From Clostridia bacterium (lineage in GTDB: Bacteria; Bacillota; Clostridia; TANB77; CAG-465), in assembly GCA_017534305.1 (NCBI GenBank), contig JAFWCU010000003.1:1-64000 (forward strand): DNA of 64,000 nt, given 5' to 3'. Below, piece by piece: positions 1-64,000 of the stretch. The position numbers were made by a program, and so were the translations under genes. The stretch's first letter is position 1; each line of letters begins with the position of its first letter. A model generated the notes under the pieces. The model was not told where the DNA came from and ran no database searches. It was given only the letters and a program-made list of their open reading frames with translations.

Positions 1-1062
1 AGGACAAATAATACCAAAATAATAAATCTGAAATGGAAGTATTAGCACAAGACTACTAATGCTCAAAGAAAGATTAGATACTATATATTTATTTGTAATT
101 TTAAGCTTAACTTTAACATATGAAGATATAACAGGATTAAATACCCTAATACTTATTACAGATAAAAATGAAAAGATAACACCTTCATTGAAAATATAAA
201 ATGGATTAATAACTAACATTATATATATACATAAAAACACCTTTAAAAAATAGTTTTTCTTGAACAATACCATATTTAACAAACCAAGTATTAACACTCT
301 TAGCAAAGACAATTTAAATAAAGAAACAATATAAAAATAACAGATTAATACAAAATTAATTACTAAAAAATATTTGCTTTTTTTCTTGGTATTAGCAATA
401 TTTTCAAATGCTAAAGTTAAAAACATTACATGCGTACCAGAAACACACATCATATGCCCTATTCCAATATTTCTACATTTTTCCTTAAATGTTTCATCTA
501 AATATACATCATCTCCATACATTAAACTTTTAGCTAAATTGCTATACTTTCCAAGAGTGTAATCTAAAGTATCACTTATTCTTTTTCTAATACTAACTAC
601 TATGCTATTACCCTTTTGAACACTAAGAATCTTAGAAATATTTAATCTCAACACAACACCTTTAGAATTTAAATATCTTTTATAATTAAATTCATAGGGA
701 TTACCTAAAGTAGAAATCTTGTAATTGCTACATATAACTGTTATCTTATCTCCAAAAGAATACTTATTATCCACATCTTGAACACTAAAACATACTTTGT
801 CTAAGCCAATTATTCCAACATATGTAGTACTACTTTCTTCTACCTTATCTATATTAACAACAGTAATAATTCTTTTTTCATTTTTCCATTCATTATATTT
901 AAAATTAAATATATAAGAAGAATAACCAATTCTAAACGCTAGAATAAAAATCATTAAAACATAAATTATAGTTTTCTTTCTTTTAACCATAAATATAATA
1001 CTATCATCAAAAATAAATAATACTAGTAATTTTACCTTTAAATTATACACGAGTTTTGTCAT
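1..1062 (-). CDS. comEC: ComEC/Rec2-family DNA uptake channel, C-terminus beyond window
   Basis: The minus-strand frame is open from 1062 to the window edge, so this is the N-terminal part of a longer gene. It codes two N-terminal hydrophobic segments split by a basic KRKK, then an OB-like soluble part, then the ComEC core with a MYGDD stretch and the hallmark CVSGTHVMFL (SG-H-V), followed by several membrane helices. ComEC carries one DNA strand through the membrane during transformation and the family can hold a nuclease domain, which would lie outside. The start is uncertain: ATG at 1062 keeps the first hydrophobic segment, ATG at 990 is the next choice, and neither has a clear ribosome binding site. 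It is divergent from, and very close to, the glycosyltransferase gene. Confidence 0.8.
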   Translation of the reverse strand, partial: MTKLVYNLKVKLLVLFIFDDSIIFMVKRKKTIIYVLMIFILAFRIGYSSYIFNFKYNEWKNEKRIITVVNIDKVEESSTTYVGIIGLDKVCFSVQDVDNKYSFGDKITVICSNYKISTLGNPYEFNYKRYLNSKGVVLRLNISKILSVQKGNSIVVSIRKRISDTLDYTLGKYSNLAKSLMYGDDVYLDETFKEKCRNIGIGHMMCVSGTHVMFLTLAFENIANTKKKSKYFLVINFVLICYFYIVSLFKLSLLRVLILGLLNMVLFKKNYFLKVFLCIYIMLVINPFYIFNEGVIFSFLSVISIRVFNPVISSYVKVKLKITNKYIVSNLSLSISSLVLILPFQIYYFGIICP

Positions 1063-1077
1063 ATAGTATAAAAGGAG

Positions 1078-2881
<1,804 letters not shown>

Positions 2882-2898
2882 TTAACAAAATTCAAAAG

Positions 2899-2929
2899 CA
2901 AAGCACATTAATTTGTGCTTTGTTTTTTA
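2899..2929 (+). terminator. Rho-independent terminator of the collagen-like gene
   Basis: A nine-pair stem (CAAAGCACA with TGTGCTTTG) closes a TTAATT loop and is followed by six T. Confidence 0.9.
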
Positions 2930-2997
2930 CATTTTTTCCTTTTAAATTTCTTTTGTTTTTTTATTCTATTTCTTTAGAGTTTTTCATACAATTTTCA

Positions 2998-3026
2998 TTG
3001 ACATTAAAAGAAAAGTTTTATATACT
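2998..3026 (+). promoter_or_regulatory. Sigma-A promoter of porCDAB
   Basis: TTGACA at 2998-3003 and TATACT at 3021-3026 with a 17-bp spacer, about 30 bp before the porC start. Confidence 0.85.
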
Positions 3027-3056
3027 ATAGGTTGAATAGTCAAAGGAGGTTTTACT

Positions 3057-3632
3057 ATGATAGAGATTAGATGGCACGGACGTGGAGGCCAAGGTGCTAA
3101 AACTGCATCATTACTACTTGCAGATGCTGCTTTTAACACTGGAAAATACATTCAAGGCTTCCCAGAATACGGTCCAGAAAGAATGGGTGCCCCTATCACT
3201 GCATACAACAGAATAAGTGATACTCCAATAAGAGTTCACTCAAACATTTATGAACCAGATTATGTTGTAGTTGTAGATGATACCCTACTTGAGTCTGTAG
3301 ATGTAACAAGCGGACTTAAGGAAGAAGGAGCAATACTTGTTAACACAAGTAAAAGACCTGAACAAATACTTGAGTATTTAAAAGGTTACAAAGGAAAGGT
3401 TTACACTATTGATGCAACTAAAATTAGTTTAGAATGCATTAAAGCAAACTTCCCTAACACAGCAATGCTTTCAGCTATTGTTAAAATAACTGGAGTAATG
3501 ACTAAAGATGAATTATTAAGTGATATGAAAGAATCATTTAAACATAAATTTGCTAGAAAACCAGAAGTTATCGAGCCTAATATGCTAGCTGTTGAAAGAG
3601 CTTATGATGAAGTTGTAGGAGGTAATGAATAA
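3057..3632 (+). CDS. porC: 2-oxoacid (probably pyruvate):ferredoxin oxidoreductase, gamma subunit
   Basis: The 191-residue protein has the gamma-subunit signature RWHGRGGQGAKTA at its N-terminus and the motif GFPEYGPERMGAP. It is the first gene of a gamma-delta-alpha-beta operon, the arrangement of archaeal and Thermotoga pyruvate synthase. The complex oxidatively decarboxylates a 2-oxoacid to acyl-CoA and reduces ferredoxin in the cytoplasm. Pyruvate is the likeliest substrate, but 2-ketoisovalerate-type relatives share this layout. The start has an AAAGGAGG site seven bases upstream and its stop overlaps the delta start. Confidence 0.93.
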   Translation: MIEIRWHGRGGQGAKTASLLLADAAFNTGKYIQGFPEYGPERMGAPITAYNRISDTPIRVHSNIYEPDYVVVVDDTLLESVDVTSGLKEEGAILVNTSKRPEQILEYLKGYKGKVYTIDATKISLECIKANFPNTAMLSAIVKITGVMTKDELLSDMKESFKHKFARKPEVIEPNMLAVERAYDEVVGGNE

Positions 3633-3901
3633 TGGGTGAAGTTGGATTCGGAGGAAACATTCTAAAAGACGGAAATGCAGTTGAATTTAAAACTGGGTCT
3701 TGGAGAAACAGAACTCCTATACATTATAAAGAAAAATGCAAAAACTGTATGTTTTGCGTAGGATACTGTCCAGATGATTGTATTAAACACAAAGACGGTG
3801 TCGTTGAAGGAATAGATTTAGATTATTGTAAAGGATGTGGCGTATGCTCAAAAGTATGTCCATTCAAAGCAATCGAAATGAAATCTAAAGATGAAGAATA
3901 A
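3632..3901 (+). CDS. porD: 2-oxoacid:ferredoxin oxidoreductase delta subunit, two [4Fe-4S] ferredoxin
   Basis: This 89-residue ferredoxin-like subunit carries two CxxCxxCxxxCP-type clusters (KCKNCMFCVGYCP and YCKGCGVCSKVCP). It relays electrons from the TPP centre of the beta subunit to external ferredoxin. The length is normal for the delta subunit. It overlaps the porC stop by one base, and a GGAGG site for porA follows its stop, so the four subunits are translationally linked. Confidence 0.93.
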   Translation: MGEVGFGGNILKDGNAVEFKTGSWRNRTPIHYKEKCKNCMFCVGYCPDDCIKHKDGVVEGIDLDYCKGCGVCSKVCPFKAIEMKSKDEE

Positions 3902-3913
3902 GGAGGTAAATAT

Positions 3914-5089
3914 ATGGCTATAAGAGAAAGATTAAGTGGTAACGAAGCTGTTGCTACTGCTATGAAACAAATCAATCCAGATACTGTTGCTGCCTACCCT
4001 ATTACTCCATCTACTGAAGTACCACAATACTTTTCAAACTTTGTGGCAAATGGCGAAGTAACAACAGAATTTATCGCTGTTGAAAGCGAACACAGTGCAA
4101 TGAGTGCATGTATTGGTGCATCAGCTGCTGGTGGTAGAGTTATAACTGCTACATCATCTCAAGGTTTAGCATACATGTTTGAAATGCTATACATTGCAGC
4201 TGGTATGAGATTACCTATAACACTTGTTTGTGGTAACAGAGCACTATCTGCTCCACTAAACATTCATAATGATCATTCAGATTCTATGGGTGTTAGAGAT
4301 GCAGGATTTATTCAATTATATTGTGAATCTAACCAAGAAGCTTATGATAACGTAATCATGGCTGTTAAAATTGCAGAAAAAGCAAACATTCCAGTAATGG
4401 TATGTTATGATGGATTCATTACTTCTCACTCAGTTGAAAACATCATGTTAATTGAAGATGAAGAAGTTAAAAAATTCGTAGGTGAAAGAAAACCTACTCA
4501 ATATCTATTAGATGATGAAAGAAATATTTCTATGGGACCTATGGACCTACAAAAATATTATTTTGAACACAGAAAACAACTAGCAGATGCTATGGTTGGT
4601 GCTAAAGAAATAATTAAAGAAGTATCTGAAGAATTCTACAAATTAACAGGTAGAAAATATGATTTATATGAAAAATATATGATGGATGATGCTGAGGTTG
4701 GTGTTGTTGTTCTAAACTCTACTGCAGGTACTGCAAAAGATGCTGTAGATGAATTAAGAGCACAAGGTGTTAAAGCTGGTTTAATAAAACCTAGAACTTT
4801 CAGACCTCTTCCAGCAGACGAACTTCCAGAAGAATTAAGAAATCTTAAAGCTTTAGCAATAATGGATAAAGCAGATTCAGTAAACGGATATGCTGCTCCA
4901 CTATTTACAGAAATTACTTCTGCAATGTACACTAAAGGATTAACAGTTCCAACAATAGACTATGTATATGGTCTTGGTGGTGTTGATGTTAAAGTATCAG
5001 ACATTAAAGAAGTATACGCTAAACTACAAGAAATAGCTCAAAGTGGTAAAGTAGATAAAACTACTCACTACTTAGGTATGGATAATTAA
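3914..5089 (+). CDS. porA: 2-oxoacid:ferredoxin oxidoreductase alpha subunit
   Basis: The 391-residue alpha subunit shows AAYPITPSTEVPQ near residue 30, the glutamate segment VESEHSAMSACIGASAAG, TATSSQGLAYM, and the hallmark NIHNDHSDSMGVRD near 115-130. The middle and C-terminal domains are the usual transketolase-like ones. The length is typical. It pairs with PorB to form the TPP active site. A GGAGGT precedes both this gene and the next one. Confidence 0.93.
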   Translation: MAIRERLSGNEAVATAMKQINPDTVAAYPITPSTEVPQYFSNFVANGEVTTEFIAVESEHSAMSACIGASAAGGRVITATSSQGLAYMFEMLYIAAGMRLPITLVCGNRALSAPLNIHNDHSDSMGVRDAGFIQLYCESNQEAYDNVIMAVKIAEKANIPVMVCYDGFITSHSVENIMLIEDEEVKKFVGERKPTQYLLDDERNISMGPMDLQKYYFEHRKQLADAMVGAKEIIKEVSEEFYKLTGRKYDLYEKYMMDDAEVGVVVLNSTAGTAKDAVDELRAQGVKAGLIKPRTFRPLPADELPEELRNLKALAIMDKADSVNGYAAPLFTEITSAMYTKGLTVPTIDYVYGLGGVDVKVSDIKEVYAKLQEIAQSGKVDKTTHYLGMDN

Positions 5090-5103
5090 GGAGGTAATTA
5101 CAA

Positions 5104-6066
5104 ATGGCATATAATTTAAAAGACGCTGTCGAAAAAGAATCTAGATTTACATCTGGACATAGAATGTGTGCTGGATGTGGTGCTCCTCCAGTTATACGTA
5201 ATGTTTTAAGAGCATTAAAACCAGAAGATAATGCTGTAGTATCTTGTGCTACTGGATGTCTTGAAGTATCAAGCTTCATTTATCCATACACAGCATGGAA
5301 ACATGTATCATTCATTCACACAGCTTTTGAATGTGCATCTGCTACACTATCTGGTGCAGAAAAAACTTACCAAGCATTAAAAAGAGCTGGTAAAGTAAAA
5401 CAAAACACTAAATTCTTAGCATTTGGTGGTGACGGTGGTACTCTAGATATAGGTTTACAATCTCTATCTGGAGCAATGGAAAGAAATCATGACATAGCAT
5501 ATTTCTGTTATGATAATGGAGCTTATATGAACACTGGTACACAACGTTCATCTTCTACTCCACACTTTGCAGATACAACTACTTCACCTGCTGGTAAAGT
5601 AATTCCAGGAAAAATGCAACCTAGAAAAGACTTAACTGAAATAATGGTAAAACACAATCTTCCATATGTTGCACAAACTGCATTATTTGGAAACTTAAGT
5701 GATATTTACACTAAAGCAGAAAAAGCTATCTACACTGAAGGTCCAACATTTGTTGCTGCATTCTCACCTTGTCCAAGAGGATGGGGATATCCATCAGAAG
5801 ATTTAGCTGAAATTGAAAAACTTGCAGTTAACACTTGCTTCTGGCCTCTTTATGAAGTTGAAAATGGTGTTTACAAAATAACATACAAACCTGCAAACAA
5901 ATTACCAGTTGAAGAATTCTTAAAAACTCAAAAGAGATTTAGACATATGTTTAAACCTGGTAATGAATGGATGATTGAAGAACTTCAAGCTGAAATAGAT
6001 AGAAAATGGAACTTCCTACTTATGATGGAAGAAACAACTCAAAAGAAAGCTCAAGAAGAAGCTTAA
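5104..6066 (+). CDS. porB: 2-oxoacid:ferredoxin oxidoreductase beta subunit, TPP-binding
   Basis: The 320-residue beta subunit begins with MCAGCGAPP (Cys22 and Cys25, ligands of the proximal [4Fe-4S] cluster). It continues with the TPP-binding FGGDGGTLDIG near residue 105 and the NGAYMNTGTQRS metal/TPP loop. A third cluster Cys lies in SCATGC. The length is normal and all expected cluster cysteines are present. It is the last gene of the operon, followed by a bidirectional terminator. Confidence 0.93.
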   Translation: MAYNLKDAVEKESRFTSGHRMCAGCGAPPVIRNVLRALKPEDNAVVSCATGCLEVSSFIYPYTAWKHVSFIHTAFECASATLSGAEKTYQALKRAGKVKQNTKFLAFGGDGGTLDIGLQSLSGAMERNHDIAYFCYDNGAYMNTGTQRSSSTPHFADTTTSPAGKVIPGKMQPRKDLTEIMVKHNLPYVAQTALFGNLSDIYTKAEKAIYTEGPTFVAAFSPCPRGWGYPSEDLAEIEKLAVNTCFWPLYEVENGVYKITYKPANKLPVEEFLKTQKRFRHMFKPGNEWMIEELQAEIDRKWNFLLMMEETTQKKAQEEA

Positions 6067-6083
6067 TTCATAGTAAAACAAAA

Positions 6084-6114
6084 GGCTACCTAAATTAATA
6101 GGTAGTCTTTTTTT
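6084..6114 (+). terminator. Bidirectional terminator between porB and the DNA polymerase IV gene
   Basis: Stem GGCTACCTA with TAGGTAGTC, loop AATTAA, T-run on the plus strand and TTTTGTTTT on the minus strand. It can end both converging transcripts. Confidence 0.9.
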
Positions 6115-6237
6115 ATTCTTTATCTTCTTTTATATTTTTACTTGTAACATCAATACTACTTGCATAATCTATCTTATCTCCAAACTTAGCTTTAAGTTTA
6201 TCCATAGCCTCTGTTACTTTTTCTTTTCTCTCCTTTT
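6113..6237 (-). pseudogene. Out-of-frame remnant of the Pol IV C-terminal tail
   Basis: In the -1 frame relative to the polymerase the codons read EVKKERKEKVTEAMDKLKAKF and continue to a TAA at 6113-6115 next to the terminator. Lys-rich tails with a TEAMDKLKAKFG-like segment are common at the end of clostridial Y-family polymerases. There is no convincing start codon of its own. It is best read as the lost tail of the same gene, or as a sequence error in the A-rich stretch. Confidence 0.55.
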
Positions 6238-7335
6238 TTACTTCTTTTGTTTATTATCTTCAACAAGTGAAAATAAATCTATTTGTTCCTCAGCATCACT
6301 CTTTTTAAGTCCTGAAACTCCTACACAAATATATCTAATCTGCATCCCTGCTTTAAAATTATCATTAAAAAGTTCTAACACCTCTTTAGATATATCATCA
6401 TAAGCATTAGTATACTCTGTTTTCTTTTGACGAGATATTGATACAAAATCTGCAGTTTTTAATACAATAGAAATCACATCACCTTTAAACTTTTCTTTTC
6501 TCAAAGAATATGATACATCACTAGTAAGTTTTAAGAATTCTTTTTCAAGTTCTATATAGTTGTCTTTATCTGCCTCAAATGTAATACCTTTAGAAATACT
6601 TTTTCTTTCATATTTTTCATAATAATATTTAACAGGATCGTTATCTATTCCATTTGCCCAATTATGTATTAATTCACCTTGTTTTCCTAAATGTTTAACA
6701 AGTCTATATTTATTACTTGCTCTTAAATCTCCTATGGTTTTAATACCCATTTTTTCTAATTTTTGCGTAGTGTTTTTGCCAACAAATATCATCATAGAAA
6801 CAGGAAGATTATCTGTTTTTTCTCTGTAAGTTTCTTCATCTAAAACAGTAATTGCATCAGGCTTTTTCATATCACTTCCAAGTTTTGCAAGCACCTTACA
6901 AAACGAAACTCCAACAGAAATAGTTAATCCATATTTTTGTTTTATCTCTTCTTTTATTTTATATGCAATTTCATATGGAGTACCAAAAATATTAATACTT
7001 TCAGTAACATCTAGAAATGATTCATCTATACTAAATTTTTCTACTCTATCTGTATATTTTTTATACACTTCATTAACAAGTTTAGAATACTTTACATACT
7101 CTTCATAATGTGGTTTTACAAGAACAAGATTTGGACATTTTTTTAGTGCAGAATATACTGTCTCTGGAGTATATATTCCATATGCTTTTGCTTTATAATT
7201 TTTTGCAAGTATAATGCCATGACGCTTATTTGGATCTCCAGAAACTGCCATTGGAACTTGTCTCAACTCTGGTTTAGATAGCATTTCAACAGAAGCAAAG
7301 AAATTGTTTAAATCACAATGAAGTATTGCTCTCAT
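6238..7335 (-). CDS. dinB: Y-family DNA polymerase (DinB/Pol IV), C-terminal tail frameshifted
   Basis: The start at 7335 (MRAILHCDLNNFFASVE) has AAAGGTGG upstream; a longer in-frame start would read through that site. Catalytic acidic residues lie in HCDLNNFF and FSIDESFLD, followed by the thumb HhH region and little-finger domain. Such polymerases carry out error-prone translesion synthesis. The frame stops at 6238. In the -1 frame the sequence runs on without interruption to 6113 and encodes a plausible tail (VTEAMDKLKAKFGDKI, then a lysine-rich end) like that of longer relatives. A one-base indel near 6238-6250 therefore probably cost about 42 residues. The catalytic core is intact. Confidence 0.9.
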   Translation of the reverse strand: MRAILHCDLNNFFASVEMLSKPELRQVPMAVSGDPNKRHGIILAKNYKAKAYGIYTPETVYSALKKCPNLVLVKPHYEEYVKYSKLVNEVYKKYTDRVEKFSIDESFLDVTESINIFGTPYEIAYKIKEEIKQKYGLTISVGVSFCKVLAKLGSDMKKPDAITVLDEETYREKTDNLPVSMMIFVGKNTTQKLEKMGIKTIGDLRASNKYRLVKHLGKQGELIHNWANGIDNDPVKYYYEKYERKSISKGITFEADKDNYIELEKEFLKLTSDVSYSLRKEKFKGDVISIVLKTADFVSISRQKKTEYTNAYDDISKEVLELFNDNFKAGMQIRYICVGVSGLKKSDAEEQIDLFSLVEDNKQKK

Positions 7336-7356
7336 AATCTCACCACCTTTAGACAA

Positions 7357-7385
7357 ATTATATAATACAAACAAATGTACGTCAA
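7357..7385 (-). promoter_or_regulatory. Promoter of the DNA polymerase IV gene
   Basis: On the minus strand TTGACG and TATAAT stand 17 bp apart, about 20 bp before the start codon. No SOS (LexA) box was seen here. Confidence 0.8.
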
Positions 7386-7392
7386 CGAATTA

Positions 7393-7427
7393 TAAAAAAA
7401 TAATAGGTAAAAATACATTTACCTATT
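7393..7427 (-). terminator. Terminator of the first small paralog
   Basis: A ten-pair stem AATAGGTAAA with TTTACCTATT on the minus strand, followed by ATTTTTTT. Confidence 0.88.
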
Positions 7428-7437
7428 ACTATATAAT

Positions 7438-7866
7438 TTAGAACTCTATCACAAACTTTTCAGATTTATTCTTATCGCTTATTTTCATATCATAGTTTTT
7501 CTTCTCAATAACCACCGGCAACCCTTGAACGTAGTATAACATATTAAATTCATCAAAGATTGTAATTATTGAATCTAGTATACTTGCAAGATATGGATCA
7601 TTTAAGCCTTTTGTATTTTGTCCAACAATGCTTATTTCATTATCTTTGTACTTAATAACAACTTCATTATTCTTTGTATTGAATTTATACACAACATATG
7701 AACCTCTACCATTTTCACATGGTTCCATGTATTCCATAAATTCCCACATAAGTTTTAGTCTAGATTTTACATCGTTTAAAAAGCATCTTTTTTCTTCAAA
7801 TCCCCTTAATCCTTTAACTTCTAAATTAAACTCTCCTCTTTCAAAAGATTCTAGCTCTATTCTCAT
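7438..7866 (-). CDS. Unknown protein, member 1 of a local three-gene paralogous family
   Basis: I do not recognise this family. The start at 7866 gives MRIELESFERGEF, matching the beginnings of its two neighbours (MKIYLEPF, MKIIVKPF); an ATG six bases upstream sits right against the AAAGGAGGG site and is rejected. The 142 residues are predicted mixed alpha/beta with a shared core: beta start, helix, then a strand ending in NEISIVGQN before a helix after NDPYLA. No signal peptide, membrane helix or metal motif is visible. It is the last gene of a unit with the second paralog, which ends 23 bp upstream. Confidence 0.8.
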   Translation of the reverse strand: MRIELESFERGEFNLEVKGLRGFEEKRCFLNDVKSRLKLMWEFMEYMEPCENGRGSYVVYKFNTKNNEVVIKYKDNEISIVGQNTKGLNDPYLASILDSIITIFDEFNMLYYVQGLPVVIEKKNYDMKISDKNKSEKFVIEF

Positions 7867-7889
7867 AGACATCCCTCCTTTAGTTTCAA

Positions 7890-8300
7890 TTATATTCTAA
7901 ATTCCACTCTGTCTTTTCTTGGAGCTTTTTTGTTTACTATTTTGTTAAATCTAAATCTTGAAGCACTAACTTTCCTTCCCTTAAAATATAGATTTATATC
8001 TTTAAATGAATTAACTATTTCTTGAGCTTTGTGAATTATTTCAGGATCATTTTCCTCTTTAATATTTTCTGCAATAATAGTTACTCTTTTATCCACAATA
8101 GTAACATTATATATAACGTCATTTACACTGCTTTCAAATTCAAATACAAGCTCACCATTTTCTTCATAACTTGCTTCTTTAAAGTACATTACTCCTTCAA
8201 GTTTCTCTTTAACATATGCAACCAGCTCATCTACCGATACATCTCCTCTAACATTAAAGCTTATTTCTCCCTTTGAAAAAGGTTCTAAATAAATCTTCAT
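7890..8300 (-). CDS. Unknown protein, member 2 of a local three-gene paralogous family
   Basis: This 136-residue protein of unknown function starts MKIYLEPFSKGEISF and has AGGAGGT upstream. It shares layout with its neighbours: an N-terminal strand, a helix (VDELVAYVKEKLE), strands (ELVFEFES and YNVTIVDKRVTIIAEN) and a helix after ENDPEI. The phrase VTIIAENIKEENDPE lines up with ISIVGQNTKGLNDPY in member 1 and ISIYAKNCRSLDDDR in member 3. It is preceded by a perfect consensus promoter and probably co-transcribed with member 1. It looks cytoplasmic. Confidence 0.8.
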   Translation of the reverse strand: MKIYLEPFSKGEISFNVRGDVSVDELVAYVKEKLEGVMYFKEASYEENGELVFEFESSVNDVIYNVTIVDKRVTIIAENIKEENDPEIIHKAQEIVNSFKDINLYFKGRKVSASRFRFNKIVNKKAPRKDRVEFRI

Positions 8301-8358
8301 AAATATTACCTCCTATTTAAAAATTATTTTAATAGCTTAAAATATATAAAGCAGAAAG

Positions 8359-8387
8359 ATTATACCACTAGAACTTAGTTATGTCAA
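8359..8387 (-). promoter_or_regulatory. Perfect consensus promoter of paralogs 2 and 1
   Basis: On the minus strand TTGACA, a 17-bp spacer and TATAAT, all matching consensus. The start of transcription would be about 50 bases before the ATG at 8300. Confidence 0.9.
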
Positions 8388-8398
8388 TTAAAGTATAA

Positions 8399-8428
8399 AA
8401 AAACAATAGACTAAATTAATAGTCTATT
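8399..8428 (-). terminator. Terminator of the third small paralog
   Basis: On the minus strand AATAGACTA pairs with TAGTCTATT around a TTAATT loop, followed by GTTTTTTT. Confidence 0.9.
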
Positions 8429-8440
8429 ATTTTTAAAATT

Positions 8441-9052
8441 TTAACTATATGATAAAACATCTGAACCATCATAAATATTATATAGCATATCAAAACATAA
8501 AGAAGTATTATTAAAGAATGAATAATTATAGCTAGAATCGGTAAAATAAGATTTAAAAATCAAATAGTCACCTGTTGTATTATCATGTTTTGCAATAAGT
8601 CCAACTGCCCCGTCCATTTCTATTTCTACATCAATTAAAATGTTATTATGATTTAATATTAAATCTCCTTCTTCATAATACCTTGTAAATGTAGCATTAG
8701 ATACATGAATTATTCTTTCATGATACTTAAAACACTCAACTATTTCACTCAATATGTGTAATATTTCCTTAAACTTAAGAGCAATTCTATCATCGTCTAA
8801 ACTCCTGCAATTTTTTGCATAAATACTTATTTCTTGATTTGCTATTGTTATCTCATAGTTTACACCAGCGTAGTTATTTGTAAGTACTTCAAAGCACAAC
8901 TTGTACTTGTTATCATAATATTTTGTTACTCCATATTCAAGCCCAACCCTAAAGTATTCCTCACACTTTTGAACTAACTCATAAAACTCTACATCTCCTT
9001 CAAGTTTTAATTTTAGTCTAGCCTTATTAAATGGTTTTACTATAATTTTCAT
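8441..9052 (-). CDS. Unknown protein, member 3 of a local paralogous family, with an extra C-terminal part
   Basis: The start at 9052 (MKIIVKPFNKARLKL) has AAAGGAGG eight bases upstream; a TTG two codons earlier is not favoured. Residues 1-130 resemble members 1 and 2 (helix FYELVQKCEEYF, strand ISIYAKN, then DDDRIALKFKEIL). The last about 70 residues are unique, Asn/Tyr-rich and acidic. No known motif is visible. It has its own consensus promoter and terminator, so it is a single-gene unit. Confidence 0.8.
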   Translation of the reverse strand: MKIIVKPFNKARLKLKLEGDVEFYELVQKCEEYFRVGLEYGVTKYYDNKYKLCFEVLTNNYAGVNYEITIANQEISIYAKNCRSLDDDRIALKFKEILHILSEIVECFKYHERIIHVSNATFTRYYEEGDLILNHNNILIDVEIEMDGAVGLIAKHDNTTGDYLIFKSYFTDSSYNYSFFNNTSLCFDMLYNIYDGSDVLSYS

Positions 9053-9113
9053 ACACAAATCCTCCTTTTAAAAATTATTTTACAAGGTTGAATATCTTCT
9101 AAATGTATGAAAG

Positions 9114-9142
9114 ATTATAACATTATTAATGTATTATGTCAA
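9114..9142 (-). promoter_or_regulatory. Perfect consensus promoter of paralog 3
   Basis: On the minus strand TTGACA, 17 bp, TATAAT. It shares TTGACATAA and TATAATCTTTC with the promoter of paralog 2, so the promoter was probably duplicated with the gene. It lies just behind the aroF stop. Confidence 0.9.
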
Positions 9143-9150
9143 ATAAGTGG

Positions 9151-10167
9151 TTATAATGAACGTCCTATTGCTGTTGCAATTGGTTTGATATCCTCTATTA
9201 TTGTATCAAACATATCTGGTGTTACAGACTGTGCCCCATCAGATAAAGCTTTGTCTGGATTATTATGTACTTCAATAATTAAACCATCCGCTCCTATAGC
9301 AACAGCAGCTTTAGATAATGGTTCTATCATCCACCTAATTCCCGCAGCATGAGAAGGATCTACAATTATAGGTAAATGACTCATTTTTTTAATTAAAGGA
9401 ATTGCAGATATATCTAATGTGTTTCTAGTTGCTGTTTCATATGTTCTAATTCCTCTTTCACATAAAATAACATTAGGATTTCCTTCACTCATAATATATT
9501 CAGCTGCCATAAGCCACTCTTCAATTGTAGCTGAAAGTCCCCTTTTTAAAAGTATAGGTTTGTTCAATTTTCCAAGTCTTTTTAAAAGATCAAAATTTTG
9601 CATATTTCTAGAACCAACTTGAATTACATCTACTTCTTTTTCATATAACTCTATATCATCTGTAGACATTATTTCTGTAACTATTTTAAGTCCTGTTATT
9701 TCTCTTGCCTTTTTTAACAATTCAAGTCCTTCATATTGAAGACCTTGGAAATCATAAGGAGAGGTTCTAGGTTTAAAAACTCCCCCTCTAAGATATTTGG
9801 CACCAGCATTTTTTACTCTTTTTGCAATTTCTATTATTTGCTCTTCAGACTCAACAGCACAAGGTCCTGAAATAATCATAAGATTATCTCCGCCAACAGT
9901 TCTCTCCTCATCTATAGATATTATAGTGTCGTCTGGATGAAACTTTCTATTTGCCCTTTTATATTTTTCTGTCTCATCTATAATATCTATTACACCTTTC
10001 ATACAAGATATAACATTTCTATCTATATCTTTGGAATCTCCAATAATACCAATAATCTTACAATCTGATGCTTCATTTTCTACAATTATTCTTTCCTCTT
10101 TTTCTATCATTTTCTTAATTGCATCAATAACACTTTCTTTAGTTTCCTTTTCTAATTTTATAATCAT
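9151..10167 (-). CDS. aroF: 3-deoxy-7-phosphoheptulonate (DAHP) synthase with N-terminal ferredoxin-like domain
   Basis: The 338-residue enzyme condenses PEP and erythrose-4-phosphate in the first step of the shikimate pathway. Residues 1-70 form a short ferredoxin-like domain like that of the Thermotoga enzyme, which gives Phe/Tyr inhibition there. The catalytic part follows with MIISGPCAVES, GAKYLRGGVFKPRTSPY, QVGSRNMQNF, LLKRG and VDPSHAAG. It stands alone, without other aro genes nearby. It is preceded by a leader peptide rich in Phe and Tyr and by an attenuator, so synthesis is probably tuned to charged tRNA-Phe/Tyr as well as to allosteric feedback. The start has AGGAGG seven bases upstream. 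Confidence 0.95.
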   Translation of the reverse strand: MIIKLEKETKESVIDAIKKMIEKEERIIVENEASDCKIIGIIGDSKDIDRNVISCMKGVIDIIDETEKYKRANRKFHPDDTIISIDEERTVGGDNLMIISGPCAVESEEQIIEIAKRVKNAGAKYLRGGVFKPRTSPYDFQGLQYEGLELLKKAREITGLKIVTEIMSTDDIELYEKEVDVIQVGSRNMQNFDLLKRLGKLNKPILLKRGLSATIEEWLMAAEYIMSEGNPNVILCERGIRTYETATRNTLDISAIPLIKKMSHLPIIVDPSHAAGIRWMIEPLSKAAVAIGADGLIIEVHNNPDKALSDGAQSVTPDMFDTIIEDIKPIATAIGRSL

Positions 10168-10183
10168 AATAATACCTCCTCAA

Positions 10184-10216
10184 ACAAAAAAGAGTCTCAT
10201 TTCAATATGAGACTCT
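10184..10216 (-). terminator. Attenuator in the aroF leader
   Basis: On the minus strand AGAGTCTCAT pairs with ATGAGACTCT around ATTGAA, followed by TTTTTTG, ending only about 15 bases before the aroF ribosome binding site. Its 5' arm and loop (10200-10212) are complementary, with one G-U, to 10304-10316 inside the leader peptide gene. This gives two mutually exclusive structures. Confidence 0.88.
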
Positions 10217-10279
10217 CAATAAATTCATTATTTAATTTATATGTTACTAGCCAATTACTATTTATCCGGAATTAAAAAT

Positions 10280-10414
10280 TTACACTCGTAACATTTCTCT
10301 ACTTCCCATATTGAAATATATATTTTTTAAGCATGCAAAATATCTTACGCTAAAATAAAAGCCTAAGAATCCAAAATAATATACAAAATAGTTATTATTT
10401 AAGTTTGCATTCAT
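10280..10414 (-). CDS. aroF leader peptide, Phe/Tyr-rich, for transcription attenuation
   Basis: This 44-codon frame begins MNANLNNNYFVYYFGFLGF and ends MLRV. It holds six Tyr and seven Phe, eleven of them within residues 9-26, and is preceded by AAGGGGGA nine bases upstream. Codons 33-38 (Tyr-Phe-Asn-Met-Gly-Ser) contain the strand that can pair with the terminator arm. Ribosomes stalled at the earlier Phe/Tyr cluster would leave this strand free and allow read-through into aroF. Ribosomes that reach the stop would cover it and let the terminator form. This is inference from sequence, but codon content, position and base pairing agree. Confidence 0.82.
   Translation of the reverse strand: MNANLNNNYFVYYFGFLGFYFSVRYFACLKNIYFNMGSREMLRV
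10304..10316 (-). promoter_or_regulatory. Antiterminator strand in the aroF leader
   Basis: The minus-strand 13-mer TTTCAATATGGGA is complementary to TCTCATATTGAAA in the attenuator (10200-10212) with a single G-U pair, and pairing can extend by one A-U. Confidence 0.75.
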
Positions 10415-10448
10415 TACATATATCCCCCTTCTTGAAGTATTGAAAACA

Positions 10449-10477
10449 TATTAACACAAAATATAAATTTTTGTCAA
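10449..10477 (-). promoter_or_regulatory. Promoter of the aroF leader
   Basis: On the minus strand TTGACA and TTAATA with a 17-bp spacer, about 35 bp before the leader peptide start. Confidence 0.75.
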
Positions 10478-10501
10478 TAGATAATTTTCAATTCTAAGCA
10501 A

Positions 10502-10544
10502 TAAAAAAGTAGATAAAGCGTAAAACTAATACACTTTATCCACT
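10502..10544 (-). terminator. Terminator of smc
   Basis: A fifteen-pair stem (AGTGGATAAAGTGTA with TACGCTTTATCTACT, two G-U pairs) followed by TTTTTTATT on the minus strand. Confidence 0.9.
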
Positions 10545-10551
10545 ATTATCA

Positions 10552-13500
10552 TTATTTTAATTTCATAGAAACAACTTTAGAAATACCATATTCTTGCATT
10601 GTTACACCATATACAGATGAAGCAACTTCCATAGTACCTTTTCTATGTGTAATAACGATAAATTGGTTTTTCTTAGAGTATTCTTTAATGTACTCAGCAA
10701 ATCTATGTACATTAACATCATCAAGAGCCGCTTCTATCTCATCTAGAATACAGAATGGTGGTGATTTTATTTGAAGTATAGCAAATAGCAATGCAGTAGC
10801 TGTTAATGCTCTTTCTCCACCTGAAAGTAATGACATAGATTGTAATTTCTTTCCTGGTGGTTGAACTTCAATTTCAATTCCACTATTTAATATATCATTT
10901 TCATCTGATAGCTTAAGCTCTGCTTTACCGCCACCAAATAGCTTCTTGAATGTATTATTAAAGTTTTCTGTAATAACTTTAAAGTTAGTTTCAAATTGTT
11001 GTTTCATAATAGATGTCATATTATCTATTAAGTTTTCTAACTTCTTCTTAGTTTCTTCAAGATCTGTTTTTTGATTCATAATGAAGTCATATCTTTCTTT
11101 TGTTTTTTGGTATTCTTCTATAGCGCTAATATTTACTTCACCTAAATCTTTAATATCTTTTCTAAGTTTATTTGCTTGTTTTTCTGTTTGTTTAATATTA
11201 ATCTCTTCTCCTTCAGGAATAAGTGGTCTAGAACTTGCAATAGTAAGCTCGTAATCTTCCCACATTTTATTCTTAAGGTTAGTTAGCTCCATTTCAAATT
11301 TAATCTTTTTAGATTCAACTTTAGCTCTTTCTTCTTTAATACTATTTAAAGTATTTAAAGTTGTAACTATACCTGTGTCTATTTGCTCCAAATCTTGCTC
11401 ATATTTAGATTTTTCTTCTTTAAGTGCATTGGTATTTGTTTCAAAATCCTCTTTTGTTTTAGAGCTGTTTTCGATTGTTTCACGAGTTTCAATAATTTCA
11501 GCATTAAATCCTTCAATTTGAGTCTTAATAGCTTCAATTTCCGCTTTTTTCTTTTCTATTGAACCATTGAAGTTTGAAATATCTTCTTCAATTTTTTCTT
11601 TCATTTCATCTATAGATGATACTGTTTCATCAAAAGAAGAAAGTGATACTTTAAGATTTACAACATCTTCATTTAAGATATCTATTTCTTTTTGTTTTTC
11701 TCTATTAAATCTTACATAGTCATCTATCTCTTCTTGTTCTTTTTGGTTTACTACATCTATATCAAAAATAGACTTTTCGTTTGAAGAAATTGTTTCTTTT
11801 AATTTTTCAATATTGGCTTTAATTGCCTCAACTTCTTCTTTAGTTGTTTCTTTTTGTGTATCTATTTTTTCTATATCTTTTCTAATATGCTCTTTTTTCT
11901 CATTTAAAGTAGCAACCTCAATTACTAGTTCTTCTTTTTGAGGTAAGAATTCTTCATAATTTTTCTTTTCTGCCTCTATTTGTTTTTCAAGTTCTAAAAC
12001 TTCACCTTTTGCTTTATCTAATTCTACCTGTTTTTGTTCAACTAATTTTTTTAATTCTGCAATTCTTTCTTTTCTACCTATAACACCAGCATTTCTGTTT
12101 GCTGTTTTACCACCAGTAATACTACCAGTTTGCGCAACAAGTTCACCAGAAAGTGTAACTATTCTATAGCTATTTTTTGTTTTTCTAGAAAGTTCTATTG
12201 CATTATCCATATTATCTACTATTATAGTATTAGCTAGTGCAAGTCTTACAGCTTTTTCATACTTTTTATCATAAGACACAAGTTCATAAGCTATACCTTG
12301 TACACCATCATATTTTAACACTTTATTATTCACATCTGGAACAGAAACAATGTTATCTAATGGTAAAAATGTAACTCTTCCAAGTTGATTACTATTTAAA
12401 TATGTAATTAAGTTTTTAGCAATAAGTTCATCTTCTACAACTATATTTTGTATAAATCCACCAAGTGCTATTTCTACTGCATATTCATATTTTTCATCTG
12501 TAGAAATAATATTTGCAATTGTTCCATGAACTTTGCTATTAGTTTTAGCATAATCTAGTATCCCTTTAACAGATTTAGAATATCCTTCATTCTCATTTTC
12601 TAGATTTACCATATAGTTTAATTTTGCCTTAGCAGTCATTAAGTCTTGATTCATTTGAGAACGTTTTTCTTCTAATGTATCTTTTGTACTTTGAAGACCT
12701 TTTAGTTTTTCTTCAAAAGTACTTACTTTTTCATTTATTGCATCTAATTCTTTATTTTTATTTGATACTACTTGTAATACATCATTTAATTCAAAGTTTA
12801 AATTATCTTTTTGAGAAATACTTTTTTCACTAGCTTTTTGTTTTTCTTCTAAGTTTTTCTCTTCAGCTTCAATTGTAGCAGACAAGCTACTATTTTCTGC
12901 TTTAAGATCAAACTTTTTATCATTATTATCTTCTATTGTCTTCTTACGTGCTTCAATTTCAAGTCCTCTTTCATCTAGTGTTGCAACAATAGCATTAAGT
13001 TCTGTCTCCTTTTGCTCTAACTCTTCTTCAAACTTTTTCTTGTTTTGAAAAACAGATTCACGACGAGCTTGTCTTTTTTCCATTTCTTCTTTTAAAAGAT
13101 TAATTTTTTCATTATCTTCTGTAATTTCACCTTCAAGTCTTTGAGAGTTAACAGTTGAAGCATTAATATTTGCCTCAAGTAGTGAAATCTTAGAATTTAG
13201 TTTTTCTTTTTCATTTTCTACTTGGAAAAACTTTTCTCTTAATTCTTCAATCTTTGTACTTAATTCATTAACTTTATTCTTAAGTTCTATTTTCTTTTCT
13301 TCATTTTCATGAGTTAAAGCTTCTTGCTTTTCTATATCTTGACTTAAAGTATTTAACATATCATCTATTTGTTCAATGTTAGATGAATTGTTATCTACGG
13401 CATTAATGAATAATTTAACGTCTAGAAGTTTTAATTCATCTCTTAATTTTAAATACTCTTTAGCTGTTTCTGCACGTTTTTGAAGAGGTTCAATGTTATT

Positions 13501-14097
13501 CTCGATTTCTGCGATAACATCTCCTACTCTTGTTAGAGTTGTCTGTGTATTTTCTAGTTTTCTTTGTGCTTCTTCTTTTCTTGTTCTATATTTAACAATA
13601 CCTGCAGCTTCTTCAAAAATATGTCTTCTTTCCTCAGATTTATTAGATAGTATCTCATCTGCTTTACCTTGAGATATAATACTATAACCATCCTTACCAA
13701 GACCAGTATCCATGAAAAGCACCTGAATGTCTTTAAGTCTACATTCAGTTCCATTAATTAGATAATTACTCTCTCCACTTCTATATACTCTTCTTGTAAC
13801 TATAACCTCATTATAGTCTATAGGCAAAGTGCCATCTGAATTATCTAGATACATTGATACTTCCGCAAAACCTATTTTCTTTCTTGCTTCAGTACCTGCA
13901 AAAATAACATCTTCCATCTTACTTCCACGAAGATTTTTTGCACTTTGTTCACCTATTACCCAACGAATAGCATCTGAAATATTACTCTTACCACTTCCGT
14001 TAGGCCCTACGATAGTTGTAATACCATCTAAAAAAATTATTTCTGTTTTATCTGCAAATGATTTAAATCCTTGTAATTCTAATTTTTTTAATTCCAT
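10552..14097 (-). CDS. smc: Chromosome segregation ATPase SMC
   Basis: The 1181-residue protein has the full SMC layout. The N-terminal ATPase part carries GPNGSGKSN (near residue 32). Two long coiled coils flank a globular hinge at about 510-660 (GYSKSVKGILDY to TGSITGGK). The C-terminal part carries LLSGGERALTA and the Walker B CILDEIEAALDD. It acts with ScpA and ScpB as the bacterial condensin that organises the origin region. The length is normal. The start has AGAAGGGGA upstream. No ftsY or rnc is adjacent, although these often accompany smc in Bacillota. Confidence 0.97.
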   Translation of the reverse strand: MELKKLELQGFKSFADKTEIIFLDGITTIVGPNGSGKSNISDAIRWVIGEQSAKNLRGSKMEDVIFAGTEARKKIGFAEVSMYLDNSDGTLPIDYNEVIVTRRVYRSGESNYLINGTECRLKDIQVLFMDTGLGKDGYSIISQGKADEILSNKSEERRHIFEEAAGIVKYRTRKEEAQRKLENTQTTLTRVGDVIAEIENNIEPLQKRAETAKEYLKLRDELKLLDVKLFINAVDNNSSNIEQIDDMLNTLSQDIEKQEALTHENEEKKIELKNKVNELSTKIEELREKFFQVENEKEKLNSKISLLEANINASTVNSQRLEGEITEDNEKINLLKEEMEKRQARRESVFQNKKKFEEELEQKETELNAIVATLDERGLEIEARKKTIEDNNDKKFDLKAENSSLSATIEAEEKNLEEKQKASEKSISQKDNLNFELNDVLQVVSNKNKELDAINEKVSTFEEKLKGLQSTKDTLEEKRSQMNQDLMTAKAKLNYMVNLENENEGYSKSVKGILDYAKTNSKVHGTIANIISTDEKYEYAVEIALGGFIQNIVVEDELIAKNLITYLNSNQLGRVTFLPLDNIVSVPDVNNKVLKYDGVQGIAYELVSYDKKYEKAVRLALANTIIVDNMDNAIELSRKTKNSYRIVTLSGELVAQTGSITGGKTANRNAGVIGRKERIAELKKLVEQKQVELDKAKGEVLELEKQIEAEKKNYEEFLPQKEELVIEVATLNEKKEHIRKDIEKIDTQKETTKEEVEAIKANIEKLKETISSNEKSIFDIDVVNQKEQEEIDDYVRFNREKQKEIDILNEDVVNLKVSLSSFDETVSSIDEMKEKIEEDISNFNGSIEKKKAEIEAIKTQIEGFNAEIIETRETIENSSKTKEDFETNTNALKEEKSKYEQDLEQIDTGIVTTLNTLNSIKEERAKVESKKIKFEMELTNLKNKMWEDYELTIASSRPLIPEGEEINIKQTEKQANKLRKDIKDLGEVNISAIEEYQKTKERYDFIMNQKTDLEETKKKLENLIDNMTSIMKQQFETNFKVITENFNNTFKKLFGGGKAELKLSDENDILNSGIEIEVQPPGKKLQSMSLLSGGERALTATALLFAILQIKSPPFCILDEIEAALDDVNVHRFAEYIKEYSKKNQFIVITHRKGTMEVASSVYGVTMQEYGISKVVSMKLK

Positions 14098-14122
14098 ATA
14101 GTTCCCCTTCTAACACTTGAAT

Positions 14123-14149
14123 TTTATACCATTTTGCTAGATTTTGCAA
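14123..14149 (-). promoter_or_regulatory. Possible smc promoter
   Basis: On the minus strand TTGCAA and TATAAA, but the spacer is only 15 bp, so this is tentative. Confidence 0.35.
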
Positions 14150-14254
14150 CCTTTTGAAGGATCTCAAGCTATTTTATTTTAATTTAGCTTTAAATGTTAC
14201 ATTTATGTTAAATAACATATATGACTATACGTCCTCTAAATGAAGCTAAAACTA

Positions 14255-14283
14255 TTGACTTTACATAAATATAGTAGTATAAT
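14255..14283 (+). promoter_or_regulatory. Promoter of the duplicated-domain protein gene
   Basis: TTGACT and TATAAT with a 17-bp spacer, followed by a leader of about 75 bases. The leader has no obvious strong hairpin. Confidence 0.85.
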
Positions 14284-14364
14284 ATTAAGTAGCAGTGATA
14301 TTTTTATCCTCGTCCTAATTTGGCATGAGAAATTTAGATTAAAAAAATAGGAGGATTTTATTTT

Positions 14365-15096
14365 ATGGAAATCAAAATGATTAAAAATTTATGTGAAAAA
14401 AAATTAGGAATTGCTGAAAAGGATTTATTTTCAGACATGGAATTGAGGGACTTTCTTGATGATGATTTAGATCAAGTTGAATTATCTGATGAATTATATG
14501 AATCATTTAAAAGAGAGTTAAAAGGAAAAAAATATTACGTGGGAAGCGAAAGGGAACTATGGAAGTTTTTCCAACATATTTGTACAATCTACAATGTTAA
14601 CATGGACGATACAGACAAATATGGAGCATTAACTTATTTTGAGAAAGTAGTTGAACTAGTGGACACATTAGAGATATCTGATATCACATCACTATCTTTT
14701 GAACAACTAAATCAATTACTTGATGCAGACACTGATAAAGAAGTTTTAACAGTTTACAACAAAATCTTAAAAAATCGTAAACTTCTTACAAATGATCAAT
14801 TTTCTTTATTTAAAGATATGGTCAAAAGTGCAAAAACAAAATACAGTGCTAGTGAACTAAAGAAAGTATTCGATCATCTATGTACAATTTACAATGAAAA
14901 TACAGTACTACAAGACAATGTAAATAGAGATGAATTCTTAAAAACATTCTCACACTTAAGCAGCAAGAAAGTTTTAAGCATGCGAATGATTGAGATCATT
15001 GAAATGTTTAAAATACAAGTCAACGTAGAAAACATTAATGAGGCTAGACTTTTAGTTAATGACTTGAATTCTAATGGGGTTTGTTTGGATTATTAA
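14365..15096 (+). CDS. Unknown cytoplasmic protein with an internal duplication
   Basis: The 243-residue acidic, helical protein has no recognised domain. Two halves share a motif: SERELWKFFQHICTIYNVN (about 61-79) and SELKKVFDHLCTIYNEN (about 162-178). The two are also similar in DNA (TGTACAATCTACAATG and TGTACAATTTACAATG), which points to a fairly recent or strongly constrained duplication. The protein has no signal peptide and few Cys. It is a single-gene unit with its own promoter and an AGGAGG site, convergent with the next gene. Confidence 0.8.
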   Translation: MEIKMIKNLCEKKLGIAEKDLFSDMELRDFLDDDLDQVELSDELYESFKRELKGKKYYVGSERELWKFFQHICTIYNVNMDDTDKYGALTYFEKVVELVDTLEISDITSLSFEQLNQLLDADTDKEVLTVYNKILKNRKLLTNDQFSLFKDMVKSAKTKYSASELKKVFDHLCTIYNENTVLQDNVNRDEFLKTFSHLSSKKVLSMRMIEIIEMFKIQVNVENINEARLLVNDLNSNGVCLDY

Positions 15097-15231
15097 TATT
15101 ATTTAATGAAAGTTCGTTAAATATAAAAAAATATTATAAAGAGAAACGTATCTTTATATAAAAAATAACAAGCCAAAAGGATTGGATATGAAAGGATCTG
15201 CTAAAACGTTTAGGGGGTTTATTAAAAAAAA

Positions 15232-15256
15232 GAGTGTTTAAAAAACACTCCTTTTT
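15232..15256 (+). terminator. Bidirectional terminator between converging unknown genes
   Basis: GAGTGTTT pairs with AAACACTC, with CTTTTT on the plus side and an eight-base T-run on the minus side. Confidence 0.85.
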
Positions 15257-15266
15257 CATGCCTATT

Positions 15267-16748
15267 TTACATTACACCAAACTTTTTAGTTGATGCTCTA
15301 AAGTTTTGATTACATAGTTTAGACCATACTTTATATTCTTGTAATTTTTTATTTATTACTTCAATAACATATTCTTTATCACTTACTTTATTTATTCTAA
15401 TGATATCTTCTTCAGCATAGTCTACATTCTTTAGCATATCACTAACATAAGTTAAAAATGATTGTTTTGGTTTATACATTATTTTAGCATCTTCATCTTT
15501 GTATGTTTTATTTTCTTTAGCATCAACAATTTCTAAAGATATATGCTTAACTTTATATAATGTACCATTTACATCTTCACTTTCAGCTTCATCTAGTCCA
15601 AAGAAATCTGGAATCATTAATTTTACTTGATTTGGTACTTTAATTGAATCCTCTTCTTTGGCATTTTTTGCACCTGTTTCAAATATTAAGTTTGAAACAT
15701 TATTTAAATTAATTTTTTTTGAACTAACTACTTGGTCTTCTTGCTTTTCTGCTTTTTTCTTTTTAGTTTTAGATGCTTTAACATCTAATTTTACTTCTGC
15801 TTTAGAAAATAGCATATCATTAATATCTAAAGTTTCAGAAAAATCCACCTCATCATTTGCCATAGAAGCATCATATAGTTCGTTATTTTCATCTATTTTA
15901 TCTTCTTTTTTCTCTGGTTTTGTTTCTTCTTCCTCACCATATTCTTCATATGATTCAATACCTTCGGGTATCTTTATTTTATCTTCAACGTAATCTATTG
16001 CAAGTTCATCTTTTTTATCTTCAACTTCGACTTCTGGAATATCTATATCTATTGAAATATCTGAGCCACTTAAGTCTACTTTTGGAATTTCAACATCTGT
16101 TTTATATACATCCTCTGCAACTTCTTTTACTTCCTCTTTTTTAGGTTCTTCTATTTTTTCTTTTTTACCAAGAAGTTCAGATATACTCATTACTGAATGA
16201 TTATATTGTCTAGTTGAGAATATTTCTTTATTTTCTACTAAACTTAATATAGTTTTCTTATCTAGTTTAGTAAATTCTGCTTCTTCTACTTCTTTAAGCA
16301 TCATTTTTATTTGATCTTTATATTCTGCTTTATCTGTAGCATTTTTTAAATCATAAGTGATTTTTGTATATAAAGATAAATCTGTAGTAATACCACTTTC
16401 AGAAATATTTGAACCACTAACAAACATATATGCTCTATCTGTATACTCAAATACACAAATATTTGATACATATTCATTCATATTGTTGTTTGAATAAAAA
16501 TATACATCATCTGTATAATTTAGTAGTCCTTCTAACATACTTCTTGTAGTAGTTCTTTTATCTATTCCTATAGCAAAATATAGTTTAGTCTTAGTATCAA
16601 TTAAGTCTTCTTCTATTATTTTGTATCCAGTTTCCTTAAAATTACCAATAAAAAAATATGCTTTTTTAGCATTTTCTTCTAGACTTTGTGAAATAGCATT
16701 TGCTAATGTATTCTCATTTTCTTTTTGCATTATTACTTTTACTTGCAT
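15267..16748 (-). CDS. PLD-like N-terminal domain, acidic linker and C-terminal domain; role unknown
   Basis: Residues 1-140 resemble the PLD-type domain of NgoFVII-like endonucleases: AYFFIGNF, a YFAIGIDKRTTTRSM strand-turn, and FVSGSNISESGITTDLS, the usual GSxNxTxxG ending. The catalytic HxK is absent before the GSN motif (FEYTDRAYMF is found instead), so the domain is probably non-catalytic. Residues about 200-345 are a low-complexity Glu/Lys/Asp-rich linker. The last about 130 residues form a conserved-looking alpha/beta domain (VPNQVKLMIPDFFGLDEAE onwards). It could be a structural or regulatory protein. The family assignment is tentative. It is a monocistronic gene between terminators. 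Confidence 0.7.
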   Translation of the reverse strand: MQVKVIMQKENENTLANAISQSLEENAKKAYFFIGNFKETGYKIIEEDLIDTKTKLYFAIGIDKRTTTRSMLEGLLNYTDDVYFYSNNNMNEYVSNICVFEYTDRAYMFVSGSNISESGITTDLSLYTKITYDLKNATDKAEYKDQIKMMLKEVEEAEFTKLDKKTILSLVENKEIFSTRQYNHSVMSISELLGKKEKIEEPKKEEVKEVAEDVYKTDVEIPKVDLSGSDISIDIDIPEVEVEDKKDELAIDYVEDKIKIPEGIESYEEYGEEEETKPEKKEDKIDENNELYDASMANDEVDFSETLDINDMLFSKAEVKLDVKASKTKKKKAEKQEDQVVSSKKINLNNVSNLIFETGAKNAKEEDSIKVPNQVKLMIPDFFGLDEAESEDVNGTLYKVKHISLEIVDAKENKTYKDEDAKIMYKPKQSFLTYVSDMLKNVDYAEEDIIRINKVSDKEYVIEVINKKLQEYKVWSKLCNQNFRASTKKFGVM

Positions 16749-16794
16749 AATAATTACCTCTCTTATCCTAGTTACTTATAATGATATAATAAAA

Positions 16795-16833
16795 GTAAAA
16801 AAAAGTAAAGACTTTATATATTAAAGTCTTCAC
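16795..16833 (-). terminator. Terminator of fhs
   Basis: A twelve-pair stem (GTGAAGACTTTA with TAAAGTCTTTAC on the minus strand, one G-U) followed by a T-run. Confidence 0.88.
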
Positions 16834-16857
16834 TTTATGTATATTTTTAAGAGTTTT

Positions 16858-18447
16858 TTACTCGTAGCTTTCGTATCTTGAGTGTCTTCCAAGACCTGGA
16901 AGAGTCATTATACTTCCTGCATATGCAACTATAAATCCAGAACCACTATTAATCTTAATATCTCTAATAGTAATAGTAAAGTCTTTTGGACAACCTAAAA
17001 CTTTTGCATCATCTGTTAAAGATGCCGGTGTTTTTGCAATACATACAGGTGTATTTGTATAACCATATTCTTTAGCTTTAGCTATATTTTCTTTAGCTTC
17101 ATCTAAGTATACTACTTCTCCTGCTCCATATATCTCTTTACAAATAGTCTCTATTTTATCTTCAATAGACAAATCTGTAGAATATAATGGGTGATAATTT
17201 GAAGTTGTAGTATCTAGTAATTCTACTACTTTTCTTGCAAAATCTTCTGTTCCTTCAGATCCAAGTTCAAAGGCTCTAGATATTTCTACCTCAACTCCAA
17301 ATCCTGCAGCATATTGACGAATAAACTCAACTTCTGCATCTGTATCTGCAGTATATTTATTAATACATACCATAGTTGGAACACCATATTTTTGCATATT
17401 TTCTATATGTTTTCCAAGATTTGCAACACCTTTTTCTAGATATTCAAGACTTTCATTAGATAATTCATCTACTGGCATACCACCATTATATTTTAATGCT
17501 TTAACTGTAGCAACAACAACACTTAAATCTGGTTTAAGTCCTGCTTTTCTACACTTAATATCCATGAATTTCTCTGCACCAAGGTCTGAACCAAATCCTG
17601 CTTCAGTTACAACATAGTCTGCAACTTTCATACCAAGTTTTGTAGCAACAACTGAATTACATCCATGAGCAATATTTGCAAAAGGTCCAAGATGAACAAG
17701 ACATGGAGTCTCTTCTACTGTTTGAACTAAGTTTGGTTTCAAAATATCTTTTAAAAGTGCCATCATAGCTCCAACAACTTTTAATTCTTTAGCATATACT
17801 GGCTTACCATCTACTGTATAGGCTACAAGAATATTTCCAAGCATTTCACGAAGATTGTCTCTGTCTGTAGCTAAACAGCATATTGCCATAATTTCACATG
17901 CAACAGTAATTTCAAAACCAGTTTCATAATGTACTTTTTTGTCTTTAATCTCAATATGTCTTAGAGATCTTTCATTCATATCTAGCACACGTTTAATTAC
18001 TATTCTATTAACATCTATATTTAGTTCATTGCCAAAATATATATGATTATCTATTACTGCACATAGTAAATTATTTGCACTAGTAATTGCATGGAAATCT
18101 CCTGTAAAATGAAGGTTAATATCTTCAGATGGTTCTACAGTTGCTTTTCCTCCACCTATTGCTCCACCTTTAATACCAAATACAGGTCCAAGAGATGGTT
18201 CACGAAGTACAACTATTGCTTTCTTACCTATTCTATTTAATCCCATACCAAGACCTATAGATTGTGTAGTTTTACCTTCACCAAATGGAGTTGGGTTAAT
18301 AGATGTCATAAGTATTAATTTAGCATTTGGTCTATCTTTAATAGTATCATAATACTCTTCTGTTATTTTTGCTTTGTTTTTTCCGTAGCATTCAACATAA
18401 TCGTCTGGAATGCCTAATCCTTTACTTATTTCTAGAATATTTTTCAT
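16858..18447 (-). CDS. fhs: Formate-tetrahydrofolate ligase
   Basis: The enzyme makes 10-formyl-THF from formate, THF and ATP. The P-loop-like TPFGEGKTTQSIGLG lies near residue 52, followed by EPSLGPVFGIKGGAIGGGK and the folate-binding region with FHAITSANNLL. The C-terminus GLGRHSRYE is as expected. At 529 residues it is slightly shorter than the usual about 556, mainly at the N-terminus, with no break in conserved parts. It stands alone with its own promoter and terminator. It serves one-carbon metabolism for purines and possibly acetogenesis, although no other Wood-Ljungdahl gene is in the window. Confidence 0.96.
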   Translation of the reverse strand: MKNILEISKGLGIPDDYVECYGKNKAKITEEYYDTIKDRPNAKLILMTSINPTPFGEGKTTQSIGLGMGLNRIGKKAIVVLREPSLGPVFGIKGGAIGGGKATVEPSEDINLHFTGDFHAITSANNLLCAVIDNHIYFGNELNIDVNRIVIKRVLDMNERSLRHIEIKDKKVHYETGFEITVACEIMAICCLATDRDNLREMLGNILVAYTVDGKPVYAKELKVVGAMMALLKDILKPNLVQTVEETPCLVHLGPFANIAHGCNSVVATKLGMKVADYVVTEAGFGSDLGAEKFMDIKCRKAGLKPDLSVVVATVKALKYNGGMPVDELSNESLEYLEKGVANLGKHIENMQKYGVPTMVCINKYTADTDAEVEFIRQYAAGFGVEVEISRAFELGSEGTEDFARKVVELLDTTTSNYHPLYSTDLSIEDKIETICKEIYGAGEVVYLDEAKENIAKAKEYGYTNTPVCIAKTPASLTDDAKVLGCPKDFTITIRDIKINSGSGFIVAYAGSIMTLPGLGRHSRYESYE

Positions 18448-18508
18448 ATAATATTCCCCCTTTATATTTAATATAAATTCTAAAATTTCTCATCTTTCGT
18501 TCTTTTGT

Positions 18509-18537
18509 ATTATATCAAGAGATAGAATAAATGACAA
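18509..18537 (-). promoter_or_regulatory. Promoter of fhs
   Basis: On the minus strand TTGTCA and TATAAT with a 17-bp spacer. Confidence 0.8.
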
Positions 18538-18561
18538 GAAAAATTATATAAATGTAATAAT

Positions 18562-18589
18562 AAAAATAGAGGGTAATTAATTACCCTCT
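18562..18589 (-). terminator. Terminator of the nine-gene operon
   Basis: AGAGGGTAA pairs with TTACCCTCT around TTAA, followed by ATTTTTATT on the minus strand. Confidence 0.85.
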
Positions 18590-18602
18590 TTTTACACATT
18601 TT

Positions 18603-19148
18603 TTATACATCCATCTTTGTAATAATCCAATCGTAATCATCTAAATTAAAGATATTGTGACAGTATTCACATCTTCCATCTCTATTTATATCTACAACTG
18701 CTCCACATGTTGGACATTTTCTTAAAACTTTAAGTCCTTTAGCATTTTTTATTTTAGAAAATGTAATTAGATTACTTTTTTCTATTCTTGAAGAATTATT
18801 ACCACTTAAATACTTTCTAGTATCTCTAGAGATATAATATTCAAGTGCACGAGATAGAAGTCTTACATCTATTTCAAAATGATCTTCATATTCTCTAACA
18901 TCTACAATTTCAATATTTGCAACATTTAATTCATCATACATTTGTATCCTGTCATTATCTATATCGCTTTGTACTTTTGATTCTATTTTTCTATATACCT
19001 CATCTGCAACAAAATGGTCGATTTTTTGAATTTTTCCTGTTACCATAGATAATTTCACTTGTACAAACATATTTTGCACTTTAGACTTGAATTTAGCTTC
19101 ACTAAAATCTTTATCTTGCTCAATTATATTATTTAATGCTTCGTTCAT
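18603..19148 (-). CDS. Tim44-like protein with C-terminal zinc ribbon (cytosolic)
   Basis: The 181-residue protein resembles the soluble half of the upstream gene product: a Tim44-like alpha/beta domain (about 15-135, with VQVKLSMVTGKI and the RALEYYISRDT helix) and a zinc ribbon CPTCGAVVDINRDGRCEYC. It lacks the signal or membrane segment of its neighbour. Tim44-like domains bind membranes or translocated proteins, but the bacterial role is unknown. It is the last gene of the operon, nine bases behind the membrane-anchored partner, so the two may form one assembly. Confidence 0.75.
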   Translation of the reverse strand: MNEALNNIIEQDKDFSEAKFKSKVQNMFVQVKLSMVTGKIQKIDHFVADEVYRKIESKVQSDIDNDRIQMYDELNVANIEIVDVREYEDHFEIDVRLLSRALEYYISRDTRKYLSGNNSSRIEKSNLITFSKIKNAKGLKVLRKCPTCGAVVDINRDGRCEYCHNIFNLDDYDWIITKMDV

Positions 19149-19157
19149 ATTTTTCTC

Positions 19158-20084
19158 CTATCTTTGATATTTATTTCTTTTTTGAGTTAATACCCAGTTA
19201 GTACTATCTTTTACAAGTTCTTGATGACAATATGGACAAGTTGCACTAGTTACAATGTCTACTTCTGCTCCACAACCTGGACATTTAATTGTTCTTTCTT
19301 CACTTACTTCTTTTCTAAATATCATTTCATATGTAACTGTATGAGCAGTTTTGTTACTTCCTCTAAGTACTTCTTTAGTTTCTTGATTAATTATATAGTC
19401 TTTAAATCTAACTATAAGTGTCATAGTAACTTCCAGTGTATTATTTTCTCCTTTTGCGCTAGTTAAAATGGAATCTACAAGGACAAAATCTTCCATTATA
19501 TTTTGTTCTCCTTTAACTTCTAACGTTGCAAGTTGAGATTCATATTGTGCTAAAAGCTCGTTTGACAAAACATTTTTTACTTTATCTAAATCAAAATTCA
19601 TCCAAGCATCTTGTACATCCAGATAGATTTTATAACATTCATTTTTAAATTCTTCTTTATCAAAATTTGGAACAAAGTATCTTCTTATATATCTTTCCAC
19701 GCCTTCTTCCATATCAGCTTTTGCATCAGTAGCTTTCCTTTGTGAGTTTTTCTCTATTTTTGCTCCTTTAATTATATCTGGGACAAAAACAAATCCAAGA
19801 AATGCTGCCATAAAAACAACGAAAAAAATCATTCCACCCAATGTTACTTCTCCAGATGAACCAGAACCAGAATAATCATCATCATCATCATCCCAAGAAC
19901 TCCAAGAACTTGAACTAGAACTTGAGCTCCAACTACTTCCACTATCCCATGAAGATCCACTATCATAATCATAATCAAAACCAGAGTCTGAAAATGTTTT
20001 ATTTTTATTCATCATTGGCAAGAATAGTAGCATCGATGAAATAATAACAATACATATAATTTTTATAATCTTATTCTTTTTCAT
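19158..20084 (-). CDS. Membrane-anchored Tim44-like protein with Ser/Asp/Trp-rich loop and zinc ribbon
   Basis: An N-terminal hydrophobic segment (IIKIICIVIISSMLLFLP) precedes a low-complexity Ser/Trp/Asp stretch at about 35-75. A second membrane helix (MIFFVVFMAAFLGFVFVP) follows, so the Ser-rich loop should be outside. A cytosolic Tim44-like domain comes next (about 125-270), then a zinc ribbon CPGCGAEVDIVTSATCPYC. The start overlaps the stop of the AMP-ligase/ACP gene by four bases (ATGA), a sign of coupling. It may be a lipid-binding or scaffold partner of the operon's product; that is inference. Confidence 0.75.
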   Translation of the reverse strand: MKKNKIIKIICIVIISSMLLFLPMMNKNKTFSDSGFDYDYDSGSSWDSGSSWSSSSSSSSWSSWDDDDDDYSGSGSSGEVTLGGMIFFVVFMAAFLGFVFVPDIIKGAKIEKNSQRKATDAKADMEEGVERYIRRYFVPNFDKEEFKNECYKIYLDVQDAWMNFDLDKVKNVLSNELLAQYESQLATLEVKGEQNIMEDFVLVDSILTSAKGENNTLEVTMTLIVRFKDYIINQETKEVLRGSNKTAHTVTYEMIFRKEVSEERTIKCPGCGAEVDIVTSATCPYCHQELVKDSTNWVLTQKRNKYQR

Positions 20085-21721
20085 TTTTCTACCTCTTCTA
20101 TTATGTCTTTTATAGTTTTTATATCACTTTTTTGTTCTCTTGTAAACTTGACGTTAAACTCTTTTTGAACTTTACAAATAATAGTAGCAAAATCTAAAGA
20201 ATCTGCACCTAAATCTTCAAGAAGTCTATCTGTTGTTTTAACCTCATTCTTTCTAGTTTGTTCTTTAACTATCGCTATTATTTTTGCCTCACTACTTCCA
20301 TTAACTTCATCTTTATTTATGTTTTCCTCTATTTCTTTATTTCTTTTTATTTTTCCAAGAGATGTTTTTTCTAATGGTTCTAATCTTAATTCAATATTTT
20401 GAATTTGCTTAAATAGTGGTAAAAGTTTATTTACTCTTTTAACTTTTTCTTCAATTTTTGTTTTATTATTTAAGCTATCTGTGACTATTATTGCAGCAAT
20501 CTTTCCAGAATTATCATAAACCATAGATTCATTTACTAAATCTATTTTATTTAACAATACTTCAATTTCTTCAGGAAATACCTTCTTACCATTTGGTAAA
20601 ACAATCATATCTTGTTGTCTTCCAGAAATAAACAAATAACCTTCATCATCTATGTAGCCAAGATCTCCAGTTTGTAGAATCGAATCATTACTCTTTTTAT
20701 CTAGATAATTTCCTATAGACTCACCTTTTAGAACTATTTGACCAATTCCTTCTTCATCCAAATTTCTAATAGTAACTTCTACTCCTGGAATAACTTTTCC
20801 AACAGAGCCTAGTTTATGATATTTATCTGTTTCTAAAGATACAACTGGACTACACTCTGTAAGACCATATCCTTGTATAACTTTTATACCTATTTTTGCG
20901 TATGAATTAATAGTTTCAATATTTAACTTTGCTCCACCACACATAAACATATTAACTCTTTTTGAAATATGAGCAAGTTCCTCTTCATAATTTAATAAAT
21001 AATCTAGCACTGCAGGAACTGCTCCCATATATGTTACTTTAAATTTTCCAAGTGCATCTATAATGTTTTCCACACCATTAACATGTGCTCTACTTGCTCC
21101 AACATTAATTGAGTTTAACATATTAAATAGTCCTTCAAGCACATGTGAAAGTGGCATTGCAGCAAGACATGTATCATCCATCGAAAGATTATATATTTTT
21201 TCAACACCATGAATATTTGCACATAAATTCTTATGTGTTAAACATACTGCTTTTGACTCACTTGTAGTACCAGATGTGAAACACACAACTGCTAAATCTT
21301 CAGGATTAATTTTAGAAAAATTTAGTTTTTCTGTTTTTAAATCTATTTTTATATTTTCAAATACAATGGTATTTTTAATTTTCTTAGCCTTTTCTAAGTA
21401 ATTATTAGAAGTAAATACATATTTCATATCCACTCTTGAGGAGATATTTTCTATCTCCTCTTGAGTTAATGATTTATCTAATGGCACTACAATATTTCCA
21501 GTTTTTAAAATTGCAAAAAATGCAATCTCCCACTCATATCTATTTTCTGAAAGTATACCTATTTTTTCTCCTTTTAAAGAATTAAGATTTATGGCATAAC
21601 TATCTACTAAATTATTTAATTCTTTATATGAAATATTCTTAGTTTCTGTTTTATATAATGTTTTTCTACCATATTTAGCAGATGCTTTATCTACTAGTTC
21701 ACAAATAGTATTAAAATCCAT
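20081..21721 (-). CDS. Acyl-AMP ligase fused to an acyl carrier protein domain
   Basis: The 546-residue protein has an adenylate-forming domain (about 1-455): CFTSGTTSESKAVCLTHKN (A3), GYGLTECSPVVSL (A5) and LQTGDLGYIDDEGYLFISGR (A7-A8). A C-terminal ACP domain (about 470-546) carries LGADSLDF, with Ser508 as the likely phosphopantetheine site. It would activate a carboxylic acid as acyl-AMP and load it on its own carrier. A catalytic Lys of the A10 type may lie in SLGKIKRNKEIEE. Four bases separate it from the upstream gene. The substrate is unknown; a fatty acid is likely. Confidence 0.88.
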   Translation of the reverse strand: MDFNTICELVDKASAKYGRKTLYKTETKNISYKELNNLVDSYAINLNSLKGEKIGILSENRYEWEIAFFAILKTGNIVVPLDKSLTQEEIENISSRVDMKYVFTSNNYLEKAKKIKNTIVFENIKIDLKTEKLNFSKINPEDLAVVCFTSGTTSESKAVCLTHKNLCANIHGVEKIYNLSMDDTCLAAMPLSHVLEGLFNMLNSINVGASRAHVNGVENIIDALGKFKVTYMGAVPAVLDYLLNYEEELAHISKRVNMFMCGGAKLNIETINSYAKIGIKVIQGYGLTECSPVVSLETDKYHKLGSVGKVIPGVEVTIRNLDEEGIGQIVLKGESIGNYLDKKSNDSILQTGDLGYIDDEGYLFISGRQQDMIVLPNGKKVFPEEIEVLLNKIDLVNESMVYDNSGKIAAIIVTDSLNNKTKIEEKVKRVNKLLPLFKQIQNIELRLEPLEKTSLGKIKRNKEIEENINKDEVNGSSEAKIIAIVKEQTRKNEVKTTDRLLEDLGADSLDFATIICKVQKEFNVKFTREQKSDIKTIKDIIEEVEK

Positions 21722-21724
21722 TAA

Positions 21725-24280
21725 CTATTCTCCTTTATCTTCTGTTTTTTTAGTTATTTTAATAACTTCTCCTGTTTGCCCATTAAGTTCTACTTCATCT
21801 CCAGTTTTAAGAGAATCTAGTAGTCCGGTAATTCCAACAACTGCTGGAATTCCAAGTTCACGAGAAACAATTGCTGAATGTGAAAGAAGACTTCCTCTTT
21901 CAACTAATATTCCACTTGCAGCTGGGAAAAGCATAATCCAACCTGGATCTGTAAATTCTGCAACAAGTATTTCACCTTGTTCAAGTTTTGCATTTTGTGG
22001 ATTAGTTATTACTCTAACTCTACCACGTACAACTCCAGGAGATGCTCCAATACCTCTTAGTGTAACTTCACCATCTACTGTTTTTTGTGCTTGAGCATAT
22101 TTTTCACGTTTGAAATCATTTCCAACGTTTACTGCACCATATGAATAAAATCTTTCATCTGGATTCATATCGTGATATTTTTGGTATTGAGCCTTACGAA
22201 TTGCAATTAAGTCTTTTAAATTATTTGTAGTAGATTTACCATCAATATAGTAAAGTATTTCATCTACTTCAAGATAAAAGATATCTCTTTTATCCTCAAT
22301 TACATTCATAGATGTAAGGATAAATCCTATTCTTAAAAACAATTCTCTGACTCTTCCAAATAATCTTGTTCTTTCAAATCTTAAATTTTCTCTATTCTTA
22401 ACAGTAAACCTTGCATTTTTAAGGATAAATTTAAACTTTGCTTTCTTAGCTGGTCTAAATCTTAATTTACGTCTTACCTTTTTCTCTGCAGCAATTCTAT
22501 TTGCTCGTTCATCTATCTCCTCAATTCCAACTGTTTTTACTCTATTTGCAAATGTAGCAATAGAAGAATATAGATTTGAAGGATTATCTTTTAGTGTTAA
22601 AGTTTCAAGCTTTAACTCTTCTAAACATCTATCTGAGAACTTATCTAAATATTCATTTAATAGTTTATTAAACTCAGGATATTTAGGAAGCTCTTTTTGT
22701 ATATATAACATATCTGGATTTCTTAGCAATTCAAGTAATTCATCATCTTTTGCAACTACTTTTGCCATTTCTTTAATACGTTTAGCAGGCTCACTACTAA
22801 TAATTCCGCCCTCATTGCATAGAAGATCATTATGTATCATTTCTCCTTCTTCTTTAAAAAGTTCAATGCATTGTTGTTTTAATTGACCATAAAATATCAT
22901 AGCTAAAAAGTCATTAACCAAAGGTGCATCCCATCTATGTAAAAGTTTAGATTCTAGCTCATAATAATAGTCATGAAGATCATACAAATCCATAGTATCT
23001 AAATCTCTATCTTCTAATGCATCATTAAGTCTTACATAGAATTTTTTTGTCATTTTACGAATTTTAAAAAATCCATTAACAAGACCTAGTCCTGCACTCA
23101 TCATTCCTATTTTATCTTGGAAAGTAGACTTTGGAACAGGAAACAAATCTTGAGGAAGTGACTCTTTAACTCCCATCATTGATTCCATGAATTTCTGGTT
23201 ACTTCCAAGTCCTGGAAACATTGATAGAATTCCATACCATCCATAAAGATTATAGTATACTCGTCCATCTATTAAAGCTAGCATACTTTTAAACATTTGA
23301 GTATTCATTTCTATTTTTTCTTGTTTAACTTTAAATATCTTACATAGTTCAATATATACATTTTCGTATACCATACGAATAAATGAAAAAGTTAGAGGTG
23401 TTGTTATTCCGCCATAGCTTTCTACTATATTAGAGTTATCAAAAACATTTAGTTTTCCACCTTTATCACTACCAAGAGTAGTTATAGGTCTAGATTGTAA
23501 AAGATAAAGCTTATTTCCTTCATATGCCCATTCTATATCTTGATATCTTCCAAAAAATTCTCCGGCTTTTTTTACCAAATCACGAACCTGAAGAATTTCT
23601 TCATCAGCAAGAATTTGCTTATCTTTATATAATTTTCCAACATCTTCTTGAACAACTTTTGAGTCACGAAGCACATGCATATAGTCTTTTTTTGCTACAC
23701 TTTTTTCAATATGTTCTCCTGTAATTGTATAAGTATCTGCTGTAGCAATACCATCAACAATACCACTACCAAGCCCCCATACACTAGATACAACTATTTC
23801 TTTAACATTTGAATTTACTGGATTAGCACCAAAAGCTACACCACTTCTATCACTATTTACCATTCTTTGAACTACAGCAGATGGCACCATTATTTCTTCA
23901 ATATTATTTTCTTTTCTATAAGTTTCTATTCTATCTGAAAAAACAGAATTAAATACTTCTAAAACTTTAGAGACTATATCTGCTTTTTTTACATATAGGA
24001 AGGTATCAAATTGTCCAGCAAAAGAATTTTCTGCACTATCTTCATTTCCAGCAGAAGATCTAACAGCAAAATAATCTTGATCACTAAAATCTTTTATTCT
24101 TTCTTCAATTTCAGTAACAGCTTCAGATATTATTTCTTTTTTATCTTTGTCATAAGCAGTATATGCTACAACAAAGAAATCTGGAATATTATCTATTGCT
24201 TTAGATAATTTTGAAAGTGCAGTAGCTTTACCACCCATAAGTGAATACTCACTACTTGTTTTTTCTATTACATAACTCAT
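21725..24280 (-). CDS. PEP-synthase-like / rifampicin-phosphotransferase-like enzyme
   Basis: The 851-residue protein has the dikinase layout. An N-terminal ATP-grasp region has GGKATALSKL, FAVRSSAGNEDSAENSFAGQF and DIEWAYEGNKLYLLQSRPIT. A long helical middle (about 270-740) follows. The C-terminal phosphohistidine domain has GASPGVVRGRVRV and GSLLSHSAIVSRELGIPAVVG, with His as phosphate carrier. It lacks the TIM-barrel of true PEP synthase, so it resembles phosphotransferases that move the ATP beta-phosphate to a hydroxyl group of a small molecule. Within this operon the acceptor may be a lipid or prenyl intermediate; that is inference. Confidence 0.85.
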   Translation of the reverse strand: MSYVIEKTSSEYSLMGGKATALSKLSKAIDNIPDFFVVAYTAYDKDKKEIISEAVTEIEERIKDFSDQDYFAVRSSAGNEDSAENSFAGQFDTFLYVKKADIVSKVLEVFNSVFSDRIETYRKENNIEEIMVPSAVVQRMVNSDRSGVAFGANPVNSNVKEIVVSSVWGLGSGIVDGIATADTYTITGEHIEKSVAKKDYMHVLRDSKVVQEDVGKLYKDKQILADEEILQVRDLVKKAGEFFGRYQDIEWAYEGNKLYLLQSRPITTLGSDKGGKLNVFDNSNIVESYGGITTPLTFSFIRMVYENVYIELCKIFKVKQEKIEMNTQMFKSMLALIDGRVYYNLYGWYGILSMFPGLGSNQKFMESMMGVKESLPQDLFPVPKSTFQDKIGMMSAGLGLVNGFFKIRKMTKKFYVRLNDALEDRDLDTMDLYDLHDYYYELESKLLHRWDAPLVNDFLAMIFYGQLKQQCIELFKEEGEMIHNDLLCNEGGIISSEPAKRIKEMAKVVAKDDELLELLRNPDMLYIQKELPKYPEFNKLLNEYLDKFSDRCLEELKLETLTLKDNPSNLYSSIATFANRVKTVGIEEIDERANRIAAEKKVRRKLRFRPAKKAKFKFILKNARFTVKNRENLRFERTRLFGRVRELFLRIGFILTSMNVIEDKRDIFYLEVDEILYYIDGKSTTNNLKDLIAIRKAQYQKYHDMNPDERFYSYGAVNVGNDFKREKYAQAQKTVDGEVTLRGIGASPGVVRGRVRVITNPQNAKLEQGEILVAEFTDPGWIMLFPAASGILVERGSLLSHSAIVSRELGIPAVVGITGLLDSLKTGDEVELNGQTGEVIKITKKTEDKGE

Positions 24281-24290
24281 AATCTACCCC

Positions 24291-25145
24291 CTATCCTATT
24301 ATCTTTGCTAACATACTAACATAAACTAATATTAAATACATATTTGCAAGAAGTCCTACCATTTTTGCAAACTTCTTATTTTCTTTAATTATAAATAATA
24401 AATTTGGTATATTAATTAAAACATACAAAGCTAAAATTGGGATTATATATTTTGTACCTAAAATATAATATTGCATTAGCATAATTAATGCTTCAAGTAC
24501 TACAACTATTGTTGTAGCCTTAGGAATACCAAACACAGCTGTATATGTTTTAACTCCGTTTTCTTCATCTTCTTTACATCTAACTTTTCTTGCAATTTCC
24601 ACAATCCAAGAACCAAGATATGAAAGAATTAAAAATGGTATAAGTTTTACACTAATTGTTGTTACAAATGTGGACAAGTATAATACTAAAAGTGGCATTA
24701 GAAATTCATCTAATGTAACTTCCAATAATATATGTTTATCTACTAACTTTTTAATAAAAAAAGACTTAGACATAATGGCAAAAAATATCCAAACTAGTGA
24801 TAAATATATTAGACCTTTTAAATTTAATATAGCTGTAAGACCAATTTGTATAACTGCACATATTCCACCAAGTATTCCTAGTTCCTTTAAAGACACAAGT
24901 CCACGTGGAACTGGTCTATATGGTCTATACTTTGAATCCTCTTCAAAATCTTTAAACTCATCTACAATTCTTACCATTAAAAATTGTAACAATGTAACAA
25001 CAAACATTGGAATAAGCATTATCCAGTTTTTTGACTCAGTTGCAAAGCAAAATGTACCAAATACTATTGAAAATATGTAAAGTCCATATGTCGCAATTGG
25101 AAATCTTTCTTTTTGATACGTATACCATTTTTTAAAAAAGTTCAT
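24291..25145 (-). CDS. UbiA-family membrane prenyltransferase
   Basis: A 284-residue integral membrane protein with about eight helices. The first aspartate-rich motif of the family (RIVDEFKDFEED, near residue 60) is followed by YRPYRPVPRGLVS. The second acidic motif is RKVRCKEDEENGVKTYTAVFG near 190. The family transfers a polyprenyl or similar group to an aromatic or other acceptor. No quinone genes are nearby, and the company of AMP-ligases and a DUF3419 enzyme suggests a lipid-like substrate. It has a GGGGAGA-type ribosome binding site and about ten bases to the next gene. Confidence 0.85.
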   Translation of the reverse strand: MNFFKKWYTYQKERFPIATYGLYIFSIVFGTFCFATESKNWIMLIPMFVVTLLQFLMVRIVDEFKDFEEDSKYRPYRPVPRGLVSLKELGILGGICAVIQIGLTAILNLKGLIYLSLVWIFFAIMSKSFFIKKLVDKHILLEVTLDEFLMPLLVLYLSTFVTTISVKLIPFLILSYLGSWIVEIARKVRCKEDEENGVKTYTAVFGIPKATTIVVVLEALIMLMQYYILGTKYIIPILALYVLINIPNLLFIIKENKKFAKMVGLLANMYLILVYVSMLAKIIG

Positions 25146-25167
25146 ATACTCTCCCCTTTACTTTCAA

Positions 25168-26664
25168 TTATTTAATTTTAAGCATTTTCTTAAGTGTTTT
25201 ATAATCTACTTTTGTACTATGACGTTTGTCCACAGGTATTTTATTTACATACCTGATTTCACTAATAGTTTCAAAAGTTATACTATCTATTATTTGTTTT
25301 TGTGGTATTTTACAGCTTTTCTCAAGTACCAAAATTATTCTTTCTACATCATTTAAAACCGCTGTTTTACCAATTCCTTTAAAGTTCGCATGTAAAGATG
25401 CTTCAATATTAAAATATGGTGTTTTTTCCCTTCCTCTTAGCCATAGCTTTCCACTACCATCTATAAAGCCCAAATCGCCAGTTCTATGATATTTTACACC
25501 ATCAACTGAGAATTTATTCTCTTTATCACCATAGCCGCCCACATAACCACCTAAGACGTTATCTCCAGCAACTACAATTTCACCTACAGACTCCGTTTCA
25601 AGCTTTCTAAATTGAGACTCAAATATATTTCCTATTGCTTCTTGCCCTGTTTTTATTATTTTACACTCTTTGACACCTACTATTTTTCCAGCAAGAATAC
25701 CATATCCATTTTTTGTTCGATCTATTTCTTCTTGACTCATTTCAAGAACATTTAGCTCTGCAATAGGTTCTGCTTCAGTTGAACCATATAAAGTAACAAT
25801 TTTAGCTTTTGGAAAAACCATCCTTAGTTCATCTACAAAATCTAAGAACACTGCACCTCCACCAGTAAATACTTTTGTAACCCAATCAAGTACTATCTTT
25901 TTTTGCAAGCAGTACTTTGTAATAACGTTAAGTAATCCTGGAGATGCCATAAGCCTATTTACATTTTCTTTCTTTATTTGTTCAATTAATTTACTTGCAT
26001 TAGAGTTTCCTAGATTCTCATAATTTCCATTAGATATTACTGTAGTAATACCAACACTTAGATTTGAAAGAGTAAATATTGGAACAGATGAAAGTTCAAT
26101 ATCTGATTGTTCATAATTTAAACATTTTTCTAATATTTCGCCTTGACAATTTAAAAACTCATGTGATCTTGCCGCAATTTTAGGTCTTCCTGTAGAACCA
26201 CTTGTATAAGTAATAATTGCTGGATAATCATCATCAAGATCAGGAATTTCTACACCATAATCTCCTTCAAGTTTATCTATAACACTAACATTTACTTTAT
26301 TTTTAAGTTTCTTTAAGTTTTTGTTTATATTAGAATACAAAATATACTTTGTTATTCCAACAACACATTTTATATCTTCAAAATCATTATTTTTTACATG
26401 CGAACGAATAAACCCTGCATCCATAAATACTGGAATTGCTCCAATTGACCATGACGCAACAAGTGTCACATATAATTCTATAGACATAGGTACAAGAACT
26501 AGGATTTTATCTCCTTTTTTCACTCCCGTAGTCTTTAAATAATTTGCAAAACGAGCAACATTCTCATATAACTCTGTATATGTTACATGTTTTTTTCCTT
26601 GTATTAAACAAATATCTTCTTCCTTTTCCATATAATTTTTTGCAAGTTTTAACGCTAAATTCAT
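25168..26664 (-). CDS. AMP-dependent acyl-CoA synthetase/ligase
   Basis: The 498-residue enzyme has ITYTSGSTGRPKIAARSHEF (A3), VTLYGSTEAEPIAEL (A5), YHRTGDLGFIDGSGKLWLRGREK (A7-A8), and near the end IPVDKRHSTKVDY, where a Lys is expected in A10. There is no carrier domain. It is different enough from the ligase/ACP of the same operon that the two probably activate different acids. The gene is tightly packed between the GNAT and UbiA genes. Confidence 0.87.
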   Translation of the reverse strand: MNLALKLAKNYMEKEEDICLIQGKKHVTYTELYENVARFANYLKTTGVKKGDKILVLVPMSIELYVTLVASWSIGAIPVFMDAGFIRSHVKNNDFEDIKCVVGITKYILYSNINKNLKKLKNKVNVSVIDKLEGDYGVEIPDLDDDYPAIITYTSGSTGRPKIAARSHEFLNCQGEILEKCLNYEQSDIELSSVPIFTLSNLSVGITTVISNGNYENLGNSNASKLIEQIKKENVNRLMASPGLLNVITKYCLQKKIVLDWVTKVFTGGGAVFLDFVDELRMVFPKAKIVTLYGSTEAEPIAELNVLEMSQEEIDRTKNGYGILAGKIVGVKECKIIKTGQEAIGNIFESQFRKLETESVGEIVVAGDNVLGGYVGGYGDKENKFSVDGVKYHRTGDLGFIDGSGKLWLRGREKTPYFNIEASLHANFKGIGKTAVLNDVERIILVLEKSCKIPQKQIIDSITFETISEIRYVNKIPVDKRHSTKVDYKTLKKMLKIK

Positions 26665-26683
26665 ATATCATCCCTCATTTTTA

Positions 26684-27592
26684 CTATATTTCTTTGCAAT
26701 ATAACACGTATTCTCTAATTGTATGAGAATTATTTCTTGCTGCCATCTTTTGTGATGTGTTTTCTTTAAACATAAATGCAAAAATCCAATCTTCTAATCC
26801 CTTTTCTTTAGCTGCTTTTGCTATTTTTCTAAGCATTACATTTCCAATTCCTAAGTCTTCATACTCAGGCAATACTGCTATTGTTTTAAGAATTAAAGTA
26901 TGAAGTAATTCACCTCTTTGCAACTCCACTAGATTTGGAATACAAAAAACAAATGCAATCTCTTTGGAATCTTTTTCTGCAATCATAATAAATGATTCAT
27001 CCACCATATCTATATATGGAGTATATTGAGCAATAAAATTATCTTTATCTATATCTGTATAATATGGATTTCTAGAAAAACTTTCACGCGATACGTTATA
27101 TATTTTTTCAAGTTCTTCCATAGCTTTAACTTTAGAAAAGTTACGAATTACAATTCCTTCATCAATAATTTGTTCTTCTATCATATCTAGAACTTCTGAA
27201 TCATATGCATCTGAAACTTTTCCTAATGTAGATGTATACTCAAACTCTTCTTTAAAACCAGCTTTTAAGAATATTTCATTATCTGTAACTGGATTTACAT
27301 TTTCTAATGCAAAAGCAGGTACATCTTCACTATGCTTTAACACCCTATACTTTTTCCAAGTGTTTCCATTCATTGGGCCCACTATCTTTTTAAAACCCGC
27401 CTCTTTAAATATTTCTTCACATTTTGCAAGTATAGCAAGTCCTTCTTCTTTATTTTTAAAATCTACATTTCCAACACATCCAACAAGAGTTCCACTCTTA
27501 TCTTTTGGCGTATTTTCCATAAAACAAGTAGCTTTAGAGTCACCATATTCTATATTTACATTTTTTCCATCTTTTATTGTTTTTATCTCCAT
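26684..27592 (-). CDS. GNAT-family N-acyltransferase
   Basis: The 302-residue protein has a C-terminal GNAT core: LKTIAVLPEYEDLGIGNVMLRKIAKAAKEKG, a variant of the acetyl-CoA loop with G-x-G. The N-terminal half (GCVGNVDFKNKEEGLAILAKCEE and VGPMNGNTWKKYR) resembles a degenerate second GNAT-like domain, so this may be a tandem arrangement. It could attach an acyl group to an amine made by the BtaA-like enzyme. One base separates it from the upstream gene stop, which suggests coupled translation. Confidence 0.8.
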   Translation of the reverse strand: MEIKTIKDGKNVNIEYGDSKATCFMENTPKDKSGTLVGCVGNVDFKNKEEGLAILAKCEEIFKEAGFKKIVGPMNGNTWKKYRVLKHSEDVPAFALENVNPVTDNEIFLKAGFKEEFEYTSTLGKVSDAYDSEVLDMIEEQIIDEGIVIRNFSKVKAMEELEKIYNVSRESFSRNPYYTDIDKDNFIAQYTPYIDMVDESFIMIAEKDSKEIAFVFCIPNLVELQRGELLHTLILKTIAVLPEYEDLGIGNVMLRKIAKAAKEKGLEDWIFAFMFKENTSQKMAARNNSHTIREYVLYCKEI

Positions 27593-27593
27593 A

Positions 27594-28946
27594 CTATGCT
27601 CCTAACATATTTGTTATATATACAACAGTACCAGTTATAATTGTTAATGCTAATATTATTCTTGTGTTATAGTATCCGTTATCTACACTAAATTCTTCTT
27701 TTTTAACATTTGCACGAGATACATATGCAGCTATTCCACATGCAATTTGCATAACAACCATAAATATTAGTACATAATCCATTACCTCGCCAAATACTAG
27801 TTTTTGTATTAACATACTTGGTAAGAAAATACATACTAGTCCTTTAAGAACTGCAAGCACAACACTTTTAAAATCTGAAAAATCGAAATAATATCTTAAA
27901 CGAATATATGTATTCATTATTAAATGCATTGAATAACAAGTAGCATAAGTCATAAAGAATTCTTTTTTCCATCCTGTTATTGCAACTATTCCACAAATTG
28001 CAATACCAATTAAAATATTAGTCTCAATTATTCTTGAATCATATACATTCTCTTTTTCTTTAGTATTTAAACGTGGTAAAGTTAATGCTGTTAAGAATAA
28101 TAATGCAGGTGGAATAACAGCATATAATCCGTATAGAATAATTGTTAAATATCCAACAACCAAAACCTCAACTGTTGCAAGCTTACTAAATACTTTTATC
28201 TTATTTACTATCATTATAATTACATACATAACTGCAAGTATAATTAAATTACGACGTAAATCATGAGTATTAAGAGTTAAATGTGTTGCCAAAAATGCAT
28301 AAGATGTTAATGGTATTAGCAAATTATCATTACCAGTATGAGATATCATCTCAATTATTGCAACATTTAATCCTATTATTGTAGATATTACTAATGTATC
28401 TTCTCTTCCAACTTCTGTAAAAAGAAGTAATGGTACAAGAGTACATATAAATGCAACCATAAAGAACATAAAGCTTCCTTCAAAACTTTTTGCATCTTCA
28501 TTATTTTCATTTAATTTATTTTTTCCATAAGATTTACCAACTAATGCTGCAGTACTATCTGCAAGAGTAAGAATTAGTATTGGTATACTATAACTTACTG
28601 GATTACCTTGAGATAGATAAAATATAAAGAATACTGAAAGTATAAAGAATACTTCTCCCAAAGACTTTCTTTCAACATCAAAAAGAACTGTACCAAGTGT
28701 CTTTTTTAGTCCAGTATTTTTTAACAGATACATTACAACAAGTGCAATTCCAGCTAGTATTCCTACAGACCATGTACTAGTAAATATGTAAGGGAATGTA
28801 AGCATTGTAAATCCCATACTCATATGTATTAATTTTCTTTTTGTTTCTGCTTTTAAATTATACTTTTTTTCTAGTAGTTTAACTACACCTACCATAATTC
28901 CTAAAACTACCAAAACAAAAAGCATGCTTTTCCACTCTATCACCAT
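27594..28946 (-). CDS. Membrane phytol/dolichol-kinase-like protein (CTP-dependent family)
   Basis: The 450-residue, about 12-helix protein has the pattern of the dolichol/phytol kinase family in its first 210 residues: KRKLIHMSMGF, DVERKSLGEVFF and LADSTAALVGKSYGKNK, then SFEGSFMFF. The remaining about 230 residues are additional membrane helices. The family phosphorylates isoprenoid or lipid alcohols with CTP. It is probably the membrane step of this operon. The start has GAGGAGG upstream, just behind the DUF3419 gene. Confidence 0.82.
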   Translation of the reverse strand: MVIEWKSMLFVLVVLGIMVGVVKLLEKKYNLKAETKRKLIHMSMGFTMLTFPYIFTSTWSVGILAGIALVVMYLLKNTGLKKTLGTVLFDVERKSLGEVFFILSVFFIFYLSQGNPVSYSIPILILTLADSTAALVGKSYGKNKLNENNEDAKSFEGSFMFFMVAFICTLVPLLLFTEVGREDTLVISTIIGLNVAIIEMISHTGNDNLLIPLTSYAFLATHLTLNTHDLRRNLIILAVMYVIIMIVNKIKVFSKLATVEVLVVGYLTIILYGLYAVIPPALLFLTALTLPRLNTKEKENVYDSRIIETNILIGIAICGIVAITGWKKEFFMTYATCYSMHLIMNTYIRLRYYFDFSDFKSVVLAVLKGLVCIFLPSMLIQKLVFGEVMDYVLIFMVVMQIACGIAAYVSRANVKKEEFSVDNGYYNTRIILALTIITGTVVYITNMLGA

Positions 28947-28947
28947 A

Positions 28948-30066
28948 CTACTTTACCTCCTCAATAATAAACTTACTATAGAAAAAGGCTTTATCTTTTT
29001 TTAGTAGTGCATCAGATAGTTCTTCCTTATACTCTAGGCTATCAAAATACTTAGAAGCACGTTTATCTGCAAGCATATTCCAATATGCTATGCGTCCACC
29101 TTTTTTAGTTTTTGTAAGCATTTGAGAAATAATCATCTGCATTTGCGAGTCATCCATATATTCAAATATATCACTTAAATTATATTTACTTACATATTCA
29201 ACTTCGTCACGAGCAACAAAAGTTTCAACCGACTCAGATAATAGTTCTAATCTATCTATGTTATTTTTAATGATTTCAAAGTTTTCTTTTCTATATGCAA
29301 CTGGTAATACATCATCATATCTGCCATTAATTATATAGTGTAAGTATGAATTTTCAGAGGTATCAAGCTCTGTTATTGCATATTTAGTATGTTCTAAAAT
29401 ATGTTCTGGAACATTTACATTAACATATCTAAAGAATGCTTTATCTCTTCCTAGCTTTCCCATTACTGCACGTGAGAAGAATATTTTAAATATCATTCTC
29501 CAACGAAGGTTATTCCATGTTTTATCATAAAAAGCAATTCTTTCTTCACGAGTTTTCTTTTTTAATAACTCTTGTCTAACTTTTTTTGAATGAATTAAAG
29601 GTAAAACTTTTTCTCCAAAAATATGGAAATAGTTTTCAAATTTTCCAGAATGAATTATTCCTTTAATTATTGCTCCACTATTTTCAACAAAATACTCTTG
29701 AACTTTAGGAGATAGTTTATCTTTTATTTTAAAATAATGATCTAGTCTATTTTTGCATTCCTTAACACCAATAAGTTCCATACATTCATCATAATCTAGA
29801 TACTTATATGCCATCTTCTTTAGTTCGCAACATGCAATTTGAGTAAAGTTTAAATCTAGTGCATAAACTTTCTTTGGATTTTTTGTAAGTAGTGCAAGAG
29901 CATTTTCTCCTGCAGACGCAATAGATACACAAACATCATCTTCTTTTATATCTAAACCTTCAAGAAGAATATCTGCATCTTCCCAAACTTGAGCATATCT
30001 AATTATGCTAAAATCTGCGAAATCTTCAACTTCACTTTTTACTAATGCCTTTTCTTGTTCTTCCAT
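28948..30066 (-). CDS. DUF3419 / BtaA-like SAM-dependent aminocarboxypropyl transferase
   Basis: The start at 30066 (MEEQEKALVK) has GAGAGG seven bases upstream; an upstream in-frame ATG reads through that site. The N-terminal part RYAQVWEDADILLEGLDIK, CVSIASAGENALALL and VYALDLNFTQIACCELK is the SAM-binding region typical of DUF3419. BtaA moves a 3-amino-3-carboxypropyl group from SAM to diacylglycerol in betaine-lipid synthesis. There is no BtaB N-methyltransferase in the operon, so the product would be different. First gene of the nine-gene operon. Confidence 0.85.
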   Translation of the reverse strand: MEEQEKALVKSEVEDFADFSIIRYAQVWEDADILLEGLDIKEDDVCVSIASAGENALALLTKNPKKVYALDLNFTQIACCELKKMAYKYLDYDECMELIGVKECKNRLDHYFKIKDKLSPKVQEYFVENSGAIIKGIIHSGKFENYFHIFGEKVLPLIHSKKVRQELLKKKTREERIAFYDKTWNNLRWRMIFKIFFSRAVMGKLGRDKAFFRYVNVNVPEHILEHTKYAITELDTSENSYLHYIINGRYDDVLPVAYRKENFEIIKNNIDRLELLSESVETFVARDEVEYVSKYNLSDIFEYMDDSQMQMIISQMLTKTKKGGRIAYWNMLADKRASKYFDSLEYKEELSDALLKKDKAFFYSKFIIEEVK

Positions 30067-30126
30067 ATTTTTACCTCTCATTTTTTATCTTTAGTCTACT
30101 CCGTACAAGTTATATTCCTTGATAAA

Positions 30127-30155
30127 ATTATATTATATATACTTAAAATATACAA
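30127..30155 (-). promoter_or_regulatory. Promoter of the nine-gene operon
   Basis: On the minus strand TTGTAT and TATAAT with a 17-bp spacer, in an AT-rich region. The leader is about 55 bases. Confidence 0.65.
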
Positions 30156-30211
30156 TAAACATAAATATATATAATAATTAATATAATATAGCTGTAATAG
30201 TTTTAAAATAT

Positions 30212-30241
30212 AAAAAATAACCCATGAATAAATCATGAGTT
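30212..30241 (-). terminator. Terminator of tRNA-Gln(CTG)
   Basis: AACTCATGA pairs with TCATGGGTT (one G-U) around TTTAT, followed by ATTTTTTAT on the minus strand. Confidence 0.85.
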
Positions 30242-30248
30242 AAATCAT

Positions 30249-30323
30249 TGGCTGGGCCAGTAGGATTCGAACCTACGAATGTCAGATTCAGAGTCTGATG
30301 CCTTACCACTTGGCGATGGCCCA
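30249..30323 (-). tRNA. tRNA-Gln (anticodon CTG)
   Basis: A 75-nt cloverleaf on the minus strand with acceptor TGGGCCA/TGGCCCA, anticodon stem TCAGA/TCTGA with loop CTCTGAA, a T-arm with GTTCGAATC and an encoded CCA. It is the near match of the tRNA-Gln(TTG) at 36177. Confidence 0.95.
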
Positions 30324-30367
30324 TTACAAAAAACATTATATCACTTAAAACTCTCATTTACAAGAAA

Positions 30368-30392
30368 AAACAGGAGTATTTAACCCCTGTTT
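30368..30392 (-). terminator. Terminator of the AAA+/M41 gene
   Basis: AAACAGGGGT pairs with ACTCCTGTTT (one G-U) around TAAAT, with a T-run. It lies just behind the stop codon. Confidence 0.85.
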
Positions 30393-30397
30393 TCTCC

Positions 30398-32482
30398 TTA
30401 TTTTTTTGTAGCCATCTCTTTTTGTTCTATCTTTACGCCTTTTTTCTTACGCCCTTTATTATAGAATGCTCTTTTAGCTTGAGTAGCAGTAATTATCTTG
30501 TTCTCATATAAAAGTTTAGCAACTCTATCTAGACCATCTTTATTTTCTTCAAGTAATTTTTCTGTTTCAGCATAAACTTCATTAATTAAATCTTGAGTTC
30601 TTTTTCTAATATCTGCAGTTACCTCATCTGTTATCATAAGCTTACTATCATCGTTGAATGCATAGTTCTTATATTTTTCATCCATACCACAATTTAAGAA
30701 ATACTCCTCAATTTGTGCTACAAGATTTTGAATATCTGAAGATGCACCAGTATCGATAGCTTTTTCAACAAATTGTTGAGCAATTCTTCCAGCAACTCCA
30801 ATGCTAATTGAATCTCTTAAAAGTTGCATTGTACCAGAAGAATCAATCTTGTCACTTCTATCAAACATGGTAACTCCGGCCCAATGAAAAGCAGGTACAA
30901 TAGAAATTAAAGTACATTTTTCATTAACTTTTGTCTTAGATAAAAGCCATGCAACAAAGTGTCCAGCCTCGTGATATGCAGTAATTCTCTTTTGCTTAAC
31001 AGTATAGGTATCAAACTGTTTAAAGAAACGTCTATAAACCTTTTGAATATGCTCTAGTTTTAATGCTTTATCTCCATCAATTTTTGCAACAGCCATACTT
31101 TTATCTAGTAAATCTATTGTTCTATCTGGATTAGCAATATCATTAAAGCTTGATGCACTAACTATTACGTTTTCAAGCATTTCTTGAGTACAAGTAACAT
31201 TATGAAAATCAGATAAAGTTTTAACTCTACCTTTAATCATGTCTCTAAGTTTTTTACCTTTAGGTTCTTCAATAACAACACGTTCAAATCTACGACTTAA
31301 AGCTCCATCCGAATCAAATATTCTCCTGTATTCATCCATTGTTGTTGCACCAATAAACACAACATCATCACGTGCAAGAATAGGCTTAATTGAACCTGCT
31401 AAATCTGGTCCACTACCTTCTGCATTTCCTGCACCAATGATTTGGTGAATCTCATCTACAAAGACAATCAAATTATCTTTTTTCTCGATGAAATCAATTA
31501 AATCTTGAACCTTAGCTTCAAAGTCTCCTCTATAATGAGTTCCAGCAACCATTGAATTTAAGTTTAATTCTATAACAGTATAATTCTTATATTCCTTTGG
31601 ACAAGTTCCATTAAGTATGCTATAAGTAATTGCTTCAACTATGGCAGACTTACCAACTCCTGGTTCGCCAATTAATATGGCATTTCTTTTGGTCTTTTTA
31701 GAGATAATGTTCCATACTTCATATATTTCATCATCTCTACCCATGATGTCGCATTTTCCTTTTGAAAATTTACTATTAAGATTTGTGACACAATTTTTTA
31801 TGCTTTCAGGTATTTGTAATGGTTGTTTTACAATAGCATAATTATTGCCACTTTTTTGTTTTGCTAGTTCTTTCTGGTTTAGTACCAACCCCTCTATTCC
31901 AAGTGTGTTTCCAAGGTCAACTTTTAGTTCTTTGACATTAACTTTATATTGCTCTGCTATATATTTTGTAGCTCTACTATTTTCATTTGAAATGATACAG
32001 TAAAGCAGATCATCTAATTGTATTGCAGGAACATCTATTTGTTCACATATAGCTTCAGCCATAGAAAGTGCTTTTTCTAGGTCTTGACTTAAGCCATATT
32101 CTAAATCCATAACAAGCATATATGTCTCAAGTGTTAGAATATCTTGCTTTAAGATACCTTCCACAATGAACTGTTGATTTTCCTCTTTCTTTTTCTTTGC
32201 TTCAAGAAACACTTCATATGATTTAGCAACGTATTTTTGATACATACTCTTATTAGACATGATTGCTACAACATTAGGTGTTGCTGCCAGTCTTTGACTA
32301 GTTATATCTGGTTGAGCCTCAATAATAAGCTCTAATAGACTTGTATCTGAATACTCAAGTGAAGCTAAGAAAAAGTCCAAAGCTGTTATCTCTCTCTCTT
32401 GGAATTCTTTGCTAATTTTTTGAGCAATTAGCATAGTGTCTAGTACTTCTCGAGATAAGTTACAATCCACATAATCGTTCAT
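30398..32482 (-). CDS. Chimeric AAA+ protease: Clp-type ATPase domain plus FtsH-like M41 metallopeptidase
   Basis: Residues 1-200 are a ClpN-like helical repeat region. Residues about 235-490 form one Clp D1-type AAA+ module: GEPGVGKS (272-279), FVDEIH (341-346), sensor GATTMDEY, and arginine-finger segment SRRFER near 396-401. From about 497 an FtsH-type M41 peptidase follows: HEAGH (504-508) as HExxH, and the third zinc ligand Asp583 in TGASSDI. FtsH itself pairs M41 with an FtsH-type AAA+ and membrane helices; here there are none, so the enzyme should be soluble. All catalytic residues appear present. It faces a divergent cluster of small genes that carry shared palindromes. The function is unknown; an ATP-driven protease is the inference. 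Confidence 0.9.
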   Translation of the reverse strand: MNDYVDCNLSREVLDTMLIAQKISKEFQEREITALDFFLASLEYSDTSLLELIIEAQPDITSQRLAATPNVVAIMSNKSMYQKYVAKSYEVFLEAKKKKEENQQFIVEGILKQDILTLETYMLVMDLEYGLSQDLEKALSMAEAICEQIDVPAIQLDDLLYCIISNENSRATKYIAEQYKVNVKELKVDLGNTLGIEGLVLNQKELAKQKSGNNYAIVKQPLQIPESIKNCVTNLNSKFSKGKCDIMGRDDEIYEVWNIISKKTKRNAILIGEPGVGKSAIVEAITYSILNGTCPKEYKNYTVIELNLNSMVAGTHYRGDFEAKVQDLIDFIEKKDNLIVFVDEIHQIIGAGNAEGSGPDLAGSIKPILARDDVVFIGATTMDEYRRIFDSDGALSRRFERVVIEEPKGKKLRDMIKGRVKTLSDFHNVTCTQEMLENVIVSASSFNDIANPDRTIDLLDKSMAVAKIDGDKALKLEHIQKVYRRFFKQFDTYTVKQKRITAYHEAGHFVAWLLSKTKVNEKCTLISIVPAFHWAGVTMFDRSDKIDSSGTMQLLRDSISIGVAGRIAQQFVEKAIDTGASSDIQNLVAQIEEYFLNCGMDEKYKNYAFNDDSKLMITDEVTADIRKRTQDLINEVYAETEKLLEENKDGLDRVAKLLYENKIITATQAKRAFYNKGRKKKGVKIEQKEMATKK

Positions 32483-32524
32483 AAATTTTCCCTCCTTTTT
32501 GTAAATTTACTCTAGGCACAATAT

Positions 32525-32545
32525 CGCTAAATTTAGCAATATTTT
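32525..32545 (-). repeat. Palindrome with core GCTAAATTTAGC in the 5' leader of the AAA+/M41 gene
   Basis: The 12-bp perfect palindrome sits inside a near-perfect 24-bp inverted repeat about 35 bp behind the -10. It could be an operator or form a hairpin in the mRNA. It resembles the GCTCAAATTTGAGC palindromes of the divergent genes. Confidence 0.7.
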
Positions 32546-32564
32546 CTCTTTGATGCTCGTCGTT

Positions 32565-32593
32565 ATTATATAACGCGATTCTTTCAGTGTCAA
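32565..32593 (-). promoter_or_regulatory. Consensus promoter of the AAA+/M41 gene
   Basis: On the minus strand TTGACA and TATAAT with a 17-bp spacer. The leader is about 75 bases and holds the GCTAAATTTAGC palindrome. Confidence 0.9.
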
Positions 32594-32630
32594 GAATAAT
32601 GTCTGGTTTTCATAATATTTTTGTTTGAAT

Positions 32631-32658
32631 TTGCATTTTCCAATATTTATGATATAAT
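32631..32658 (+). promoter_or_regulatory. Promoter of the first small gene
   Basis: TTGCAT and TATAAT with a 16-bp spacer, about 50 bp before the start codon; the palindrome at 32685 lies about 20 bp behind the predicted start of transcription. Confidence 0.75.
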
Positions 32659-32684
32659 TATTATGTATATTAAATTTAAATAAT

Positions 32685-32698
32685 GCTCAAATTTGAGC
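32685..32698 (+). repeat. 14-bp palindrome GCTCAAATTTGAGC directly before the RBS (copy 1)
   Basis: A perfect palindrome that touches GGAGG of the first small gene. It could bind a repressor or, as RNA, form a hairpin near the ribosome binding site. Confidence 0.85.
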
Positions 32699-32707
32699 GG
32701 AGGTAAT

Positions 32708-33052
32708 ATGGAAGAAAAAGACGTAAAAGCATTTTGCAAAATGGTAGCAAAAGTTCTAGAACTAAAAAGAGTTGTTGATCTTTTGGATAATCCAAAACTT
32801 TTTATTGTTAGAACAGATGACACTAGACTATCATTATGTGCTGAGTTTATAAATAAAAACGATGTCTTAATTCGCTACATAGTACGAATTAAAAATGGAA
32901 AAGCAAATATATATAACAACATCTTCTCTGGTACAAACCCTTTTAAACCGACAGTTGTAGATATATATGAAAGAACAACTTCTCCATCAGGTGTAGCAAG
33001 ATTCTTTAAAGAAGAACTAAAAGACTTTAAGAAAGCAATAAATAGAAATTAG
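32708..33052 (+). CDS. Unknown small protein 1 of the palindrome-linked cluster
   Basis: The start at 32708 (MEEKDVKAFCKMVAKV) follows GGAGG with proper spacing; an upstream TTG in the palindrome is rejected. The 114 residues are predicted helix, four to five strands, helix: LSLCAEFINK, IRYIVRIKNGKANIYNN, then VARFFKEELKDF. The pattern strand-NGK-strand and a closing FxKEE helix is similar to small proteins 2 and 4. There is no membrane segment or known domain. It has its own promoter and terminator. Confidence 0.8.
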   Translation: MEEKDVKAFCKMVAKVLELKRVVDLLDNPKLFIVRTDDTRLSLCAEFINKNDVLIRYIVRIKNGKANIYNNIFSGTNPFKPTVVDIYERTTSPSGVARFFKEELKDFKKAINRN

Positions 33053-33063
33053 TTTATTATAAC

Positions 33064-33090
33064 AGAGTGGCAAACTTGCCACTCTTTCTT
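33064..33090 (+). terminator. Terminator behind small protein 1
   Basis: AGAGTGGCA pairs with TGCCACTCT, followed by TTCTTTG. Confidence 0.8.
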
Positions 33091-33097
33091 TGTTTAC

Positions 33098-33126
33098 TTT
33101 ACAAATTATGTCAACTGTGGTATAAT
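33098..33126 (+). promoter_or_regulatory. Promoter of small protein 2
   Basis: TTTACA and TATAAT with a 17-bp spacer. Confidence 0.78.
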
Positions 33127-33152
33127 TATAATGTCAATTAATTTTTAACAGC

Positions 33153-33166
33153 GCTCAAATTTGAGC
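33153..33166 (+). repeat. 14-bp palindrome GCTCAAATTTGAGC before the RBS (copy 2)
   Basis: Identical to the copy at 32685. It again lies between a promoter and a Shine-Dalgarno site (AGAAAGG). Confidence 0.85.
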
Positions 33167-33178
33167 AGAAAGGTCTTT

Positions 33179-33499
33179 ATGACAAAAGAATCGAAAAAAG
33201 AGCAATCTATAGAGCTGCTAAATCTTTTGCAGGAGGTAAAATATGAAATAGAAACAAACACTAAATCTAAAATTACTATACGAAATAATGCAAAGAAAAC
33301 AAAAATATTTGTAAAGATACATGGTATCTACAAAACGCAAAAGTATTTGTTTGCTTTCAAAAATAATTGGACATACATTTACCAAATCCATAAAGGTAAT
33401 TGGAAAAAACCAAAAGGAAACTATGTAAGTGAACTAGTATCAATAAGAACTAACAAAGGCGCAATAAATTTCGTAAAAGAAGCTGCAAAATGGCTATAA
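33179..33499 (+). CDS. Unknown small basic protein 2 of the palindrome-linked cluster
   Basis: The start at 33179 (MTKESKKEQSIELLN) follows AGAAAGG. The 106-residue basic protein has a helix, then strands (ITIRNNAKKTKIFVKIHG, KYLFAFKNNWTYIYQIH) and a C-terminal helix (AINFVKEAAKWL). The topology is like small protein 1, with low identity. No catalytic motif is visible. Its basic charge might allow nucleic-acid binding; that is only a guess. No terminator is seen before the next gene. Confidence 0.78.
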   Translation: MTKESKKEQSIELLNLLQEVKYEIETNTKSKITIRNNAKKTKIFVKIHGIYKTQKYLFAFKNNWTYIYQIHKGNWKKPKGNYVSELVSIRTNKGAINFVKEAAKWL

Positions 33500-33604
33500 T
33501 TGACTAATATAAACTTTAACTAAGCTAAGGAGGTAAATTTTCATTTAGCACATATATATTTAACTTAAACCACATATTAATTTAATCTTTAAAAGGAATT
33601 TAAA

Positions 33605-33970
33605 ATGTTTAAAACCTCACACACTTCAAGCAAGAACATTAAAAGAGTGGGCAATGATAATTGCAAAAAGTCAAACATAAAACACTCTTTTGAAGATCGT
33701 AAAAAAATGTGTAAAGAAAAGTTAAATACTCTAACAGATTGTACTGGTGTTAGCTACAATATTCAATCACTACGAAGAAACATAGTATATGTTACTAAGT
33801 ATTGGGTAAATGAATATGGTAGAGTTCAAATTTGTTTTCAAAAACAAATGAAAATAGACGAATTAGAAAACTATGTAAATATAGAATACAAACGTAGTTT
33901 TCCAAGTGTTGACCACTATCACGAAGGTTATCACGAAAAACAAAGTCTAGTTCACAAGGAGGGCAAATAA
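33605..33970 (+). CDS. Unknown small basic protein 3 of the palindrome-linked cluster
   Basis: The 121-residue protein starts behind AAAAGGAA. The first about 30 residues are polar and Lys/Ser/Asn-rich. The rest is alpha/beta with IVYVTKYWVNEYGRVQICF and a His/Glu-rich tail (SVDHYHEGYHEK) that could bind metal. I do not recognise it. A strong AAGGAGGT at about 33529 has no start codon in range and is flanked by GCTAA and TTAGC, perhaps a remnant of the palindrome-RBS arrangement seen twice upstream. Confidence 0.7.
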   Translation: MFKTSHTSSKNIKRVGNDNCKKSNIKHSFEDRKKMCKEKLNTLTDCTGVSYNIQSLRRNIVYVTKYWVNEYGRVQICFQKQMKIDELENYVNIEYKRSFPSVDHYHEGYHEKQSLVHKEGK

Positions 33971-33971
33971 T

Positions 33972-34241
33972 ATGAACATTTACACCACAATACAACAAGA
34001 AATTGAAAGATTTAGAAAAGACGTACCAAATGCAAACGTCCTCTTCTATATTGATATGTCAACCACACTAAGTGATAGTGATGATGATGAAATCTACATC
34101 TTTATCAGAAACCTAGGAAATGGAAAAGTTAGTGTTAGAACATATACTTTCAACGAGGATAACTTACCAGTAACTTCAGGTAAAGACACACTTGAAGCAA
34201 AATATCTTTCAAGATATCTTAAAGATATTTACAATAAGTAA
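33972..34241 (+). CDS. Unknown small acidic protein 4 of the palindrome-linked cluster
   Basis: The 89-residue acidic protein begins one base behind the stop of protein 3, with AAGGAGGG inside that gene, so the two are coupled. Layout: helix IQQEIERFRKDV, strands VLFYIDMST and EIYIFIRNLGNGKVSVRTYTF, closing helix LEAKYLSRYLKDIY. The strand-NGK-strand then closing-helix pattern repeats that of protein 1. No known domain. It ends at a strong terminator. Confidence 0.78.
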   Translation: MNIYTTIQQEIERFRKDVPNANVLFYIDMSTTLSDSDDDEIYIFIRNLGNGKVSVRTYTFNEDNLPVTSGKDTLEAKYLSRYLKDIYNK

Positions 34242-34251
34242 TCCAAAATTT

Positions 34252-34283
34252 AGAGAGATCACAACAGTGGTCTCTCTTTTTTA
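34252..34283 (+). terminator. Terminator of small proteins 3 and 4
   Basis: AGAGAGATCAC pairs with GTGGTCTCTCT around AACA, followed by TTTTTTAT. Confidence 0.9.
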
Positions 34284-34307
34284 TGTGAAATAAAACGCAT
34301 ATTTTTA

Positions 34308-34336
34308 TTGACATATTAGTAAAAAAATATTATAAT
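34308..34336 (+). promoter_or_regulatory. Consensus promoter of the membrane protein gene at 34360
   Basis: TTGACA and TATAAT with a 17-bp spacer, about 25 bp before the start. Confidence 0.88.
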
Positions 34337-34359
34337 ATCCTCTGAAGGAGGCATATGAT

Positions 34360-34935
34360 ATGAAGATAGTGATGATAATTCTAATACTATATTTTGGCTT
34401 ATTATTATTAATGCCAATGTATATTCGAAACCACGTAAGTAAAACAAGTCTTTTAAGAGGCTACAGTGTGAGATGTATTTTTGCAAGCTTAGCACTGGTA
34501 TTTGCTATAATGTTTTCAATTTTTTCTATTTATTCAACAGTTTTTGCTAAAGAAAAAATAGACATTCTAGCATTTATTAATGGTGAAAACCAGATATTGC
34601 AAATTTCAACAGTAGCTCTTTTTGCTATATTAATTTTTTCAATCTTATTTTGCATAATCCATATAGTATTACATTCTAGATATTTAAGAGCCAATAGGAT
34701 TCCAACATTGAGTTCAATTGCAATGCACTTTTTCTTAAGTATCACATGCTTTGTCTCTTTACCAATAATAACGGTATATTTGTTTGTTTCTAACATGCTA
34801 GATAAGGCTCATGAAAGGAAAAGAAAAAAATTAGTAAAGCAACATTTTCTTCTTCCTCTAGCTAAATATACAAACAAGCAAAAAGCACTAAATGAAGATA
34901 AAAGTGGTTCCGAGGTTGAAAAAAAAGCAGTCTAA
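34360..34935 (+). CDS. Unknown four-helix membrane protein
   Basis: The 191-residue protein has about four membrane helices: IVMIILILYFGLLLLMPMYI, CIFASLALVFAIMFSIFSIY, VALFAILIFSILFCIIHIVL and FFLSITCFVSLPIITVYLFV. A Lys/Arg-rich cytosolic tail follows. No family recognised. The start at 34360 sits eight bases behind GGAGG; an ATG five bases upstream is too close. It is a single-gene unit and its terminator is shared with the converging gene. Confidence 0.75.
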   Translation: MKIVMIILILYFGLLLLMPMYIRNHVSKTSLLRGYSVRCIFASLALVFAIMFSIFSIYSTVFAKEKIDILAFINGENQILQISTVALFAILIFSILFCIIHIVLHSRYLRANRIPTLSSIAMHFFLSITCFVSLPIITVYLFVSNMLDKAHERKRKKLVKQHFLLPLAKYTNKQKALNEDKSGSEVEKKAV

Positions 34936-34951
34936 AAAGACTACTTTTTTT
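34926..34951 (+). terminator. Bidirectional terminator
   Basis: AGCAGTCT with AGACTACT around AAAA and T-runs on both sides (stronger on the minus strand, where a T-G pair replaces a mismatch). Confidence 0.7.
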
Positions 34952-34968
34952 ATACCTATTTTATATAA

Positions 34969-35586
34969 TTATTCCCTAATTTCTTTCTCACTTATTCCCT
35001 CTGCTTTATATATTCCAAAAGCCAAAATTGTTCCTACTGTAGCTGTAATAAGTTGAATTAAACTCATAGATTTTTGAAGTGTTGCAACTGCTTTTGCAGG
35101 GAATACTCCAAATGCATTTAAAACACTAAAATATCCAAATATAATAGCAACTTTTACTATTATTCCAACTACTCCAGCCAAAAAGTAGTTTTGCTTTTTA
35201 TTTAGCATCAAATATTTAAATGCAAGTATTAATGTAAAATTACCTACCCATATTGCTGGAATCATATATATCATTGGCATAGATAATGGTCCAAATATAT
35301 ATCCACTAGCAATAGTAGAAACAGATGGCATGGTTACAACAAATAGTATTTTCTTCCATCCTTTTAAATTAATTGCACTAACCACCAATGCACAATTTAC
35401 AATAGATCCAACTATTAATTGTGAATTAGTTGCTACAAAACTTTGAGCACCAAAAACTACAGATAATAATTTAGCTAAAAATGTTGGTACTAAAAATGCA
35501 AGTAGAGCTATTATTATTGTTTGTATAACATCTACTTTTTTTGAAAAATCATAAGCTGTCTTGGATAAAACTCCTGTCTTTTCCAT
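34969..35586 (-). CDS. Integral membrane protein next to the TM1266 regulator
   Basis: The 205-residue protein has about six membrane helices (for example IIIALLAFLVPTFLAKLL, LIVGSIVNCALVVSAI, MIYMIPAIWVGNFTLILAF, FLAGVVGIIVKVAIIFGYF). It has a fold and size like ECF-transporter S components, with the typical small, polytopic, Gly/Ala-rich character, but without an EcfA/T gene nearby. It is co-directional and close (39 bp) to the TM1266-like gene, so a link to hydrogenase maturation or metal uptake is possible. The assignment is tentative. Confidence 0.65.
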   Translation of the reverse strand: MEKTGVLSKTAYDFSKKVDVIQTIIIALLAFLVPTFLAKLLSVVFGAQSFVATNSQLIVGSIVNCALVVSAINLKGWKKILFVVTMPSVSTIASGYIFGPLSMPMIYMIPAIWVGNFTLILAFKYLMLNKKQNYFLAGVVGIIVKVAIIFGYFSVLNAFGVFPAKAVATLQKSMSLIQLITATVGTILAFGIYKAEGISEKEIRE

Positions 35587-35624
35587 AAAATATTCCTCCC
35601 TTAACTTATGATTTTCTAACGGGT

Positions 35625-35870
35625 TTAAATGTTGCTATATGCAGTTTTACTAGATATTCCATCTAGTCTTCCAATGTTTCCACTTAGAGTATTTATTACA
35701 TCTTGAGGAGCATCTATAACTATCGAAATAACATTTACCTTTTTCTCTTTGTATGGTATTCCCATTCTTCCAATAATATATTCTCCGTATTCAGATAATA
35801 ATTCATTTAGTGCTGGTACACTCTCTTTGTTTTCAACAATAATTCCAATTACTGCAACTCTAGTATCCAT
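35625..35870 (-). CDS. TM1266-family iron-only hydrogenase system putative regulator
   Basis: The start at 35870 (MDTRVAVIGIIVENKES) is preceded by GAAGGGAAG with good spacing; an ATG two codons earlier lies against that site. The 81-residue ACT-like/NikR-like protein shows YIIGRMGIPYKEKKVNVISIVIDAP and GRLDGISSKTAYSNI, the family signature. Members lie beside HydE/F/G genes in clostridia and Thermotoga. Here no hydrogenase maturase is in view. Two 16-bp direct repeats lie in its leader. Confidence 0.88.
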   Translation of the reverse strand: MDTRVAVIGIIVENKESVPALNELLSEYGEYIIGRMGIPYKEKKVNVISIVIDAPQDVINTLSGNIGRLDGISSKTAYSNI

Positions 35871-35891
35871 TTTCATCTTCCCTTCTTTTTG

Positions 35892-35926
35892 TATCTTTCG
35901 GTTAGAAGTTTATCTTTCCGTTAGAA
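35892..35926 (-). repeat. Tandem 16-bp direct repeat upstream of the TM1266-like gene
   Basis: On the minus strand TTCTAACGGAAAGATA and TTCTAACCGAAAGATA, 15 of 16 identical, with a 19-bp period. They begin about 15 bp behind a possible -10 (TAAAAT), so they may be operators or RNA sites. Confidence 0.8.
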
Positions 35927-36046
35927 AACCCAACTAAATTTTAACACACTACTTTTCTTTTAGCAATAGCATATGAAATTTAGCCATAATACATTCTTCT
36001 TATTGCATGTTAATTTACATACTTTTCATTTTTTTCTTCATTTTGG

Positions 36047-36075
36047 TTGACAAACCAACAAAAAAAGTTTATAAT
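36047..36075 (+). promoter_or_regulatory. Promoter of the tRNA-His/tRNA-Gln operon
   Basis: TTGACA and TATAAT with a 17-bp spacer, about 16 bp before tRNA-His. Confidence 0.9.
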
Positions 36076-36091
36076 ATAGAAGTACTGAAAT

Positions 36092-36168
36092 GGTGGATAT
36101 AGTTCAGTTGGTAGAGCGCCAGTTTGTGGCACTGGATGTCGTGGGTTCAAGTCCCACTATTCACCCCA
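36092..36168 (+). tRNA. tRNA-His (anticodon GTG)
   Basis: A cloverleaf with acceptor GTGGATA/TATTCAC, G at -1 opposite C73 as in tRNA-His, anticodon loop TTGTGGC, T-loop TTCAAGT and an encoded CCA. Confidence 0.96.
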
Positions 36169-36176
36169 TCTAATAT

Positions 36177-36251
36177 TGGGCTGTAGCCAAGTGGTAAGGC
36201 ATCAGACTTTGACTCTGACATGCGCTGGTTCGAGTCCAGCCAGCCCAGCCA
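36177..36251 (+). tRNA. tRNA-Gln (anticodon TTG)
   Basis: A cloverleaf with acceptor TGGGCTG/CAGCCCA, anticodon loop CTTTGAC, T-loop TTCGAGT and an encoded CCA. It follows tRNA-His by eight bases. Its sequence is very similar to the inverted tRNA-Gln(CTG) at 30249. Confidence 0.96.
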
Positions 36252-36257
36252 ATATTA

Positions 36258-36298
36258 AATACTAGAGTATAGAAATATGCTCTAGTATTTTTTTTCGC
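36258..36298 (+). terminator. Terminator of the tRNA-His/tRNA-Gln operon
   Basis: AATACTAGAG and CTCTAGTATT form the stem, followed by TTTTTTTT. Confidence 0.9.
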
Positions 36299-36343
36299 GA
36301 AAAAAAGAAAATAGACTGAGTGTTTTCCACTCAGTCTACGTTA

Positions 36344-37243
36344 TTATTCAAACATTTTTAAAACATCAAGAGCCATTTGCTTTTTTTCTGGAAAAGTATC
36401 AAAATCTTCACTTTCAATTTCTTCTTTAGAAAACCATCTATGTGCTTTTATCTCTTCTTTATTATCTGTAAGTTTTGAAGTACCTTTATCCACTGCAACA
36501 TAAAAAATATCCATATGTTCATGATTTGGTTTTGTATAATTTTTTTGAAGTGCAAAAGGAATAATATAATCTTCTTCTCTTGGATATCTTTTACCGATAA
36601 GTTCAATATCTAAGTTAGTTTCTTCTTTGACTTCTCTTAATACAGCATGTTCTGGATTTTCATCCTCTTCTATATGCCCTCCAACAAATAACCATTTATT
36701 TAGTTTTTTATGATGTATAAACAATATTTTATTCTTTTCTTTATTTACTACACAAGCTGTAGCACAAAAATGACATTCATATTCTTTATCTTCTTTTCTA
36801 TTATTGAAATTATATATTTCTAAACATTCTTTTACTTCATCTGTAATTTTTGGATTATCTATTGCTTCTTGCATAGACTGCCATTTATATGCATCATGTT
36901 CTGTAAGTTTAATCTCACTATTATTTTCTACACTAATAGCAAAATTATATTGTCTTGCTTTTTTACCACTACCAGAAATATAATCAAAAGAATTAATAAA
37001 ACAAAGTACTTCTTTTAAGTCAAGATTTGTCTCCTCTTTAACTTCCCTAATTAAAGCATCAAAAATTGATTCACCTTTTTCCATATTTCCACTTGGTAAT
37101 TCATCTATTCCACCCATAAAATCATCTACTTTTCTACTCATAACAAGTATTTGATTTTTTTCATTTACTATGATAGCACCTACCACATTTTTCTCAATGC
37201 CATCATCTTTTCCTCTCTCAATTAAATAATCATAAAATTTCAT
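36344..37243 (-). CDS. Tandem Nudix hydrolase (two domains in one chain)
   Basis: The 299-residue protein has two Nudix boxes. The first (about 52-75) is GNMEKGESIFDALIREVKEE. The second (about 190-215) is GHIEEDENPEHAVLREVKEE. Both keep the Glu residues that bind Mg. A C-x2-C-x3-C-like segment (CHFCATAC) sits between the domains. Nudix enzymes cleave nucleoside diphosphates linked to other groups. One base separates it from the stop of the radical SAM/DegT gene, and its ribosome binding site lies inside that gene, so the two are probably co-translated. Confidence 0.9.
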   Translation of the reverse strand: MKFYDYLIERGKDDGIEKNVVGAIIVNEKNQILVMSRKVDDFMGGIDELPSGNMEKGESIFDALIREVKEETNLDLKEVLCFINSFDYISGSGKKARQYNFAISVENNSEIKLTEHDAYKWQSMQEAIDNPKITDEVKECLEIYNFNNRKEDKEYECHFCATACVVNKEKNKILFIHHKKLNKWLFVGGHIEEDENPEHAVLREVKEETNLDIELIGKRYPREEDYIIPFALQKNYTKPNHEHMDIFYVAVDKGTSKLTDNKEEIKAHRWFSKEEIESEDFDTFPEKKQMALDVLKMFE

Positions 37244-37244
37244 A

Positions 37245-39392
37245 TTATACCTCCTTGTGTTCTTTATAATATCTAGAAACTTTATTCAATATTTCACAGT
37301 ATTTAATAACAATATCTTCATCTTCCTTATCATACCATACTGGTATTTTAAATGAATTTTCATAAAAGTCATCTGCATTTTCAAACATTTCATCATCATT
37401 TAAAATTTTATCATATTCTGGGAAGAAATAGCTAGGATTTTTAAATAATTCTAGCCTATTAAGCGGACAAGTTGAACCAGGTTTATCAAATTCAACACCA
37501 CCTTCTTCATTTAATGCTTGTATAAATTTCTCAATAGGCACATTATTAAATTTAGTTTTATCGTACTTAATTATCAAAGCATAATAGCTACATTTGCTAC
37601 CATCATAAGGTTTATTTAATTCCAGGCCATCAATGCTATCAATTGTATTTTTAATTATATTTACCATATCATTTTTTATAGCTATAATTTCATCCAAATG
37701 CTTAAATTGCTCATATGCAATTCTTATTGCAAGAGGATGTGCTCTTAGCTTTAAACCTTTTCCAGTAACAGCATATTTATAGTCAATGCTGTTTTTATTA
37801 ATTTCTTGTTTACAACGTTTATTATAATGTCCAAGTAATATAGCATTTTTATAGATATACTTATTATTGGTTATTATAATACCGCCTTCTCCTCCAGTAA
37901 TTATTTTAGCACCTTGAAGTGAGAAAGCTGCCGCATCAGAATATTCTCCAAGTTTCTTCCCTTTATACTCTCCGCCATGAGCATGCGAACAATCTTCGAG
38001 TAAATATATACCATATTTATTTGCAATTTCTCTTAATTTATCCATCTTGCATGGATATCCCCACATATGAGTAACCATTATAGCCTTTGTGTGAGAATTA
38101 ATTTTTTCCTCAACTTTTGTATAATCAATATTTCCAGTGCTATCGCAATCTACAAATACTGGTTTTGCACCAGTTTGAAAAATTGGAGTAACTGTTGCAA
38201 AAAAAGTATAAATTGGAACTATAACTTCATCTCCCTTTTTTAGTCCAATAGCATCATATAAAGAATGAAGTGCAGCTGTGCCACTTGAAGTTACTAATCC
38301 ATATCTTTTGTTATGATATTTTGCAAATTCATCTTCAAATTTTTTAAAAATATCACTATTATCATAAATAGAAATTGTTTTATGAAGCTGTTCTATTACA
38401 GCATCTTCTAGCTCTTTGGTTATTTTTGGATGTACAAATTTACCTTCAGCTTTGCACATTACGGCATTTCCACCATTTATTGCAAGCTTATCTATTGTAT
38501 TCATAGGACAATTCTTGCCAAGTAATTCATTTGCTAAATTTATCTTTTTTTCAAGACCATCTTCATCTCTATTTTTAACTTCATTTTTTATATTTACTTC
38601 TTTTTTTATATATCTGCAAAGCTTAATTACACCATCAGGAGATATAAACAAATCATTTAAAGAATTACAATATCTATTTGGATTATATCTGTCTTCTGCT
38701 GCGGCACAAAAAATCTTAGACAAAATTATTTTAGTTACGCCATCATACATTGTTATTTTGTGTGTTTCTTCTTCAAATACTTTAAAATTTAATTTTAATA
38801 AATTTTGTTTTATTTCATAAAGTGGAACAACTTTTTCTCTATCTTGACTAAACAATTCAATTATTTTTACACTTGCATTAATTTTTTTAGCAAGATTAAT
38901 TATTTCTTTCATATCGCCTATTGAGCTATTCTGACCACGTACAATAGTCATATTAATTCTAATATCTATATTTTTATTTAAATTCCTTAATTGTGATAAA
39001 TTATGGATAACTTTATCTAGTTTATTATTCTTTTGAATAATATTATGATAAGTCTCACTATTAAGTGAATGAATAGATACATTAAGTCGATCAATGCTCT
39101 TAAAAATATCCATTCTGCGGTCAATAAGCTCACCGTTGCTTACAACGGTTATTTTCATACCATGCTTAGATAAAACATCTATAATATCTGAAATGTCATT
39201 TCTAATTAAAGGCTCCCCACCTGTAAGAGTAACTGTATTCCAACCATATTTCTTCTTACAAAACTCTACCAAAAATTCATAATCTTTGCTATCAAAAACC
39301 TCATTAGATCCTTTATCAACACCCTCACCATGACAAAAGTAACAATTGTAATTACAATTTCTTGTTACAATAAGTCTTAATTCTTTATCCAT
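37245..39392 (-). CDS. Radical SAM (MoaA-like) / DegT aminotransferase fusion
   Basis: The start at 39392 (MDKELRLIVTRNC) has AAGGAG nine bases upstream; an earlier ATG overlaps it. Residues about 1-300 are radical SAM: CNYNCYFC (C-x3-C-x2-C), the GGEP motif, and a second Cys set (YCNSLNDLFISPDGVIKLC) like the MoaA C-terminal cluster. Residues about 305-715 are a DegT/DnrJ/EryC1 PLP aminotransferase with LAINGG, VTSSGTAALHSLYDA, THMWGYPCKMD, EDCSHAHGG and SLQGAKIITGGEGG (PLP-binding Lys). The fusion suggests a two-step modification of a nucleotide- or sugar-linked substrate. I do not know the product. Confidence 0.9.
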   Translation of the reverse strand: MDKELRLIVTRNCNYNCYFCHGEGVDKGSNEVFDSKDYEFLVEFCKKKYGWNTVTLTGGEPLIRNDISDIIDVLSKHGMKITVVSNGELIDRRMDIFKSIDRLNVSIHSLNSETYHNIIQKNNKLDKVIHNLSQLRNLNKNIDIRINMTIVRGQNSSIGDMKEIINLAKKINASVKIIELFSQDREKVVPLYEIKQNLLKLNFKVFEEETHKITMYDGVTKIILSKIFCAAAEDRYNPNRYCNSLNDLFISPDGVIKLCRYIKKEVNIKNEVKNRDEDGLEKKINLANELLGKNCPMNTIDKLAINGGNAVMCKAEGKFVHPKITKELEDAVIEQLHKTISIYDNSDIFKKFEDEFAKYHNKRYGLVTSSGTAALHSLYDAIGLKKGDEVIVPIYTFFATVTPIFQTGAKPVFVDCDSTGNIDYTKVEEKINSHTKAIMVTHMWGYPCKMDKLREIANKYGIYLLEDCSHAHGGEYKGKKLGEYSDAAAFSLQGAKIITGGEGGIIITNNKYIYKNAILLGHYNKRCKQEINKNSIDYKYAVTGKGLKLRAHPLAIRIAYEQFKHLDEIIAIKNDMVNIIKNTIDSIDGLELNKPYDGSKCSYYALIIKYDKTKFNNVPIEKFIQALNEEGGVEFDKPGSTCPLNRLELFKNPSYFFPEYDKILNDDEMFENADDFYENSFKIPVWYDKEDEDIVIKYCEILNKVSRYYKEHKEV

Positions 39393-39415
39393 AATTACCA
39401 TCTCCTTGAGCCATC

Positions 39416-39444
39416 ATTATAATATCGTTTTTTTAATTTGTAAA
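39416..39444 (-). promoter_or_regulatory. Promoter of the radical SAM/DegT-Nudix operon
   Basis: On the minus strand TTTACA and TATAAT with a 17-bp spacer. Confidence 0.8.
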
Positions 39445-39450
39445 GTAAAT

Positions 39451-39467
39451 ATGCAAATAATTTGCAT
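39451..39467 (-). repeat. 17-bp palindrome just upstream of the -35
   Basis: ATGCAAAT, one central base, ATTTGCAT; it lies seven bases upstream of the -35 and may be an activator or repressor site. Confidence 0.7.
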
Positions 39468-39538
39468 TTTTTTATAAAATAGTTGCAAAAAGGCTTGCTT
39501 TCGAAATTTTATGTATACTGTAAGTAAGAATCTAAACT

Positions 39539-39570
39539 AAAAAAAATAGAGTACTATTTCTAGTACTCTA
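39539..39570 (-). terminator. Terminator of trmB overlapping its stop
   Basis: TAGAGTACTA pairs with TAGTACTCTA around GAAA on the minus strand, followed by TTTTTTTT. The stem uses the last codons of trmB. Confidence 0.9.
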
Positions 39571-40198
39571 CTATTATTTTATATATAGGTCCAAAAGGTG
39601 AAAATTTCTTTTCATACTCTGTTTCTATATTAAATACATCTGTTTGGTGAAGATCTAAGTATACTTCTTTAAATCTTAATCCATAGTTTTGCATACTAAC
39701 TAAACTATATTCAAAAAGTCCCCTATTATCTGTTTTAAATTCAATCTCACCATGTTCTCTTAATACTTTTTTGTATACATCTAAAAAGTTTTCATGAGTA
39801 AGTCTTCTTTTTGTATGCTTTTTTTTAGGCCATGGATCACTAAAATTTAGATATATTTTTTCGATTTGATGCTCTTCGAATATTTCACTTAAAGTAGCTG
39901 CATCTTCACTCATAAAATATAAATTATCTAGTCTGATATTATTTTCTTCTTCATATCTTTTTAGTTTTTTTATCGCTAATGCAAGAACAGGTGGAGAAAC
40001 TTCAATTCCAATATAGATATTGTCCTTATCTAATTGACAAAGTCCTGTAATAAAATCTCCTTTTCCCATTCCTATTTCAAGATAAACTTTTTTTCCTTTA
40101 TTTGCATTGATAATATTTTGTATTGTATCTTTATCCTTTATATATCTATCAAATTCATTCATTTCTTCGATAGCCTTAGGATTAAATCTGGTTCTCAT
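39560..40198 (-). CDS. trmB: tRNA (guanine46-N7)-methyltransferase
   Basis: The 212-residue SAM-dependent enzyme makes m7G46 in tRNA. It has VYLEIGMGKGDFI (SAM site), IYIGIEVSPP, the hallmark YLNFSDPWPKKKHTKRRLTHENFL and FKTDNRGLFEYSL. Length and motifs are complete. It lies behind the unknown membrane protein gene with about ten bases between, as the end of the secG-rnr operon. Confidence 0.95.
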   Translation of the reverse strand: MRTRFNPKAIEEMNEFDRYIKDKDTIQNIINANKGKKVYLEIGMGKGDFITGLCQLDKDNIYIGIEVSPPVLALAIKKLKRYEEENNIRLDNLYFMSEDAATLSEIFEEHQIEKIYLNFSDPWPKKKHTKRRLTHENFLDVYKKVLREHGEIEFKTDNRGLFEYSLVSMQNYGLRFKEVYLDLHQTDVFNIETEYEKKFSPFGPIYKIIVEY

Positions 40199-40207
40199 GA
40201 CTCCTCC

Positions 40208-40918
40208 TTATATTACTGCAATTAGAGTACCAACAACTTGAATAATACATCCAACAACACCTAAAAGTATTATATTTAAATATGGTATTTTAATATTTGC
40301 TTCCTCAATTTTTTTTGCTTTTTCTTCTCTTTTTTTGTTTAATTCTTCTAGTTTTTTCTCATCTTTTCTAAGATCGTAAAAACTTGCTTTTACATCATCC
40401 ATTCCAAAGCTTGATTGATGATAATATTTATTTTTCTTAGTAGACAACTTACAATAGTATAAACCTACTGCAACACATAATGCTATTCCAATTACTTGAA
40501 TTATCCCACCAATTAATGAAGTAGCAAAAAAGCCAGAACCAAAAGCATATCTTAAGGCCATTTGATCCACTATAACCATACTTTGTGCTAAACCTATTAT
40601 AGACAAATAGCAATATGGTGTAATACCAGCAAAAATAACTACAATACTTAATAATGCATCTTCTCTAAGCAAATCTCCTAGCCCTTTTACTGTACTTAAC
40701 GGGTCAATATTGACACCTCCAGATTTAACTTTTGGTAATGTAGTAAAGAACGAAAATCCAAATAATATAAGTGCTATAACAAACATTACAATATGTAAAA
40801 TCATTATATGTTCCCTATAAAAAGAAACAAGATTGCTCCATATATCACTACCATCTTTAATACCTACTTTAAATTTCTTTGTGTCTTTTTTTGATTGTTG
40901 TTTTTCCTTAATTTCCAT
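40208..40918 (-). CDS. Unknown membrane protein in the secG-rnr-trmB operon
   Basis: The start at 40918 (MEIKEKQQSKKDTKK) follows AAGAGGTGGGG; an upstream start crosses that site. The 236-residue protein has a basic N-terminus, about five membrane helices (HIVMFVIALILFGFSFF, LLSIVVIFAGITPYCYLSI, GGIIQVIGIALCVAVGLYY and NIILLGVVGCIIQVVGTLIAVI at the end) and a charged coiled coil (RKDEKKLEELNKKREEKAKK). SpoIIM-like character is possible but not clear. It is co-transcribed with rnr. Confidence 0.72.
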   Translation of the reverse strand: MEIKEKQQSKKDTKKFKVGIKDGSDIWSNLVSFYREHIMILHIVMFVIALILFGFSFFTTLPKVKSGGVNIDPLSTVKGLGDLLREDALLSIVVIFAGITPYCYLSIIGLAQSMVIVDQMALRYAFGSGFFATSLIGGIIQVIGIALCVAVGLYYCKLSTKKNKYYHQSSFGMDDVKASFYDLRKDEKKLEELNKKREEKAKKIEEANIKIPYLNIILLGVVGCIIQVVGTLIAVI

Positions 40919-40931
40919 TAATCCCCACCTC

Positions 40932-43079
40932 TTATATAATTTCAAAATCTATTTGTTTTGTCAAAACATCAGATTTTATTAACCTTACATTAACTTTATC
41001 TCCAATTTTAATAACATTTTTAGTTTTTCTACCAATTATTAATCTAGATGATTCATCATAAATATAATAATCTCCAGGAATATCTGCAAAAGATACATAT
41101 CCTTCAATGGTATTCTTAAGTTTTACAAAAATACCAAATGAAGTAATAGATGATACCATTGCTTCAAACTCTTGGCCTACAAAACGTTCCATATACATTG
41201 CAGAATACAAACTATCAAAATCTCTTTCTATCTTTGTGGCATTCTTCTCCATTTCAGATGAAGATTTTGCATATTCTTCTGCTTGTTTATCTAATTTTCT
41301 AAGTTCGTTTTGTTTAAAATCCATATTATTTTCTAGTGACTTAGAAATAACTCTATGAATAAACAAATCTGGATATCTTCTAATTGGTGAAGTAAAATGA
41401 CAATAGTATTTAGCGTTAAGTCCAAAATGTCCTAAACATTCGTTGCTATATTTTGCAAGTTTTAAAGATCTTAACATATATGTAGATACTATATCTTTAT
41501 TTTCTTCATCTAAGTTATTTAAAATATCTGATAAAGCTTTAGGATGCACATCTTTTATACCTTTAATTCTAACATTATAATTAGATAAAACTAAATTTAA
41601 ATCCCTTAGTTTTTCTTCATCTGGCTTCTCATGTATTCTATAAATAAATGGTAATTCCAAATAATAATATTTTTCTGCTATAGCCATATTAGCCGCAAGC
41701 ATAAATTCTTCTATCATTTGATTAGCAAATGTTATTGGATATGGTTCAACATCTATAACATCACCATTTTCATCTAGTACTATATGAGTTTCTGGAATAT
41801 CAAAATTAATACATCCCGAATTAATTCTTTTTTCATTTAATATTTTAGCTAATTCTTGCATTAAAAGCAAGTCTTCTTTAAAATTAGCATATTCTTTTTT
41901 AGTTTCTTCATCCTCTGTATTAGATATAACTTTATATACTTTATCATAAGACATTTTTTTAGCAGATTTAATTACGCCTTTGAATGCTTCAGATTGAAGC
42001 ACATTGCCTTTTAAATCCATTTTTATATCTATTCCTAGTACTAATCTTTCTACACCTTCATTTAAGCTACAAATCCCATTTGAAAGTTCTTTAGGTAACA
42101 TTGGAATAACAGTGCCTGGAATATATATGCTTGTACCTCTAGCAATTGCCTCTTTATTTAGAGCTGTACCTTCTCTTACATAATGTGAAACATCTGCTAT
42201 ATATACAGATAAAATGTACTCATTATCTATCTTTTTAACATATACAGCATCGTCTAAATCTTTAGCATCTGCTGCATCTATAGTAAAGCATCTCTCATTA
42301 GTTCTATCTACTCTGCCTTGCTTTTCTTTCTTTAATACACTTTGAGGAATTTTAGCCACTTCTGCTTTAACATCCTCATTAAATTTTTCTAAAATATCTA
42401 AATTATATGAAACATATAATGATTTTGCATCAATATGTGCATCATCTTCTGTTCCAATTATACTTTCTATTTTTCCTTCAGCTTTATTTTCATCTGTAGG
42501 ATATTTAACTAATTTAACTTTAACGACTTGACCTGTTTTATAGTTTTGAGAATTCTTCTTTGAAATATAGATATCTGCAATTGTATCATCTATTGGTTCA
42601 ACAAATCCAAAGTTTTTAGATTTGGTAAATTTTCCTATTACAGTTTCAATATTTCTTTTTAATACTTTTACAACTTTTCCTTCCCTGCTTTTTCCACTAG
42701 ATTCAAATGTTTCAACAAGAATTTCATCCCCGTTCATTGCACCATTTAAGTTTTTAGACGAAATATATACATCATCTCCGTCTTCAACTATTCCAAAACC
42801 AAATCCCATAGATTTAGCTTGAAACTTACATTTTACATAGTCTGTTCTATTAAGTGGAACATATCTATTACTATCATCTACTATTACTATTCCTTCTTCA
42901 ACAAGTTCAGCAAGTATTCTATCTAGTTGCTTTTGATCATGTTCTGGAATACTAAATAATGCAATAATTTGTTTTCTAGTAGCTAAACTATACTCATTAG
43001 ATAAAAAGAAGGAAGTTAACACTTCCTTCCTTGTAGTATATTTATCTTTTCGTAAATTATTTTCTGTAGTGTTTTTCAT
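40932..43079 (-). CDS. rnr: Ribonuclease R
   Basis: The 715-residue 3'-5' exoribonuclease has an N-terminal helix-turn-helix-like region, cold-shock domains (about 75-230), and the RNB catalytic domain (about 260-590) with DAADAKDLDDAVYVKK (the active-site Asp cluster), YIADVSHYV and HFTSPIRRYPDLFIHR. A C-terminal S1 domain (GQEFEAMVSSITSFGIFVKL) follows. It degrades structured RNA and, in bacteria, often works with tmRNA. smpB, often next in Bacillota, is absent here. It is right behind secG, the usual order. Confidence 0.96.
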   Translation of the reverse strand: MKNTTENNLRKDKYTTRKEVLTSFFLSNEYSLATRKQIIALFSIPEHDQKQLDRILAELVEEGIVIVDDSNRYVPLNRTDYVKCKFQAKSMGFGFGIVEDGDDVYISSKNLNGAMNGDEILVETFESSGKSREGKVVKVLKRNIETVIGKFTKSKNFGFVEPIDDTIADIYISKKNSQNYKTGQVVKVKLVKYPTDENKAEGKIESIIGTEDDAHIDAKSLYVSYNLDILEKFNEDVKAEVAKIPQSVLKKEKQGRVDRTNERCFTIDAADAKDLDDAVYVKKIDNEYILSVYIADVSHYVREGTALNKEAIARGTSIYIPGTVIPMLPKELSNGICSLNEGVERLVLGIDIKMDLKGNVLQSEAFKGVIKSAKKMSYDKVYKVISNTEDEETKKEYANFKEDLLLMQELAKILNEKRINSGCINFDIPETHIVLDENGDVIDVEPYPITFANQMIEEFMLAANMAIAEKYYYLELPFIYRIHEKPDEEKLRDLNLVLSNYNVRIKGIKDVHPKALSDILNNLDEENKDIVSTYMLRSLKLAKYSNECLGHFGLNAKYYCHFTSPIRRYPDLFIHRVISKSLENNMDFKQNELRKLDKQAEEYAKSSSEMEKNATKIERDFDSLYSAMYMERFVGQEFEAMVSSITSFGIFVKLKNTIEGYVSFADIPGDYYIYDESSRLIIGRKTKNVIKIGDKVNVRLIKSDVLTKQIDFEII

Positions 43080-43090
43080 AATATCCTTTA

Positions 43091-43327
43091 CTATTTAATA
43101 ATTGAAAAAGTTGTAGCAAAGCATAGTATGCAGAAAATTATACCTAAAACGATAGTGTATTTAGATAATACTCCATCTAGAGTTTTAGATTTATTTGCTC
43201 CGTAAAATGTATTACTTCCTGTAACAGCAGATTGTTGATCTTTGCTAGATTGTAGCATTACAACTACTGTTAGAACTAATCCAACTATTATTGTCAATAT
43301 TGATAAAGTCCAATCTATCCATCCCAT
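43091..43327 (-). CDS. secG: Preprotein translocase subunit SecG
   Basis: The 78-residue protein has two membrane helices (SILTIIVGLVLTVVVMLQ and YTIVLGIIFCILCFATTF) with the SecG linker QSSKDQQSAVTGSNTFYGANKSKTLDG between. It supports the SecYE channel in protein export. First gene of the secG-rnr-membrane-trmB operon. Confidence 0.94.
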   Translation of the reverse strand: MGWIDWTLSILTIIVGLVLTVVVMLQSSKDQQSAVTGSNTFYGANKSKTLDGVLSKYTIVLGIIFCILCFATTFSIIK

Positions 43328-43368
43328 ATTGTTCTCCTCCTATCAAACATGTCGTTTTACATTTCTGT

Positions 43369-43397
43369 ATTATAACATAAAATTATTCAAAATACAA
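43369..43397 (-). promoter_or_regulatory. Promoter of secG operon
   Basis: On the minus strand TTGTAT and TATAAT with a 17-bp spacer, close to the end of the preceding gene. Confidence 0.75.
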
Positions 43398-43399
43398 GG

Positions 43400-45367
43400 C
43401 TATTGTAGTATTTCTTTTATGTTGTCTAACATAGACGAAATTTTTTCACTATTAAGCATAGTGTTAATATTTGAAAATTTGGTATATATGTTTTCTAAAC
43501 CAAGTACATATTGTATTTGTGCATAATCATTTAGAGAATGAGTCTTAAATTCTTCAATTCTATTTAACATTTCATCTAAATAGAACTCATAACCTTCTAT
43601 TTCATCTCCAAAATAATTTGCACTAACGAGCTCATCTACATATTTGCATGTATAAAAAACGTTATCGTCTATTGCATATTTGTTGCTTTTTTCAAATTTA
43701 AGTTCATTTCTTGTATTAGCATATATAATATTTGAAAGCTCATATCTTTTTTCTAAATTATCTTGCCCATACAAGTCTTTTTTTATATCTAATATATCCA
43801 TATAATTTACGCATGCCCTACTATATAGCCTAATATAATCTATATCATATGGATCTAGAGTTGAAGCAATCTTACATTCATTAATAATTTTTTGCTGTTC
43901 ATCTAAACTAACATTTAGATTATCTACTTTTGATGGCTCAATAACCATTGCAATTACTTGTGTAGTTAATATAAAAAATACAGATAAATACATTATTCCA
44001 TTACATACTAAAAATGTTTTACTAGCTTCTTCAACTTTTTCATTACTATTAATAGCAAGCAAGATAGTAAAGAAATATAGTATAAACAAATATGTAAATG
44101 AAATATCAAAAGCAGCAAACACCAAATATATAATTAGCATATATTTATATACTTTATCCTTGCTATTTTTTATAGTTAAAACAATTATGGCAATTAAGCC
44201 AACAATTCCAAGTATTCCACTTTCAAGTAAAACTTGTACAAATAAACTATGAACTTCTAAAGATACATACTCACTAGTTTGTACTGTTTCATACAATGTT
44301 CTAAATGCATTTCCTCCAGAACCAAATATAGCATTTAATGGATTAGAAAATGCAATTTTTAAACCATCTATATAATATGTAAGTCTTAAAGATGTACTTC
44401 TATAATTTGAAAAATAATCTCTAAAATTTAATATCACACTAGAATTTAATATCTTATTTACACTAATTATAGCCATAATTATAACTACAGCAATTAAAAC
44501 TATAGTAATACATCTTTTTAAATTTTTATACTTTTCTTTATTTAAAACATATTCATATATTGTACTTACAGCAGTAACAATAGCTAAAGATATAAATAAA
44601 ATGTATACTTTAGCTATACTAAACACTACTAGACTAAATACAAAATTAAATAACAAGTATAATATATCTTTTTTTCTTTTTATAACAATAGGCAAAACAA
44701 TTGCTGTAACTAGATATAGAATAAATATCATTTTTGAATGTGAATAAAACATTATAGTAGTAAAATAACTAATACAAGCGTAAAGAAATATTATTTTGCT
44801 TTTGTTATCCACATTTTCAACTAGTTTTTTATATAGATATACTATTGAAACCAATGATAATATTCCTAAAAAGTTTGTATATTGAAATATAGTTTCTGGC
44901 GCCTGTCCTACATCTGAAACATATGCACCCCCAAGAAAATTTAGTGGTTTTTCAAAAAGTCTAATTCCCGCTTCATCTAACACAAACAGGCCAACTATAG
45001 CGATAAATACAACCATCGCTTTTATATATTTTTCTTTGTTTTTACTATTTGTTATTAAAATATATAGTAAATATATACTATATACTCTCGTAGCTATGTT
45101 TATTGCACCAGACATTGTAGCCGCATTGTTAATAGCAAGTGGAATAAAATATGACATCACTATTGTAATGAATCCAAACGTTATTCCTTTATTAATATTT
45201 ATTTTCCCATTAATAACTAAATATAAAAGAATAAGTAAGTTAATGATATACATTACTCCTAAAGTATCAATTTTATAATATCCACCACGTCTTACTCCAA
45301 TAAAACAAACAAGTAAAATAACCAATACTTCTATTATTTTTTTAGATTTTTCAATTATTCTTTCCAT
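43400..45367 (-). CDS. O-antigen ligase/polymerase-like membrane protein
   Basis: The 655-residue protein has about twelve membrane helices and the Wzy/WaaL-type long loop: DGLKIAFSNPLNAIFGSGGNAFRTLYET, then VSLEVHSLFVQVLLESGILGI, where H and the E/G cluster resemble the ligase signature. A soluble C-terminal part of about 200 residues follows (STLDPYDIDYIRLYSRAC). Such proteins polymerise or attach surface glycans. No other glycan genes are adjacent, which is unusual. It ends directly before the secG promoter. Confidence 0.82.
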   Translation of the reverse strand: MERIIEKSKKIIEVLVILLVCFIGVRRGGYYKIDTLGVMYIINLLILLYLVINGKININKGITFGFITIVMSYFIPLAINNAATMSGAINIATRVYSIYLLYILITNSKNKEKYIKAMVVFIAIVGLFVLDEAGIRLFEKPLNFLGGAYVSDVGQAPETIFQYTNFLGILSLVSIVYLYKKLVENVDNKSKIIFLYACISYFTTIMFYSHSKMIFILYLVTAIVLPIVIKRKKDILYLLFNFVFSLVVFSIAKVYILFISLAIVTAVSTIYEYVLNKEKYKNLKRCITIVLIAVVIIMAIISVNKILNSSVILNFRDYFSNYRSTSLRLTYYIDGLKIAFSNPLNAIFGSGGNAFRTLYETVQTSEYVSLEVHSLFVQVLLESGILGIVGLIAIIVLTIKNSKDKVYKYMLIIYLVFAAFDISFTYLFILYFFTILLAINSNEKVEEASKTFLVCNGIMYLSVFFILTTQVIAMVIEPSKVDNLNVSLDEQQKIINECKIASTLDPYDIDYIRLYSRACVNYMDILDIKKDLYGQDNLEKRYELSNIIYANTRNELKFEKSNKYAIDDNVFYTCKYVDELVSANYFGDEIEGYEFYLDEMLNRIEEFKTHSLNDYAQIQYVLGLENIYTKFSNINTMLNSEKISSMLDNIKEILQ

Positions 45368-45418
45368 TGTCTCCCTCGATACTGAAATTATATATTATTT
45401 ATCTTACAAATACAAGAA

Positions 45419-45445
45419 AAAAGAGACTACCATATAGTAATCTCT
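45419..45445 (-). terminator. Terminator of the ribbon-helix-helix gene
   Basis: AGAGATTACTA pairs with TGGTAGTCTCT (G-U pairs) and a T-run follows on the minus strand. Confidence 0.8.
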
Positions 45446-45633
45446 TATTTTGTCTTTTCTGTATCAATATTTTCTAAACCATATTCAAGTATTTGATTTA
45501 CAACATTATTAAATGATATTCTATTCTTCTCAGCTAATTCTGATATTTTATCAAAAGTTGTTCCGCTCATTCTTATTGTTCTAGTAATACTATCTTTAGT
45601 TTTAATCTCTGCAATGATTTTTAATTTTCCCAT
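45445..45633 (-). CDS. Ribbon-helix-helix (Arc/MetJ-type) DNA-binding protein
   Basis: The start at 45633 (MGKLKIIAEIKTKDSI) has AGGTG upstream. The 62-residue protein shows a strand TRTIRMSGTTFDKISELAEKNRISFNNVVNQILEYGLE, fitting ribbon-helix-helix with a helical dimer core. It likely binds DNA as a dimer. Direct repeats TATTTTGTA at 45661 and 45685 in the upstream region are candidate operators, between it and a divergent small ORF. No toxin partner with a known fold is adjacent, only a 36-residue membrane peptide. Confidence 0.8.
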   Translation of the reverse strand: MGKLKIIAEIKTKDSITRTIRMSGTTFDKISELAEKNRISFNNVVNQILEYGLENIDTEKTK

Positions 45634-45660
45634 AATAATCACCTAAAATTATTATACGTT

Positions 45661-45693
45661 TATTTTGTAATTAAATTAACGTACTATTTTGTA
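45661..45693. repeat. Direct repeat TATTTTGTA (two copies, 24-bp period)
   Basis: Copies at 45661-45669 and 45685-45693. They lie in the divergent region and may be the binding sites of the ribbon-helix-helix protein. Confidence 0.6.
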
Positions 45694-45753
45694 CACATAA
45701 TGTATACATTTTGCTATATTTGTGCTATATTACTATTATAAGGATGTGAAATT

Positions 45754-45864
45754 ATGAGACAAAAATACAAAACAATTATGATTTTATACATTATACTTTT
45801 CACTTTAATAATAGCAAACTTAATAATGCTTGGAATAAATATACATTTATTTAAACTTTTATAA
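45754..45864 (+). CDS. Possible 36-residue single-pass membrane peptide
   Basis: The frame encodes a basic start (MRQKYKTIM) and one hydrophobic helix (LYIILFTLIIANLIMLGINI). It has AAGGATG upstream and a possible promoter before it. Below the size limit of many gene callers. It is divergent from the ribbon-helix-helix gene, so it could be a small toxin partner (type II-like) or a small membrane regulator, or chance. It ends right at the terminator of the converging gene. Confidence 0.4.
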   Translation: MRQKYKTIMILYIILFTLIIANLIMLGINIHLFKLL

Positions 45865-45867
45865 TAA

Positions 45868-45893
45868 AAAGAGAGGCCTTTAATTAGCCTCTT
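45868..45893 (-). terminator. Terminator of the DUF975 fusion gene
   Basis: AGAGGC pairs with GCCTCT across a nine-base loop (minus strand), followed by CTTTTTATT. It overlaps the stop. Confidence 0.7.
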
Positions 45894-47481
45894 TTAATGT
45901 TTCTTCAATAATTTGGTTATGTGATCCATCATCTGTTATCCCTGCTCCAACATTTGGATTATTATATGAATAAGCAACATCTAACAAAAATATTATTGAT
46001 AATACAACACATAAAGCAACTCTGAATCTAGGTTTCATTTTAGCAAATATAGCTTGCATGTGCGGTGCTACAATATATAGGCATAAACATCCGCCTATTC
46101 CAAAAAATGTTAATCCCTCAAAACATATTCTTCCATTTAAATTCAAGAAGTTTCCTGTATAATCCCACCATCTAAGTCCTTGTGTATACTCTAAATACCA
46201 AGATGTAGAATACTCTATTATTCCACAAAGAATAACTACTATAACAAATGTCAAAACCGGATTATCCATAAATTTTTTAAACTTTTTAGGTAGAAATAAT
46301 AAGAATAATATTAACACCCCACCAACTCCATAAATTGGAAGCCAAGGTCCGTGAAGAACTCCCCTATTTATAAATATTCCATCTTTGTATACATACAATA
46401 ACACTTCCCAAAGCCATCCAATAAAAGCAAACGTAAAAAACAACAGAATAAGTGATGATGTAGTATATTTTTGATAATAGTTAAACATCTCTTCCATTTT
46501 TTTCTTCTCTTTACGAGTAACTCCCGGATAGCATTCTAAATCTTTTTTATTTTCTAATAGATATTTATCGTTTAGTAACTCATATCTTTCACATTTATTA
46601 TCTATATATTTTTCTTTAACAAATGAGTAAAATTCAACAATAGTTGCTGCATAATATGGGTTAAATACAAGCACACCAAGCAAACCATAAGTTGCTATAT
46701 CCATAATCATATAAAGAGTAAATGATAAATCCATTTTAAATAGCTGCCATTTATTACCTCTCATCATATTTTTTGATAGATTTATTGCTTCAAATGGTTT
46801 AACTTTTGGATTTTCTGCCATAATCATTGGTACTAGCCTGTAAGAATAACGTTTTATAATACCACCTATAATAGTTAAATCCCATAGCATTTGAAATAAA
46901 TCTACTAAAAATATTGTTCTTACAGCTCTAAAATAATCTTTAAAATTAGTAAAAGCCATCATTCTCTTAAATGGTGTTTTATAATATAATCTTGACTCCA
47001 TAAAAACACGAGCTTGACATACTTTTAATGGTTTTGAAACAAACACTCTAAAAAATAACTGAAATAGCAATACTAATATTACTAATAGTATTGTCTTATT
47101 TGTATTAACAAATACATCTAAAACACCTTTTACTATACGAAACAAGAATTGCTCTAAATGTGTTACCCCATCAAATATCGTTCTAAACAATCCTGCAGTA
47201 ACAGTTTCTTCTACATAAATATCGTCTACATTATCCGTTTTAAAAATAGTTTTTAATACAGATGAAGTAATATCTAAATTTGAACTATTCAATGAATCAA
47301 CTTCTGTTTCAAGTTTTATACTCTCTGCTATCGAATCATCTCTTAATATATTTTTTATACCATTAAACGTAGTAGCATAACTTCCTGCAAATATCATCAT
47401 AATTAAGCAAACAAAAACTAACGTAAAATAGTTTTTTTCAATTGTTTTTCTTGCTTGTTTTCTAATATCTTTATTTTTCAT
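45880..47481 (-). CDS. DUF975 membrane domain fused to a PF06541-type putative permease
   Basis: The 533-residue protein begins with MKNKDIRKQARKTIEKNYFTLV and an N-terminal half of several helices (DUF975-like; FEAINLSKNMMRGNKWQLF is the amphipathic part). From about 340 a second membrane domain follows with FAFIGWLWEVLLYVYKDG, INRGVLHGPWLPIYGVGG, IEYSTSWYLEY and FLNLNGRICFEG, as in the PF06541 (CmpB-like putative permease) family. Both are of unknown role. It looks like a fusion of two separate genes. It has its own leader. Confidence 0.82.
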   Translation of the reverse strand: MKNKDIRKQARKTIEKNYFTLVFVCLIMMIFAGSYATTFNGIKNILRDDSIAESIKLETEVDSLNSSNLDITSSVLKTIFKTDNVDDIYVEETVTAGLFRTIFDGVTHLEQFLFRIVKGVLDVFVNTNKTILLVILVLLFQLFFRVFVSKPLKVCQARVFMESRLYYKTPFKRMMAFTNFKDYFRAVRTIFLVDLFQMLWDLTIIGGIIKRYSYRLVPMIMAENPKVKPFEAINLSKNMMRGNKWQLFKMDLSFTLYMIMDIATYGLLGVLVFNPYYAATIVEFYSFVKEKYIDNKCERYELLNDKYLLENKKDLECYPGVTRKEKKKMEEMFNYYQKYTTSSLILLFFTFAFIGWLWEVLLYVYKDGIFINRGVLHGPWLPIYGVGGVLILFLLFLPKKFKKFMDNPVLTFVIVVILCGIIEYSTSWYLEYTQGLRWWDYTGNFLNLNGRICFEGLTFFGIGGCLCLYIVAPHMQAIFAKMKPRFRVALCVVLSIIFLLDVAYSYNNPNVGAGITDDGSHNQIIEETLKEAN

Positions 47482-47529
47482 ATATATTCTCCTACAAAAA
47501 TATTAGCATAACACATAAAAAATTACAAT

Positions 47530-47558
47530 AAAGAAAAAAAGAGAGGAAATCCTCTCTA
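47530..47558 (-). terminator. Terminator of the thioredoxin operon
   Basis: GAGAGG and CCTCTC form a stem on the minus strand, followed by TTTTTTTC. Confidence 0.8.
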
Positions 47559-47867
47559 TTTTAGTTCAGACATTAAAGTATCTTTATCTGTAACACCCAC
47601 ATGTTTATGTATTACTTCACCATTTTCAAAAATTAATAATGTAGGTATACTCATTATACCAAATTCTTCAGCAATTTCTGGAGAGTCATCTACATTAACT
47701 TTTCCAACTTTAGCATACTCTGAAACTTCTTCTGCAATTTTTTCAATAGCTGGAGCCATCATCTTGCATGGTCCACACCAATCTGCATAAAAGTCTACTA
47801 ACACTTTTTTATCTGATTTTTTTACTTCTTCATCAAAATTTTGTTCACTTAAAACTATAACACTCAT
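47556..47867 (-). CDS. trxA: Thioredoxin
   Basis: The start at 47867 (MSVIVLSEQNFDEEVKK) lies eight bases from AAAGGAAG; an upstream GTG overlaps it. The 103-residue thioredoxin fold has the active site ADWCGPCKM and the cis-Pro in SIPTLLIFE. It is the last gene of the gpx-ohrR-trxB-trxA operon, where it can supply electrons to the glutathione-peroxidase-like protein, which in bacteria commonly uses thioredoxin. Confidence 0.95.
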   Translation of the reverse strand: MSVIVLSEQNFDEEVKKSDKKVLVDFYADWCGPCKMMAPAIEKIAEEVSEYAKVGKVNVDDSPEIAEEFGIMSIPTLLIFENGEVIHKHVGVTDKDTLMSELK

Positions 47868-47872
47868 ATTCA

Positions 47873-48730
47873 CTACTTCCTTTCGTTTAAATAATTTACT
47901 GCACTTAATCCTGCAACCGCACCCTCATATACAGCTTTACTAACTTGAAGCAATCCACCATTAGAATTACCGCAAGAGAATAACCCGTTAATATTAGTAG
48001 CCATTTTTTCATCTACTTTAATATTATCTTTTTCTAATACTACTCCTAGTTTTTTTGCAAAATCACTACCTGAAGCTTCTCCTAGAGCAATGAATATTCC
48101 ATCAACGTCCATTGTTGTTGAATCTTCAAATACTATTTGTCTAACTTTTTGATCTCCACATATTTTATCAATAGGTTTAGTTATAACTTCAAATTCTGTA
48201 TCCACATTAATATTCTCACCATTAGTAAGAATTTTAACATTACCTGCTATATTTTCTAAATCTTTTGCTTCACTTAAAGCAAATTTACCATTTCCAATTA
48301 CTACAACATTTTTTCCTTTATAGAAAAAACCATCACAAATTGCACAATAGCTTATTCCTTTTCCCTCAAATTCCATTATTCCTTTAATATTTGGTCTAAG
48401 CTTTTTATTTCCAGTTGCAATAATACAAGAAGCTGCTTCATATACATTATCCACAGTTTTAATAGTAAAGCTATCCATATTGTATTCTATATTTAACACT
48501 TCTTCACAAACTACATCTATTCCAAGATTTTGTGCCTGTTTTATTCCTATATTATATAATTCTTTTCCACTAATTCCATTTTCAAAGCCATAATAGTTAT
48601 CTATTTTTTCTGCTTTTTCTAAATTAGATTCACCATTATAAATAACTAATACATTTTTGTTTGCTCTTTTAATATAAAGTGATGCACTAATACCTGCAGG
48701 TCCTGCACCAATTACTATTACATCATACAT
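47873..48730 (-). CDS. trxB: Thioredoxin reductase-like flavoprotein
   Basis: The 285-residue protein has GAGPAGISASLYIKRA (FAD), CAICDGFFYKGK (redox Cys pair C-x2-C), VVIGNGKFALSEAKDLE (NADPH domain) and a C-terminal NGLFSCGNSNGGLLQVSKAVYEGAVAG. It is slightly shorter than the usual about 310 residues. It reduces thioredoxin with NADPH or, as in some clostridia, with ferredoxin. The start overlaps the ohrR stop (TAATG). Confidence 0.88.
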   Translation of the reverse strand: MYDVIVIGAGPAGISASLYIKRANKNVLVIYNGESNLEKAEKIDNYYGFENGISGKELYNIGIKQAQNLGIDVVCEEVLNIEYNMDSFTIKTVDNVYEAASCIIATGNKKLRPNIKGIMEFEGKGISYCAICDGFFYKGKNVVVIGNGKFALSEAKDLENIAGNVKILTNGENINVDTEFEVITKPIDKICGDQKVRQIVFEDSTTMDVDGIFIALGEASGSDFAKKLGVVLEKDNIKVDEKMATNINGLFSCGNSNGGLLQVSKAVYEGAVAGLSAVNYLNERK

Positions 48731-49179
48731 TAGTTATCATCCTCCTCTTTAAAATAATCTAATATTTTATATAAAGTTTTATACAACACTTTAGCTTCAT
48801 ATTCAGATAGTTTTACGCATTTGCTCATTTCTTGAGGAACATCAGAAGCTTTATCTCTTAGCTTCATTCCTTTTGATGTTACCTCTAATATAAGATTTCT
48901 TGCATCATCTTCTGCCTTAGTTCTTGTTATATACCCTTTTTTTTCAAGCTTTAATAATAAAGGAGTTAAAGTTCCTGAATCTAAATATACATATTCACCA
49001 AGTTCTTTAACATTCATCTGTTTTTTATCCCACATAACCATCATTACTATATACTGAGTATACGTTAAATCCAATTTATCTAGTAATGGTTTATATCTTC
49101 TTGTCACCTCTTTAGCACATGCATAAAGTGGAAAACAAATTTGATTTTCTATTTTTAAATTATCATAATTTTTACTCAT
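48730..49179 (-). CDS. ohrR: OhrR-type MarR-family peroxide sensor
   Basis: The 149-residue protein closely follows OhrR: ENQICFPLYACAKEVTRRYKP with the reactive Cys near residue 15, LDLTYTQYIVMMVMW, then the winged helix YLDSGTLTPLLLKLEKKGYITR and the EDDARNL hinge. OhrR represses until the Cys is oxidised by organic hydroperoxide. A perfect 24-bp palindrome overlaps the -10 of this operon (49750-49773), and resembles known OhrR boxes. The gene lies inside the operon it would control. Confidence 0.9.
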   Translation of the reverse strand: MSKNYDNLKIENQICFPLYACAKEVTRRYKPLLDKLDLTYTQYIVMMVMWDKKQMNVKELGEYVYLDSGTLTPLLLKLEKKGYITRTKAEDDARNLILEVTSKGMKLRDKASDVPQEMSKCVKLSEYEAKVLYKTLYKILDYFKEEDDN

Positions 49180-49194
49180 TTTAAATACCTTCTA

Positions 49195-49734
49195 CTATAA
49201 TAACCCTACAATAGCATCTTCTATTTTTAAAGGATCTGTAGTAGGTGCAAATCTAGCTATAACATTTCCTTCTCTATCTACTAAAAATTTAGTAAAGTTC
49301 CATTTGATATCTCCTTCTTTTTTACAAGTTGAGCTTATTTTTTCAATAGCTTTCATTGCCATTTTTCCTTTTAATCCTTCTACTTTTTCATCTACTATTT
49401 GAGATTTTAAAAACTTATATAGTTCAGTTTCATTTTCACCATTAACATCTATTTTCTTAAATTGATCAAAAGATGTTTTATATTTAAATGTACAAAATTC
49501 ATGAATTTCTTCATCGCTTCCTGGTGCTTGATTTCCAAATTGATTACATGGAAAATCTAATATTTCAAGACCTTGTGCATTATACTTTTGATATAATTCT
49601 TCAAGTCCTTTATATTGTGGTGTAAAGCCACATCCAGTAGCTGTATTAACTATTAATAGAACCTTTCCTTTAAAAGAAGACATTTCAACTTCTTCGTCTT
49701 TTCTATTAGTTATTTTAATATCATAAATATTCAT
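49195..49734 (-). CDS. Glutathione-peroxidase-family (thioredoxin-dependent) peroxidase
   Basis: The 179-residue enzyme has NTATGCGFTPQYKGLEELY with the peroxidatic Cys encoded by TGT (not Sec), FPCNQFGNQAPGS and WNFTKFLVDREG. It reduces lipid and organic hydroperoxides. The operon partners thioredoxin and thioredoxin reductase suggest that it is powered by thioredoxin. First gene of the operon, with AAGGAGGA upstream and the OhrR-like palindrome over its promoter. Confidence 0.92.
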   Translation of the reverse strand: MNIYDIKITNRKDEEVEMSSFKGKVLLIVNTATGCGFTPQYKGLEELYQKYNAQGLEILDFPCNQFGNQAPGSDEEIHEFCTFKYKTSFDQFKKIDVNGENETELYKFLKSQIVDEKVEGLKGKMAMKAIEKISSTCKKEGDIKWNFTKFLVDREGNVIARFAPTTDPLKIEDAIVGLL

Positions 49735-49749
49735 ACAACTTCCTCCTTA

Positions 49750-49773
49750 AATTAAATTGTATACAATTTAATT
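49750..49773. promoter_or_regulatory. Perfect 24-bp palindrome, probable OhrR operator
   Basis: Two half-sites of AATTAAATTGTA meet head to head, with TATACA at the centre. The palindrome covers the -10 and start of transcription. Confidence 0.85.
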
Positions 49774-49798
49774 ATACTATATTTTAAGAAATTGTCAA
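49771..49798 (-). promoter_or_regulatory. Promoter of the peroxide-defence operon
   Basis: On the minus strand TTGACA and TATAAT with a 16-bp spacer; the -10 overlaps the palindrome by a few bases. Confidence 0.85.
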
Positions 49799-49804
49799 CA
49801 ATTA

Positions 49805-50299
49805 TTATAATGTTTTTGCATAATAATTAACTAGTATTTCTTCTCCATCTGGATACTTTTCTGTGGCAGATTTAACATATTCATTAAAACCATAATGAAA
49901 ATATATTTGTATGTTTTTTATCTCACAAGGCTCAACACCAAGTGTTACCTTTTTAAATCCTCTTGTTTTTAAATCACTAAGCATATATTCAAACAGCTTA
50001 GTAAAGTAACCTTTTCCTTGATATTCTTCAATTGTTCTAAAAGCATTTAGATATACAGTATCTTCACTAATTAATCCATCGCTATTTTGTACAATATCCT
50101 TATCTAATGATGCTGTTGCCTCACTAATTATTTTACCATCAAGTATTCCATAGTATGCAATAGATTTACCATTTTTAACTCTCTCTATGGCACTCTCTTT
50201 CCATATTTTCCAATTATATTTATTTTGTGAATGTTCTATTTCATAGTTCCACTTTTCTTCCATTTCTTCAAGTGTTGCTATTTTACAAATGTAACTCAT
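49805..50299 (-). CDS. GNAT-family acetyltransferase
   Basis: The start at 50299 (MSYICKIATLEEMEEKW) has AAGGTGGTGA upstream; the longer frame would add a spurious tail. The 164-residue protein has FRTIEEYQGKGYFTKLFEYML (the acetyl-CoA loop with Q-G-x-G-x-F) and LGVEPCEIKNIQIYFHYGF. The substrate is unknown. It is a single-gene unit that shares the spacing upstream with the peroxide operon. Confidence 0.88.
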   Translation of the reverse strand: MSYICKIATLEEMEEKWNYEIEHSQNKYNWKIWKESAIERVKNGKSIAYYGILDGKIISEATASLDKDIVQNSDGLISEDTVYLNAFRTIEEYQGKGYFTKLFEYMLSDLKTRGFKKVTLGVEPCEIKNIQIYFHYGFNEYVKSATEKYPDGEEILVNYYAKTL

Positions 50300-50325
50300 T
50301 ATAATCACCACCTTAATTATACCAT

Positions 50326-50354
50326 AAAAAATAAGTGATACAAACTGTACCACT
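50326..50354 (-). terminator. Probable terminator of the transglutaminase gene
   Basis: AGTGGTACA and TGTATCACT form a stem around GTT (one G-U), followed by TATTTTTTAT on the minus strand. Confidence 0.7.
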
Positions 50355-50368
50355 CACTTTATTTTTCT

Positions 50369-51490
50369 TTATTTATTATAATCTGTTTTACTTACATTAG
50401 GATATATTAGTGAACCTACTTTATATAATTGATGTTGATCAACTTTAGACATATAGTTTGATCCTCTTAAGAAATATGTATGTCTAGTTACACCTGAATA
50501 TCCAACTGGGTCATCCCATGTAGTATCCACATAATACCATGCGTTATTTAAATATACTGCATTCCATGCATGAGTATCACTTACTATCATTTCACATTGT
50601 ATTCCTGCAGCATTACACAAATATTTATATGCTAATGCATATCCTTCACATACTGCCTTTTTCTCTATTAGGCATCCTAGTGCATTATATCTATTTTGAG
50701 CATCACTAACATAATTAGTATTATTTACAATAAAATCATGTAGATATAACAATTTATCATAATCATTCTTTCCACTAACAGCTTTAACAGCATTATTTTT
50801 AATTGTTTCCATTCTTGTTTTATCTGTTTGTATACCAGCAATATCACTTTTAGCATCAGCTGTTAAATATGTTTTCGCACCATATATTGTAACTATTTGA
50901 CCATTTTTATATGTAGAAGCACTTGTTAAACTAATTCTATCTAAATAGAATAATCCTGGTTGATCATAATGAAGTGCATAATACGCATTTTGTACAACAT
51001 CTTTTAATTCTTTATCTGTTTTTCCTTGAGCTACATCATTTAGTTTTTCCCCAAGATTAATAAAAGCACCATTTTTGCTTTCAACATATTCAAGATCATT
51101 CATTATTCCATCATATATTGCTTTTTCATATTGGTCTAATTGATTATAATAGAATCTATTAATTGATTCATCTATTGCTTCTGTTTCATCTTCAATTACC
51201 CACATAGTTTGATCTTCAACAATATCTACAGAATAATCTAGAATCAATTGTGTATCTTCTTCTGTTACTTCTTTATCTGAATCAATATCTATTAATTCAA
51301 TATTTTCTTCAGTTACTTCAATTGCATCCTCTTCTTCTTGAACTACAAGTAAGCTTAAGTATGCATCGTATGCTGTAACCTCTCCGTCACCGTCAAGGTC
51401 TCCTTTTATCTCTGTCGCATAAACATTAGTACTTAGTATAAGAGCAAAGACAAAAGCAATTAATAATTTAAATATATTATTCTTTTTCAT
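50369..51490 (-). CDS. Secreted transglutaminase-like protein with N-terminal dockerin-like repeats
   Basis: A signal peptide (MKKNNIFKLLIAFVFALILSTNVYA) precedes a dockerin-like Ca-binding repeat pair (GDLDGDGEVTAYDAYLSLLVVQ and DIDSDKEVTEEDTQLILDY) at about 28-90. A transglutaminase-like domain follows at about 230-350: KKAVCEGYALAYKYLCN with the Cys, VSDTHAWNAVYL with the His, and WYYVDTTWDDP with the Asp. The enzyme could crosslink or cleave at the cell surface. It directly follows a cohesin-containing gene (10 bp), with which it may assemble. Confidence 0.88.
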   Translation of the reverse strand: MKKNNIFKLLIAFVFALILSTNVYATEIKGDLDGDGEVTAYDAYLSLLVVQEEEDAIEVTEENIELIDIDSDKEVTEEDTQLILDYSVDIVEDQTMWVIEDETEAIDESINRFYYNQLDQYEKAIYDGIMNDLEYVESKNGAFINLGEKLNDVAQGKTDKELKDVVQNAYYALHYDQPGLFYLDRISLTSASTYKNGQIVTIYGAKTYLTADAKSDIAGIQTDKTRMETIKNNAVKAVSGKNDYDKLLYLHDFIVNNTNYVSDAQNRYNALGCLIEKKAVCEGYALAYKYLCNAAGIQCEMIVSDTHAWNAVYLNNAWYYVDTTWDDPVGYSGVTRHTYFLRGSNYMSKVDQHQLYKVGSLIYPNVSKTDYNK

Positions 51491-51500
51491 CTAGCCCTCC

Positions 51501-52700
51501 TTACTTAGTAGTCTTAAATAGTTCAAGTATTAAAGACGCATCATTTGCATCAATAACATTATTACCATCTAAGTCTCCTACTAATATTTGATTATTTGTA
51601 ATATTTCCATTTTTGTATAATTCAAGTATCATAGAAGCATCGTTTGCATCTATAACACCATTATCGTCTACATCACCTAGAATTCCATTATCTGAACGAA
51701 CTGTAACAACACAAGTTCTAATGTTTCCATTTATATCTAAAGTTATAGTGGCTTTACCTGTTCCTACAGCTTTAACTACACCTGTATCTGAAACTACAGC
51801 AACTTCTTCATTTGATGTAGACCATATTATATTTAAACTATCTGTTAAACTTTCAGGAATATATAATGGAGTGATTGTTTCTTCTTCTCCAATTAATATT
51901 GTTTCACTACTCTTGTCTAACTCATAGTTTTCTACTATTTTATCTAAGTCTGTTACTTTTACTACACATTCCTTACTATATTTTCCAAGTTCTGCAGTAA
52001 TAACAGCCTCACCATCTCCTACAGCAGTAACTACGCCTTCATTTACTATAGCTACGTTTGTATTAGATGATCTCCATACCACATTTGTATTATCTGTAGT
52101 ATTAAGTGGTTCATAATTTAGTCTTAGTTCAGTTATTTCATCTTTTAAAAGATCAATAGAAGTTCTATTTAATGAAACTGATGTAATAGGTCTTAAAAAT
52201 GAAATAACACCTTGTTCTACTTCAGTTTTAACATCTTCTCCATCTCTTTCTTTTAAAATTGGCGCACTAAAATTAACGTAGCTTTCATCGTTACTATCAT
52301 CTACTGCTACGAATACTAGTGTTAATATATTTCCTGCTTGTTTCACGTGACTTTCGTCTTGTGGATTAGCAACATATGCAATTTTAATTTTTCCTTCTTT
52401 TTCTATATTGTTAATTGATATCATATAATTTGTTAATAATACTTCTCCAAGTACTATATTATTTTCATTATTAGATATTAGTTTTAACTTTGTTGAATCA
52501 TAATCAATGGTAAAGTTTCCTGCAGCAAAATCAACAGCATTTAACATATCAATTTTAACTGTTACTGTATCTCCAACTTTACAACTTGCACTGTCTACTT
52601 TAAAGTTTGCAATTTGTGCAGCTTCTACTACTGTAAATGGTAATACAGTCAATACTAGCACAATCATTAAAGTAAACGCTAGTATACTCTTTCTAGCCAT
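51501..52700 (-). CDS. Secreted cohesin-Big2-Big2-dockerin protein
   Basis: The start at 52700 (MARKSILAFTLMIVLVLTV) has GGGAGG upstream; the longer frame would begin before the site. A signal peptide is followed by a cohesin-like domain (about 23-155: VDSASCKVGDTVTVKIDM and FTIDYDSTKLKLIS), two bacterial Ig-like (Big2) domains (about 170-255 and 260-335, with WRSSNTNVAIVNEGVVTAVGDG and WSTSNEEVAVVSDTGVVKAVGTG) and a type I dockerin pair (GDVDDNGVIDANDASMILELY and GDLDGNNVIDANDASLILELF). Cohesin and dockerin bind each other, so self-assembly or binding of the transglutaminase partner is likely. Confidence 0.9.
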   Translation of the reverse strand: MARKSILAFTLMIVLVLTVLPFTVVEAAQIANFKVDSASCKVGDTVTVKIDMLNAVDFAAGNFTIDYDSTKLKLISNNENNIVLGEVLLTNYMISINNIEKEGKIKIAYVANPQDESHVKQAGNILTLVFVAVDDSNDESYVNFSAPILKERDGEDVKTEVEQGVISFLRPITSVSLNRTSIDLLKDEITELRLNYEPLNTTDNTNVVWRSSNTNVAIVNEGVVTAVGDGEAVITAELGKYSKECVVKVTDLDKIVENYELDKSSETILIGEEETITPLYIPESLTDSLNIIWSTSNEEVAVVSDTGVVKAVGTGKATITLDINGNIRTCVVTVRSDNGILGDVDDNGVIDANDASMILELYKNGNITNNQILVGDLDGNNVIDANDASLILELFKTTK

Positions 52701-52750
52701 TAAATTTTCCTCCCTTTTTCTTCTTGGCACGCAAGGTGCGCATTGTGCAG

Positions 52751-52779
52751 ATTATACCATAAATTATGTAAATTGGCAA
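52751..52779 (-). promoter_or_regulatory. Promoter of the cohesin-dockerin/transglutaminase operon
   Basis: On the minus strand TTGCCA and TATAAT with a 17-bp spacer; the leader is about 50 bases and has a GCGCACCTTGCGTGCC hairpin-forming part. Confidence 0.75.
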
Positions 52780-52865
52780 CAAAATATTAAAAATCGGTTA
52801 CTTTTTTATGTAGTTTTAATGTTTTAAAATGTATAATTATTTACCATTTTCTACAATTATTAGCA

Positions 52866-52896
52866 TAAAAAAAGCAAGTAACTAATGTTACTTGCT
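52866..52896 (-). terminator. Terminator of tRNA-Arg
   Basis: AGCAAGTAAC pairs with GTTACTTGCT around ATTA, followed by TTTTTTA. Confidence 0.92.
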
Positions 52897-52901
52897 AATT
52901 T

Positions 52902-52978
<77 letters not shown>

Positions 52979-53002
52979 ATCTGTACTGTTTAGTACTCTA
53001 AT

Positions 53003-53031
53003 ATAATAGCACAGCTTGGATTAAAAATCAA
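53003..53031 (-). promoter_or_regulatory. Promoter of tRNA-Arg
   Basis: On the minus strand TTGATT and TATTAT with a 17-bp spacer. Confidence 0.75.
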
Positions 53032-53071
53032 GTGTTTTTTTGTATAATTTATCAAAATCTCTCTATTTTGG

Positions 53072-54196
53072 TTATTTGTTTATCTCATTTGTATCAATAA
53101 CTATAAGTGGAACTTCCATTTCCTCTTGTGTTAATCCTGCATGTCTTGCTTCCATTTTAAAGCCATCATCTTCCCATTCTAATGCTTTATTTGAAATAGC
53201 AAAAGCCATATAATCTCCCACCACTTCATCTATTCTAGCATTTTGTTTTCCTGGTCCAAATAGGCCTTTTTCTAAAATTTCTTCTTTAGTCATAAGGATA
53301 AAATATTTAGAAAAATGTTTATTAAATTCATCCTTGAATGCCTCTTTATACTCTTCTTTTACATAGAAATTAACAGCTCTTGTTTCAATAGAAGTTCTAC
53401 GAACAAGCATATCTACAAGTTTTGGATAATCTGAAAGATATATAGCTTCAGTATTAAGTAGTCCATGGTCTGCACTAACAATTACAAGAGAATCTTCAAG
53501 TTGTTCACATAGCTCACATACTAAGCTATTTATATATCTAACATTTTCCTTAACATATTCATGATCAACACCTAGTGCGTGCATAACAGAATCTGGTTCT
53601 TCAAGATATGTATAAACAAAGTCTTGTACTTTGTTTTTAGCAATATCTTGTACTTTAAGTGACATTTCCTCACAACTATATACAAATTCATTTGTATCTG
53701 AATATTTAGAAATATCATGAGCAGTAACTTCACCATGAGTTACTTCATTTATGATATCAAAAATATGTTTGTATGGCATATATTTTTGTGCTGCATTACA
53801 ATCAGGAACCTTTTCATTACTTCCTTGGAATGTATTTTTAAAAACAGTAATATTTGCATCATACTCTTTAAAATACATATCCCATCCAAGCCAAGCATGC
53901 TCAATTGGTGCAAGACCAGACTCATAAGTAGGTATCGCACATCCTGTTGTACTTGGACATACTGAAGATATTGGTTCAATAAAATGTTCCATTAAAAATG
54001 ATTTTGGTGTTAAGTGTTTCTTTATTGTTGAAACACCCATACCATCAAAAAGCATCAAAACTATATTTCTATATCTTTTCTTTAGTTTCTCATCTAGATA
54101 CTTTTGAGTGACATGCCCTGTATCATATCCGTAGTATTTTAATATTGAAGATATTACACTTAAAATACTATTATCATAATCTGGGTATTTAATCAT
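53072..54196 (-). CDS. Alkaline-phosphatase-superfamily phosphodiesterase/nucleotide pyrophosphatase-like
   Basis: The 374-residue protein has NIVLMLFDGMGVSTIKKHL (metal-binding Asp), PSTTGCAIPTYESG (catalytic Thr of the family), LEEPDSVMHALGVDHE, VSADHGLLN and an EARHAGLTQEE segment. This matches the type I phosphodiesterase/nucleotide pyrophosphatase family. No signal peptide, so it is probably cytosolic. It shares direction with the ABC-F gene about ten bases upstream, in one unit. Confidence 0.88.
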   Translation of the reverse strand: MIKYPDYDNSILSVISSILKYYGYDTGHVTQKYLDEKLKKRYRNIVLMLFDGMGVSTIKKHLTPKSFLMEHFIEPISSVCPSTTGCAIPTYESGLAPIEHAWLGWDMYFKEYDANITVFKNTFQGSNEKVPDCNAAQKYMPYKHIFDIINEVTHGEVTAHDISKYSDTNEFVYSCEEMSLKVQDIAKNKVQDFVYTYLEEPDSVMHALGVDHEYVKENVRYINSLVCELCEQLEDSLVIVSADHGLLNTEAIYLSDYPKLVDMLVRRTSIETRAVNFYVKEEYKEAFKDEFNKHFSKYFILMTKEEILEKGLFGPGKQNARIDEVVGDYMAFAISNKALEWEDDGFKMEARHAGLTQEEMEVPLIVIDTNEINK

Positions 54197-54207
54197 ATAT
54201 ATTCCCC

Positions 54208-55818
54208 CTATAAGCTTTTCTCTTTTTTCATTAGTTCAACATTATTTTCAAGATATTCATCATATGTGCATCTCTTGTCTATTATTCCATCATCTGTTAT
54301 TTCAATTATTCTATTGGCAATTGTTTGAACAAATTGGTGGTCATGAGATACAAACATAAGCTCTGCATTTGTTCTAATTAATCCTTCATTAAGTGCAGTA
54401 ATAGATTCAAGATCAAAATGGTTTGTAGGCTCATCTAAAAATACTAGGTTTGGTGCCTCAAGCATTGCTCTTGCCATCATACATCTTGCCTTTTCTCCAC
54501 CAGAAAGTACAGATATTTTCTTTAGAGCTTCATCTCCTGAAAACAGCATTCTACCTAAGAAGCTTCTAACTACTGTATCATCTGTAATACCATAATCGTC
54601 TTTAAGCCATTCAGTTATATTTTTATCTACTTTAAAGAATTCTTCATTATCTTGTGGTACATATGAAGGTTTAATTGTTTGACCAAATGTAATAGTACCA
54701 GTATCTGGTTTAACTTTTCCCATTATTATATCAAAAAGAGCAGTTTTTGCCACACCATTTCCACCAACAAGTGCAATTTTGTCTCCTTTTAATATTTTAA
54801 ATGATACATTATTTAATAGTTTCTCACCATCTAATGTATAAGAAACATTTTCAACAGAAAGTATTTCTTTACCAGATTCTCTTTCGGGTTTAAAATCTAT
54901 GAAAGGATATCTTCTTGTAGATGGTTTTATTTCATCAAGTTGAATCTTTTCTAATGTTTTCTTTCTAGATGTTGCTTGTTTAGACTTAGATGCGTTAGCA
55001 CTAAATCTTCTAATGAATTCTTCTAACTCTTTAATTTTTTCTTCTTTCTTCTTATTTGCATCTTTCATTTGTTTTAAAGCAAGTTGTGAAGACTCATACC
55101 AGAAATCATAGTTTCCAACAAACATATTAATTTTTCCATAATCTATATCTAGAATATGTGTACATACTTTGTTTAAGAAGTATCTATCATGAGATACAAC
55201 TATAACTGTATTTTCAAAATTAATTAAAAACTCTTCAAGCCAGCTAATAGCAGCCATATCTAAGTTGTTTGTAGGTTCGTCTAGTATCAATACATCTGGA
55301 TTTCCAAATAATGCTTGTGCAAGAAGAACTTTAACCTTTTCAGGTCCAGATAGTTCTTTCATTAAGCATTCGTGATATTCTGTATCAATTCCAAGACCAG
55401 TTAAAAGTTGAGCGGCATCAGTATCTGCCATCCATCCGTTAAGTTCTGCAAATTCTGCTTCTAGTTCTCCTGCTCTAATACCATCTTCATCATTAAAGTC
55501 TGGTTTTGCATATAATGCATCTTTTTCTTGCATTATTTCATATAATCTTTCGTTTCCACGAATAACTGTATCAATTACTTTTACATCATCATACATGTAG
55601 TGATCTTGTTTTAATATTCCAAGTCTTTCATCCTTTGTTTTATAAACTTCTCCTTCACTTGGTTCAAGATCTCCTGTTAATACTTTTAAAAATGTAGATT
55701 TACCAGCGCCATTAGCACCAATAATTCCATAACAGTTTCCTGGTGTAAATTTAACATTTACGTCCTCATATAATACTCTTTTTCCAAATCTTACTGTAAC
55801 TCCGTTTGTTCCTAACAT
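54208..55818 (-). CDS. ABC-F family ATPase (translation factor type)
   Basis: The 536-residue protein has two ABC domains: GANGAGKSTFLKVL with LSGPEKVKVLLAQAL and LDEPTNNLD; and GGNGVAKTALFDII with LSGGEKARCMMARAM and LDEPTNHFD. A P-site-tRNA-interaction-type linker (about 240-300) joins them. No membrane helices. The signature of the first domain is SGPEK instead of SGGQ and the second Walker A is GGNGVAKT, a conservative variation in some family members. Layout resembles YkpA/YbiT. ABC-F proteins bind ribosomes and relieve stalling or give antibiotic resistance. Confidence 0.92.
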   Translation of the reverse strand: MLGTNGVTVRFGKRVLYEDVNVKFTPGNCYGIIGANGAGKSTFLKVLTGDLEPSEGEVYKTKDERLGILKQDHYMYDDVKVIDTVIRGNERLYEIMQEKDALYAKPDFNDEDGIRAGELEAEFAELNGWMADTDAAQLLTGLGIDTEYHECLMKELSGPEKVKVLLAQALFGNPDVLILDEPTNNLDMAAISWLEEFLINFENTVIVVSHDRYFLNKVCTHILDIDYGKINMFVGNYDFWYESSQLALKQMKDANKKKEEKIKELEEFIRRFSANASKSKQATSRKKTLEKIQLDEIKPSTRRYPFIDFKPERESGKEILSVENVSYTLDGEKLLNNVSFKILKGDKIALVGGNGVAKTALFDIIMGKVKPDTGTITFGQTIKPSYVPQDNEEFFKVDKNITEWLKDDYGITDDTVVRSFLGRMLFSGDEALKKISVLSGGEKARCMMARAMLEAPNLVFLDEPTNHFDLESITALNEGLIRTNAELMFVSHDHQFVQTIANRIIEITDDGIIDKRCTYDEYLENNVELMKKEKSL

Positions 55819-55883
55819 TTCTCTCTCCTTTAAATACCATTATATTTTACTATAAAACACTAAAAAAAGCAAGGAAGAGCAAG

Positions 55884-55911
55884 TTGACATATGTAACTAA
55901 ATAATTACAAT
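55884..55911 (+). promoter_or_regulatory. Promoter of mscL
   Basis: TTGACA and TACAAT with a 16-bp spacer. Confidence 0.65.
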
Positions 55912-56001
55912 AATTGCTAAAATACATTAAGAAGAAATGCAAAATTAACTTTTTTCTTGTTTTTCTGTAAATTATATTGTATTATATAAATGGTGATTAA
56001 T

Positions 56002-56445
56002 ATGGATAAAAAAGAATTAAAAGAAAAAGCAAAAGGAAAAGCAAAATCTACTTTTGCTGAATTCAAAGAATTTGCACTAAAAGGAAACATTATGGACCTA
56101 GCTATAGGTATGGTTATGGGTGCTGCTTTCACAGCAATCGTAACAGCTGTAGTAGACAATGTGTTCTCTCCACTTATTGGTGCACTAACTTCTGGAATCA
56201 ACCTTGCAGAACTATCTGTAACAGTTGGCGGAGTTGAATTCGTATATGGAGCAGTTATTAACGCAATTGTTAGCTTCCTAATTATTTCTTTAGTAATGTT
56301 CTTAATTGTTAAAGCATTAGCTAAAGCAAACAGAAAAGACAAAGAAGAAGTTGCAGCTACAACTAAAACTTGTCCTTACTGTAAATCTGAAATAGATATT
56401 GAAGCAACAAGATGTCCACACTGCACAAGTCAAATTGAAGAATAG
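56002..56445 (+). CDS. mscL: Large-conductance mechanosensitive channel with C-terminal zinc ribbon
   Basis: The start at 56002 (MDKKELKEKAKGKAK) lies behind GGTGA; an upstream ATG has none. The 147-residue protein has the MscL core: FKEFALKGNIMDLAIGMVMGAAFTAIVTAVVDN (first helix), INAIVSFLIISLVMFLIVKAL (second helix) and then an unusual C-terminus CPYCKSEIDIEATRCPHC, a zinc-ribbon/rubredoxin-like knuckle, in place of the normal cytoplasmic helix bundle. It opens under membrane tension to save cells from osmotic shock. It is a single gene with its own terminator. Confidence 0.93.
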   Translation: MDKKELKEKAKGKAKSTFAEFKEFALKGNIMDLAIGMVMGAAFTAIVTAVVDNVFSPLIGALTSGINLAELSVTVGGVEFVYGAVINAIVSFLIISLVMFLIVKALAKANRKDKEEVAATTKTCPYCKSEIDIEATRCPHCTSQIEE

Positions 56446-56455
56446 TAAAAAATAT

Positions 56456-56481
56456 AGTCCCCAGTAAATGGGGACTTTTTT
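56456..56481 (+). terminator. Terminator of mscL
   Basis: AGTCCCC pairs with GGGGACT around AGTAAAT, followed by TTTTTTAT. Confidence 0.92.
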
Positions 56482-56514
56482 ATGTGCATATGGGTTACAT
56501 GCTTGTTTAGGTAT

Positions 56515-56542
56515 AATAAAAAACCACGAGTAATCGTGGTTT
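56515..56542 (-). terminator. Terminator of the HU gene
   Basis: AAACCACGA pairs with TCGTGGTTT around TTAC, followed by a T-run on the minus strand. Confidence 0.9.
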
Positions 56543-56554
56543 TATTTAATCGAA

Positions 56555-56833
56555 TTATTTTTTGTTAACTAATTCTTTTAAAGCTTTACCAGCTTTGAAT
56601 ACTGGAGCTTTAGATGCTGGTATTTTAATTTCAGCCTTAGTTTGTGGGTTTCTTCCTTTTCTAGCAGCTCTTTGTCTAACTTCGAAAGTTCCGAATCCTA
56701 CTAATTGAACTTTTTCTCCTTTTTTAAGTGCACCTTCAACACTAGTAACGAAAGCGTCTAATGCTGTTTCAGCAGCTTTTTTAGTTAGTTTGCTTTCTTC
56801 TGCGATTTTTGCGATAAGTTCAGCTTTATTCAT
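56555..56833 (-). CDS. hup: HU-family histone-like DNA-binding protein
   Basis: The 92-residue HU protein has [28 protein letters not shown], the [20 protein letters not shown] arm and [19 protein letters not shown]. It bends DNA and shapes the nucleoid. Monocistronic with its own promoter and terminator. The start has GGAGGT. Confidence 0.96.
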
Positions 56834-56865
56834 AATATATTACCTCCTTGCTTACTTACACCTAA

Positions 56866-56894
56866 AATATACTACAAAACACTAGTAATGTCAA
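56866..56894 (-). promoter_or_regulatory. Promoter of the HU gene
   Basis: On the minus strand TTGACA and TATATT with a 17-bp spacer. Confidence 0.8.
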
Positions 56895-56937
56895 CACTTT
56901 TCGTGCTTTTTTTAGCTATTTTTAAGCGATTTTTCAG

Positions 56938-58527
56938 TTATATTTTAAGTATTTTACATATTTGGTTACCATAAGGCAATTGTTTTATTTCTTCCCTATT
57001 TAAAACTTTAAATAAAAGTACTAATATTACATATACAATTACAGCAATTCCAATAGCCAAAATAGTAGATATTGCATTGCCTATGTGTATTACCATTCCA
57101 AGTTTATATGCACCAAATGCAACAAGTCCCATTATGGCACTAGCAATAAATGGTTTAATTACAATGTCTTTTATATTCATATGCATCTTTAATGATCTAA
57201 ATAGTACTAAAGCACAAATCAAAAATGCTGATGCACTAAATATAATGCTTGTTATTGCTGGAACTACTTCACCATAGATTGGAATAAACGCTACATTCAA
57301 TACGTATTTAATAACTGTACCTGCTAGCAATGCAAGACCAGGAACAATTAATTTTCCAATTCCTTGTAATGCTCCTGTTAATGTTTGGCTAAGTACTGAG
57401 AAGAATAATAGCCAACATTCTATTTGAAGAAGTAGAGCTCCTTCTGGTGCATTAGGAAATAGCATATTAAATATTGGTTGTGCCAATACAAATAATCCAA
57501 ATGTACAAGGTAGTGCAATAAGTGAAGATATTTTTAAAGAATAGTTTATCTTGTCTATTGCCTCATCTTTTCTATGCTTTGCTATTGCAGATGAAATAAA
57601 TGGTACAAGTGCTACAGAAAACGCAACATTTATACTTAATGGTATAGCAAGAAGTATATCTACCTTACCAGATAAAATTCCATATTTTGCATTAGCAGTA
57701 ATTATATCGTATCCTTTTTGTTGTAATCCATTTACAACAGTTATAACATCTATTAGTCCTGCAAGTGTAGAAACCACACTACCAAATGCAATAGGAATTG
57801 CATAAGATAAAAGCTTTTTTGTTATCTTTCCTCTAGATTCTACTGGGAATCTTTCAGATTTATTAATTTCATTCCATATTTCCTTCTTGTTTTTCATATA
57901 GTATCTAACCAAATAGAAAAATGCAGAAGATGTTGCAACAGTAGTTGCAAGTGTTGAACCTGCTGCCATAACCTCAGGACTATGTCCTATTAACATATAT
58001 ACAAATATTACAGAAAAAACACAGTTAATTATTTGTTCAATAATTTGCGCCTTTGAATACTCACTAACATTCTCCATTCCAATAAAATATCCACGAAGCA
58101 CTGCAGACATTGATACAAATATTATTGCAGGTGACAACGCCATAAGTGTATATTTAACTCCAGGGTTGTTTAACAAATGTGTTGCTATAAATCCAGAGCC
58201 GAAGAATAATCCTAAGGCAAACATTGTTGCAATACTTACAAATACAACAAAAGCTGTCTTAAATATTCTATGTGCTCCTTTTTTATCCCCAAGCGTTCTT
58301 TTTTCTGAAACCAATTTTGAAATAGTATTAGGTATACCCATAGTAGCAATAGCAAGTATAAATGTATATACTTGGTAACCTGAACCATAATAACTATTTC
58401 CTACATCGGCAAATTGTGGTATATTGGTTTGCACAATTCTATATACAAAGCCAAGTAGTTTTATTAATATCTGAGAGAGCATAATTACAAATACGCCCTT
58501 CATAAATGATTGCTTTTTAATAGCCAA
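56938..58527 (-). CDS. SpoVB-type MOP-superfamily flippase
   Basis: The 529-residue protein has about fourteen membrane helices and the family's N-terminus SFMKGVFVIMLSQILIKLLGFVYRIVQTN, with the GMPNTISKLVSEK-like segment MGIPNTISKLVSEKRTLG. It is of the polysaccharide biosynthesis/MurJ family; the layout is most like stage V sporulation protein B, which in Bacillus acts in spore cortex precursor export. A MurJ-like role in vegetative growth is also possible. It is monocistronic. The start has GGAGG. Confidence 0.85.
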   Translation of the reverse strand: MAIKKQSFMKGVFVIMLSQILIKLLGFVYRIVQTNIPQFADVGNSYYGSGYQVYTFILAIATMGIPNTISKLVSEKRTLGDKKGAHRIFKTAFVVFVSIATMFALGLFFGSGFIATHLLNNPGVKYTLMALSPAIIFVSMSAVLRGYFIGMENVSEYSKAQIIEQIINCVFSVIFVYMLIGHSPEVMAAGSTLATTVATSSAFFYLVRYYMKNKKEIWNEINKSERFPVESRGKITKKLLSYAIPIAFGSVVSTLAGLIDVITVVNGLQQKGYDIITANAKYGILSGKVDILLAIPLSINVAFSVALVPFISSAIAKHRKDEAIDKINYSLKISSLIALPCTFGLFVLAQPIFNMLFPNAPEGALLLQIECWLLFFSVLSQTLTGALQGIGKLIVPGLALLAGTVIKYVLNVAFIPIYGEVVPAITSIIFSASAFLICALVLFRSLKMHMNIKDIVIKPFIASAIMGLVAFGAYKLGMVIHIGNAISTILAIGIAVIVYVILVLLFKVLNREEIKQLPYGNQICKILKI

Positions 58528-58638
58528 AAAAATTTCCTCCTCTTTAGTTTTCTATGTCAAATTTATACTTTTATGATTGTATAAATAAAAATACATAATT
58601 ATATTATATCCTTAAAGTTCTACTTTTTCTATACTATA

Positions 58639-58667
58639 TTGCTTTTTTTCACAAATTGAGCTATAAT
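58639..58667 (+). promoter_or_regulatory. Promoter of rluA-family gene, next to the start codon
   Basis: TTGCTT and TATAAT with a 17-bp spacer. The -10 ends seven bases before the ATG, so the transcript would begin at or near the start codon. Confidence 0.75.
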
Positions 58668-58674
58668 TTTTGTC

Positions 58675-59571
58675 ATGAAAGAGATAATTGTAACAAATTC
58701 AAGCAACATTTTTAATTACATAAAAGACTCTTTTCCAAACCTTTCAACAAACGCTTTACACAAAGCTTTTAGAAACAAGGATATAAGAGTAAACAATGTA
58801 AAAACTAATAACGAAAAGCTTGATATCAAAAAAAATGATTTAATACAAATTTATATAGAAGATAACACATTGTATGGTTTTCCAAAAGAACTAACTACTG
58901 TTTATGAAGACGAAAACATTCTTGTAGTATATAAACCTCAAGGGCTACTATCTAATGAAGAACATGGAAATAATGAACCAACTTACGAAGACTATGTAAA
59001 GAAAGTTAAAGGAGAAAACATTCAAATCTGTCATAGACTAGATAGAAATACAGCAGGTCTTCTTATTTTTGGGAAAAATCAAGAAGCATATAAAGAGCTT
59101 TTAGACGCTTTTAAACTTGGATACATATATAAAGAATACTATACATATGTTGTTGGCAGTGATATTAATCCACAAAAACAACACTTAGAAAATTACTTAT
59201 TTAAAGATGAAAAAACTGGATTTTCTAAAGTATATGACACAAAGACTAAAGGTTCAGTACAAATAGTAACAGATATTGAAGTAGATACTGTGTATAAAAA
59301 GCTAAACTATACCACTTTAAAAGTAACAATACATACTGGAAAAACACATCAAATACGTGCACTTATGGCACACATTAATCATCCAATTATTGGAGATTCA
59401 AAATATGGAAGAAATGAAGTAAATAAAAAGTTTAAAAAATATAAACAAATGCTATATGCAGTTAAATATACTTTTAAATTTCCAAAAGAATCTACTCTAT
59501 CATATTTAAATGATAAAACAATAAAATTAGATGATAGCTTTTATTTAGGAAAAATTGAAGGGACAAAATAG
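58675..59571 (+). CDS. RluA-family pseudouridine synthase
   Basis: The 298-residue protein has an N-terminal S4-like domain (SFPNLSTNALHKAFRNKDIRVN) and the RluA catalytic region with VVYKPQGLLS, ICHRLDRNTAGLLIFGKN (catalytic Asp in HRLD), YKEYYTYVVG and HTGKTHQIRALMAHINHPIIGDSKYG. It modifies uridines in 23S rRNA or tRNA; the target is not predicted. No ribosome binding site precedes the ATG and the promoter is very close, so it may be leaderless. Confidence 0.94.
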   Translation: MKEIIVTNSSNIFNYIKDSFPNLSTNALHKAFRNKDIRVNNVKTNNEKLDIKKNDLIQIYIEDNTLYGFPKELTTVYEDENILVVYKPQGLLSNEEHGNNEPTYEDYVKKVKGENIQICHRLDRNTAGLLIFGKNQEAYKELLDAFKLGYIYKEYYTYVVGSDINPQKQHLENYLFKDEKTGFSKVYDTKTKGSVQIVTDIEVDTVYKKLNYTTLKVTIHTGKTHQIRALMAHINHPIIGDSKYGRNEVNKKFKKYKQMLYAVKYTFKFPKESTLSYLNDKTIKLDDSFYLGKIEGTK

Positions 59572-59587
59572 TCTCTTCTTTTTTTTA
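59557..59587 (+). terminator. Terminator of the pseudouridine synthase gene
   Basis: GAAGGGAC pairs with GTCTCTTC (one G-U) and TTTTTTTT follows; it overlaps the last codons. Confidence 0.85.
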
Positions 59588-59629
59588 TCAAAAATAAAAA
59601 ATCAGAATATACTACATTGAGGTGACTTT

Positions 59630-60604
59630 ATGTTAAAAATTGCTATAGTAGGAGCAACAGGCCTAGTTGGCCAAACTTTTTTACAAGTTTTAGAGGAAAA
59701 AGAAATTCAAGCAGATTATACGCTTTTTGCATCCTCTAAATCAAAAGGAAAAATAATAAACTTTATGAATAAAGATTATGAAGTACAAGAATTAACTAAA
59801 GAGATAAACTTTAATTCATATGACTATGCGTTATTTTCTGCAGGAAGTGAAATTGCAAAAGAATATGCACCTCTTTTTGCAAAAAACGGAGCTGTAGTAA
59901 TAGATAATAGTAGTGCATTTAGAATGGATAAATCTGTACCACTAATTGTGCCAGAAATAAACTTTGAAGATGCACAAAATAACCTTGGAATAATAGCAAA
60001 TCCAAATTGTTCAACAATTCAAGCAGTCCTTCCTTTAAAAGCAATAGATGAAAAATACAAATTAAAAAGAGTAATATATAGTACATACCAAGCAGTATCT
60101 GGTGCTGGAAAACGAGGAATAGATGATTTATTATTAGACAATGCAAACAAATTTCCATACCATATAAAAAATAATGTAATCCCCCATATTGATACTTTCG
60201 ATGAAAGTGGATATACAAAAGAAGAACTTAAAATGATAAATGAAACAAGAAAAATACTAAAGCATCCAAACCTATCAATTACAGCAACATGTGCAAGAGT
60301 TCCTGTTCTAAACTCACATGCAGAAAGTATAAACGTTGAAACTGAATATCCTTTCAGAATTGAAGATTTAAAGCATTACTTAAATAACTTTGAAGGTATC
60401 ATTGTTACAGACGAAACAAAAAATAATATTTATCCTCTAAATACCATTGCAAATGGTACAGATAATGTATATGTAGGAAGGATACGAAGAGATTATTCTG
60501 TAGAAAACGGAATAAACTTTTGGTGTGTTGCAGATAATATCAGAAAAGGTGCTGCATCAAATGCAGTTCAAATACTTGAAAAACTAATACAAAAAAGGAC
60601 CTAA
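59630..60604 (+). CDS. asd: Aspartate-semialdehyde dehydrogenase
   Basis: The 324-residue enzyme reduces aspartyl phosphate to aspartate semialdehyde, on the way to lysine, diaminopimelate, threonine and methionine. It has AIVGATGLVGQTFLQVL (NADP site), VVIDNSSAFRMD, ANPNCSTIQAVLPL with the catalytic Cys, TYQAVSGAGKRGIDDL and CARVPVLNSHAE. Length is normal. Lacking other lysine or threonine genes nearby, it stands alone. GAGGTG is the ribosome binding site. Confidence 0.96.
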   Translation: MLKIAIVGATGLVGQTFLQVLEEKEIQADYTLFASSKSKGKIINFMNKDYEVQELTKEINFNSYDYALFSAGSEIAKEYAPLFAKNGAVVIDNSSAFRMDKSVPLIVPEINFEDAQNNLGIIANPNCSTIQAVLPLKAIDEKYKLKRVIYSTYQAVSGAGKRGIDDLLLDNANKFPYHIKNNVIPHIDTFDESGYTKEELKMINETRKILKHPNLSITATCARVPVLNSHAESINVETEYPFRIEDLKHYLNNFEGIIVTDETKNNIYPLNTIANGTDNVYVGRIRRDYSVENGINFWCVADNIRKGAASNAVQILEKLIQKRT

Positions 60605-60624
60605 GAATTAATCTTAAGTCCTTT
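60590..60624 (-). terminator. Terminator of the DUF2207 gene
   Basis: AAAGGACTTAAGA pairs with TCTTAGGTCCTTT (one G-U) around TTAAT on the minus strand, followed by TTTG. Confidence 0.85.
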
Positions 60625-60650
60625 ATTTTTAGATTTAGTTTTGGTTGCGA

Positions 60651-62543
60651 CTATCTTCCACCGCCGCCACCGCCGCCTCCTCCTCCGCCGCCACCGCCGG
60701 AGAATCCGCCGCCTCCACCAGATCCTGATGAAGAGACAGAAGAAATAGACGAGCTAATTGAATCTGAAAATCCTTTTGAAAAGTTTGTATGAGAAACTAA
60801 ATACATAGTTGAATAATGATCAAAGTATTCATTGTTATTCATTTCTGGATACTTAACTTTAAGTTGTTTAATTACTTCATCTGCCATTCCAAATGCTGTT
60901 GCATAAACTAAGAAATGTTCCCAAACTACAATAGCAGGTAATTCTTTTTGATCCATCATTGAAAAATCTTTCATAAACTTTTTAAAGGCTTCCCATTTGT
61001 TTATTTCATCTACACCTTTTTGTGTATGTTGATTTATTGTATGACATGCTTTAGAAGATAAAATCCATGAGCCTACTGCAAGTACAAAAAATACAAATAC
61101 TCCAATTCCTATAACTTCTGGAAATGAATCTTCAAAAGCGAATAAAAATGACATTAGTGCAAAGAAGAATAATGCAAATGTTGGAAGAATAGCAATAAGT
61201 ACTAACTTATTATATACAGATATTTCTTTTTCATCTGTATATCCTTCATTTTTTAAGAATTTCTTTTCATCTTCTACAACATCTGTAATTAGTTTATTTA
61301 CACTAGTATAATTCTTCTTAATATGTTTTTCTAATTCTTTTACAGATATCTTTTCTTTATCTTCAGTAGCAGCTTTAACAAATTCAAAAATTCTTTTTTC
61401 ATCTGCTTTTAATCCATCTGTAGATATTGTTTTATCTGGAATTATATTTATTAACTCTTTACCCTTTTCATCATTTAAAACTTCAAATTTAAGGTATTTC
61501 TTTAAATTTAAATCCATTAAAGTTGCGCTAAATACTTTACCAAAATCTAAAACAGGATATTGTGTAGATTTATTTAGTAATGTAACAGCTTCTGCAGGAG
61601 TTGCATCTTCTCTTGGTAGTTCTCTAAAATAGTCATATTTAGTTAAAGGTTCATATTTTTTAGTTCCTCTTTTTAACGTTTTAATTGGGAAATAATATTG
61701 AACTGCAAGAACTATTAATGATACTAATCCTACACCACCTAATGTGAATTTTTGAGTTGTAGCTTGTCTTTCACGTCTAACATTTGCTTCTTGTGCCCAA
61801 ACTGTTTCTTCAGCTATAATATCATCTATATCTATAGATTTATCTGGTCTTTTAGAAATAGTCAAATCTGTTGTTGGAAAAGCAACTCTAACTTCTACAA
61901 ATTCACGTGAAGGAATATCTTCAAGGTTAAATTCTACTGTATTACTATTAGTAGCATAAATTGTTCCTCTTAAAGTATTAGTATGTCCCCAAACTTTAAT
62001 ATCCCCTTTACTATACTCTGATGGTAATTTAATGGTTCCGTTTATTTTATCCATTGGAACTTCAAACTCTTCACCAACAAATTTCCAATAAAGTTCTGCA
62101 AAGTCTTCATGTAAAGTTACCGCATCTTCAACCACATAGCTTATTTGATAGTTTTTTGTTCCACTTGAGTTGTCCATTCCAATTCCCCAAGCAATTTCAA
62201 ATTTTTCGCCATTGTCTATTTCTAAAGCATAGAAGTAACCTTTATCCACATGATATTTTTCTACAAAACTCTCTTTAAAAAATCTACCAGTATCTAAATC
62301 TTTAATTTCAACATCTGTAATACCACTATATCTAGTAGGGTCAACATACCAATTTTTAAATAAAGTATTTGTTTCATCTACATGTATTTTCCATGTTTCC
62401 ACAACCTTCATACTTCCGTCTGGATTAACAGTAGCATCAATATCTAGCTGTTTCATTTCCAAATCTGAAGCATATACATTAGTTGCAAAACAAACTGAAA
62501 AAAACAAGAAAACAAAAATTAAAATTTTAATATACTTTTTCAT
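60651..62543 (-). CDS. DUF2207 membrane protein with glycine-rich tail
   Basis: The start at 62543 (MKKYIKILIFVFLFFSVCF) lies five bases from GGAGG; an upstream GTG overlaps that site. A signal peptide leads into an extracellular DUF2207 beta domain (about 25-240, with VDATVNPDGSMKVVETWKI-like DIDATVNPDGSMKVVETWK). A membrane helix near 265 follows, then a cytosolic helical region, two further helices (about 445-490), and a Gly/Ser-rich tail (GSGGGGGFSGGGGGGGG). Role unknown. It is co-directional with and adjacent to the PEP-domain gene, so probably one operon. Confidence 0.9.
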   Translation of the reverse strand: MKKYIKILIFVFLFFSVCFATNVYASDLEMKQLDIDATVNPDGSMKVVETWKIHVDETNTLFKNWYVDPTRYSGITDVEIKDLDTGRFFKESFVEKYHVDKGYFYALEIDNGEKFEIAWGIGMDNSSGTKNYQISYVVEDAVTLHEDFAELYWKFVGEEFEVPMDKINGTIKLPSEYSKGDIKVWGHTNTLRGTIYATNSNTVEFNLEDIPSREFVEVRVAFPTTDLTISKRPDKSIDIDDIIAEETVWAQEANVRRERQATTQKFTLGGVGLVSLIVLAVQYYFPIKTLKRGTKKYEPLTKYDYFRELPREDATPAEAVTLLNKSTQYPVLDFGKVFSATLMDLNLKKYLKFEVLNDEKGKELINIIPDKTISTDGLKADEKRIFEFVKAATEDKEKISVKELEKHIKKNYTSVNKLITDVVEDEKKFLKNEGYTDEKEISVYNKLVLIAILPTFALFFFALMSFLFAFEDSFPEVIGIGVFVFFVLAVGSWILSSKACHTINQHTQKGVDEINKWEAFKKFMKDFSMMDQKELPAIVVWEHFLVYATAFGMADEVIKQLKVKYPEMNNNEYFDHYSTMYLVSHTNFSKGFSDSISSSISSVSSSGSGGGGGFSGGGGGGGGGGGGGGR

Positions 62544-62554
62544 AATATCCTCCA

Positions 62555-64000
62555 CTATATAATAACTTCTCCTGTGTCACCATTTAGTGTAATAATTTCT
62601 CCATTTCTAATTGTACTTGTTGCGTCTTTTACATCTACAGCACAAGGTATTCTTGCTTCTCTTGCATTAATTGCAAAGTGGCAAAGAACACCGCCATATT
62701 CTGTTACAATACCTGAAGCTTGCGATACATTTATATTATCTAAAACATCTGCATCAAAATATTTAGTAACAAGAATATCTGCTTTTCTAAATTTTTTAGC
62801 ATCTTCTACAGAGTTTACCACGCAAGCTCTAGCTCTAACTTTTCCAAAGCTTGCTCCAACTCCTTGTATTATTTTTCTATAATCTAATTGCATTTGTTGT
62901 TTTTCACAAGGGAAAATATCCTCTTGAGGGCTATAGTTTCTAAATGAATTAAAATATAGTTTATTAATATTTGTGATGCTCTTAATACTATCTGGATTAA
63001 TATTATCCATTATATTGCTGTACTCTAAATAAAGTACATCATTTTCGTCATCTATAAAATAATTATCTTTAAAGTTTCTTCCAACATTTAGCAATTCTTT
63101 TCTAAGATTTGCAAGAACACATAAAGCCATATAATTTGCTTCATATTTAATTGATACTAAATTTCTAACATATTCTATTTGCTTTAATGCATTCTTATAT
63201 TGAGCTGGTTTTATTTCTTCTTGAAGAGTCTTTAATGTTTCTTCATATTTATTATTTTCTTCTTTAAATGTTTGTAGTGGGTCATATGAATCATCTAAAT
63301 CTAGTATATCTCTAAACATTTTAATAATTCTTAAAGTCTCTTCTTCGTATGTTGGATAAATGATATCACTTGTGTTAAAGAAATAATGACCATATCTATC
63401 TATAAAATCTGTTAAGAATTCTTTAATTTGTGGATTATTTTTATCTTTTCTATAAAGATAAAATACTTCTGCATCAAGATTTTCTTCAAAGAATTTATAT
63501 GCCTCTTTATCCTTTTTTATCTTTCTAGAAATGTCCCACATGTATAGTTTTGGCTCATTTAAAAACTTATCTTCCACTCCCATTGTTAGAGATTCTATTT
63601 CTGCTTTATTTAAAACTGTTCCGTACTTTGAGTTAAGATTCATTTGATAAGCCATCTCAATAAGCTCTATGTATACAATTAATTCTTTTATTCTAACATA
63701 TTTTTCTACTATTGTTGTAATAGTATTAGCTTTATCTTCTTTTTCTTCTTGCAATTCTTTTTGAATATTTGATACTTCTTTTTTTAGGATATTAAATAAC
63801 TTTTCATCTTTTGAAAACATCTTTATTCTTCTATCTCTATTTTCAAAATTTTGAACACCATTATCTAAATAATCCACTTTAACTCTTAGTTTTTCATCTA
63901 AATATCTTTCAACATATCCTGAAATATTCTCATAAATCTTTTTAATTTGATCTACATTCCAGTAAAATCTTGAAAATTTAGTAAAGCTTGTAGGCTTATA
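62555..64000 (-). CDS. PEP-utilising enzyme (C-terminal part), N-terminus beyond window
   Basis: The minus frame is open to the window edge, so the N-terminus lies outside. A GTG at 63877 is not the start, since the 41 codons before it read on in frame with family character (FSRFYWNVDQIKKIYENI). A helical middle region is followed by the phosphohistidine domain: GVGASFGKVRARACVV, ILVTKYFDADVLDNI, VTEYGGVLCHFAINAREARIPCAV with the phospho-accepting His, and LNGDTGEVII. It resembles the second half of PEP-synthase-like phosphotransferases such as the one at 21725. The upstream ATP-grasp part, if present, is not visible. Confidence 0.85.
   Translation of the reverse strand, partial: YKPTSFTKFSRFYWNVDQIKKIYENISGYVERYLDEKLRVKVDYLDNGVQNFENRDRRIKMFSKDEKLFNILKKEVSNIQKELQEEKEDKANTITTIVEKYVRIKELIVYIELIEMAYQMNLNSKYGTVLNKAEIESLTMGVEDKFLNEPKLYMWDISRKIKKDKEAYKFFEENLDAEVFYLYRKDKNNPQIKEFLTDFIDRYGHYFFNTSDIIYPTYEEETLRIIKMFRDILDLDDSYDPLQTFKEENNKYEETLKTLQEEIKPAQYKNALKQIEYVRNLVSIKYEANYMALCVLANLRKELLNVGRNFKDNYFIDDENDVLYLEYSNIMDNINPDSIKSITNINKLYFNSFRNYSPQEDIFPCEKQQMQLDYRKIIQGVGASFGKVRARACVVNSVEDAKKFRKADILVTKYFDADVLDNINVSQASGIVTEYGGVLCHFAINAREARIPCAVDVKDATSTIRNGEIITLNGDTGEVII

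Follow-up and report, generated by a model that had tools for sequence, protein, structure and literature searches.

How is aroF, the gene for DAHP synthase, controlled in a clostridium that carries no T-box at this locus? In Bacillota, T-boxes or TRAP are commonly named as the regulators of aromatic amino-acid genes. The window, which is the whole stretch of DNA analysed here (64,000 nt; positions 1-64,000 of contig JAFWCU010000003.1, assembly GCA_017534305.1), comes from a gut Clostridia bacterium (TANB77; CAG-465). No match to the T-box family (RF00230) was found in the window, and none to a T-box, a riboswitch or any other Rfam family in the aroF leader with the threshold relaxed; the preliminary description of this DNA had already stated that the locus has no T-box. 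The region upstream of aroF has the layout of a leader-peptide attenuator, and judged from its sequence, aroF is very probably regulated by ribosome-mediated transcription attenuation through an aromatic leader peptide. In the direction of transcription, the parts of the locus are the following:

10448-10477, minus strand: promoter-like site, -35 TTGACA and -10 TAATAT with an 18-nt spacer and an extended TG before the -10 (10/12 matches)
10424-10431, minus strand: Shine-Dalgarno-like sequence GAAGGGGG of the leader ORF, seen in the sequence; similar sites precede the leader ORFs of the congeneric loci L002-L004
10280-10414, minus strand: leader-peptide ORF of 44 codons, MNANLNNNYFVYYFGFLGFYFSVRYFACLKNIYFNMGSREMLRV, with orthologues in L002-L004 and related leaders across the class
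10343-10368, minus strand: conserved hairpin within the leader ORF, supported by covariation; its loop holds the Phe-Tyr-Phe codons (10352-10360)
10304-10317, minus strand: 5' strand of the antiterminator, AUUUCAAUAUGGGA, codons 33-37, pairing with 10199-10212
10242-10293, minus strand: hairpin between the two antiterminator strands, from predicted folding only; its 5' arm overlaps the leader stop codon
10199-10212, minus strand: 3' strand of the antiterminator, overlapping the 5' arm and loop of the terminator (pairing, covariation and folding)
10185-10217, minus strand: intrinsic terminator, stem-loop 10190-10217 plus T-run, from a terminator scan; also before aroF in L002-L004
10175-10180, minus strand: AGGAGG Shine-Dalgarno of aroF, seen in the sequence
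9151-10167, minus strand: aroF, type I-beta DAHP synthase of 338 aa with an N-terminal extension (NF006421, E 6e-146; TIGR01361, E 6e-121)

The preliminary description had proposed such a device, and most of its anatomy was recovered. The ORF is as reported, with 13 Phe/Tyr in its 44 codons, 11 of them in residues 9-26. The terminator is also present, although 9 bases rather than 15 separate the end of its stem from the aroF Shine-Dalgarno, and the antiterminator strand does lie within the ORF, with a pairing of 14 bp, one pair more than the 13 claimed. aroF appears to be transcribed alone, because a separate consensus promoter (9142-9114, 12/12) lies before the gene that follows it. That promoter precedes the first gene of a trio of adjoining unknown proteins (7438-7872, 7890-8300 and 8441-9058, all on the minus strand), which have similar N-termini (MRIELESFERGEF, MKIYLEPFSKGEI and MKIIVKPFNKARL) and are perhaps a tandem family; a search for NCBIfam matches to the three proteins returned none. 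On the other side of the locus, a terminator-like hairpin (10508-10544, minus strand) directly follows smc and separates it from the aroF leader.

Single elements of this kind can arise by chance in AT-rich DNA. The promoter scan of the window ran at background (17 sites found, 16.7 expected), so that the promoter-like site, present as claimed and with its -35 kept in four congeners, is not significant alone. Likewise, 3 of the 837 short ORFs of the window contain 11 or more Phe/Tyr within 18 residues, and Phe/Tyr codon richness alone was rejected as proof for this reason. The claim thus rests on comparison. Folding of the leader region is better than that of all 200 shuffles (z -3.6), and the elements together with their conservation in sister species are far beyond chance.

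Within the genus, 28 genomes were sampled, and aroF is found in five of them. The leader precedes aroF in four of these five (the window and L002-L004), each time with the -35 TTGACA, a Shine-Dalgarno, the peptide core FGFLGFYFS and the terminator. In the fifth aroF-bearing congener, G014 (L005, aroF at 1501), the leader is gone and aroF has also lost its N-terminal extension, likely the feedback domain; the aroF of G014 is perhaps a deregulated enzyme. Covariation of the pairing between 10304-10316 and 10200-10212 had been set beforehand as a refutation test, and among the four species 7 of the 14 positions of the antiterminator have changed on both sides. The antiterminator strand falls where the ORF varies, towards its 3' end, and follows the terminator in its changes from congener to congener, and the best pairing partner of each leader within the genus is its own terminator. 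In L003, the reading frame is shifted by +1 (one T) after the leader core, so that the end of the peptide appears unimportant; the shift may be a mutation, slippage or an assembly error. This region of L003 (1284-1331) contains seven consecutive T, against six in L004, and the unshifted frame would place a stop inside the antiterminator strand. A possible further pairing would join the 5' end of the leader to the ORF (UACUUC/GAAGUA, 10434-10439 with 10300-10305); by eye it is longer in L002 and L004 and imperfect in L003.

Searched for as an exact pattern, the leader core was matched in this genus only, which suggested a device restricted to it; this view was overturned by the covariance model described below. 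For the class as a whole, the upstream regions of the aroF genes most similar to that of the window were taken from 245 genomes, a sample biased to close homologues, and a leader was called where a Shine-Dalgarno-preceded ORF had 7 or more Phe/Tyr within 14 residues. By this measure, 53 of the 89 aroF upstreams from outside the genus (about 60%) have a leader. Over all upstreams, the count is 65/102, as opposed to 8/2040 in shuffled sequences (0.4%) and 1/102 on the reverse strand. A terminator follows 60 of the 65 leaders according to the script, which missed the terminator of L002, visible in the sequence. A Ser-Asn-Glu stretch (UCUAAUGAGU) closes many of the leaders and base-pairs with ACUCAUUAG of the terminator arm, and across 61 species the normalised pairing energy is -4.5 for a leader with its own partner vs +0.1 (sd 2.3) with foreign partners. 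Leader codons are therefore kept in relatives, both in the genus and class-wide; their absence there had been named in the preliminary description as grounds for refutation. Its suggestion of a distinct solution of one genome was not borne out: most sampled clostridial aroF genes have a leader of this type, and T-boxes are a minority. The Phe/Tyr leader is apparently no local peculiarity but a means of controlling aromatic genes that is widespread in Clostridia.

Many leaders also have a conserved part that the preliminary description had not noticed, a symmetrical hairpin inside the ORF, formed around UUU UAU UUU, with a lower stem of some 5-7 pairs, a single mismatch, GCU/AGC and an 8-nt loop. 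In an alignment of 16 sequences, 20 cells have changed on both sides vs 7.6 +/- 2.4 in shuffles (0/500 as high), and slid versions all score far lower. In 25 sequences that were not used in model building, the count is 10 vs 3.3 in shuffles (0/500), with the limit that some of these are close kin of each other or of the training set, so that the counts are not independent. The covariance model of the hairpin, R2, matches the window at 10324-10370 with 56 bits, the window sequence having been in the training set; the next best match in the window scores 16.6 bits. In a blind scan of whole genomes of the phylum, 11/299 are matched, and 10 of the 11 matches lie before aroF, one match being the window itself. 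In a blind scan of whole genomes of the class, 55/391 are matched, with one match each. Inspection of 29 class loci placed 27 matches before aroF on the same strand and two before other aromatic genes:

L160, 1501-1547: R2 match, leader element before tyrA-pheA
L185, 1501-1547: R2 match, leader element before aroB, which is followed by an apparent aroA

Since the model finds the element before aroF, tyrA-pheA and aroB, it belongs to aromatic synthesis generally, and its sequence contexts make it look like an element of an aromatic regulon. Matches of R2 in L005 and L141 were rejected as leaders, as they are terminator hairpins with U-rich loops. R2 has no match before prephenate dehydratase or at the T-box loci of the genome from which the window comes.

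The distribution of T-boxes complements that of the leaders. Outside the genus, a T-box is present at aroF in 8 of 36 upstreams without a leader vs 0 of 53 with one (Fisher p 4e-4). T-boxes do occur in the genome of the window, before pheS, valS, thrS and ileS (contigs C40, C29, C10 and C1; L149-L152), and two of the four reach the gathering score. Judging by these sequences, the same cell appears to read the Phe supply with a T-box at pheS and with a leader peptide at aroF. The leader RNA has no match in Rfam, and the leader peptides have none in Pfam or NCBIfam.

In the proposed mechanism, RNA polymerase would make the leader with a ribosome following behind. A shortage of charged tRNA-Phe or tRNA-Tyr would stall the ribosome among codons 9-26, leaving the strand at 10317-10304 free to form the 14-bp pairing with the emerging 5' arm and loop of the terminator; this antiterminator pairing would block the terminator, and aroF would be transcribed. 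Conversely, when charged tRNAs are plentiful, a ribosome over codons 31-40 would cover the strand, the terminator would form, and transcription would end before aroF. Folding with ribosome footprints, applied to a transcript ending after the terminator loop, gave the antiterminator without a ribosome or with a ribosome at codons 9-26, and a ribosome at codons 31-40 blocked it. The terminator is preferred once its 3' arm is complete, and the complete leader, at equilibrium, adopts the terminator fold in every case, so that the switch could work only co-transcriptionally. A ribosome at the leader stop codon of the window species would leave the antiterminator strand uncovered; termination would thus depend on timing, unlike in classical attenuation. 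The hairpin inside the ORF, with its Phe-Tyr-Phe loop, would probably hold RNA polymerase or time it against the ribosome, and in this model it may be the pause site for timing. The idea of a general protector strand that would mask the antiterminator strand had weak support (mean z -0.7) and was set aside. The attenuation reading is based on the elements, their conservation and covariation, the pairings that are mutually exclusive on paper, and the association with aromatic genes; we infer that the promoter is used, that the ORF is translated, that the ribosome stalls for lack of charged tRNA and that the hairpin causes pausing, and the relative weight of Phe and Tyr is likewise a matter of inference.

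The same peptide could be read in other ways. It might arrest the ribosome by its own sequence, as TnaC and the Erm leaders do, and sense an aromatic metabolite rather than tRNA charging. Such arrest would account for a class-wide peptide pattern that goes beyond Phe/Tyr (roughly FYFSxGYFxC, then Lys) and for the W found in 24/65 leaders; however, the conserved stretch largely coincides with the ORF-internal hairpin, which explains its conservation at the RNA level, and leader families such as L086, L090, L105 and L113 keep Phe/Tyr runs without the full pattern. Stalling induced by the product would also act in the wrong direction for a biosynthetic gene, and nascent-chain arrest is accordingly improbable. 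Still further from the evidence is the idea that the 44-residue ORF encodes a small membrane protein with a function of its own or has simply arisen by chance in AT-rich DNA. The peptide is hydrophobic, and the three equally Phe/Tyr-rich short ORFs of the window fit a chance origin, but conservation ends with the core, beyond which L003 is frame-shifted, whereas position, Shine-Dalgarno, terminator and pairing are conserved, and shuffles reach the leader criterion in only 0.4%. We consider this explanation highly improbable.

The rest of the shikimate pathway raises a different doubt. With positive controls, aroB (DHQ synthase), aroE (shikimate dehydrogenase) and aroC (chorismate synthase) were found in 0/28 genomes of the genus. 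Prephenate dehydratase is present in 11/28, including all five that carry aroF. The attenuator and aroF might therefore be a decaying relic, no longer functional in a genus that lacks these enzymes, which would fit the retention of aroF in only 5/28 genomes, the loss of leader and N-terminal extension in G014 and the +1 shift after the core in L003. Decay is nevertheless unlikely, since the aroF frames are intact in all five congeners, with dN/dS of 0.14-0.29 (dS being near saturation), and the compensatory antiterminator changes in four species would not be maintained by a relic. On these sequences, aroF looks to be under purifying selection. Either the genus is losing the shikimate pathway, or DAHP synthase has been put to another purpose. 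It is conceivable, though we hold it only tentatively, that selection keeps a Phe/Tyr-controlled DAHP synthase without aroB, aroE and aroC and that DAHP or the enzyme has another use tied to aromatic supply.

Attenuation of the type proposed for aroF is a kind of control that is already known, from E. coli pheL, from aroR-aroF of Corynebacterium glutamicum and from candidate uORFs in Acholeplasma. The pheA (pheL) and pheST attenuators of E. coli combine a Phe-rich leader with mutually exclusive antiterminator and terminator, the position of the ribosome being the sensor. The clostridial aroF leader has the same logic of leader and exclusive pairing. In contrast to these proteobacterial systems, which control other genes, it has a greater length, a Tyr content close to that of Phe, and an antiterminator strand within the ORF. 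In C. glutamicum, the Phe-Tyr-Phe leader aroR and an attenuator are reported to control aroF in response to Phe limitation, whereas Tyr availability reportedly does not matter (Neshat et al., 2014, cited in PMC11802643; PMC4046766). A Phe-Tyr-Phe leader peptide and an attenuator before a DAHP synthase gene are common to both systems as described there; aroR is actinobacterial and is reported to have three control codons, compared to 13 Phe/Tyr in the clostridial leader. The uORFC-13-1 motif before aroF of Acholeplasma is reported from 24 examples with at least one Phe, in Acholeplasma and environmental sequences only (Brewer et al., 2021, PMC8632094); compared by description, it likewise has, upstream of aroF, a uORF with Phe codon(s), a terminator and an additional base-paired element. 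Two Phe/Tyr uORF candidates at shikimate metabolism genes are given in a figure legend, with five genomes analysed, among them Clostridium novyi (Stav et al., 2019, PMC6429828, Fig. 6b). Going by that legend, C. novyi apparently has candidate Phe/Tyr uORFs of the same kind, and these may be the same element as the clostridial leader, partly glimpsed in 2019. Leader peptides in Bacillota were first reported for histidine genes (Naville and Gautheret, 2010, PMC2965389; PMC9413887); they likewise stand in place of T-boxes, although the genes and the leaders are different. In the main text of openly licensed papers, no description of the breadth of the element, its antiterminator or its nested hairpin was found.

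Most sampled clostridial aroF genes have a leader and never a T-box along with it, which allows a direct test of the swap, within one phylum, from a tRNA-sensing RNA to ribosome-based sensing at one gene. The specific covariance signature, absent from the family libraries searched, makes wide annotation of the element possible, including before tyrA-pheA and aroB. For the genus itself, a DAHP synthase that is very probably under attenuation control, in a pathway whose remainder has been lost, poses a clear physiological question.
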